Source: Bacteroidia bacterium (GTDB lineage Bacteria > Bacteroidota > Bacteroidia > Bacteroidales > Prolixibacteraceae). From it: a stretch of DNA of 36,991 nucleotides. The stretch is taken from positions 1 to 36,991 of the forward strand of contig JAPLDR010000051.1 in NCBI GenBank assembly GCA_026391655.1, written 5' to 3'. The stretch's first letter is position 1, and each line of letters begins with the position of its first letter. Below, piece after piece: positions 1 through 36,991 of the stretch. Under the pieces are notes generated by a model. The model was not told the origin of the DNA, made no database searches, and was given only the letters and a program-made list of their open reading frames with translations. A program made the translations under genes and the position numbers.

Positions 1-991
1 TTGTTCCCGTCTGACCTGATGTGCCCGTTCTGACACCTCTGGTTACATTCGGATCAACAGTATAACGTATTCCGGCCTGCCGAGTTGAATTTGTTCCTGA
101 TACTCCGGCTGCCTGCCGCCCCCCTGTACTTACTCCTCCATTGTTTATTGTACCGGATGATCTGGTTGTATAACCTGATCTGCCTGTCAGAGTCCGGCCT
201 CCTGAATTTATAGAAGATGAAGACGAGCCAATTGCAGAACCTCTTCCGCCGCTATATCTTATAGCATTCGAACCGCCGGCTCCCGTGTAGTTTTGTTTGC
301 CATAGTAATGTTGGCGATTATCAACGACTCCGCCCCAAAGGCCGCCGCCATATCCGCCGCCCCAAAAGCCGCCATATCCGCCACCGTAATATCCGCCGTA
401 ATAGCCACCATAGTATCCACCCCAGCCTCCGTAAGCGTACCAGGGATCGTACCATCCACCACCAAAGTAAGGACTATACCAGTTTGAGTAAAAGCCACCG
501 CCCCAGTATCCTCCGCCATATCCGAATCCCAGACTGAAACCCCAACCTGGTGAATAATAAGGGTCCCAATAAGGATCCCAGGCATAAGGATTATAGAAAG
601 TTCTGATGCGGGTTGTGTAGCTAATCTCCTCAGGGTCATTGTAATTATTGATCAAAAATAACGCTTCATCATCTGATTCATAAGTTGTATCAGTATCGGC
701 TTGTTCATCATTATAGACATAGGTGGTGTCAGCATCAGGATTACCGTCTTTTTTCCCGAGAAGATAATTGTCAACTATTTTCCCGGCCTCGTCCTTTCGT
801 GATTCAGTGATTGTTGCCGGTCGCTTAACCTGCTGTACTTTGGACGGTGAAGTTTTCATTACCACTGGAGGCTTGTCTCCCGGTGTAAAATAAACATCGT
901 CCGTGTAACTACTTGACGTAACCATAGATCCTGTTGTACAAGCACTTGCAAGAAGTGCTATGGCTGAGAGCAGTTTGACATTAGTTTTCAT
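1..991 (-). CDS. Gly/Tyr/Trp-rich lipoprotein, partial (runs off left edge)
   Basis: I translated this frame by hand from the ATG at 989-991. It stays open for 330 codons to the window edge, so the C-terminus is missing. The protein starts MKTNVKLLSAIALLASACTT, a lipoprotein signal peptide with the likely acylated Cys at residue 18. A hydrophilic, acidic segment rich in Asp and Thr follows (to about residue 125). Then comes a region of about 100 residues made almost wholly of Gly, Tyr, Trp, Pro and Phe, with GGYYGGYYGGYYGGGYGG-like runs. The visible end is Ser/Gly/Thr/Arg-rich. An AAGGAG sits 8 bases before the ATG. The gene is divergent from proS. I do not recognise a functional family. Its composition suggests a surface-anchored structural or adhesive low-complexity protein, which is inference. 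The alternative frame at 259-639 is a shadow. Confidence 0.8.
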   Translation of the reverse strand, partial: MKTNVKLLSAIALLASACTTGSMVTSSSYTDDVYFTPGDKPPVVMKTSPSKVQQVKRPATITESRKDEAGKIVDNYLLGKKDGNPDADTTYVYNDEQADTDTTYESDDEALFLINNYNDPEEISYTTRIRTFYNPYAWDPYWDPYYSPGWGFSLGFGYGGGYWGGGFYSNWYSPYFGGGWYDPWYAYGGWGGYYGGYYGGYYGGGYGGFWGGGYGGGLWGGVVDNRQHYYGKQNYTGAGGSNAIRYSGGRGSAIGSSSSSINSGGRTLTGRSGYTTRSSGTINNGGVSTGGRQAAGVSGTNSTRQAGIRYTVDPNVTRGVRTGTSGQTGT

Positions 992-999
992 GATTTGTT

Positions 1000-1005
1000 C
1001 TCCTT
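1000..1005 (-). promoter_or_regulatory. Shine-Dalgarno AAGGAG for the Gly/Tyr-rich lipoprotein
   Basis: On the minus strand AAGGAG lies 8 bases upstream of the ATG at 991. A strong Shine-Dalgarno is uncommon in this phylum and is not seen before most genes in the window. It fixes the start of the edge lipoprotein and suggests high translation. Confidence 0.6.
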
Positions 1006-1090
1006 TATATTAATAAATTCCTGAAGTTTTCGTTATTTTGTGACCTGAAATTGTCAATTTAAATGCAATAATTATACCAAAACTTCAGTA

Positions 1091-2566
1091 ATGGCAAAAG
1101 TTCTCACATCAAAAGAAGAAAATTATTCACAATGGTACAACGATCTGGTTGCAAAAGCTGATCTGGCTGAGAATTCAGCGGTTCGCGGCTGTATGGTTAT
1201 CAAACCTTACGGTTATGCAATCTGGGAAAAAATGCAGGCTCAGCTTGATAAAATGTTCAAGGAAACCGGTCACGTAAATGCCTATTTTCCGCTGTTTATC
1301 CCGAAATCTTTTTTTTCGAAAGAGGCTGCTCATGTTGAGGGTTTTGCCAAAGAGTGCGCTGTTGTAACCCATTACCGGTTAAAAAACGATCCCGATGGAA
1401 AAGGTATAGTGGTCGATCCTGATGCTAAACTGGAGGAGGAGCTGATTATTCGTCCAACTTCCGAAACAATTATATGGAGTACCTATAAAAACTGGATACA
1501 GTCGTACCGCGATTTGCCCATCCTTTGTAATCAGTGGGCTAATGTTGTACGTTGGGAAATGCGTACCCGGATGTTTCTCCGGACGACCGAATTCCTTTGG
1601 CAGGAGGGGCACACTGCCCACGAAACAAGTCAGGAAGCATTGGAAGAAACAGAAAGGATGATTAACATTTATGCCACTTTTGCCGAAGATTTTATGGCAA
1701 TTCCTGTTATTAAAGGTGCAAAATCGGCTAATGAACGGTTTGCGGGTGCGCTCGAGACCTATACCATCGAGGCATTAATGCAGGATGGGAAAGCCTTACA
1801 ATCGGGAACATCTCACTTTTTGGGACAAAACTTTGCCAAAGCTTTCGATGTTCAGTATGCCACTCGCGACGGAAAACTCGACTATGTCTGGGCAACTTCA
1901 TGGGGCGCCTCCACACGTCTGATCGGCGCACTTATTATGGCACATTCAGATAATAACGGTCTCGTACTTCCTCCAAAACTTGCACCTTATCAGGTTGTTA
2001 TTGTTCCGATTTATAAAAATATGGAACAATTGGCTGAAATTTCGGTGAAAGTTGAGGAGATTATGGTGAAACTTCGAGCACGTGGAATCAGCGTTAAATA
2101 CGACAACCGCGATACTCAACGTCCGGGTTGGAAATTTGCAGAGTATGAACTGAAAGGTGTTCCGGTTCGGTTGGCTATTGGTCCCCGCGACCTCGAAAAC
2201 GGCACGGTGGAAGTGGCCCGACGCGATACGTTGGAAAAATCTGTCGAAAAGCTGGAAAACATCGATCAGCTAGTGGAAAATCTTCTGGAAGCCATTCAAA
2301 AGAATATATATAGTAAAGCATTCAAATTCAGGGCAGAAAACACAACTATTGTCGATTCATATGATGAATTTAAGAAGTTGCTGAATACCAAAGGTGGATT
2401 CTTTCTTGCGCACTGGGATGGCACATCTGAAACAGAGATCAGGATTAAAGAAGAGACCAAAGCAACCATCCGCTGTATCCCATTCGATAGTGTTGAAGAG
2501 GAGGGGAAATGTATGGTTACCGGCAAACCTTCGCATCGCAGGGTGATTTTTGCGCTGGCGTATTAA
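1091..2566 (+). CDS. proS: Prolyl-tRNA synthetase, eukaryote/archaea-type (ProS type 3)
   Basis: Charges tRNA-Pro with proline in the cytoplasm. It is 491 residues long, the length of the short archaeal/eukaryotic-type enzyme that lacks the bacterial editing insertion. The class II catalytic core is visible: motif 1 region near residues 35-75, TSETIIW near 120, motif 2 [20 protein letters not shown] around residues 154-173, and motif 3 [19 protein letters not shown] around 277-295. An anticodon-binding domain follows ([11 protein letters not shown] onward). The protein ends in the zinc-binding-like C-terminal domain with the typical terminal Ala-Tyr. pepT starts 14 bases downstream, so the two are probably co-transcribed. 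The ATG at 1091 is the natural start because [20 protein letters not shown] is a normal N-terminus for the family. Confidence 0.97.
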
Positions 2567-2580
2567 TATATCAACAGGCA

Positions 2581-3825
2581 ATGGAAAATAAGGTTGTTGA
2601 ACGCTTCTTAAAGTATGTAAGAACCAATACCTGCTCCGATTCAAAGAGTGGTACAACACCAAGCTCAGCCGGACAAACTGAATTTGCCGGAGTACTTTCC
2701 GGTGAATTGAAAAATATTGGTCTTCAGGATGTTGAAGTCGATCAGTTTGGATATGTTTATGCCACACTTCCGGCAAACATTGCAGTTATTACACCTGTTG
2801 TCGGTTTTATCGCACATATGGATACAAGTCCCGATTTCACCGGGGCAAATGTTTCCCCGCGAATCATCGAAAGTTATCCTGGCGGCGATATTGTTCTGAA
2901 CGAAGTCAAAAATATTGTCCTCTCACCCGAAGTATTCCCGGAAATAAACAATTATATTGGTCAGCGATTGATTGTTACAGATGGCAAAACCTTACTGGGA
3001 GCCGACGACAAAGCGGGTATTGCAGAGATTGTTACGGCTATGGAATATCTTGTTAATCATGACGAGATTAAGCACGGAAAGGTGAGGATTGCTTTTACAC
3101 CCGATGAGGAGATTGGCGAAGGGGCTGACCATTTTGATGTACACAAATTTGGTGTCGATTTTGCTTATACAATTGATGGTGGTGAACTTGGTGAACTCGA
3201 ATTTGAAAATTTCAATGCATCAGGCGCTAAAATTGTGATTCACGGTTCAAGTGTTCATCCAGGATATGCAAAAGGCAAAATGAAAAACGCAATAATGATT
3301 GCCAATCAACTGATTGCCATGCTTCCACCGGATGAGGTGCCGGAGCAGACCGATGGATATGAAGGGTTTTATCATGTTACGCGACTGATCGGATCTGTAG
3401 AACATGCTGAGATCGAATTTATCCTGCGTGATTTTACACGTGAGGGAATTAATAAACGAAAACTATTCTTGCAAACAATTGTAAAACTGATAAATAAAGA
3501 GTTTGGCGATGGAACTGCCGAACTTGCGTTGAATGATCAGTATTTCAATATGCGGGAAAAAATTGAACCCGTAAAATACATTGTCGACATTGCAGCTGAA
3601 GCCATGCGCGAATCGGGTGTTGAGCCAAAAATTGTTCCGATCCGTGGTGGTACCGATGGCGCACGTCTCTCGTACATGGGACTTCCCTGCCCGAATATTT
3701 TCAACGGAGGCCACAACTTTCACGGAAAATTTGAATACATCCCGACTCCCTCAATGGCAAAAGCATGCGAGGTCATTGTTAAAATAGTCGAAAAGGTGGG
3801 GAAGGGGAGAATGAAAAATGAATGA
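2581..3825 (+). CDS. pepT: Peptidase T (tripeptide aminopeptidase, M20 family)
   Basis: Removes the N-terminal residue of tripeptides in the cytoplasm, using two zinc ions. From the ATG at 2581 it has 414 residues, the usual PepT length. An upstream in-frame ATG at 2509 would overlap proS by 58 bases and add a tail foreign to the family, so it is rejected. Metal and catalytic residues are visible: AHMDTSPD (His79, Asp81), [10 protein letters not shown] (Asp142), PDEEIGEG (Glu176, Glu177), [10 protein letters not shown] (Asp199) and [11 protein letters not shown] near the C-terminus. The last four residues (MKNE) lie in an ATGAAAA-type repeat that continues past the stop, so the extreme C-terminus may be repeat-derived. 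Confidence 0.96.
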
Positions 3826-3930
3826 AAAAATGAAAAATGAAAGAGTGTATATCTTTATTTCTCATTTTGCGTTTTATATTTTACTTTTTGCCTTCCGGCT
3901 CCTGACTTCGGTCTTCTGACTTCTGCCTTC
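3811..3930. repeat. A-rich ATGAAAA repeat and CTTCTGACTTC word array between convergent genes
   Basis: From 3811 to about 3845 the sequence repeats ATGAAAA-type words across the pepT stop codon. From about 3892 to 3927 it is built from short words such as CTGACTTCGG, TCTTCTGACTTC and TGCCTTC. No stable hairpin terminator was found between pepT and the convergent cupin gene. Confidence 0.55.
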
Positions 3931-4431
3931 TCACCTTGTCAATTTGGCGATAATCTCCTCATGCTGTGGAAATTTGCTGATTAGCTCATTTCGCAATGGG
4001 AGTTCAAAATCACGAAAATCAAATCCGGGAGATACTGTACAGCCAATCAATGAATAATCATCGGGATTGATCACGGTTGCAGCAAACCACGATCCACCCG
4101 GTACCACAAACTGAGGAACTTGTTCCCGGTCGATATCAGGTCCAATCACAGTTTTGGCGTAGACACCATCCTGTGCGATGGTGTGAATTTCAATTGGAGA
4201 TCCATCGTAGAAATGCCAGATTTCGTCCTGCGTGATCCGGTGAAATGCAGAAAACACTTCAGATGTCAGTAAAAAATAGATGCAGGTTGAATAGTTTCGT
4301 TCCCCTTTATAACTGTGATCGAGGCTATCGTGACTGATCACGCCAGCACTACGGTAAGTTTCCCTGAAGAATCCACCTTCGGGATGAGGTTTCAAGTCAA
4401 GTTTCAGGATGATCTGATCTAATCGGTTCAT
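3931..4431 (-). CDS. Cupin-fold protein of the DUF985 / Cupin_5 family
   Basis: The 166-residue protein matches the DUF985 family along its full length: LDLKPHPEGGFFRETYRS at the N-terminus, then YSTCIYFLLTSEVFSAFHRI, DEIWHFYDGSPIEIH, VPGGSWFAATV and SLIGCTVSPGFDFRDFEL. These are the strands of a single cupin barrel. His, Glu and Gln residues in the FHRITQDEIWHFY segment could line a metal or ligand pocket. The family has solved structures, but its reaction is not firmly established; a role in sugar or small-molecule chemistry is only suspected. It is convergent with pepT. The next gene upstream on the same strand is the GH9 pseudogene, and there is no clear operon partner. Confidence 0.88.
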   Translation of the reverse strand: MNRLDQIILKLDLKPHPEGGFFRETYRSAGVISHDSLDHSYKGERNYSTCIYFLLTSEVFSAFHRITQDEIWHFYDGSPIEIHTIAQDGVYAKTVIGPDIDREQVPQFVVPGGSWFAATVINPDDYSLIGCTVSPGFDFRDFELPLRNELISKFPQHEEIIAKLTR

Positions 4432-4499
4432 TCGTAGCTATTTTAGTAGTTTAATCTAATTATAAATTTTATAGGTTGCTGGAAATTCGTGACTCGATT

Positions 4500-5246
4500 C
4501 TACTTGTCAATAAATCCGGCCAAAGCATAAACCAGCGCTCATTGCCAGTTAATCGCAATTTCGTTGGTGGTATAGTCTTCCTGTTTGTCGTTCCATCCGG
4601 TTGCAGTATGTCCGCCGCCAACAATATAACCCGGTCATGGCTGAACTTCGTTATCCGATCCGGAACGTCGGTCATGAGGATTCATAGGTGGATTAATTCC
4701 CAATCCGGTAACGAATGAACGATTATAATAATTACTGCCAAAAATATGTGCTATTGCATCCTGTGAAGTTTGTATGTATTTTTTATCAGGTGATATTTTA
4801 TTGGCTACCAGAAGGTTTAGCACCTGGCGTACAACGGTTCCGTTGTATTTTCCTTCAACCGCAGTACCACATCGCCATAGATAAAAACCACGCATACTCG
4901 TATAAAAAGCCTGATTGTACACTTTGGGGGATATCTCAAATTCAACAGATTTACCACCGTCGGGCAGTTCGAAAAAATACTTTCCGCTTTTGGTGAATGA
5001 TGAAAAGTCAGCCACCGAAACAATTTGGTTTACATCTTTCTGGAAAACAGGGTTTGACATATTCCCTTTAAAAACAACAACCTGATCGGAAACCTGTTTT
5101 ATTACAAATGATTTGGTATCGCCAACGATAGAGGCTTTTTTGGAAGACAGTGGAAGAAATCCCAGCGAATTTAAGTGAATGCTTTGATTTTGAGCAAATG
5201 CGGAGGACGAAATAAAAGCAAGGATGATTAGTAAGAGCGTTTTCAT
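4500..5246 (-). pseudogene. Decayed GH9 cellulase/endoglucanase (internal deletion plus two nonsense codons)
   Basis: The open part (4635-5246) has a signal peptide (ending SSSAFAQ), the N-terminal Ig-like domain of GH9 cellulases, and YTSMRGFYLWRCGTAVEG from the start of the catalytic domain. It then jumps straight to GTVVRQVLNLLVANKISPDK, which belongs near the end of the (alpha/alpha)6 barrel. About 300 residues, including the conserved DAGD nucleophile region, appear to be missing. The C-terminal GH9 block NPPMNPHDRRSGSDNEVQ is followed by TGA at 4635-4637 where the family has Trp. The same frame then continues PGYIVGGGHTATGWNDKQED and TTNEIAINWQ, reaches a second TGA at 4539-4541 again in place of Trp, then ALVYALAGFIDK and TAG at 4500-4502. 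It cannot make an active GH9. Confidence 0.88.
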
Positions 5247-5332
5247 CGGAAAAAAATTAGTTAATTTTATGCTTTAAAAGATTAAACTTGCACTACTTTT
5301 ATCTTATTAGAAACTGATTAAATAATGTAGCT

Positions 5333-5995
5333 ATGGCACATGAAAACATTTCGCAAGTTATTGAATCATCTCCGTTTATCCAAAAACATTCTGCACTTTT
5401 ACGTATTTGGCACTGGGTTACTTTTTTGATTTTGTCAGGTTCGATGATTACTGTTTTAATAATCTCAACAATGCTGAATCCACGAGCTAATATTGCCTTG
5501 GTTCAGAATCAGTTAAAAGGGAAAGGAGTTGCAGTATCAGAAGAGCAGGCATTTGCTGTATCTCATGAATATGAAGACAAAATGTGGGAGGTACATAAAT
5601 TACTCGGGTTTGGACTTGCATTTTTATTGGCATCAAGGTTGTTGATTGAATTGGTTCAGCCCCGGGAGGAAAAAATACGCTCGCGAATCAAAAATGCGAT
5701 AATTTTGTTTAAACTAAACGACAAAAATAAAGTCGAATACAGGCACTATGTGTATGTAAAAAGGATGTACCTTTTGTTTTATTTAATTTTGTTATTAATG
5801 GCACTGACTGGTTTGGGTTTGGCTTTTGGTCGTGAACTTGGTTTCCCGCGTCAAATACACAATTTGCTGAAAACTGTGCATAGCCTGTTCCAGTATTTCA
5901 TGTACGCATTTGTATTTCTCCATTTGTGCGGTGTAATCATTGCAGAAAATAGTAAGATCAAGGGCATTGTCTCGGGAATGATAAATGGCAATTGA
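5333..5995 (+). CDS. Membrane cytochrome b (b561 / hydrogenase cytochrome b-like)
   Basis: A 220-residue integral membrane protein with four hydrophobic helices (about residues 25-47, 88-107, 145-165 and 185-204). Histidines fall in the places expected for b-heme ligation: His27 (RIWHWVTF), His88 (WEVHKLLGF), His183 (KTVHSLFQY) and His197 (VFLHLCG). This is the pattern of the cytochrome b561 / Ni-Fe hydrogenase b-type subunit superfamily, which passes electrons between the quinone pool and a soluble or periplasmic partner. No hydrogenase, dehydrogenase or c-type cytochrome gene lies alongside, so the partner is unknown. The esterase gene starts 21 bases after its stop, suggesting a shared transcript. 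Confidence 0.85.
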   Translation: MAHENISQVIESSPFIQKHSALLRIWHWVTFLILSGSMITVLIISTMLNPRANIALVQNQLKGKGVAVSEEQAFAVSHEYEDKMWEVHKLLGFGLAFLLASRLLIELVQPREEKIRSRIKNAIILFKLNDKNKVEYRHYVYVKRMYLLFYLILLLMALTGLGLAFGRELGFPRQIHNLLKTVHSLFQYFMYAFVFLHLCGVIIAENSKIKGIVSGMINGN

Positions 5996-6016
5996 TGATT
6001 AATATAGAATCAAACT

Positions 6017-6967
6017 ATGAAAACCAGATGTAAAATTCATTTGCTGCAGAATTGGATCTTGCTGATAATGTTTTCCACTATTTTTCAGATATCCTCCTTT
6101 GCCCAACAACTACGCAAAGCTAATACAGACCAGATTAAACTTAAATGGCTGGATATTGCTTATGCTACAACATCCCAGGCTCAAAAGCTTGATATTTATT
6201 TACCTGATGGCGATGGGCCTTTCCCTGTCATCCTTTCGATCCATGGTGGAGCATTTAAGGCCGGAGATAAGCGTGATGGTCAGTTGACTCCCATGCTTGA
6301 AGGGCTAACGAGAGGATATGCCGTTGTTTCAATAAATTACCGGTTAAGCCCGGAGGCTAAATTTCCGGCACAGATTTATGATGTAAAAGCTGCGGTTAGG
6401 TGGATCAGGGCAAATGCAAAGCAATATAAATTCAATCCGGATAAAATTGCTGCCTGGGGCGGCTCAGCCGGTGGGCATTTATCAGCTTTAGCTGGAACTT
6501 CGGGTAATGTGAAAGAATTGGAAGACTTATCTTTAGGTAATCCGACACAATCAAGCCGTGTACAGGCCGTGGTTGACTGGTTTGGCCCAACCAATTTCCT
6601 TAAAATGGATGAGCAACTTAAAGAAAGCAATTTAAAAAATCCTCAAACACATTCTATTCCCGATTCACCGGAATCGGAACTTATCGGGAAAAACCTGGCT
6701 GATGCTCCTGAGCTTGTAAAAGCTGTTAACCCTGAAACCTATATCACAGCCGATGACCCTCCATTTTTAATTCAGCATGGGTTGATTGATCACCTGGTTC
6801 CTTATCAGGGATCTGTGAATCTTGCTTCAAAACTTAGTGCTGTTATCGGAAAGCAGAAGGTAACCCTCGAATTGTTTGAGAACAATGATCATGGCGGACC
6901 TGCATTTACGACTGAACAGAATATCGTTAAGGTTTTTGCATTCCTTGATCAATACTTAAAACATTAA
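6017..6967 (+). CDS. Secreted alpha/beta-hydrolase esterase (BD-FAE / acetyl-esterase-like)
   Basis: A 316-residue protein with a signal peptide ending near SSFAQ (residue 30). The hydrolase core shows the HGG oxyanion motif (His76-Gly78), the nucleophile elbow GGSAGG (Ser150), a likely catalytic Asp258 in GLIDHLVP and the catalytic His292 in NNDHGG. The order and spacing fit the esterase/lipase group that includes feruloyl and acetyl-xylan esterases, often active on plant polysaccharide decorations. The substrate cannot be read from the sequence. It follows the cytochrome b gene by 21 bases and precedes the beta-propeller gene by 48, so the three may be one operon, although no shared pathway is obvious. 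Confidence 0.9.
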   Translation: MKTRCKIHLLQNWILLIMFSTIFQISSFAQQLRKANTDQIKLKWLDIAYATTSQAQKLDIYLPDGDGPFPVILSIHGGAFKAGDKRDGQLTPMLEGLTRGYAVVSINYRLSPEAKFPAQIYDVKAAVRWIRANAKQYKFNPDKIAAWGGSAGGHLSALAGTSGNVKELEDLSLGNPTQSSRVQAVVDWFGPTNFLKMDEQLKESNLKNPQTHSIPDSPESELIGKNLADAPELVKAVNPETYITADDPPFLIQHGLIDHLVPYQGSVNLASKLSAVIGKQKVTLELFENNDHGGPAFTTEQNIVKVFAFLDQYLKH

Positions 6968-7015
6968 GGTAATTATATATTAGTGATTTAAACAATAAAA
7001 ATTAAAAATTAAAAA

Positions 7016-8032
7016 ATGAAAAGAACACTATTGTTTTTTGCAGGCATGATCTTAATGGTATGCTTTGTGTCGCTGAATGCCCGGGCTCAGAAATCTGAGT
7101 ACCAGGTAGCCAAATCGATTCAACTGACAAGCGACGGAGGTTGGGACTACCTTTCTGTCGATGATGTAAATCAAAAACTATTCGTTTCGCACAGCAGTCA
7201 GGTTAATGTTGTCGACTTAAAGACAGGTGAACAGATTGCGGTTATTCCTGAAACCAGCGGAGTACACGGCATTGCTATCGCGAATGATCTCAACAAGGCG
7301 TTTATATCCTGCGGAAGGGATTCATCGGTTACAGTTGTTGACCTTAGTACTTTTAAACTGATTGCAAAAGTAACGGGAACCGGCAAAAATCCTGATGCTA
7401 TATTGTACGATCCATTTTCGAAAAAAGTATTTACATTCAATGGAAGAAGCAGCAATGCAACAGTGATTGATGCAGTCGCTTTAAAAATTATTGCAACGAT
7501 TCCACTTTCCGGAAAACCCGAATTTTCGCAAACAGATGGTAAGGGGAAGATTTATGTCAATATTGAAGATAAAAGCCTCATTGCGATTATCAATTCGGTT
7601 ACGCTGAAAGTTGAAAAAGAATGGTCGATAGCCCCCGGAGAAGAGCCGTCAGGTCTGGCTTTGGATAATGTGAACCACCGTTTATTTTCGGTTTGCGGTA
7701 ATAAAATGATGACTATTTCTGATGCAGTTGCAGGAAAAGTCATTACAACTGTGCCTATCGGTGGTGGATGCGATGGTGTCGCTTTCGATCCGGCTACCAA
7801 ACGTATTTTCTCCTCAAATGGCGAAGGAACTATGACAGTGGTTCAACAAGTTAGTGCCGATGAATATAAAGTATTGGAAAACTTTCCTACTCAGCAAGGT
7901 GCAAGAACGATTACCGTTAATAAAACGACTCATCATATCTACCTGCCGACAGCCGAGTTATTACCGGGTGAAGGCAGAAGACAGTCTAAACCAAATACGT
8001 TTAAGGTTTTAGATATTGAACCTGTAAAATAG
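7016..8032 (+). CDS. Secreted YncE-like / YVTN-repeat beta-propeller protein
   Basis: A 338-residue exported protein (signal peptide MKRTLLFFAGMILMVCFVSL, cleavage likely after ARAQ at about residue 25). The rest is a series of roughly 40-residue repeats typical of YVTN/YncE seven-bladed propellers: VNVVDLKTGEQIAVIP, VTVVDLSTFKLIAKV, ATVIDAVALKIIATIP, IAIINSVTLKVEKEW, MMTISDAVAGKVITTVP and GTMTVVQQV. Such proteins are periplasmic or surface scaffolds. There is no CXXCH heme motif and no obvious catalytic residue. It is the last gene before a strong terminator. The function is unknown beyond binding or scaffolding. Confidence 0.9.
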   Translation: MKRTLLFFAGMILMVCFVSLNARAQKSEYQVAKSIQLTSDGGWDYLSVDDVNQKLFVSHSSQVNVVDLKTGEQIAVIPETSGVHGIAIANDLNKAFISCGRDSSVTVVDLSTFKLIAKVTGTGKNPDAILYDPFSKKVFTFNGRSSNATVIDAVALKIIATIPLSGKPEFSQTDGKGKIYVNIEDKSLIAIINSVTLKVEKEWSIAPGEEPSGLALDNVNHRLFSVCGNKMMTISDAVAGKVITTVPIGGGCDGVAFDPATKRIFSSNGEGTMTVVQQVSADEYKVLENFPTQQGARTITVNKTTHHIYLPTAELLPGEGRRQSKPNTFKVLDIEPVK

Positions 8033-8066
8033 GTTATTTTGTGGAGGTTGATTGGAGTTTAATTAT

Positions 8067-8116
8067 AGTGAAGGCTTGACTGATCATATCATGAAAAGTC
8101 AAGCCTTCACTTTTAA
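8067..8116. terminator. Bidirectional intrinsic terminator
   Basis: A perfect 15-bp stem (8067-8081 with 8097-8111) encloses a 15-base loop and is followed by TTTAATT. It lies between the convergent propeller and M28 peptidase genes, 35 bases past the propeller stop, and can serve both. Confidence 0.8.
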
Positions 8117-8123
8117 TTCTGAA

Positions 8124-9908
8124 TTAAAGCTGAATAATAAGCACAACCTTTTGTGAATCGCGAAGCACCTCAACGCTAATGGTTTCACCATGTTTGAGCT
8201 GATTCATCCTGAACATGTAATCCTGAATGTTGTTTACGGGTTTCCCGTTAATTGACGTAATGATATCGCCCTTCTTCATACCTCCGAGTGCGGCAGGTTT
8301 TCCGGGAGTCACCAAATCGGCGCGTAAACCGTTTTTAACGTTTCCGGCAAAGTCGGGCATAATTCCAAGTGTAACGCCTTTCCTTCGCGTGCCGCGGCCT
8401 ATTTCTACTTTTGGCCCCGCTTCCTTAAAGGTCAGTTTGGTATCCATATTGGCCAGATCAACAATAATTTTGTATGCCACGTCTGAAATTTTCACCATTC
8501 CCTGATAATTGATTTTATCCCAGGTGTCAGCCGGTGTATGGTAATCGAGATGAGCACCTGAAGTGACAAACAGCACAGGAATATTTTTACCATAGAACGA
8601 CGCATGATCCGACGGGCCATAACCTTCCTCAGATAAGGTGAGTTTTAAAACAGTGGTATCGGTCGAGGCATATATTATTTTTTTAAACGAGTCTGCAGTC
8701 CCGACTCCGCCAATCTGGACCTGCGAATTTTCATTCAACCGGCCAACCATATCGAGATTAACCATGGCATTCACTTTATTCAAATCGACAGTTGAATTAT
8801 CAACAAATCGTTTTGAACCAAGCAGTCCCTCTTCTTCACCAGCGAAAGAAATCACCAGAATACTTCTTTTATGACTTTTGGGTGTAGCAGCTAACTTCTG
8901 CGCCAGTTCGAGTATCATCCCCACGCCTGAAGCATTATCATCGGCTCCGTGATGTACACCAAGCGTATCCGGTACGCGACTACCGGAACCGCCACCGCCC
9001 ATGCCAAGATGATCGAAATGCGCACCTATAATTACAAATTGGTTTTTCAATGTTTTATCACTTCCCGGAATTTCCATCACGACATTACGTGTTGGAATAG
9101 TTGTCTCAACCACGTCTGACTGACCCGAAACAGTAACTCCTGTATTAAAACTATCAGCTTTTCGAAGTTCATTGAGTTTTTTCTCGAGATCTTCTATTGC
9201 TAACTTTTTAGGTTCAAGTATCTGATTGGCAATCTTTCTTGATATTCTGAAAGCAGGTATTCCAACCGACTGCTCACCTTTGGCCAACGGCTCAAACTTA
9301 TCCTCCGAATCGAAAATCTTTCCCGAAACAAGTAATACAGCAGAAGCACCCATGTCTTTTGCCTGAAGAACTTTATCCCGGTCGCGACTGTACTTTATAA
9401 ATGGGCTCATTGTTTTTTCAATCTCAGGATCGGCCCTGAGAATCATCACAATCTTCCCTTTTACAGCATTTCCTGTATAATCACTCCATTTCAGGCTGTC
9501 TTCGTTTATTTCAAAACCATAACCGGCAAAAACTACTTCGCCACAGAACGAACTATTTTGTGAAAAAGCAAAAGGGGCAAAATCGGTACCCAACGTTAGC
9601 GATGTTCCATTTATCTTCAGACTGTTTGCCGGACCATTAATAATTTTGTCAGTTACCCTGAAATGCTGGAAACCTTTATCATACAATGGAATCAGTCCAC
9701 TCTCTTTTAAATCCCTGCGGATATATTCAGCTGCCAGACTGTCGCCTGCACTTCCTGTAAGCCGACCTTTTAGTTCGTCGGATGCCAGATAACTAATATG
9801 CTTCTTAAGCTCATTTACAGTTACTTCCTTCGATCTTTTCTTATCTTGTGTAAAAGAGATGGTGATCAATACCATTAAAATAAATCCAATTCTTCCAAAA
9901 ATTCTCAT
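8124..9908 (-). CDS. Exported M28 zinc aminopeptidase with PA and PDZ domains
   Basis: A 594-residue protein. The order is: signal peptide (residues 1-21), a lid with a PA-type domain (about 120-235), the M28 catalytic domain (about 265-490) and a C-terminal PDZ domain (about 500-594, with KPAALGGMKKGDIITSINGK). The zinc site is complete: His297 (GAHFDH), Asp323 (GADDNASG), Glu358/359 (GEEEG), Asp386 (NLDMVGR) and His457 (DYHTPADTW). M28 enzymes with this layout trim N-terminal residues from peptides in the periplasm or outside the cell. The PDZ domain suggests binding of peptide C-termini or of a partner. The gene lies 147 bases downstream of the PAP2 gene and ends at the shared terminator. 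Confidence 0.95.
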   Translation of the reverse strand: MRIFGRIGFILMVLITISFTQDKKRSKEVTVNELKKHISYLASDELKGRLTGSAGDSLAAEYIRRDLKESGLIPLYDKGFQHFRVTDKIINGPANSLKINGTSLTLGTDFAPFAFSQNSSFCGEVVFAGYGFEINEDSLKWSDYTGNAVKGKIVMILRADPEIEKTMSPFIKYSRDRDKVLQAKDMGASAVLLVSGKIFDSEDKFEPLAKGEQSVGIPAFRISRKIANQILEPKKLAIEDLEKKLNELRKADSFNTGVTVSGQSDVVETTIPTRNVVMEIPGSDKTLKNQFVIIGAHFDHLGMGGGGSGSRVPDTLGVHHGADDNASGVGMILELAQKLAATPKSHKRSILVISFAGEEEGLLGSKRFVDNSTVDLNKVNAMVNLDMVGRLNENSQVQIGGVGTADSFKKIIYASTDTTVLKLTLSEEGYGPSDHASFYGKNIPVLFVTSGAHLDYHTPADTWDKINYQGMVKISDVAYKIIVDLANMDTKLTFKEAGPKVEIGRGTRRKGVTLGIMPDFAGNVKNGLRADLVTPGKPAALGGMKKGDIITSINGKPVNNIQDYMFRMNQLKHGETISVEVLRDSQKVVLIIQL

Positions 9909-10055
9909 AGCCTACATTTTAACAGGTGAAATTGAAAAACGGGTTAAAATTAATCAATTTGATAATATTGTGATTACAAGATAAATTTATCCTTTCACCT
10001 ATAAGCTACAGGTACTTATGCTGCCTGGAATATTCTGCCTAAACTTTGGAGTGTT

Positions 10056-10904
10056 CTAATTTTTAGCTAATTGGCGGTTAAGATTAATCGAAATAGTAAC
10101 CGAAGGATAAATGGAAGCCACATTAATCCGGTGCCGTTTCCCTTCATGCAAATCTACTACCCAATTACCGACAAAGTATCCAATTCCGGCAGCCAGTATT
10201 TCATCCGACAGAAAATGCTGATCCTGGTAAATGCGTGAAAACATGGTGAATGCTGCAGGTACATAAGCCAGAATTTTAAAGACTGTTTTATTGGCATGAC
10301 GCGACATTACCGTTGAAAGTGCCATGGCACTCGTTGTATGGCCGCTTGGCATAGAGTTATAATCTACATTAAAAAAGCTAAACGGATGATAACTGAATGC
10401 TCCTTCATATGCATAAGGTCTGGCTCTGCCTATTGTATTTTTAAGCACATGGGTAATGAGTTCTGCATAAAGTCCCGCCTGCACCAATTCAATGGAGACT
10501 TTTTTGGCTCTGTTATCTTTGGCAATCAATCCATATATACCAAAAACGCCAGCTAATCCTCCGATTGCATACCATTCTCCGTACACTCTTCCCCCCACTA
10601 TGAAAACACTGTTATTGTATCGCTGATTGCCCTGGGTTGAGTTTACGATTGCCTGATCAAATGGCATTACTGCCATTGTTGCTGCGACTACTATACTAAC
10701 CCTAAGCCAGTCCTTCCCTTTCCATTGAGTAGGTTGTTTAACAAACAGAAATGTTTCGTGTCCAAACTGAGATATGCTATATGGCTTGTATTCCTGCTCC
10801 TTTTCCCCTTTCGTCTCGGGAACTGTATCTTTCTTCGCTTCCTGCGCAAATACGCCGGATTGGAAGGTACAAAAGAGAACTAATATGAGAAATTTGGACA
10901 ACAC
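10056..10904 (-). CDS. PAP2-family lipid phosphatase
   Basis: A 282-residue protein with a signal peptide (cleavage near VFAQ, residue 20) and several hydrophobic helices. The three PAP2 phosphatase motifs are intact: KNTIGRARP (residues 155-163), PSGH (186-189) and SR.....H...D (Ser223, Arg224, His230, Asp234). The enzyme should remove phosphate from a membrane lipid such as phosphatidic acid, undecaprenyl pyrophosphate or a lipid A species, on the periplasmic side. It sits 40 bases after the DUF3943 outer-membrane gene on the same strand, which favours a cell-envelope role and one transcript. Confidence 0.93.
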   Translation of the reverse strand: MLSKFLILVLFCTFQSGVFAQEAKKDTVPETKGEKEQEYKPYSISQFGHETFLFVKQPTQWKGKDWLRVSIVVAATMAVMPFDQAIVNSTQGNQRYNNSVFIVGGRVYGEWYAIGGLAGVFGIYGLIAKDNRAKKVSIELVQAGLYAELITHVLKNTIGRARPYAYEGAFSYHPFSFFNVDYNSMPSGHTTSAMALSTVMSRHANKTVFKILAYVPAAFTMFSRIYQDQHFLSDEILAAGIGYFVGNWVVDLHEGKRHRINVASIYPSVTISINLNRQLAKN

Positions 10905-10944
10905 CTGATTTAAATTATTTTTGAGTAATACGTGACAGTTAATT

Positions 10945-12498
10945 TCAATTATATTGGCCTTTTCGCTGACGGTCTTCGAAATAAAGGAGCAGAAAGATTT
11001 TCTGTTCAGTTCTCATCGAATGTAAGGTCGGATAATTGCGAAGATATTGGTCATTTATATAGATGTAATTTTCAAATCCAACGCGCAGAGCATGATGAAT
11101 CTGTATAGTAATCCTTGGTTTAATAATTTGGATAAAATTAGTCCCTGGCGCACCCTGGTAAGTATGAATCAAATAATTATAATAAATCAATGACAGATCC
11201 GCGTATTTACCAAGATTGAGTGTACTTTCAAATTTTGCCTGCAATCCTCCGCCAAAATTATAATCTCTGACCGTCGCCGTATCAGTAACAATCTCCGTAC
11301 TGTTTCCCGCTAATGGTATAATAGCGAGATGTATATTGGTGTAAAGATTACTCGTAGTACTTATTGGTAATTTTGAAAATACCCCACCGCCAAAACCTAT
11401 GGCACCTAACTCAAATGTACTGTTATCCCAATAATCGTAATATTGAAATCCCCCCGCAAGGATGGCTAATTTCCCAAGCTGCGAATTTTTGCCGAATAAA
11501 ATACCATAGCCGGTTACGTTATCAAGTAATTTTCGTCCCACTCCAAAATTCAAATCTGCACGAAGTCTGAAAAAATCAAAAGGTTTTCGTTTACGGATTT
11601 CAAACGGATTTCCATAATCAAACTGGGCGTTGAACATTACATTGTTAGTTCCATTTCCGAAGGGGCCATTCTTTTCATCATTTATCCTGTGAAGTCCGGC
11701 GTATATGGAAATATTTAGTGGTTCTTTCTCATAAACCTCTTTATTGGTTATCCTGAAAGTTTTTCCCTGTATCAGCCTGTTAATGCCTCTCATGGGGTCA
11801 ATTAAACCTGCCGCTATTTCACGGAACACCCTATCTCCGCCTCTTGTGCGGTCATCGAGGACATTTGAACTTAAACGGTATAGTACTTCGCCGAGAAATG
11901 CTCCGCTAATAGAAGTATTGATTATATCGTTATAGGAAGGGCGAGTAGTTTCTCCAAAATATTCCCACATCAGGCTGCCTCCTGCAGCAAAACAATATGA
12001 TGCAAAATAATTATAACCGTTCGAACGCGCAGAACTAAATGAAAGAGCTCCGGAATAGGGATGACCAACAAAATTTACTCCGAACCGATCATTATCCCAT
12101 TCCCACCCGTATTTTATATTATTCTTCCACGAATCGATTCCAACACGGGCATAATCAGCTTTCAACACAAAACGGTCAAATAGCTGTGTTGAAAGAAGAC
12201 CTCCCATTGCGCCTAAAGTTACATGCATGATGGAATATTTCTTATTGTATTCCGGATCGTCATCAAGCAAATCCCCGTATTTATTTTGAAAAGTAGTATC
12301 TATGAGTGCACTTTTTTTAGGTTCATTGCCGGCTCCTGATTTATCGGAATGCAGTGCTATTTTTTTCTCCTTGATCTGTTCCAGTTGCTTACCTCTGCTG
12401 CCTTTACCCGGCACAATTGTGTCGTGTTTGGCAGGAACCTGCGCAAAAAGAAATGTAGAAGATAAAAGTAACAAGGCTATAAAACAGACTGTTCTCAT
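10945..12498 (-). CDS. DUF3943 outer-membrane beta-barrel protein
   Basis: A 517-residue exported protein (signal peptide ending TFLFAQ, about residue 20). A charged linker rich in Lys, Gly and Asp (to about 85) leads to the DUF3943 core, seen in the segment VGHPYSGALSFSSARSNGYN and in SLMWEYFGETTRPSYNDIIN and SGAFLGEVLYRLSSN. The second half alternates aromatic and polar residues, as in transmembrane beta strands, and ends in LYFEDRQRKGQYN. The family is uncharacterised; an outer-membrane location is inferred from signal and strand pattern. The next gene, 40 bases on, is a PAP2 phosphatase, so a joint role in envelope lipid handling is plausible. Confidence 0.88.
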   Translation of the reverse strand: MRTVCFIALLLLSSTFLFAQVPAKHDTIVPGKGSRGKQLEQIKEKKIALHSDKSGAGNEPKKSALIDTTFQNKYGDLLDDDPEYNKKYSIMHVTLGAMGGLLSTQLFDRFVLKADYARVGIDSWKNNIKYGWEWDNDRFGVNFVGHPYSGALSFSSARSNGYNYFASYCFAAGGSLMWEYFGETTRPSYNDIINTSISGAFLGEVLYRLSSNVLDDRTRGGDRVFREIAAGLIDPMRGINRLIQGKTFRITNKEVYEKEPLNISIYAGLHRINDEKNGPFGNGTNNVMFNAQFDYGNPFEIRKRKPFDFFRLRADLNFGVGRKLLDNVTGYGILFGKNSQLGKLAILAGGFQYYDYWDNSTFELGAIGFGGGVFSKLPISTTSNLYTNIHLAIIPLAGNSTEIVTDTATVRDYNFGGGLQAKFESTLNLGKYADLSLIYYNYLIHTYQGAPGTNFIQIIKPRITIQIHHALRVGFENYIYINDQYLRNYPTLHSMRTEQKIFLLLYFEDRQRKGQYN

Positions 12499-12665
12499 AT
12501 TTTCACCAATTATTAAAATGGACGATTAACAGGTAAGTTGACGATTTCGGATAACTTCCCTGACAATATTTTAGACAGTTACAAAGTTATGGTCGTACTC
12601 CCTTATAAAAGTTATACAACTTTTGAAATATGTTACATTATTCACACATTTTAAATAGAATATGA

Positions 12666-12697
12666 TTTTGATTTCATCTAAAATAATCGTAACTTGC
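12666..12697 (+). promoter_or_regulatory. Candidate Bacteroidota promoter of yccF
   Basis: TTTTG at 12666-12670, a 19-base spacer and TAACTTGC at 12690-12697 approximate the phylum's -33 TTTG / -7 TAnnTTTG pattern, about 30 bases before the yccF start. Confidence 0.45.
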
Positions 12698-12728
12698 CTA
12701 AACTATTTTACCATTTAAATCTAAGGTT

Positions 12729-13097
12729 ATGCGATTAATTGGAAATGTAATCTGGTTGATTTGTGGAGGTTTATTTACCTGTCTGGGATATCTGTGGGGT
12801 GGCTTCTTATTATGTCTGACCATTATCGGAATTCCATGGGGATTGCAGGCCATGAAGATTGGAATTGCACATCTGGCACCATTCGGAAGAGAAGTTGTTC
12901 CTACAGGTGGATCAATACCCTTGATTTCGTTTATTCTAAACCTGATCTGGATTGTTTTTGCCGGAATCTGGATTGCCCTTGCCGAGCTTGTTTTTGGACT
13001 GTTATTTTGCATCACAATTATAGGAATACCATTTGGTTTGCAGCATTTTAAGCTGATGAGACTGGCATTTTACCCGTTCGGGTACGATTTACGATAG
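12729..13097 (+). CDS. yccF: YccF-domain inner-membrane protein
   Basis: A 122-residue hydrophobic protein with two copies of the YccF (DUF307) repeat: residues 1-50 (IGNVIWLICGGLFTCLGYLW, then CLTIIGIPWGLQAMKIG) and residues 65-115 (LILNLIWIVFAGIWIALAEL, then CITIIGIPFGLQHFKL). The length matches the family's usual 120-150 residues. It is a predicted multi-pass inner-membrane protein of unknown biochemical function. It stands alone, between the divergent DUF3943 gene and the convergent hybrid kinase. Confidence 0.95.
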   Translation: MRLIGNVIWLICGGLFTCLGYLWGGFLLCLTIIGIPWGLQAMKIGIAHLAPFGREVVPTGGSIPLISFILNLIWIVFAGIWIALAELVFGLLFCITIIGIPFGLQHFKLMRLAFYPFGYDLR

Positions 13098-13122
13098 GGA
13101 GAAAGTTATAAGTTTTTATGTT

Positions 13123-13150
13123 TGATAAGTGAAAAACTTTTCACTTATCA
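13123..13150. terminator. Probable bidirectional terminator hairpin
   Basis: A perfect 13-bp stem (13123-13135 with 13138-13150), with A and T tracts inside the arms, lies 26 bases after the yccF stop and before the convergent hybrid kinase stop. No separate T-run follows, so termination is likely but not certain. Confidence 0.55.
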
Positions 13151-13267
13151 CTAAATCGTCGAACTTGTTTTAGTATCGAATCAGAACATTAACCAGTTTT
13201 TACCTTACCTAGTTTTCATCCGTCAAATGAGGAATATATCGTAGAATCAGGGCATATTATCGCAAGT

Positions 13268-16200
13268 CTACTCTTTAATCTCTGAAAGCTCAACAGGAAT
13301 GGATAAAGAAAAAGTACTTCCCTTTCCCGGTTCTGAAACCACTTTTAATTCGCCATTCAAAATTTTGGCAATCTTTTGCGAGATCGCCAATCCAATACCA
13401 ATTCCTCCATAAGTTCTTGTAAATGAGTCATCACCCTGTCTGAAATAATCGAAGATAATGCTTTGTTTTTCCAGTGGAATACCAATGCCTGAATCTTTAA
13501 TATAAAATACAAGATTTGACTCATGTTCAATTGTATAGCCAAACTCAATTGTTCCCTTATGGGTGAATTTAACCGCATTCTTGAACAGATTAGTAAGTAC
13601 CTGATTGATTTTACTTCTGTCAGCAGTTACATAACTCGACAGCCAACGGGTATCGGGTTTGAAGATCAGTTGAATTTGTTCCTGCTTGGCTGAAGTTCTA
13701 AGAATATTGTCGAACGATGCTTTGTTCTCCATAAATTGATCGATCAGACTGAATGTCTGTTTACGAAGTTGGATATTCGTATGTTCGACCAGCGCCAGAT
13801 CGAAAACACCCTCAATAATTGAGAGCAGACTTTGTCCGCTTGTTTGAATACTTGAAGCGAAAGTGATATTTTCTTCAGGATCAGCACCTGTCAAAATCAT
13901 TTCGCTGAAACCAAGAATATGATTAAGCGGTGTACGTAATTCGTGATTCATAGTAGCCAGAAATGCCGATTTCAGGCGGTTGGTCTCCTCTGCTATCTCT
14001 TTAGCGGTAATCAGATCATCGAGCATATTCTTCTTTTCGGAGATATCATCCATGATCAGAATATAGTTGCTGATTGCCCCTTCGCTGTTCATTAGCGACG
14101 ATATTGTCACATCTTCCCAATAAACAGATCTGTCTTTACGCCGGTTTTGATATTCGCATTTCCATACCTTTCCTGCTTTTAGATTCTCCCACATGAAATC
14201 AAAATCAGTCCCGGGAATATGTCCACGGTTAAATATTCTGGGAGTTTTTTTAATTACCTCTTCTATTGTGTATTGAGTCAGGGTTGTAAAAGCGTTATTT
14301 ACAAATTCAATATTTCCATTAGCATCGGTAATAATTGTTGAAACCGGACTTTGTCCTATTGCTTTACTGAGCTTCCTAATTAAAATCTCGTCTTTCTTTT
14401 GACCAGTAATATCCTCTTTGACAGCCAGGAAATGTGTAATATTTCCGTTCTCATCTTTAATGGGTGATATTAAAGCATCTTCGAAATATTCCTCGCCGCC
14501 TTTCTTTTTGTTTTTAAACTGCCCATGCCATTCGCCTCCTGCCAAAATAGTGTTCCACATATCGGTATACTCAGACGAAGAAGTTGAGCCTGACTTTAAA
14601 ATCCTTGGGTTCTCACCCAATACTTCGTTAAACGAATAACCTGTTAACTCGGTAAATTTAGGATTGACGTATTCAATTTGACCCATCGTATCCGTAATCA
14701 CAATAGAAGCCGGATTTTGTTCGACGGCCCGGGAAAGAACTCTCAGTTCGCCTTCAACTCTCATTCGATCAGTAACATCCCTGAGTATGCCTACATGATA
14801 GAGAATATCACCTTTTTCATCAGTATTGAACCAACTGTGATCCTCTACCCAAATTACAGATCCGTCCTTTCTTTTTAACCTGAATACTGCAATTCCTCCT
14901 TCTTTTTTATTTGAGACTAACCGGTTGCGTTCTTCGGTATCGAAATACAACTCATTTTTAATGTTTATTGCCATCATCTCCTCTTTGCTATCATAACCTA
15001 ACATGGTTACCAGAGCCGGGTTTGCCGAGACAAACTTTCCATCAAAAGTGCTTTTATAAACTCCATCCGGCATCTTATCCACCAGATTACGGTAGAGTTC
15101 CTCGCTCGTTGTCAATGCTTCTTCAATCAGTTTTCGTTCCGTTATATCATATCCAATTCCAACCAATCCCTGAACTTTCCGGTTTTCGTCATAAAAAGGA
15201 ATTTTGGAAGAGAGTCTCCAATATTGCTTTCCGTTTGAATCAATGGAATATGTCTCCCTGTTAATCAACGGTATTCCTGTTAGTATCACAGACAAATCCT
15301 CCTGAAAGCCATCAATACCTTCTGGCGCAGGGAATAATTCGATATCTGTTTTACCAATGATTTCAGATTCGGAAGCATAACCCATATGCCCTAGATCAGC
15401 TTTGTTTGCAACAATTTTCCGGCATAGTGTATCCTTGACAAAGATGCTATCAGGTAAATTATCGATAAGTGTTCTGAGTAATGAACGCTCCTGTATGATT
15501 ACTTCTTCCGCCTTATGTCGGGCGGTTATGTCAACATAGGAGGTGAGCAGATGGTGAAGCGATCCATCAGGATTCCGCTCACAAACAACTGAAAGTGTGA
15601 TATATATGAGAGAACCGTCTTTTCGGACAAACCTTTTATCAATTTCATACCTATCCAAACGTCCTTCTGACATCTCAGTGAACAGTCCGAGATTTTTTTC
15701 AACATCTTCGGGATAAGTCAGGTCGATCCAGGTCAATCCTTTTAATTCTTCTTTTGAATAGCCTAACATCTGGCACAGAACCTGGTTAACCTCAAGCCAT
15801 ATTTTTCCCGGCGAAGTCACACTCATTCCAACAGAACAGTTCTCAAAATAATTCTGAAATGCCTTTCTGCTTTGCATCAATGAGAGCTCAGCTTCTCTTC
15901 GCACCTGAACCTGCGCTTTTAATTCCTCGAAAAGAGCTGATTGCGTTTTACGTCGCTGATCGAGTTCCTCAAAAGCAACCTTAAGCTCTTTCTCTGTTCT
16001 TTTGCGTTGCCTCAACTCAATTTCCAGATTTCTGGTACGCAGTTTGACCAATTCTTCGAGCCGCTTCTTCTCATTTCGCTTCCTATCCACCGCCTCTTTG
16101 ATCCGGAGCATCGCGCGAATCTGTGCAGTTAATTCTGATTTATCCAGCGGCTTTGCCAGGAACGCATCAGCACCACATTCGAGTGCTTTTATCCTGCATT

Positions 16201-16483
16201 CCCGGTCGGTTTTTGCAGCGGTAACCATGACTACCGGGATGTGTTTAATAAACTTATCCGATTTTATGGTAGTACAAACTTCATAACCATTCATACCGGG
16301 CATCACAATATCAAGCAGCACGACATCAGGCCTATGGTTACGACAAAGCACTAACCCTTCGCGTCCGGAAGTAGCACTAATAAATTTGATTGTTGGAAAA
16401 GCTTCGATTAATAAAGCTTTTAATACTATTAGGTTATCTTCAATATCGTCGATCGCCAGTATCTTTTTAATTTTATCTTTCAT
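13268..16483 (-). CDS. Hybrid sensor histidine kinase: receiver, coiled coil, five PAS domains, HisKA, HATPase
   Basis: A 1071-residue cytoplasmic protein with no transmembrane helix. It starts with a complete receiver domain (acid pocket Asp12/Asp13, phosphorylation site Asp58, Thr88, Lys111). A charged coiled coil (about 127-205) follows, then five PAS/PAC units starting near residues 208, 335, 460, 590 and 715. The HisKA has the phospho-accepting His847 in MNHELRTPLN, and the HATPase shows N-box Asn969, DSGIG at 997 and GIGIGL at 1027. With the receiver at the N-terminus, it probably takes phosphate or input from another kinase rather than passing it on. PAS domains commonly bind small ligands, heme or flavin; the signal here is unknown. 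The frameshifted PAS gene lies 136 bases upstream on the same strand. Confidence 0.93.
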   Translation of the reverse strand: MKDKIKKILAIDDIEDNLIVLKALLIEAFPTIKFISATSGREGLVLCRNHRPDVVLLDIVMPGMNGYEVCTTIKSDKFIKHIPVVMVTAAKTDRECRIKALECGADAFLAKPLDKSELTAQIRAMLRIKEAVDRKRNEKKRLEELVKLRTRNLEIELRQRKRTEKELKVAFEELDQRRKTQSALFEELKAQVQVRREAELSLMQSRKAFQNYFENCSVGMSVTSPGKIWLEVNQVLCQMLGYSKEELKGLTWIDLTYPEDVEKNLGLFTEMSEGRLDRYEIDKRFVRKDGSLIYITLSVVCERNPDGSLHHLLTSYVDITARHKAEEVIIQERSLLRTLIDNLPDSIFVKDTLCRKIVANKADLGHMGYASESEIIGKTDIELFPAPEGIDGFQEDLSVILTGIPLINRETYSIDSNGKQYWRLSSKIPFYDENRKVQGLVGIGYDITERKLIEEALTTSEELYRNLVDKMPDGVYKSTFDGKFVSANPALVTMLGYDSKEEMMAINIKNELYFDTEERNRLVSNKKEGGIAVFRLKRKDGSVIWVEDHSWFNTDEKGDILYHVGILRDVTDRMRVEGELRVLSRAVEQNPASIVITDTMGQIEYVNPKFTELTGYSFNEVLGENPRILKSGSTSSSEYTDMWNTILAGGEWHGQFKNKKKGGEEYFEDALISPIKDENGNITHFLAVKEDITGQKKDEILIRKLSKAIGQSPVSTIITDANGNIEFVNNAFTTLTQYTIEEVIKKTPRIFNRGHIPGTDFDFMWENLKAGKVWKCEYQNRRKDRSVYWEDVTISSLMNSEGAISNYILIMDDISEKKNMLDDLITAKEIAEETNRLKSAFLATMNHELRTPLNHILGFSEMILTGADPEENITFASSIQTSGQSLLSIIEGVFDLALVEHTNIQLRKQTFSLIDQFMENKASFDNILRTSAKQEQIQLIFKPDTRWLSSYVTADRSKINQVLTNLFKNAVKFTHKGTIEFGYTIEHESNLVFYIKDSGIGIPLEKQSIIFDYFRQGDDSFTRTYGGIGIGLAISQKIAKILNGELKVVSEPGKGSTFSLSIPVELSEIKE

Positions 16484-16516
16484 TTGTTAATAATTTATTT
16501 TTTAAAGGTCAAATGA

Positions 16517-16547
16517 AATTCGTCCCGATCAATGGGGACTCATTTCA
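16517..16547. repeat. 31-bp palindromic dispersed repeat, copy 1
   Basis: This copy differs at three positions from the copy at 24275-24305. Both centre on an 18-bp near-palindrome with consensus GTCCCGATCAATCGGGAC, and each copy carries one mismatch to it. Here extra flanking pairing (16511-16526 with 16535-16550) makes a 16-bp imperfect stem followed by a T-rich tract on the plus strand. Confidence 0.7.
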
Positions 16548-16619
16548 TTTTTTCTTTTCAAAAATTACAATATAGTGAAGTTTTTTCAATCTTCTGACCG
16601 TGTAAAAGTAATCATAATC

Positions 16620-17559
16620 CTAATACTTCAGTTTTTCTCCCAATCTTTCGAGTAAAAGATTGATCTCACTTTTCAAGGCAATCATTTTCCGTTCGCGCGT
16701 AATTGCCAGCTCATAATAAATCTCCAGTTCACTTAGTTTTCGTTTTAATGCCTTTTCGGTAAGCTTTCTTTCGGTGATGTCCCTGAAAAACGATTGAAAA
16801 GTACCGTCAGGCATCATGCGGGATTTCATCTTTTCGTATCAGCTCACGTTCCGATATCACTACCTCTCCTTTTCTTAGTTGCTCGTATTTTAGCGGTTTA
16901 TCTAAAAGTGTCTCATCTGTAAAAAGATCCTTCATGTTCATCTGTAACAATTCATTCCTGGAATAACCTGTTTGCTCAATAGCCACGGAGTTGACAGTGA
17001 TAAAATTTCCATTTTTATCACCTTGAAAAAATGCATCGGTTGCCAGCTCAAGCAACATCCTGTATCTTTCCTCGTTGATCCGGGTGGCTTCTTCAGCCAG
17101 TTTTTGACTGGTAATATCGACGGCAACTCCCGTCCATCGGGTACTCCCGTCATCAAGTTTTCGTGGACTTGACTCAAATCTCAGCCATTTTATGCTATTG
17201 TCAATCAGCAGTCGCACTTCTCCGATATAGGGTTCTTGAGACTGTTGAGCCAGCTCGTTGGATTTAATAAATTTTTGTAAATCATCCGGATGAATTTTTC
17301 TAAAAATCGCAGTAATTGCATCTTTTGAAAACTTCGTTTTATCAACTTTAAGGAGTTCGCAAAAACGGTCACTTACAAATTCGAATGAGGTCAATTCTAA
17401 AATCGATTTCCCACTTTCCTGTTTTTGAATCAACATCCGATAGATTCCGGCGCTCTGGTTAGAAACCAAATCAGCATATAACTGCTGACTCTCGACAAGC
17501 GCAACTTCGATTTGCTTAATGATCGATAATTCGGATTCCTTGTTACTCATTATTTTCAT
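16620..17559 (-). pseudogene. PAS-domain signalling protein, broken by a frameshift near 16840
   Basis: The first part (17559 to 16807, 250 residues) holds a PAS/PAC unit (about 20-155) and most of a second (about 160-240). It runs through GEVVISERELIRKD and stops abnormally at EIPHDA. The second part, in another frame (from about 16829 to 16620), resumes at SRMMPDGTFQSFFRDITERK, exactly how such a PAC segment should continue, and ends in the coiled coil ALKSEINLLLERLGEKLKY. About eight residues normally found between KDG and the MMPDG strand are absent, so a small out-of-frame deletion is likely. Even if repaired it would have no HisKA or HATPase domain; it would be a stand-alone PAS protein, perhaps an input partner for the neighbouring hybrid kinase. 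A sequencing error is the alternative. Confidence 0.75.
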
Positions 17560-17822
17560 TAATAGCGCGTATAATATTGTATATCAGATGGATGAAAAAA
17601 TAAAGAATTACATGATCGCATCCGACTAGTGATGTCCAAAGATAGAAATATTTTAATGTATGAGCAGAGGATTTGAATTTTTGACAATGCTTTATACATA
17701 AAAAAATTTCAACCTTAAGTCTGAATAAACTAAGTATTTACGGCATGCGTCATTCTTACACTTCAATCACCTTCTAACTTCATTAACAACTCGGACTTCA
17801 GGTTAACCAGGGAATTATAGTA

Positions 17823-18533
17823 TCAGAGGTCACCCGGATTATCGGCGACAATAAGTCGGTATCCCACATTATGAACGCTTTCAATCTTTACCAAAGGATC
17901 TGATTTGAGAAGTTTTCGAAGCCTTGAAATAAAAACATCCATGCTACGGCTCGAAAAGAAATGATCGTTGCCCCACACTGCGTTCAGGATATCCTCCCGT
18001 CGGAGCACCTTATTGCGATGTTCGAGCAGAAATGCAAGCAAAACAGCTTCACGATGGGTAAGATACTGGTGAATCCCGCCCGATGTCAGCCTTAGATTAT
18101 CGGGGGAGAAGGAAAAGTGACCAAACCTGATCAACATATTCTTCGTCTCCTGCCGGAGATGAATTTTACTCCGTTTCAGAAAAACTTCAATTTTAAGAAC
18201 CAGTTCCTCGATGCTGAATGGTTTTGTAATATAATCATCGCCACCTTGTTGCAAACCAAAAATTTTATCTTCACGTGTCGATCGGGCTGTCAAAAAAATG
18301 ATTGGAATCTCTTCGTCAAACTCCCTGATCTTTCGGGCCAACGTAAAACCATCCATCTTGGGAAGCATTACATCAAGGATACATATTTCGTACGATTGAG
18401 AAGCAATTTTTTCGAGCGCAGTTATTCCATCTTCGCAAAAATCAACCGAATAGCCCCTCATCTCAAGATTGTCGCGCGTCACAAACGACAACGTCAGATC
18501 ATCTTCCACATATAAAATTCTTCCCTTACTCAT
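17823..18533 (-). CDS. OmpR/PhoB-family response regulator
   Basis: A 236-residue two-domain regulator. The receiver domain (1-120) has acid pocket Asp11/Asp12, phosphorylation site Asp54 (ILDVMLPKMDG), Thr82 and Lys104. The C-terminal winged-helix DNA-binding domain (about 135-232) has LTHREAVLLAFLLEH, the RSMDVFISRLRKLL recognition helix and VHNVGYRL. Its ATG overlaps the stop of the upstream kinase by one base (TAATG), so the two are translationally coupled. The pair resembles RprX/RprY of Bacteroides in layout and motifs; I would not assign the name from sequence alone. The row of TTTACA boxes upstream of the operon is a candidate target. Confidence 0.95.
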   Translation of the reverse strand: MSKGRILYVEDDLTLSFVTRDNLEMRGYSVDFCEDGITALEKIASQSYEICILDVMLPKMDGFTLARKIREFDEEIPIIFLTARSTREDKIFGLQQGGDDYITKPFSIEELVLKIEVFLKRSKIHLRQETKNMLIRFGHFSFSPDNLRLTSGGIHQYLTHREAVLLAFLLEHRNKVLRREDILNAVWGNDHFFSSRSMDVFISRLRKLLKSDPLVKIESVHNVGYRLIVADNPGDL

Positions 18534-19807
18534 TATCTTTTTTTCTTATCAGGTATTTCTATCACGAAAGTTGCTCCTTTCCTTGGTTCACTTTTCAATC
18601 CGATTTCCCACTGATGGGCGTCACAAATCGTTTTTACATAATACAATCCGAGACCAAATCCCTTCACATTATGAAGATTGCCAGTAGGAATCCGGTAAAA
18701 CTTCTGAAACACGCGACGCTGAAATTCATGACTGATTCCCGGGCCATTGTCACTAATACTAATCATAACGGACTTTTCAGTACGAGCACTCTCAATCGTG
18801 ATAACCGGTTCCTTGCCTGAATATTTCGAAGCATTATCGAGCAGATTGTGAAGGATATTGGTCAGGTGAAGCACATCGGCTTCAATGCAGCCTACTGAAT
18901 CTGACAGATTAGTATTAACGACAAGTTGCCGGTTCGAATTTGCTTTGCAGTTTTCGGCCACCTTAAGTACCAATGCATTCAAATCGACCGTCACCTTGTT
19001 AAGGTGAAAACTATGACTTTCAATTCTGGCTATTTGAAGGATTTTATCGACCTGCTGGTTTAACCGGTTGTTTTCCTGTTTGATCACCGACCCATATGTA
19101 AACAGGCGTGCAGGATCATTGATGATTTCGGGATTCATAATCACATCCGCCGAGATATTGATGCTCGAAATCGGGGTTTTAAATTCGTGGGTCATGTTAT
19201 TGATAAAATCCTTTTGCATTTCCGACAGCCGCTTCTGCTGAAGAATAACAAAAATCGCATAAACGAAGAAAACAATTGCCACGAGCAATAGTCCTATAAA
19301 GAAAAACCAGATGGTCATGTCGCCTGTGATTGTGTTCCGCAGCAACGGGAAGTTGACCCCAAAATAATAGGTGTACTGATCGTACTTTGGGAGATTAATG
19401 GTCTGATTATTAGGCTTAGCTGTGCCGTTTTTTGTCAGGTAATTACCGTACTCCATTTTGTCGGTCTGGCAGTTATAAATGGCGTACTCAAAATCGGTCT
19501 GAAGATTTAACTTGTCAAATTCCGCTTTTAAATAAAACTCAAGGATGTTGGCATCAATCACGCTGTTGATGTCCACTACGAAATAGTTGGAAGAGAGCTG
19601 ACGGACAGGATTAGTGTTCGAAAGCGCCGACTGGTTGTATTTTGTCATTTTTTCGGCAACATTTCTCAATCCGATCAGAACGCTCTGAACAAATTGCTTC
19701 TCCTTTATATTCCATGCATTCTGGAGAAAATACACCTGTATCGAGATAATCCCGAAGATAGCAAGAGCTCCAAGTACAACGACGAACCGAATCTGTTTCT
19801 GACGCAT
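18533..19807 (-). CDS. Membrane sensor histidine kinase
   Basis: A 424-residue kinase with transmembrane helices at about residues 7-29 and 165-190, enclosing a periplasmic sensor domain of about 135 residues with no recognised fold. The cytoplasmic part has HisKA with phospho-accepting His207 (NNMTHEFKTPIS) and a HATPase domain with N-box Asn325, DNGPG at 353-357 and GFGLGL at 383-388. No HAMP or PAS domain is visible between TM2 and HisKA. Its stop codon shares a base with the start of the response regulator. The operon is divergent from the DUF1573 gene across a 220-base spacer holding the TTTACA box array. Confidence 0.95.
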   Translation of the reverse strand: MRQKQIRFVVVLGALAIFGIISIQVYFLQNAWNIKEKQFVQSVLIGLRNVAEKMTKYNQSALSNTNPVRQLSSNYFVVDINSVIDANILEFYLKAEFDKLNLQTDFEYAIYNCQTDKMEYGNYLTKNGTAKPNNQTINLPKYDQYTYYFGVNFPLLRNTITGDMTIWFFFIGLLLVAIVFFVYAIFVILQQKRLSEMQKDFINNMTHEFKTPISSINISADVIMNPEIINDPARLFTYGSVIKQENNRLNQQVDKILQIARIESHSFHLNKVTVDLNALVLKVAENCKANSNRQLVVNTNLSDSVGCIEADVLHLTNILHNLLDNASKYSGKEPVITIESARTEKSVMISISDNGPGISHEFQRRVFQKFYRIPTGNLHNVKGFGLGLYYVKTICDAHQWEIGLKSEPRKGATFVIEIPDKKKR

Positions 19808-19911
19808 TCTAAATTCTGATTAAACAAGATCGTGAATCCTAAACCAAGGATCAGAAAACCTGATTATAAAGACCCGATAAAATTAAGAAAATTACGGAAG
19901 TGCTTCGGCTA

Positions 19912-19959
19912 TTTACATATCGTTTACACACTTTTACATTTCATTTGATTTGTTTTACA
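19912..19959. promoter_or_regulatory. Helically phased TTTACA box array (candidate response-regulator operator)
   Basis: TTTACA occurs at 19912, 19923, 19933 and 19954, and a degenerate TTTGAT at 19944, so successive boxes are 11, 10, 11 and 10 bases apart, one helical turn each. The next step (19965) is TTGAC, which I propose as the -33 element of the DUF1573 promoter. OmpR-family regulators typically bind direct repeats spaced about one turn. The array lies in the spacer between the kinase/regulator operon and DUF1573, so either side, or both, may be controlled. Confidence 0.55.
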
Positions 19960-19964
19960 TTCTA

Positions 19965-19998
19965 TTGACTTCGACACGCAAAAAATATCCCATATTTG
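19965..19998 (+). promoter_or_regulatory. Candidate promoter of the DUF1573 gene
   Basis: TTGAC at 19965-19969, a 21-base spacer and CATATTTG at 19991-19998 match the Bacteroidota -33/-7 pattern with one mismatch in the -7 box. Transcription would start near 20003-20006, which favours the start codon at 20028 over those at 19950 or 20001. Confidence 0.55.
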
Positions 19999-20027
19999 CA
20001 ATGTCTAATAATCAAAATAGTAAAAAG

Positions 20028-20492
20028 ATGAAAAAATTAATTCTTTTATTGGCTCTGCCATTGTTTGTTGCTTTTCATGCAAATGCTCAAACTGTTCCGC
20101 CGCCGCCACCTCCTCCTCCGGTCAATCCTAATGCTCCTGTTGCGAAATGGGATAAGACGGTAAATGACTTTGGAGATATTGCTTATAATATTCCTAAAAC
20201 AGCGGAATTTACTGTGACGAATACCGGGAAAGAGCCGTTAATCATTAGTTCAGTCCAGACTTCTTGCGGTTGCACTAACCCTAAATGGACTCCGGAACCA
20301 GTTCTACCCGGCAAATCCACAATCGTTTCTGCAACTTTTAATGCAGCTTCACAAGGCGCATTTAATAAGACGGTTACAGTTAGAACTAATGCCGATACCA
20401 ACCCTGTGTATCTGTTTATCAAAGGAAACGTGCTTCCGGCTCCTGCTCCTGCTCCTGCTCCGACGGCAGCGGCAGCACCAACTACAAAATAA
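20028..20492 (+). CDS. Exported DUF1573 protein with Pro-rich linker
   Basis: A 154-residue protein from the ATG at 20028. Two in-frame ATGs upstream would put polar residues before the signal peptide and fall at or before the predicted transcription start. The signal peptide is MKKLILLLALPLFVAFHANAQ, followed by eight consecutive prolines (residues 24-31). The DUF1573 Ig-like domain (about 38-130) has FGDIAYN, FTVTNTGKEPLIISSVQTSC, GCTNPKW and FNAASQGAFNKTVTVRTNAD. The tail is PAPAPAPA-type, encoded by a GCTCCT hexamer repeated about four times (20439-20462). DUF1573 proteins are common in Bacteroidota and are thought to be periplasmic or envelope proteins of unknown role. A terminator follows, so it is probably monocistronic. 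Confidence 0.9.
   Translation: MKKLILLLALPLFVAFHANAQTVPPPPPPPPVNPNAPVAKWDKTVNDFGDIAYNIPKTAEFTVTNTGKEPLIISSVQTSCGCTNPKWTPEPVLPGKSTIVSATFNAASQGAFNKTVTVRTNADTNPVYLFIKGNVLPAPAPAPAPTAAAAPTTK
20439..20462 (+). repeat. In-frame GCTCCT hexamer repeat
   Basis: Three GCTCCT units plus one GCTCCG encode the Ala-Pro tail of the DUF1573 protein. Gain or loss of units keeps the frame and would only change tail length. Confidence 0.75.
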
Positions 20493-20512
20493 TCCGGCAG
20501 TATTCCGGTTTG

Positions 20513-20550
20513 AAGGTGAAGTCTTGTCGAAAGATTTCACCTTTTTTATT
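20513..20550 (+). terminator. Intrinsic terminator after DUF1573
   Basis: A 12-bp stem with one G-U pair (20513-20524 with 20532-20543), a 7-base loop and a following run of T, 21 bases past the DUF1573 stop. Confidence 0.85.
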
Positions 20551-20645
20551 TAAACAAAAGACTGATTTTTCGTAATCATATAATAACCCCGGTTTGAGGT
20601 TGTTAATATCAAATCGTTAAATATTGTTTTGGAAATCCAAATCAC

Positions 20646-20676
20646 TTTTTCGATGTGCCTAAATAACCTACTTTTG
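20646..20676 (+). promoter_or_regulatory. Candidate promoter of gpmI
   Basis: A perfect -7 box TACTTTTG at 20669-20676 is preceded at 18 bases by a T-rich element (20646-20650). It lies 37 bases before the gpmI start. Confidence 0.6.
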
Positions 20677-20713
20677 CCGGGATTTTTTACTGTTAATTCA
20701 ATTAAATACAGAT

Positions 20714-22246
20714 ATGGCAGATATTCAAAAAACAATGCTGATGATCCTCGATGGATGGGGTATTGGCGACAAATCAGTTTCGGACGCAATCTCTTCGACT
20801 CCAACTCCTTTTATCAGCTCTTTATACGAAAAATATCCACATAGCCAACTGCTCGCAAGCGGCGAAAACGTTGGTCTACCCGACGGGCAAATGGGAAACT
20901 CTGAAGTAGGTCACCTAAATCTTGGCGCCGGCCGTGTCCTGTATCAGGATCTGGTAAAGATCAATAAAGCAATCAGAGAGAAAACATTGTGGAGCAATCT
21001 CCAGATTCTGAAAGCATACAATTATGCCAAAGAGAACAATAAACAAGTGCATTTGATAGGACTGATCGGTCCAGGCGGAGTACATGCCCTTAGTTTACAC
21101 ATGATTGCACTTGCACAGATTGCTACAGAATTAGGTTTGGAAAAGATTTTTGTCCACGGTCTTACCGACGGACGCGACACAGACCCACGTTCGGCTTACG
21201 AATTTGTGCAGGAAGATCTTAAAGCGCTTGAAAATACGAATGCGAAGTTTGCCTCACTGATCGGACGCTATTACGGGATGGATCGCGACACCAACTGGAA
21301 TCGTGTAAAACTGGCCTACGACATGCTTACAAAAGCGGTGGGTAGAAAACGGAACGATGTACTTGCTGCTATTCAGGAGTCATATGATGAAGGCATTACC
21401 GACGAATTCATCAAACCAATCGTTTTTACAGACAATCAGGATCAGCCGCTTGCAACCATCAAAGAGGGCGATGTGGTGATCTGTTTCAACTATCGCACCG
21501 ACCGTTTGCGTGAACTTACCATCGTCTTCACACAAGATAATCATGCAGAACAAGGGATGCATACAATACCGCTGGAATGGTACACAATGACTAACTACAA
21601 ATCGTCATTCAAAGGGATTAATGTTATTTTTAACAAGGAAAATGTTCAGAATACAATGGGTGAAACGGTTTCGAAAGCGGGATTTAAGCAGATCAGAATA
21701 GCTGAAACAGAGAAATATGCACACGTAACATTCTTCTTTTCCGGCGGTCGCGAAACCGAATTTCCAGACGAAAAGCGTATTCTGATTCCCTCACCCAAAG
21801 TTGCAACTTACGATCTTCAGCCCGAAATGTCGGCATATTTGGTAAAAGATGCCATTGTGGCTGAAATCAAGGCAAAAAGTGCCGATTTTATCTGCCTGAA
21901 CTTTGCCAATGGCGACATGGTCGGGCACACGGGTGTTTACACCGCCATTCAAGCTGCTGTTAAAGCAATTGATCAATGTGTAAATGAGGTTGTTACAGCT
22001 GCTCGTGCCAACAATTACGATGTGGTAATCATTGCTGATCATGGGAATGCCGACTTTGCCATCAATGCCGATGGCAGCGAAAATACGGCCCATTCATTAA
22101 ATCCTGTTCCTTTCATCTGGGTAACAGACCATACCAACGCCAAAGTTTCCGATGGGATACTGGCTGATGTAGCGCCTACACTACTTTCAATCATGGGATT
22201 GGCTATTCCGTTGGATATGACAGGGAAAGTGTTGATTGAAAAATAA
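20714..22246 (+). CDS. gpmI: 2,3-bisphosphoglycerate-independent phosphoglycerate mutase
   Basis: Interconverts 3- and 2-phosphoglycerate in glycolysis and gluconeogenesis. At 510 residues it has the standard length for this manganese-dependent alkaline-phosphatase-superfamily enzyme. The metal-binding Asp13 (LDGWGIGD) and the phosphoserine nucleophile Ser63 ([15 protein letters not shown]) are present. Further family blocks are [52 protein letters not shown] and IADHGNAD, the last two carrying the second-metal ligands. It starts 37 bases after a good promoter. The DUF3109 gene begins one base after its stop. Confidence 0.98.
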
Positions 22247-22247
22247 T

Positions 22248-22820
22248 ATGCTGCAAATAGGAAAAACCATCATCAGTCTGGACGTTATTCAGAAAGAGTT
22301 CTGCTGTGATTTGGATAAATGCAAAGGAGGTTGCTGTGTCGACGGCGACAGTGGTGCACCGATAACTCCTGAAGAGGCGCAACTAATCGAAAAGATGTAT
22401 CCCGATTTTGAGGAATATCTTACAGATCAGAACAAAGCCGAGATCAAAAAACAGGGTTTCTCGGTCACTGATGGTGATGGAGATCTGGTCACCCCGATCG
22501 TTGGGAGTAATGAATGTGTTTATACTTACACTGATGATTCAGACATTACCAAATGCGCTATCGAAAAAGCATATTTCGAGAAGCATATCGCTTTCCGTAA
22601 ACCGGTTTCCTGCCACCTCTTCCCAATTCGTGTAACCGAATATAAACGATTCGATGCTGTTAATTATCAGCAATTAGACATCTGTAAATCAGGAAGAGAA
22701 TGCGGGAAAAGTAATGGCATACCGATGTGGCAATACCTCAGAGAACCACTTATCCGCAAATATGGCCAGGAGTGGTACAAGGATTTCACCTATGCTGCTG
22801 AAAATCTAAAGGAAGAATAA
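22248..22820 (+). CDS. DUF3109 cysteine-rich protein
   Basis: A 190-residue cytoplasmic protein of the DUF3109 family, conserved in Bacteroidota. The N-terminus has EFCCDLDKCKGGCCVDGDSG (Cys19, 20, 25, 29 and 30). Further cysteines occur in ECVYTY, TKCAIEKAYF, PVSCHLFPIR and CKSGRECGKSNG. The spacing suggests an iron-sulfur or zinc site, related to the CxxxCxxCC-type proteins; this is inference. The start is taken as ATG 22248 rather than the TTG at 22236, which would overlap gpmI; the ATG follows the gpmI stop by one base, arguing for coupled translation. The role is unknown. Confidence 0.92.
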   Translation: MLQIGKTIISLDVIQKEFCCDLDKCKGGCCVDGDSGAPITPEEAQLIEKMYPDFEEYLTDQNKAEIKKQGFSVTDGDGDLVTPIVGSNECVYTYTDDSDITKCAIEKAYFEKHIAFRKPVSCHLFPIRVTEYKRFDAVNYQQLDICKSGRECGKSNGIPMWQYLREPLIRKYGQEWYKDFTYAAENLKEE

Positions 22821-22885
22821 CAGCAAAATATTGTCAACAACAAGAAATTTCAGTGTATACTCAAACTATATCCCGATTGAAAATT

Positions 22886-22920
22886 CAGCCAGCTGCTTGT
22901 TGCCAGTAGCCAGTCGCTAA
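22886..22920. repeat. GCCAGT-word intergenic repeat
   Basis: A short run of words such as CAGCCAGCTGC, TTGCCAGTAGCCAGTCGC lies in the spacer between the DUF3109 gene and the convergent sugar-binding protein. It belongs to the word family also seen at 28905, 28991, 29787, 29921 and 33650-33748. Confidence 0.5.
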
Positions 22921-22978
22921 TTATAAAGCTTTGTAAAAGACAGTGTATTTTTTTATCTCCATCCTTCGTTATGGAACC

Positions 22979-23950
22979 TTAATTCCCCTCTGCCACCACC
23001 GTCATTTCGATATTTCCTTCATTAACGGCTACAGCATCAACCAGATAAGAAGGCACAAGCCTATCCCCGTTACTGATCGTGGAAATATAAATGTCAGCTG
23101 GCTCACCTTTGGCCAGATGCATCGCAAGTTCTGCGGCAGTTGATGCCATTGTTTTGATCCTTTTGAGTACCGTCACTGATTGGTTTCCTTTTATGATCTG
23201 TTGGATATTAGGCAAATCAGCATCCTGTCCAGCTACGGCAACTTTTCCAGCCAATCCCCTCTCTTTCAGTGCCTTAATCGCTCCGATTGCCATGGCATCA
23301 TTTCCACAGATGATTGCATCGAGCTTATTTGCTGTACTATCCAAACCGGCAATTGCCAGCCGATATCCTTCATTTGCCGTCCAGGCGTTGGCAAATTGTC
23401 TGAATGCAATTTTTATCTCACCACGTTCGGCTAAAGGTTGTAATATATTCATCTGCCCAATATAGATCATACGGCTGTTGTTATCGTTTGGAGGTCCGCC
23501 AAGCAGTGCATAATTTCCTTTCGGTTTCACTTTTGAAAGGTATCCGGCCTGAATTTCGCCTATCCTCACATTGTCTGTAGATACATAGTAATCTAACCTG
23601 CAATTATTAATCAACCGGTCATAGGCAATTACTTGTATTTCATTATCATGGGCCAGGTTAACAATCCGCGCTGCAGTCGACTGATCAACAGGAATGACAA
23701 CCAGAACCTTTACGCCTTCTTTGATCAGCTCCCTGGCCTGCTCAAATTGTTTATCAGCATTATTGTCAGCGACTTTAACCAAAGGAACTCCATGTAATTG
23801 TTTTACTGCATCGACAAAATACTTCTGGTCGTTTTGCCAACGCTGAGTTTCGAAACTGTGAACAAGCAACCCAATTTTTGGATGTTTGTTTGCACAACCG
23901 GCAAAGATTAACCCTGCCAGCAGAAATAACGAGAAAATCGTAGTTCTCAT
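22979..23950 (-). CDS. Sugar-binding lipoprotein (type 1 periplasmic binding protein, xylose/ribose-like)
   Basis: A 323-residue lipoprotein: signal MRTTIFSLFLLAGLIFAGC with lipid-modified Cys19. The mature part is a two-lobed type 1 periplasmic-binding fold close to the XylF group: IGLLVHSFETQRWQNDQKYF, ARELIKEGVKVLVVIPVDQS, AYDRLINNCRLDYYVSTDN, YALLGGPPNDNNS, DAIICGNDAMAIGAIKAL and VAVAGQDADLPNIQQI. The Arg, Asp and Asn residues of these motifs normally hydrogen-bond a pentose. No ABC transporter ATPase or permease is encoded nearby, so it may act with a distant transporter or as a sensor component; that is inference. It is convergent with the DUF3109 gene. Confidence 0.93.
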   Translation of the reverse strand: MRTTIFSLFLLAGLIFAGCANKHPKIGLLVHSFETQRWQNDQKYFVDAVKQLHGVPLVKVADNNADKQFEQARELIKEGVKVLVVIPVDQSTAARIVNLAHDNEIQVIAYDRLINNCRLDYYVSTDNVRIGEIQAGYLSKVKPKGNYALLGGPPNDNNSRMIYIGQMNILQPLAERGEIKIAFRQFANAWTANEGYRLAIAGLDSTANKLDAIICGNDAMAIGAIKALKERGLAGKVAVAGQDADLPNIQQIIKGNQSVTVLKRIKTMASTAAELAMHLAKGEPADIYISTISNGDRLVPSYLVDAVAVNEGNIEMTVVAEGN

Positions 23951-24256
23951 CTGAAATTTGATTTTTGAAGGTCAGTACGAACTCCCCGACTCCAGTGTTT
24001 GCCCGGTGGCGATCTGCATCAAAACAAACATTTCAAACGGAGTATTGGCTAAAGCCGGATCGTTTTCTGACGTTTGGATTTAATAATTACAGCAAATCAA
24101 TTATAATCAATTACTTATGCCATAACAGCAGGAAGCAGAATCAGATTTGGGTAAGTATTGAAGCTCAGTAGTTAATCAAAATTACAGAACAATCCTGAGA
24201 AAAGGAAAGTTTTAGCGAAAAATATTTCACCCGAAAATAATTTGTTTTTTTTAAGG

Positions 24257-24274
24257 CTCCCGCACCTGCGGGAG
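24257..24274. repeat. GC-rich hairpin
   Basis: CTCCCGC, loop ACCT, GCGGGAG: a perfect 7-bp stem in an AT-rich spacer, directly abutting copy 2 of the 31-bp repeat. No T-run follows on the minus strand, so it does not look like a normal terminator for the HD gene. Confidence 0.65.
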
Positions 24275-24305
24275 AATTCGTCCCGATCAATCGGAACTCG
24301 TTTCA
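24275..24305. repeat. 31-bp palindromic dispersed repeat, copy 2
   Basis: Matches the copy at 16517-16547 at 28 of 31 positions, including the GTCCCGATCAATC core. Two non-coding copies 7.8 kb apart suggest a small dispersed palindromic element in this genome. Confidence 0.7.
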
Positions 24306-24310
24306 GAAAT

Positions 24311-24370
24311 TCATTCCATTACATTCCATTACATTCCATTACATTCCATTACATTCCATTACATTCCATT
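24311..24370. repeat. 10-bp tandem repeat array (ACATTCCATT x 6) forming the 3' end of the HD gene
   Basis: Five exact ACATTCCATT units (24321-24370) and one unit with a first-base change (24311-24320). The HD hydrolase gene reads into the array on the minus strand and stops inside it at 24339-24341. TAA occurs once per unit and the unit length is not a multiple of three, so every reading frame meets a stop within about 30 bases. Confidence 0.9.
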
Positions 24371-24998
24371 CTGTATAAAACTGATCGAGAAACCGGAGCA
24401 TAAATTCATGTCGTTGTTCGGCAAGAGCTCTCCCTGAGGTTGTTTGCATCTGATCCTTTAATAATAACAGTTTTTCGTAAAAATGGTTGATCGTTGGAGC
24501 ATTACTTTTTTTATAGTTTTCGAAATCGGTATGCATCTCAGGTGGAATTCCAGGATCATAAATACCGCGTCCCCGACTCCCACCATAAGCAAACGTCCGC
24601 GCAATCCCAATGGCACCAATAGCATCAAGTCTGTCGGCATCCTGCAACACCTTACACTCCAGATCATTAGTTGAAGTATTGACACCAGCGCCTTTAAAAC
24701 TCACCCCTTCGATGATTGTTGAAATCCTCTCTATTATTTGAGGCTCAACGCTATTACTTCGGAGCCAATTTTTGGCTTTTTGTTCTTCAGTCCCGTTCCC
24801 GGCGAGCTTCCAATCGTCAATATCGTGCAGCAAGGCGGCCAGTTCAACCAGAAACAGGTCGGCGCCCTCCGATTTGGCGATCATCAATCCCAATGTTCTT
24901 ACACGATGGATGTGCCACCAATCATGCCCTGATGAATCGCCTTCAAGAATAGATTTCACAAAAATTTCAGTCTTCTCAAGTAATATATCTCTCTTCAC
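24339..24998 (-). CDS. HD-domain phosphohydrolase (YedJ-like)
   Basis: A 219-residue soluble protein with the HD metal-dependent phosphohydrolase signature: HDWWHIHRV (His25, Asp26, His31), the central LLHDIDDWK (His58, Asp59) and LQDADRLDAIGAIGIARTF, which supplies the last Asp. The block FAYGGSRGRGIYDPGIPPEM matches the YedJ/uncharacterised HD hydrolase group. A nucleotide or phosphate-ester substrate is likely but not known. The final residues NVMECNGM are encoded by the 10-bp tandem array, so the natural C-terminus has been replaced or extended by repeat sequence. It is divergent from hydG. Confidence 0.93.
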   Translation of the reverse strand: MKRDILLEKTEIFVKSILEGDSSGHDWWHIHRVRTLGLMIAKSEGADLFLVELAALLHDIDDWKLAGNGTEEQKAKNWLRSNSVEPQIIERISTIIEGVSFKGAGVNTSTNDLECKVLQDADRLDAIGAIGIARTFAYGGSRGRGIYDPGIPPEMHTDFENYKKSNAPTINHFYEKLLLLKDQMQTTSGRALAEQRHEFMLRFLDQFYTEWNVMECNGM

Positions 24999-25191
24999 AA
25001 ATTACAGATTTATAGATTAATACAACTAATTAAACAATTCATCAGCGTATTAAAAATTTCCTTCAAACAGATAAAAATTAAAACTCTGAAAATTACGCTG
25101 AAGGTATGAAAAGAACAATACAAGATAAATAGTAAATATGCCTTTTCACCATTTTTAAGATTAAAAATTAACCAAACGGTGTCGATTTGGC

Positions 25192-25199
25192 TATATTTG
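25192..25199 (+). promoter_or_regulatory. -7 promoter box of hydG
   Basis: TATATTTG matches the TAnnTTTG consensus exactly, 18 bases before the ATG at 25218. The -33 element is weak. It decides the start, since a start at 25179 would lie upstream of transcription initiation. Confidence 0.6.
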
Positions 25200-25217
25200 T
25201 GGTTGAAAGAATTAGAA

Positions 25218-26729
25218 ATGATGGAAAAGAAATTCACCGGCGGATGGGCGCAGGGTGTCATTATCCGAAAGGAAATCGACAAATATTTGATTGATGGTAA
25301 GGACTTTATCAACGAAGAGGATATCTTTGCCCGACTTCATAAAAATATAAATCCGGATTCGAAACTGATCCGTGATATTCTTCAAAAATCACTTTCCATT
25401 AAAACACTTGCCCCCGATGAAACAGCCGCTTTGCTGAATGTGACCTCTCCCGAATTATGGGAAGAGATTTTTCAGGCAGCACTTGAAGTTAAGAAAAAAG
25501 TTTATGACAACCGGATTGTCTTTTTTGCACCGCTCTACTGTTCAAATTATTGTGTAAACAACTGTGCTTATTGTGGTTTCCGGGAGGCCAACAACCGTGA
25601 AGTAAGACGAATCCTTACCCTTGACGAGATCAGACGCGAAACCAGCTCGGTGTTGAATGAAGGTCACAAAAGACTGATTCTGGTATTCGGTGAACATCAG
25701 CTTTCAGATGTGGATTATATGTCAGCAGCAGTGAAAGCAGTTTACAGCGTTGAAGAACCGGCTCCGGTTTCGGGTCGCCCTTCATCAATCCGACGAGTCA
25801 ATATTAATGCCGCTCCCATGGAGATGGCCAAACTGAAAATTCTCAAAGAGGCTGGTATCGGTACTTATCAGGTGTTTCAGGAGACCTATCATCACAAAAC
25901 ATATCAGACGGTTCATCCTGCCAACACGCTTAAAGGTAATTATCTGTGGAGAATATATGCACTTCACCGGGCTATCGAAGCCGGGCTCGACGATGTTGCA
26001 ATCGGTGCACTCTTCGGATTGTACGACTGGCGTTTCGAAGTGATGGGGCTGTTATATCATACGCTTGATCTTGAGAGGCAATTTGGCATTGGTCCTCACA
26101 CCATCTCGTTTCCGCGTATGACTCCCGCGTCGGGCTCCGCCTTAAGTTCTGACTCCACCTATCATGTATCAGACGCCGATTTCAAAAAACTGGTTGCAGT
26201 ACTCCGACTCTCAGTGCCTACTGCCGGAATGATCGTCACAGCACGCGAAAAAGCCGGGATTAAAAAGGAAGTCATCCAACTGGGCTGCACACAAACTGAT
26301 GCATCAACACGCATTGGAATAGGAGCTTACAGTGATCAAAAAACAGAGAACGACCTCGATAAAAAACAGTTTACAATCGGTGATCCGCGCGATCTTGACG
26401 ATGTTATTCGGGAGGTTGGCAAAATGGGGTTTATTGCCTCCTTTTGCACTGCTGGTTACCGTTGCGGACGGACAGGCCAAACCATTATGGGAATGCTGAG
26501 CCATTGTGAAGAAGGTAAATTTTGCAAACTAAATGCTGTTTTAACTTTCCGTGAATACCTGAGTGATTATGCTTCCGCAGAGACACGTGAGGTCGGAGAA
26601 CCATTGATCCTAAAAGAGATCCGCGAAATTGAGACGATGGACTATTTCAAAAGCAAACCTCACCTTTTACAGAAATTCCGTAGCGAATACAGCGAAATTC
26701 TAAGTGGAAAAAGGGACTTGTATTTGTGA
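25218..26729 (+). CDS. hydG: HydG-family radical SAM tyrosine lyase with altered C-terminal cluster motif
   Basis: HydG cleaves tyrosine to give the CO and CN ligands that, bound to iron, are built into the [FeFe]-hydrogenase H-cluster. The 503-residue protein (start MMEKKFTGGW) has the radical SAM motif CVNNCAYC (Cys112, Cys116, Cys119) in PLYCSNYCVNNCAYCGF, then HydG-like sequence throughout (VFQETYHHKTYQTVHP, ARVN-type barrel strands, GPHTISFPRMTPASGS) and the C-terminal LTFREYLSDYASAETR and RDLYL. The auxiliary-cluster motif, CxxC-x22-C in HydG, here reads C410-T-A-G413-Y-R-C416 with the last Cys at 436: the second Cys is Gly (GGT at 26454-26456), and Cys416 and Cys430 are extra. No hydE, hydF or hydrogenase gene is in the window. 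It could be a functional variant or a divergent paralog. Confidence 0.9.
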   Translation: MMEKKFTGGWAQGVIIRKEIDKYLIDGKDFINEEDIFARLHKNINPDSKLIRDILQKSLSIKTLAPDETAALLNVTSPELWEEIFQAALEVKKKVYDNRIVFFAPLYCSNYCVNNCAYCGFREANNREVRRILTLDEIRRETSSVLNEGHKRLILVFGEHQLSDVDYMSAAVKAVYSVEEPAPVSGRPSSIRRVNINAAPMEMAKLKILKEAGIGTYQVFQETYHHKTYQTVHPANTLKGNYLWRIYALHRAIEAGLDDVAIGALFGLYDWRFEVMGLLYHTLDLERQFGIGPHTISFPRMTPASGSALSSDSTYHVSDADFKKLVAVLRLSVPTAGMIVTAREKAGIKKEVIQLGCTQTDASTRIGIGAYSDQKTENDLDKKQFTIGDPRDLDDVIREVGKMGFIASFCTAGYRCGRTGQTIMGMLSHCEEGKFCKLNAVLTFREYLSDYASAETREVGEPLILKEIREIETMDYFKSKPHLLQKFRSEYSEILSGKRDLYL

Positions 26730-26772
26730 GGGACCTGCGATGAAGAGACTTAGAGAGGGAGTGATAGAGCTT

Positions 26773-26843
26773 GTAACTATTTGAAAATATGTTAGTCAGC
26801 TGAATTGCGAAAAAAGCTTTCGTTGCGAACGAAAAATAGTTAC
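26773..26843. promoter_or_regulatory. Nested inverted repeats upstream of GH97 (possible operator or terminator)
   Basis: A 17-bp perfect palindrome with 3-base centre, TTTCGTTGCGAACGAAA (26818-26834), is enclosed by 9-bp inverted arms GTAACTATT (26773-26781) and AATAGTTAC (26835-26843). It starts 44 bases after the hydG stop and ends about 95 bases before the GH97 start. It could bind a dimeric regulator of GH97 or form a stem at the end of the hydG transcript. Confidence 0.4.
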
Positions 26844-26937
26844 CTTTTCAAACGAAAACTATCCAAATTATTCATCAGTTGGCTCTAAAAGATGATTTCT
26901 AAGGGAAAATGCATTATTAATTTTAATAACTAACTAT

Positions 26938-28878
26938 ATGCCATTCAGCAAATTAAAATTTAGCGTTCTATTTCTTTTGATTGCTTCCTTTTGTCATGCA
27001 CAAGATTTTCAGGTAATTTCGCCTGATAAAAAAATCAGCGTCGCTATCAAAAATGGAGAGACACTCAGCTATTCCGTGACGTTTAATGGTAAACCGGTAA
27101 TTCTTGAGTCAGCACTTGGCTTCGAATTTAAATCAGAACCGGCTATGTACAAAGGTTTTGCAGTGATGGACCGACAGGAACAGATCATCAATGAAACCTG
27201 GAAACCCGTAGTTAAATCAAAACATGCCGAGGTCGTCAATAATTCCAACGAATTGAAACTGATGTTCAAAGAAAAATCGGGACTAATGCGCCAAATGGAG
27301 CTATCTTTCCGCGTATTTAACGACGGAGTTGCGTTCAGGACAAAACTTTTCAGGAGCGAAAAGAATGGTCATCGGCAGATTACTAAAGAACTAACCACTT
27401 TTACCATTCCAGGCAATCCCAAAGCATGGGTGGTTGAATATGGAGGTTATTCAAGCTCGAATGAATCTGAATTTTTTGAACATCAGTTGAGCTATGTTTC
27501 GGATAAAACGATTGCAGGAATGCCATTTTTAATGGATTACGGCAATAAATGCTGGGTTGCCATTACTGAAGCCGTTATCGACAATTACCCTGCGTTTTAC
27601 ATCGGGACAAATGGTAAACAGAATGTCCTCACTACCAAACTTGTGCCACTACCAGGCGAAGAGGTCGCCGGTGTAAAAGCCCGTTTCGACGACGAAGTGT
27701 ATACACCATGGAGAGTGTTGATGATTGGTGAAACTCCCGGGAAATTGATTGAATCGGAGATCGTTCAGAACCTTAATGCACCGTGTGCCATTGCCGATCC
27801 ATCGTGGATCAAGCCGGGGATGAGTGCATGGGATCATTGGTGGAGTGGTGAGGTAAAAATGGAAATGCCTGTCATTAAGCAGTATATTGACTTTGCCTCA
27901 CAAATGGGATGGCCGTATATGCTCGTTGACTGGCAATGGTATGGAAAGTTCAATACACCCGAAGCCGACATCACAAAATGGGCTCCGCAGATTGACATGC
28001 CCGAAATTATTCGTTATGCTAAATCAAAAAATGTAAAAATCATTGTTTGGCTGTACAATAGCGATGTCAACCGCAATTCAGCCTACAAAAAAGCGTTTCC
28101 ATTGTATCATAAATGGGGCATAGCCGGTATAAAAATTGATTTTATGGATCGCGACGATCAGGATATGGTGAACTGGTATCACGACATCATTAAATGTGCA
28201 GCAGAGAATCACCTGATGGTTGATTTTCACGGAGCATTCAAACCCGATGGAATCATCCGTACCTATCCGAATATGATCACACGTGAAGGGGTGATGGGAA
28301 ACGAATACTACAAATTTTCGGAGAAAATGAGTCCTGAACACAATGTGAAACTGGCCTTTACGCGAATGCTTGCCGGACAGATGGACTACACACCCGGAGG
28401 TTTTCTGAATGTAACCAGGGAACAATTTAAGAAGCAGACTCCCGCAGTGGTATGGAATACCCGTGCTGCAGAACTATCAAAATTTGTGATCTATGAAAGT
28501 CCGCTGACTGTAGTATGCGACCATCCTGATAATATTCTGAATCAGCCCGGAGCCGATTTTTTGAAACTGGTTCCGACGACCTGGGACGATATCCATTTTA
28601 TCGACGGTTATCCGGGTGAATATGTCGCACTTGCCAAAAGAACCGGCAATGAATGGTTTATAGGCGTAATGAATAACAGCAAGGAGAAAGAGGTCGCGAT
28701 AAAATTAGATTTTATTTCAGTCGGAGAGCATATGATAGAGATTTGGGCAGATGCAAAGGATGCCAATAAGGAACCTAAAAATCTGAAAATCTCTTCACAA
28801 AAAGTAAAATCAGGAGATCTTGTTAAAATTAAACTGGCCAATAATGGCGGCTGGGTAGCAAGAATTACGACGCCTTAG
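26938..28878 (+). CDS. Glycoside hydrolase family 97 (exported, SusB-related)
   Basis: A 646-residue exported enzyme (signal peptide ending FCHAQ, about residue 22), the normal GH97 length. The N-terminal beta-sandwich (about 23-280), TIM barrel (about 290-570) and C-terminal beta domain (about 575-646) are all present. Barrel motifs are WDHWWSG (298-304), YMLVDWQWYG, IIVWLYN, GIAGIKIDFMDRDDQ, LMVDFHGAFKPDG and MITREGVMGNE. Asp401 in GIKIDF is the candidate nucleophile of the retaining subgroup, with Glu450 in TREG as candidate acid/base; this points to a retaining alpha-galactosidase-type member rather than inverting SusB, by analogy only. No SusC/SusD pair is nearby. A palindrome lies upstream. 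Confidence 0.93.
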   Translation: MPFSKLKFSVLFLLIASFCHAQDFQVISPDKKISVAIKNGETLSYSVTFNGKPVILESALGFEFKSEPAMYKGFAVMDRQEQIINETWKPVVKSKHAEVVNNSNELKLMFKEKSGLMRQMELSFRVFNDGVAFRTKLFRSEKNGHRQITKELTTFTIPGNPKAWVVEYGGYSSSNESEFFEHQLSYVSDKTIAGMPFLMDYGNKCWVAITEAVIDNYPAFYIGTNGKQNVLTTKLVPLPGEEVAGVKARFDDEVYTPWRVLMIGETPGKLIESEIVQNLNAPCAIADPSWIKPGMSAWDHWWSGEVKMEMPVIKQYIDFASQMGWPYMLVDWQWYGKFNTPEADITKWAPQIDMPEIIRYAKSKNVKIIVWLYNSDVNRNSAYKKAFPLYHKWGIAGIKIDFMDRDDQDMVNWYHDIIKCAAENHLMVDFHGAFKPDGIIRTYPNMITREGVMGNEYYKFSEKMSPEHNVKLAFTRMLAGQMDYTPGGFLNVTREQFKKQTPAVVWNTRAAELSKFVIYESPLTVVCDHPDNILNQPGADFLKLVPTTWDDIHFIDGYPGEYVALAKRTGNEWFIGVMNNSKEKEVAIKLDFISVGEHMIEIWADAKDANKEPKNLKISSQKVKSGDLVKIKLANNGGWVARITTP

Positions 28879-28904
28879 CGAATTGTTTTTGATGAGGCGG
28901 CTTG

Positions 28905-29017
28905 CTTCTGGCAACTGGTATTTGGCAGCTGGCTTTCGATTAAATTTTGATATCGTCAGCAATATTTTATTTTGAGCAACCGACATCATTAAGCCAGTTG
29001 CCATCCGCAATTACAGG
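28905..29017. repeat. GGCAACTGG / CCAGTTGCC word repeats in the GH97-Crp spacer
   Basis: TTCTGGCAACTGGTA and TTTGGCAGCTGGC (28905-28935) are followed by AAGCCAGTTGCCATCCGC (28991-29008) in opposite orientation. This gives a loose inverted arrangement between the GH97 stop and the Crp promoter. Confidence 0.5.
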
Positions 29018-29024
29018 TTCATAC

Positions 29025-29032
29025 TATCTTTG
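29025..29032 (+). promoter_or_regulatory. -7 promoter box of the Crp/Fnr regulator gene
   Basis: TATCTTTG is an exact TAnnTTTG match 22 bases before the start codon. No convincing -33 element at the usual spacing was found. Confidence 0.5.
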
Positions 29033-29054
29033 AATTTGGTTTTACGTCTATAAT

Positions 29055-29720
29055 ATGATGAGCGCTATGAATTTACCTGGTTTTGATGCTGAAATTCTTG
29101 AAAAAAGGTTCCCCTATTTCGAACCGGGGTTGCGTCAGGCGATTAGTCGTGAAGGCAGAATTACTGAACTGAACGAAGGAGATGAAATGATCCGTGAAGG
29201 ACAATACATCAAATCCTTTCCATTACTGCTCGAAGGGGTAGTTCGGGTCTGCCGCATGGATACTGAAGGGCGCGAACTGTTGCTATACTACCTCAATCCC
29301 GGTGAGGTTTGCGCGATGGCATTAACCTGCTGCATGGGGCATACAAAAAGCAATATCAGGGCTGTCACCGAAAGTAAAGTAACTCAGGTGCAGATTCCTG
29401 TTCCATGCCTCGATTTATGGATGGTGCAATTCCAAAGCTGGAAAGAGTTTATTATGTACGCCTACCGGAAAAGGTTTGACGAACTGCTTGAAACAATTGA
29501 TGGTATAGCATTCAAAAATATGGATGACCGGCTGATCAAATTTTTCGCTGACCGGTATCGTACGACAGGATCGACAATCTATAGCGGCACTCATCAGGAG
29601 ATTGCATTGTTGATGACCACCTCACGCGAAGTTGTATCACGATTGCTTAAGAAACTGGAACACGATCGGAAAATAATCATTTCAAGGAATAAAATTGACT
29701 TTACGTCATTGATTTCATAA
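29055..29720 (+). CDS. Crp/Fnr-family transcriptional regulator
   Basis: A 221-residue regulator with an N-terminal cyclic-nucleotide-binding-fold domain (about 25-125: ELNEGDEMIREGQYIKSFP, LLLEGVVRV, ELLLYYLNPGEVCAM) and a C-terminal winged helix with THQEIALLMTTSREVVSRLL as the DNA-reading helix-turn-helix. The cAMP phosphate-binding motif of true CRP is not present. Cys86, Cys92 and Cys93 (EVCAMALTCCMG) sit where related Bacteroidota proteins often have cysteines, but the Fnr four-Cys cluster is absent, so oxygen sensing is not supported. It lies between GH97 and the oxidoreductase remnant and could regulate either; this is context only. Confidence 0.93.
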   Translation: MMSAMNLPGFDAEILEKRFPYFEPGLRQAISREGRITELNEGDEMIREGQYIKSFPLLLEGVVRVCRMDTEGRELLLYYLNPGEVCAMALTCCMGHTKSNIRAVTESKVTQVQIPVPCLDLWMVQFQSWKEFIMYAYRKRFDELLETIDGIAFKNMDDRLIKFFADRYRTTGSTIYSGTHQEIALLMTTSREVVSRLLKKLEHDRKIIISRNKIDFTSLIS

Positions 29721-30175
29721 AAAGATATTTTCAATATCTAATTTATTGGAGTCTGGAAATTTTGTGTTGGAGATATGAAAGTCAAGCTTTTGGCGACAAG
29801 CATCTTGCAACTGGCAGCCTGCAGTTCGCAAGTAAAAAATCATTCTTGAAAAACCAATATAATCTCTTTTTAATGGAAATTAAGAAAGGAGACCAGTTTC
29901 TCTCATAACTCGTAGCAAAAAGCCAGCCGCCAGTTGCCAAAAGCCAGCGGCAAAAGTTTTTCATCTGTTCATTTCGTTTTAGTGAAATTTTTACTCAAAT
30001 TACTTTGAATTCTCCGATATTTAACTAATTTTGATACGAAATTCCTGAAAACCAAAATTCTACAAACCCAAAATCTTTTCAAAATAAAATAGACTCCGAC
30101 CAGACCATAGTCCTGAATAATCTCTCTTCCGCGTTGAATTGCTGCTGATTTCACAACTAACCCAAAATAGTTACC
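29721..30175. other. Non-coding spacer with inverted word repeats
   Basis: I find no real gene in these 455 bases. The open frame at 29782-29964 (minus) reads LLATGGWLFATS-type sequence, produced by the repeats and not a known protein. The left half carries the inverted word-repeat structure at 29787-29956; the right half is AT-rich, with no promoter I could support. Confidence 0.6.
29787..29956. repeat. Inverted GGCAACTGGC-type repeat pair around a 90-bp centre
   Basis: The left side (29787-29822) has CTTTTGGCGACAAGC and TTGCAACTGGCAGCCTGC; the right side (29921-29956) has AGCCAGCCGCCAGTTGCC and AAAGCCAGCGGCAAAAG. The reverse complement of the right side matches the left side in word order, so the unit could fold as one long imperfect hairpin. 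It may be a small MITE-like or repetitive palindromic element; no target-site duplication was identified. Confidence 0.5.
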
Positions 30176-31757
30176 ATGGATAAGCAAATGAAACAAAATG
30201 GAACAAATGAACCGCTTAAAAACAAAGGGCAAGCTCCTGGGTTTAGTACGGTCAATCGGAGGAGTTTTGTCGGAATCATTGCATCGACAGCAGCTGCAAT
30301 AACCATTGTGCCTCGCCATATTCTCGGTGGAATCGGATTTATAGCCCCAAGCGACAAAACCACACTCGCTTATATCGGAGTCGGGACTCAGGGACTCAGA
30401 GAATTACTCCCTCTTCTAAATATTCCTAAATTACAGATTATTGCAGTTTGTGATCCGCAAAAAGAAGCCACCGGCTATCTCGACTGGGGCAAAGACGGAC
30501 TCAGAGATGAAATCAGGAACAAACTAATTAATCCCGGATGGAGTTCGGGTGGAGATAATACGATCCCCGGAGGACGCGATAACGGAAAAGCAATTGTAGA
30601 TGAATTCTACCAAAAAAATCGTCCTGAGCAGAAGCTAAATGGTTGTAATGCATATGCCGATTTCAGGGAACTTTTCGAAAAGGAGAAAGATCTGGATGCA
30701 GTTAAAGTGATGACCCCGGACCATCTCCATGGCCTTATCGCAACTGCTGCGATTAAAAAAGGGAAGCACATCTCGATGCACAAACCATTATCAAACAGGT
30801 TACTCGAAGGAAAACAGGTGATTGAGCTGGCACGGAATAATCCTAAAGTTACGACCCATCTGATTCCGTGGGATTCCAATGGCTCGATGGAATTGGTGAT
30901 GAAATGGATTAAAGAAGGGAAAATCGGAAAGCTCGAAGAGGTACAACTGGTCGAATAGACCCGTGTGGCCGCAATACCCAACTTTGCCAACTGATACTCC
31001 TGCAGTACCTAAAGATTTCAATTGGGATTTATGGTTAGGACCCGAAGCCAACCGCCCTTATCATCCCAATTATACGAATATGGTTTTCAGGGGATGGTAC
31101 CATTTTGGCGGAGGATCGATGGCCGATATGGGTCATTATAGTCTTTGGACAGTATTTAAAGCGCTCGGGCTTGAATCTCCGACCATTATTGAGCCCAATT
31201 TAAGCCATGTTTGTGGTCTGCGTGAATCCACAGCGTTCCAGGTAAAAAACGACTTCTCCTTCCCAATAGCTTGCTCGGTAAGGTTTAAATATCCAGCAAA
31301 GGGATCACGACCAGCTGTTAATTTGTGTTGGTACGACGGCGGAATGCGTCCTCCGGTTCCAGAGGAGTTATTCGAAGATGACAAGGAATTACCAGCCGAA
31401 GGAATGATGTTCGTCGGGGATAAAGGAAAAATACTTGCAGGATTTCATGTCGATAACCCCAGGTTGATTCCTGAAAAACGGATGAAAGGGATAGAAACCA
31501 ACCCAGTTAGTACAAATATTGCCAAACCGACTGGTTTTCAGCTATTTTTGGACGCATGCCGGAACGGGAAACAATGCCCGGGCAGTTTCATCGAAGCGAT
31601 GCCGATCACCGAAGCGGTAAATCTCTATGCAGTTGCGCTCAGAGTTGGTCGTCTGCTGAAATACGATGGTTCAAAAATGCTAATCACCAATGTCCCCGAT
31701 GCCAACAAATATTTGTCGCGCGGGTATCGCTCAGGCTGGAGTCCTGAATCAATTTAA
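30176..31757 (+). pseudogene. Tat-exported Gfo/Idh/MocA oxidoreductase, split by a 2-bp deletion near 30944
   Basis: The first part (30176-30958) has a Tat signal with NRRSFVG (Arg28, Arg29), the NAD(P)-binding TLAYIGVGTQGLREL (about 63-77) and HKPLSNRLLEG, the family's catalytic-Lys loop. It stops at TAG right after GKLEEVQLVE. In the next frame the expected continuation appears: reading GTACxxAACTGGTCGAATAGA with two bases restored gives V-H/Q-N-W-S-N-R-P followed by VWPQYPTLP, and then WLGPEANRPYHPNYT, GSMADMGHYSLW and a normal C-terminus ending at 31757. Restoring two bases gives a 527-residue protein, right for the family. Such enzymes act on sugars or glycosides in Bacteroidota. The ATG at 30963 is not a natural start. 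Sequencing error is possible. Confidence 0.85.
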
Positions 31758-31816
31758 ACTGCCACGGGCAAAGTGGAGTTACATTTATAATCCTTAGAGA
31801 ACTAATAAACAAAAAC

Positions 31817-32686
31817 ATGAAAATCATCAGCAGAAGACAGTTTATCGGCAAGAGTATGCTGGGACTGGGTTCGGTCACCTTGTTATCGCAGCTCCCTTTG
31901 ACTGGCCGCGCTGACATGGTAAGTTCGCATCCGCGACATCCGGTTGGATTTCAGGTTTATACTATTCGGGAAATGTTGGTGAAAGATTTTCCGGGAACAT
32001 TAAAAATGATGGCAAAACTTGGTTATCAAGGGGTTGAAATGTGTTCTCCTCCGGGATATATCACCTCAGGATTTGAACCCCTTGTAAAAATGAAACCTGA
32101 ACTTATGCGAAAGATCATTACAGATGCCGGACTTTTGTGCGAAAGTTCGCATTTCACTTTTGGAGAATTAAAAGATAATCTTGGTGATCGCATTGAATTT
32201 GCGACAAAACTGGGATTAACACAAATGATCGCCTCGAGTTTCGGACTTCCAAAGGAGGCCACAATGAGTGACTGGTTAAAAGCTGCCGATCAATTGAATG
32301 AGATTGGTCTGAAAACGAAGAAAGCCGGCATACAGTTAGGATTTCACAATCATAATATGGAATTCGAAAAGATTGATGGAGAACTGATCTACGATGCATT
32401 ATTCAAACAATTTGATCCCGAATTGATTAAAATGCAGTTTCAGGTAGCCGTAATCAGTATTGGCTACAAGGCTTCAACCTATTTTTTGAAGTACCCCGGA
32501 CGATTTATTTCGGCACACCTGGCTGACTGGTCAACAAGTGAAAATAAGCAAGTTACTGTTGGAAAGGGAGTTGTAGACTGGGGAGAATTCTACAATGCCG
32601 CTGAAATTGGCGGGGTAAAGAATTTCTATGTCGAGATGGATATGGTTAATCTCAAAGATAGCGCAGTGAACATTCAAGCTATGTAG
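31817..32686 (+). CDS. Tat-exported sugar phosphate isomerase/epimerase-like TIM barrel
   Basis: A 289-residue protein with a Tat signal (SRRQFIGK, then a hydrophobic stretch ending near GRADM) and a xylose-isomerase-like AP endonuclease-2 barrel: PVGFQVYTIREML, LGYQGVEMCSPPGY, GLLCESSHFTFGEL, LGFHNHNMEFEKIDG, GRFISAHLADW and VKNFYVEMD. His and Glu residues in these strands are the usual metal ligands. It starts 59 bases after the broken oxidoreductase. The pairing of a Gfo/Idh/MocA enzyme and such an isomerase is common in sugar and glycoside oxidation clusters, where a keto-sugar intermediate is handled. Loss of the oxidoreductase would leave this enzyme without its partner. Confidence 0.9.
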   Translation: MKIISRRQFIGKSMLGLGSVTLLSQLPLTGRADMVSSHPRHPVGFQVYTIREMLVKDFPGTLKMMAKLGYQGVEMCSPPGYITSGFEPLVKMKPELMRKIITDAGLLCESSHFTFGELKDNLGDRIEFATKLGLTQMIASSFGLPKEATMSDWLKAADQLNEIGLKTKKAGIQLGFHNHNMEFEKIDGELIYDALFKQFDPELIKMQFQVAVISIGYKASTYFLKYPGRFISAHLADWSTSENKQVTVGKGVVDWGEFYNAAEIGGVKNFYVEMDMVNLKDSAVNIQAM

Positions 32687-32810
32687 AAGGGAAAAGGTTA
32701 TTTGACGATTGAAAATGGAAGCATGAAAGTTGCCAGTTGCGATCAGCACATTCTTCAAATCAACCAATCTATACGTCAAAGAGTAACAAATATTCTTGCC
32801 TAATTCAATT

Positions 32811-32851
32811 AAAAGCCGGTTGTGTGACAAAAGTTACTGACCGGCTTTTTT
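32811..32851 (+). terminator. Intrinsic terminator upstream of DUF6132
   Basis: AAAAGCCGGT (32811-32820) pairs perfectly with ACCGGCTTTT (32840-32849) around a 19-base loop, ending in a run of six T. It closes the isomerase transcript and separates it from the DUF6132 gene. Confidence 0.8.
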
Positions 32852-32884
32852 CGTTTCTGTTAATTTGTGTCGTAAATAAAAAAC

Positions 32885-33085
32885 ATGAAGAAATATCTGA
32901 TAAAATATCGGTTCAAAGTATTGTTTATCACATTAGGAGCAATAGCCGGACTGCTATACTGGCGATTCGTTGGCTGTACATCAGGCACATGCCCGATTAC
33001 TTCACACTGGTATACGAGCGGTGCCTACGGAATGTTGTTTGGCTGGCTGATCAGCGATTTATTCAAAAAAAAAATTATAGAATGA
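32885..33085 (+). CDS. Small DUF6132 membrane protein
   Basis: A 66-residue protein with two hydrophobic segments (about 11-28 and 46-60) around the conserved YWRFVGCTSGTCPITSHWYT loop, which carries two cysteines. This is the pattern of DUF6132 proteins, found in many Bacteroidota and other anaerobes and often near rhodanese or thioredoxin genes. The Cys-x4-Cys loop may take part in sulfur or redox chemistry (inference). A thioredoxin gene begins 89 bases downstream on the same strand, consistent with that idea. Confidence 0.85.
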   Translation: MKKYLIKYRFKVLFITLGAIAGLLYWRFVGCTSGTCPITSHWYTSGAYGMLFGWLISDLFKKKIIE

Positions 33086-33173
33086 TACGTTTTGGATACA
33101 ATTGGTTTCTGGCAACTCAAAACTCTTTAAAATGTTAATAATCATTTAATTATCAAACAAAATAAAGTAGGAA

Positions 33174-33596
33174 ATGAAGATCAATAAAATAGCTTCAATT
33201 TTTGTAATTCTGGTATTATCGACAATCTATTCATGCGGTACGGGTGTTAAAGGGAATAATAGTGTCGTGGCCGGAAACGAACTTAAAATAATCAACGATA
33301 TGGGAAATTTTAACGAAATCATTAATGGCAACACCCCGGTTCTTGTCGATTTTTATGCCGACTGGTGTGCCCCATGCAAAATGATGGCTCCAATTATGCA
33401 GCAGGTTTCCAGAGAGATGGAAGGGAAAGTCAAGGTGATCAAAGTCGATGTCGACAAAAATGAAGACGTTGCTCGTAAGTATCAGATTCGCAGTATTCCG
33501 ACAATGATTCTTTTCAAAAACGGGAAAGTTATGTGGCAAGGTGTAGGCGTAATGCAGGCCGACCAGATAAAAGCTATTATTCAGAAGAATAGTTAG
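33174..33596 (+). CDS. Lipoprotein thioredoxin
   Basis: A 140-residue protein with a lipoprotein signal (acylated Cys21 in TIYSCGTG) and a full thioredoxin domain: VLVDFYADWCAPCKMMAPIM with redox-active Cys65 and Cys68 (the CAPC variant of CGPC), VIKVDVDKN, and the cis-proline Pro109 in SIPTMILFKNG. Membrane anchoring places it in the periplasm or on the inner face of the outer membrane, where it would reduce disulfides or serve a sulfur-transfer partner, if electrons are supplied from the inner membrane. It may work with the two-Cys DUF6132 protein encoded just upstream. Confidence 0.93.
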   Translation: MKINKIASIFVILVLSTIYSCGTGVKGNNSVVAGNELKIINDMGNFNEIINGNTPVLVDFYADWCAPCKMMAPIMQQVSREMEGKVKVIKVDVDKNEDVARKYQIRSIPTMILFKNGKVMWQGVGVMQADQIKAIIQKNS

Positions 33597-33649
33597 TATC
33601 GGATTTATAATTGGGTGCTATAACTATTTGCCTTTGTGATTTTAACACA

Positions 33650-33748
33650 TTGGCAACTGGTTGCTCAAAATGGTATATTATTTCTAAAATAATGAGAAAT
33701 TCCGTTTGAAAGTGAGCTGGTTGCCAGCCGCCAAAAGCCAGCCGCCAG
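33650..33748. repeat. Inverted GGCAACTGG / CCAGTTGCC word repeat abutting the tilS stop
   Basis: TTGGCAACTGGTTGC at 33650-33664 faces GAGCTGGTTGCCAGCCGCCA and AAGCCAGCCGCCAG at 33714-33748; the latter ends immediately at the tilS stop codon (33749-33751). It lies between the convergent thioredoxin and tilS genes and may form the 3' hairpin for both transcripts. Confidence 0.5.
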
Positions 33749-35080
33749 TCAATCCACAATCTCCAGCCTCAGGATATGTTGCGTGCCCGAAGTAATTTTG
33801 TACCGCTCATCCAGACGGTAGCCAATGATCCAAACTACTTGTTCACCATTGGCAACGATCCAGACGTTATCCTTTTCGGGAAGGCTTAACTTCGAATCAA
33901 TAAAGAAATCACTGATTTTTTTGAATCCCTGCATTCCCAATGGTTTAAAATAGTCGCCTTGTTGCCATTTTCTGATCAGCAACGGGAATTGAACACAATC
34001 GCGATCGATGCAGGCCACAAACCGGGAATCGGGAATTTTAAATTTATCTTTTTTTACGGTAACCGATATTTTAAGGTGAACCGGAAAAACTAACTCCACC
34101 ATCCCTTCTTCCAGATAGAATTGCTTCCTGTTTTCGGGCAAAAGAGGCATAAGAATAAGCGACTCCCGATCGCGTACTAACCTATGAGTCTGTGAGATAA
34201 ACTGTTTGCCAGAAGCACTGTCAAGCGCCGATACAATATCTCCAACCACTATACTGTTGAAACCAAATGGCTTTAGAAACTCGAAAAGGTAAGTTGGCAA
34301 GGGGTCGAGCAATTTCAGTTCGGCAATTGAGATCAGATAATCGTACCCTTTTCGGAGTGCAACACGCTCCCAGGTCTGATGAATTGCACGATCACAGATT
34401 TTTGAGATATCTTCCAGATAGCTCATCGTTCTGATCAGTCCTTCACGAAATGAAGGATTAAGCGTCTCCATAACAGGTAATAATGTATGTCTGATTTTAT
34501 TTCTTTGATAATCGAGACTTTGATTCGATGAATCTTCACGGAAATCGAGAAAGTTTTCGTGTCGGTATTTTTCTATCTCCTCACGGGAAGCAAAAAGCAA
34601 AGGACGTACTATTTTACCATGTGAAGGGCGCATTCCGGTCAATCCTGTTAAACCTGTTCCTCGTGCAAGGTTCAGAAAGAAAGTTTCGAGTTGATCATCG
34701 CGATGGTGTGCTACGGCAATGCAATCAAAATGATGAGTTGTCCGGATCATTTCGAACCACTGGTAGCGCAATTCGCGGGCAGCCATCTCGATTGAAATTT
34801 TATTTTCCTGCGCATAATCAGCTGTATCAAAGCTTGTTTTAAACAGGGGAACATCATATTTTTTAGCCAGATCGTTCACCAGGCGTTCATCCCCGTCCGA
34901 TTCAGCTCCCCGTAACCGGAAATTACAGTGAGCGATTGCCAGTGAGAATCCGGCTTTATCGAGCAGATCGAGTAAAACTACCGAATCGATACCTCCGCTC
35001 ACACCAACAAGAACGGTATCGGCCTGATTAAAAAGGCGGTTGTCGTTTATAAAGTTGATAATTCGCTGAATCATTACCAA
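33749..35080 (-). CDS. tilS: tRNA(Ile)-lysidine synthase
   Basis: Adds lysine to C34 of the CAU anticodon of tRNA-Ile2, an essential modification. The 443-residue protein has the N-type ATP pyrophosphatase loop SGGIDS (residues 28-33), AIAHCNFRLRGAESDGDE, VAHHRDDQLETFFLNLARGTG and RPLLFASREEIEKY, then the linker and C-terminal TilS domain (FKPLGMQGFKKISDFFIDSK, WIIGYRLDERYKI). The length is normal for Bacteroidota. The stop abuts an inverted word repeat. The ATG at 35080 is followed by another at 35074; both give acceptable N-termini. Confidence 0.97.
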   Translation of the reverse strand: MVMIQRIINFINDNRLFNQADTVLVGVSGGIDSVVLLDLLDKAGFSLAIAHCNFRLRGAESDGDERLVNDLAKKYDVPLFKTSFDTADYAQENKISIEMAARELRYQWFEMIRTTHHFDCIAVAHHRDDQLETFFLNLARGTGLTGLTGMRPSHGKIVRPLLFASREEIEKYRHENFLDFREDSSNQSLDYQRNKIRHTLLPVMETLNPSFREGLIRTMSYLEDISKICDRAIHQTWERVALRKGYDYLISIAELKLLDPLPTYLFEFLKPFGFNSIVVGDIVSALDSASGKQFISQTHRLVRDRESLILMPLLPENRKQFYLEEGMVELVFPVHLKISVTVKKDKFKIPDSRFVACIDRDCVQFPLLIRKWQQGDYFKPLGMQGFKKISDFFIDSKLSLPEKDNVWIVANGEQVVWIIGYRLDERYKITSGTQHILRLEIVD

Positions 35081-35161
35081 TTAATTTAGGCTAAAGATAC
35101 TAATTTGATTTTTAACAAAACACTTAATGATTTGGATGTTTCTCCGAAGATTCAAAGGAAT

Positions 35162-36442
35162 TTAAATTGATATTCTCCGGACCAGTTGTTCAAAATAGCG
35201 CGATTTAATCTGCCGGCTGGCCATCGCTTGTTTAATTGGAGGGAGCTTCAACAGTACTCCCAGCACAGCAGCCAAAGCCCTGTGGCTGAATAAAACATGG
35301 TTGTCGAAGATAAGATGCTGCAGGTTGCCCCGTTCGATGGCCATCACAACAGCTCTATGTACGCCATTCAGAGGTGTTAAGACCCTTTTTGCCCTTGATT
35401 TTAAGATGATGCCCTTTAGGGTGCAGGTGCGCACACAAACCCCGCATCCGAGACAACGATCCTCGTTGAGCATGGCTTTTTTACGGTTTGGGTGATGAGG
35501 ATCATTGGCTGAGACAAGCGTCATGGCTTCGACAGGACATACATTCACGCATTTTCCGCATCCGTTGCATTGCTGATCAACAATAACCGGTATAAAATTG
35601 GTGGTATGTACGGGGTTTAAAATGGCAAAACGTCGTGCGGCTATCATAGCTTCACAGCAACATCCGCAGCAATTGCAGATAAAATTTACTTCTTCGCGTA
35701 CATTTTCGCCAAACTGAACAAGGTTGTGATCGTAAGACTGTCGCAACAGATCGAGGCATTCAGTGGCATCGATCCGGCGCGCATGACCGTGCTTTATAAG
35801 AGACGCAGCAGAGGTATTAAACGTCATGCAGATATCCATGGGTGCCTTGCAGGCTTTTCCCAGGTGCTCCATTTTATGACGGCAATAACACATCCCGACA
35901 CCAATGTGGGTGGCGGTTTTGATGATTTCGGTTGCACGTTCGTAATCGAGCACGTGCAGGGCATTATCAGACGATAAGGCAGGTTCGTTCACAAAAACCC
36001 TTCCTAGCTGGGTTTCGCCTTTGGTAAATAACTCACGGACAAAATCTTCTTCAACATTCAGGTACTGGTAAAAAAGTTCGCTCAGGGCTTTCTGATCGAT
36101 GTCGTTTCGAATACGCATCATCGAGAATTCAAAGAAACCGGCCATCGGAGGTGGCAGCGCATATTCCTGCTCTCCGTTTTGTTCAATGTCGACCAGTAAA
36201 GCGCGGCCTGCCAGTGCTTCAAGTATCTTTCGGGTGGTGTTCAGGTTCATTTTCCAGATGCGGCTGGCTTTTTCGGCTGTAAAAGGTTTAATGGGCAATA
36301 GCGAAACGAGTTGTGCCTCCTGTTCGCTAAACAACACTTTCAGTATTTTAGTAAGCAGCTCCGATGGCGGAGCCCCCTGCGGAAATCGGTTCAGCCGGTT
36401 GACAAGATCGGAATAGGACGTTTTGAGCGTATGGTGAGCCAT
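35162..36442 (-). CDS. Multicluster Fe-S protein with winged-helix-like N-terminus
   Basis: A 426-residue soluble protein. Residues about 25-100 look like a helical or winged-helix DNA-binding-type domain (FTAEKASRIWKMNLNTTRKI). The middle has two cysteine blocks: CYCRHKMEHLGKACKAPMDIC (Cys185, 187, 198, 205) and CNCCGCCC (Cys256, 258, 259, 261-263). Two [4Fe-4S] ferredoxin motifs follow: CNGCGKCVNVCP (292-302) and CLGCGVCVRTC (330-340). Similar uncharacterised 4Fe-4S proteins with the CYCR and CNCCxCC blocks occur in anaerobes. The protein probably carries electrons in the cytoplasm; the extra Cys blocks may hold a third or non-standard cluster. There is no redox partner gene in the window. 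Confidence 0.85.
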   Translation of the reverse strand: MAHHTLKTSYSDLVNRLNRFPQGAPPSELLTKILKVLFSEQEAQLVSLLPIKPFTAEKASRIWKMNLNTTRKILEALAGRALLVDIEQNGEQEYALPPPMAGFFEFSMMRIRNDIDQKALSELFYQYLNVEEDFVRELFTKGETQLGRVFVNEPALSSDNALHVLDYERATEIIKTATHIGVGMCYCRHKMEHLGKACKAPMDICMTFNTSAASLIKHGHARRIDATECLDLLRQSYDHNLVQFGENVREEVNFICNCCGCCCEAMIAARRFAILNPVHTTNFIPVIVDQQCNGCGKCVNVCPVEAMTLVSANDPHHPNRKKAMLNEDRCLGCGVCVRTCTLKGIILKSRAKRVLTPLNGVHRAVVMAIERGNLQHLIFDNHVLFSHRALAAVLGVLLKLPPIKQAMASRQIKSRYFEQLVRRISI

Positions 36443-36991
36443 GACACCAGGTTTTTAGAGATCGGTTTGATTGGTAAATATACAAAATATTGGAAATCCG
36501 AAAATGTGACAATTGACTTCGTCGAACTTCGTTTCGGCAATTAGACGATTTTAGAATCTGCTAATTTGGATAATGAAAAATAATGTTTTCCATTTACAAA
36601 TCATAAAACTTAAATTTTATTCTTTTGATAATCATCAAACAAACAGTTGTCTTTTCGGCGCAAAGAACCTTCTTCCTTTATTTTTACCTTTCCGGTTGTG
36701 CCGCTTGTTGGTGGGGGATTCTTTTTCTATAAATATTCAGCTCCTACGGAGCCCATGATTGTGATAAAATGGGATTTGTAGATCTCCGAATGGCTGTTTG
36801 AATGACGAGCTCATTTTTGTAATTCGCAATAATTGTCATTTTATGCTATCAATGAGGCTGTATCAAAAGCCAATTGGCAATTCTTTTCGTTTAATCAATT
36901 TTTGTTTCTAAATTTTGCTTTAGATTTTATTAATTCACTAAAATGGAGCCATATTGGCTAATATTCCATTAAATATTGAGCTTATTATTGG
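36443..36991. other. Apparently non-coding right end
   Basis: These 549 bases contain only short open frames without recognisable protein sequence, and no frame stays open to the right edge on the minus strand. A GCTCC-TAC-GGAGC hairpin at 36740-36752, preceded by TTTCTATAAATATTC, resembles intergenic repeats I associate with Bacteroidota genomes. The promoter of the Fe-S gene should lie within 36443-36540. Confidence 0.55.
36740..36752. repeat. GCTCC-TAC-GGAGC hairpin
   Basis: A perfect 5-bp GC-rich stem with a TAC loop in AT-rich sequence. Together with the upstream TTTCTATAAATATTC it resembles a dispersed intergenic motif of the phylum; only one copy was seen in this window. Confidence 0.4.

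Follow-up and report, generated by a model that had tools for sequence, protein, structure and literature searches.

Models of CO and CN synthesis by HydG are built on enzymes whose auxiliary cluster has three cysteines and whose phenolate crown reads Thr-Ser-Ser. The window, by which we mean the whole stretch of 36,991 nucleotides of Prolixibacteraceae DNA that was analysed (contig JAPLDR010000051.1), carries a HydG gene whose product departs from both rules. A first-pass annotation had noted the first departure, a glycine at the second of the three cysteines, and had proposed either a paralogue making a different product or a second copy beside a canonical one. The locus raises the question of whether such a gene can be the organism's own working HydG. 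The features that bear on it are given below; class I is defined by Ser361 and class II by Asp361, and "class II" and "class IIb" are labels coined in this analysis.

25218 to 26729, + strand: HydG gene, class II, 503 amino acids plus stop (TIGR03955, PF04055, PF06968, AF2 model).
25551 to 25574, + strand: radical SAM cluster motif C112-x3-C116-x2-C119, intact (sequence).
26058 to 26060, + strand: His281, aligned with His265 of canonical HydG (alignment).
26241 to 26309, + strand: tyrosine-crown segment with A342, K349, D361 and T364 (Thr, Arg, Ser and Ser in class I) and R343 kept (alignment; roles from the accessible text of PMC9046217).
26445 to 26525, + strand: auxiliary-cluster motif C410-x2-G413-x2-C416-x19-C436, that is, C-x5-C-x19-C (sequence, relatives, predicted helix).

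Model score, fold and co-occurrence all place the window protein in the HydG family. It scored 420.9 bits against TIGR03955, the HydG equivalog model (curated cut-off, 312.15), matched both PF04055 and PF06968, and had as its nearest PDB sequences both solved HydGs, 4wcx from Thermoanaerobacter italicus and 4rtb from Carboxydothermus hydrogenoformans. Its AF2 model (mean pLDDT, 92.8) has the HydG fold, C-terminal domain included, and the best PDB fold match was 4wcx_A, with an rmsd of 1.7 and a TM score of 0.97 by target length. The likeness to these canonical enzymes runs over the full length and takes in the radical SAM motif, the first and third auxiliary cysteines and the aligned dangler histidine. 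C112, C116 and C119, correctly annotated before as an intact motif, are common to all 126 aligned HydGs. His281 is shared by every sequence of alignments A1 (56 sequences) and A2 (40 sequences); its canonical counterpart, His265, is the dangler-iron ligand. The window protein also shares the tyrosine lyase core of ThiH (2-iminoacetate synthase), its model matching the fold of 7pd1_A at 28% identity. ThiH is not known to have the C-terminal auxiliary-cluster domain of HydG. Two features of the canonical class were tested and are absent from the window protein, the cysteine motif and the crown; therefore, we did not place it in that class and regard it as lying outside.

The first of these features is the auxiliary-cluster motif. 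Canonical HydG has C-x2-C-x22-C, whereas the window HydG has C-x5-C-x19-C, with Gly413 for the second cysteine and a new cysteine three residues on. Translation of the gene agreed with the annotated residues: Cys410, Cys416, Cys430 and Cys436 are all encoded, and the Gly413 codon is GGT (26454 to 26456), one base from TGT. This single-base distance is the one point in favor of a sporadic mutation, a sequencing error or a decaying gene, an explanation to which we give next to no credence. Of the 80 nearest loci, 79 pair G413 with C416; the exception, L047, has the Gly but breaks off soon after it. This is the opposite of a lone sporadic change in an otherwise canonical clade, and mutation or error at G413 is thus refuted by the relatives. 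The 80 loci span Bacteroidota, Fidelibacterota, Cloacimonadota, Bacillota, Thermotogota, Spirochaetota, Omnitrophota and Nitrospirota, among others; as the best matches to the window protein in a species-genome collection they owe part of their uniformity to selection, a bias that two phylum samples and 60 extra sequences were meant to counter. The window gene is under purifying selection, with pN/pS values of 0.073 against L030, 0.088 against L031, 0.144 against L037 and 0.202 against L041, the synonymous sites being near saturation for the last two. Gene decay was rejected on these values, and the frame, described earlier as not decayed, runs for 503 residues to a stop.

On the sequences compared, the G413/C416 pair is a clade signature, more than chance or sequencing error would give. 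All 46 rows of the tree clade that holds the window protein, thinned by identity, have G413 and C416. I423, E432 and K437 mark every one of the 81 sequences of the window's type and are absent from the 45 other aligned rows, five of which are further class II Gly/Cys sequences. The two additional cysteines, both suggested earlier as substitutes, fared differently. Position 430 is Cys in 36 of the 86 sequences with G413 and C416; because it is not conserved among them, Cys430 is not a general substitute ligand, and we rejected it as the replacement. For Cys416 the suggestion holds up as plausible. A short helix follows the first auxiliary cysteine at 412 to 415 in the AF2 model of the window protein and at 396 to 399 in that of the canonical control L115 (mean pLDDT, 90.8), the two models being compared by secondary structure only. 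Since Cys416 lies three residues beyond 413, about one helical turn, relocation of the ligand is plausible, and Cys416 could plausibly stand in for position 413 at the auxiliary cluster.

We then considered the genomic role. The annotation had called this HydG solitary, which is right for the neighborhood, as no hyd gene lies among the neighbors scanned within the window, but not for the genome. On other contigs the assembly (149 contigs, 96.35% complete) encodes HydE (345.5 bits), HydF (L006, C138:43322-44542) and two group A6 [FeFe]-hydrogenases, whose genes lie some 3.5 kb from each other on one contig (C23:82597-83508 and C23:86132-87043). The hydrogenases match H-cluster motif patterns, and HydE and HydF match their cluster motif patterns. 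HydF scored 326.7 bits against the TIGR03918 cut-off of 325.55. HydF falls under that cut-off in nine genomes of relatives (G296 to G304). With the window organism's HydF barely over the cut-off and those of relatives under it, these HydFs have diverged as well. A search of the 96.35%-complete genome with the window protein (E ≤ 0.001) found no second HydG, canonical or otherwise, so the idea of a second copy beside a canonical one was dropped; the two other, weak matches were HydE and an MqnE-like protein (L002).

The same pattern holds among relatives. We chose 50 of the 80 variant loci for whole-genome searches and found a single HydG match (E ≤ 1e-80) in 48 of these genomes; G330 and G339 have a second HydG, canonical and with a much higher model score. 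HydE was matched in 48 of the 50 (45 over the cut-off), HydF in 47 (38 over the cut-off) and PF02906, the [FeFe]-hydrogenase family, in 40. Hydrogenase went unmatched in 10 genomes, HydF in 3 and HydE in 2, absences that are not interpretable because genome completeness is not given. In the fetched and often short flanks, hydE, hydF or hydA homologues were present at 38 of the 80 loci (hydE at 29, hydF at 25, hydA at 20). In L041 to L045, which include two Prolixibacter species, hydA is directly upstream of hydG. In 10 of the 20 loci compared (L030 to L049), hydG sits between an HD-domain gene and a GH97 gene, the arrangement seen in the window. A paralogue of HydG that makes some other product and has nothing to do with hydrogenases would fit the diverged pocket described below and the lack of hyd genes among the scanned window neighbors, but it is very improbable given one HydG match per genome in nearly all cases, a maturation set that is largely present and the hyd genes in so many flanks. 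The paralogue proposed in the first-pass annotation is thus disfavored. Co-occurrence is not proof of role, as limited hydrogenase activation without HydG is cited in the accessible text of PMC9431212.

The second departure from canonical HydG is in the tyrosine crown. According to the part of PMC9046217 available, the HydG residues matching ThiH T299, S318, S321 and R306 hold the tyrosine phenolate and are strictly conserved in both enzymes. Canonical HydG has Thr-Ser-Ser-Arg at these positions, whereas the window HydG has Ala342, Asp361, Thr364 and Lys349. All 76 class I sequences, 16 in the first count and 60 read in addition, have Thr-Ser-Ser-Arg in the crown columns. The 110 class II sequences, the window's included, all have Asp361, which follows from the definition. 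At 342 they carry Ala (109) or Cys (1); at 364, Thr (81), Ser (28) or, in L014 alone, Pro; and at 349, Arg (81) or Lys (29). R343, aligned with TcThiH R300, is invariant. The count over 126 aligned sequences left out L047, which ends early, and L059, which is split over two frames, and a gene fetched more than once was counted once (L145 and L093 are one gene).

In a tree of 111 sequences built with the pocket and motif columns left out, one branch separates classes I and II (SH-aLRT, 99.7); this tree and the first, both with rows thinned by identity, were made by a quick method with no bootstrap. The first tree had E. coli K-12 ThiH, on a very long branch, as its outgroup in place of L002, which was discarded as MqnE-like. 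E. coli ThiH, unlike the window HydG, has the Thr-Ser-Ser crown of class I, and it is this shared crown, not the position of the root, that gives the direction of the change. The window's type and class I differ at 25 columns, of which 413 and 416 do so by the grouping itself. By its sequence, the window HydG is thus a member of a widespread branch with what appears to be a remade tyrosine pocket. Class I and class II HydGs occur together in G330 (L086 and L114), G339 (L097 and L115) and G388 (L159 and L206).

Because the crown residues differ, unchanged substrate binding in class II is not assured. In class II enzymes tyrosine might be bound as its neutral phenol, Asp361 serving as base or acceptor; alternatively, the substrate might be another aromatic amino acid. 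The change from Thr-Ser-Ser, the crown of all 76 class I sequences and of E. coli ThiH, to Ala-Asp-Thr/Ser would fit this, as would the tie between crown residues and phenolate binding in the accessible text of PMC9046217. However, the arginine aligned with TcThiH R300 has been kept throughout, and the genomes still point to a role in H-cluster maturation. We hold altered substrate handling to be a tentative reading with less than an even chance; its neutral-phenol form is compatible with our main explanation, a working HydG with the usual product.

How the second cysteine varies across class II bears on the relocated ligand. All 76 class I sequences keep Cys413; in class II, where the set is weighted toward the window's type, 14 of 110 do. 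Positions 413 and 416 of class II are Gly/Cys in 86, Asp/Cys in 4, Gly/Ala in 6 and Cys with another residue in 14. The class II pocket with canonical Cys413 (CTAC or CTSC) is found in L015 (G196), L155, L158 and L163 to L173. Since this combination exists, the pocket change alone does not mean loss of the cysteine. The Bacteroidota-wide sample had HydG in 17 of 296 genomes: two are Gly/Cys (the window's and L014), one (L015) combines class II with Cys413, and the 14 others are class I with Cys413. The sample from the Caldanaerobacter phylum gave a match in 158 of 299 genomes, and from these matches we read 90 HydG sequences (the 30 best loci and 60 chosen from the list). The best 30 loci were all class II, with 13 Cys413, 7 Gly/Cys, 4 Asp/Cys and 6 Gly/Ala, and a class II enzyme was the sole HydG matched in 29 of the 30 class II genomes among the candidates scored, which in some genomes were the best five. 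Searches for HydF and PF02906 covered 30 class II genomes, 29 from this sample plus G160, and both were matched in every one. At least five changes at position 413 are needed on the 111-sequence tree. The G160 HydG is Gly/Cys; the only PF02906 match of that genome (C107:47544-48227) is in a 1349-aa open frame, possibly a fused hydrogenase, about 6 kb from the HydG match.

The six Gly/Ala sequences (L149, L152, L159, L160, L161 and L162; Gly413 and Ala416) have no Cys at either position, and they weaken the argument for C416 as a necessary ligand. They raise the alternative that the class II auxiliary cluster is held by Cys410 and Cys436 only, the third site being filled by a non-cysteine group or free L-cysteine, with C416 no ligand at all. 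The variation at 413/416 within class II favors this, and no substitute cysteine is common to the six. A Gly/Ala enzyme is the only HydG matched (E ≤ 1e-60) in five of the six genomes (G534, G406, G546, G643 and G501), each with HydF and hydrogenase matches, but in some of these genomes only the best five candidates were scored, which leaves room for a second HydG; the sixth sequence, L159, sits in G388 beside the class I copy L206. Two further observations count against two-cysteine binding: C416 is invariant in the window's tree clade, and a HydG mutated in its C-terminal cluster motif no longer supported maturation (King 2006, as cited in the accessible text of PMC9431212). We consider this alternative unlikely.

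The explanation we favor, and judge probable, is that the window gene is the organism's own working HydG, making the usual Fe(CO)2CN synthon with a class II pocket and with the ligand moved from 413 to 416. It draws on what was shown, namely the sequence, clade signature, co-occurrence, purifying selection and predicted fold. The enzyme would cleave tyrosine with its radical SAM cluster and assemble the H-cluster precursor, Fe(CO)2CN, at the C-terminal auxiliary iron-sulfur cluster, and the product would serve the two [FeFe]-hydrogenases encoded elsewhere in the genome. In class IIb the second auxiliary ligand would be shifted by three residues, and one turn of helix could place its thiolate on the same face. 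We infer that C416 binds the auxiliary cluster, that tyrosine remains the substrate and that the product is unchanged. A possible history, though a rather doubtful one, is that the pocket changed first and the second auxiliary cysteine then became dispensable, being moved by three in one large branch and lost in others, where clusters held by two protein cysteines would build the synthon.

The C-x5-C-x19-C spacing is already in print for one Clostridium HydG: in the text of PMC9431212 available, the C. autoethanogenum candidate CLAU_RS03260 is assigned the motif C-x(5)-C-x(19)-C. We compared it with the window HydG by motif only. The same text cites purification of the C. autoethanogenum [FeFe]-hydrogenase and, from Duffus 2012, variation of auxiliary-cluster sequences among HydGs. 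According to the accessible part of PMC4694547, Caldanaerobacter subterraneus subsp. tengcongensis makes a cytoplasmic [FeFe]-hydrogenase (citing Soboh 2004) and has four maturase-like genes, one most like HydG. The Caldanaerobacter subterraneus record searched here (G336), which differs from the strain with the reported hydrogenase, encodes one HydG only, and this is of the window's type. When the four tengcongensis genes were put together in a synthetic operon, no protein and hence no activation resulted, according to that account; thus, it was no test of the enzyme. Our literature search, thin on subscription journals, returned no description of the class and no biochemistry on a class II enzyme, and the motif spacing was not tied there to a clade, a pocket or loss of the cysteine.

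The window HydG very probably does the usual job as an unusual enzyme, a functional HydG with what its sequence suggests is a relocated auxiliary ligand and a remade pocket. A widespread branch breaks both of the rules on which current models rest, and views on which HydG residues are essential may need revising. Class II enzymes are natural mutants for asking which auxiliary-cluster ligand is needed and whether the phenol must bind as phenolate. As a conjecture, class II may also explain hydrogenase-bearing genomes in which motif searches find no HydG, such as five of eight acetogenic Clostridium species in the accessible text of PMC9431212.

Elsewhere in the window, a GFO/IDH/MocA-type oxidoreductase appears to be spread over two consecutive + strand frames, 30176 to 30958 and 30963 to 31757, with the N-terminal domain PF01408 matched in the first and the C-terminal domain PF19051 in the second. 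This split gene appears to be a pseudogene or an assembly error.
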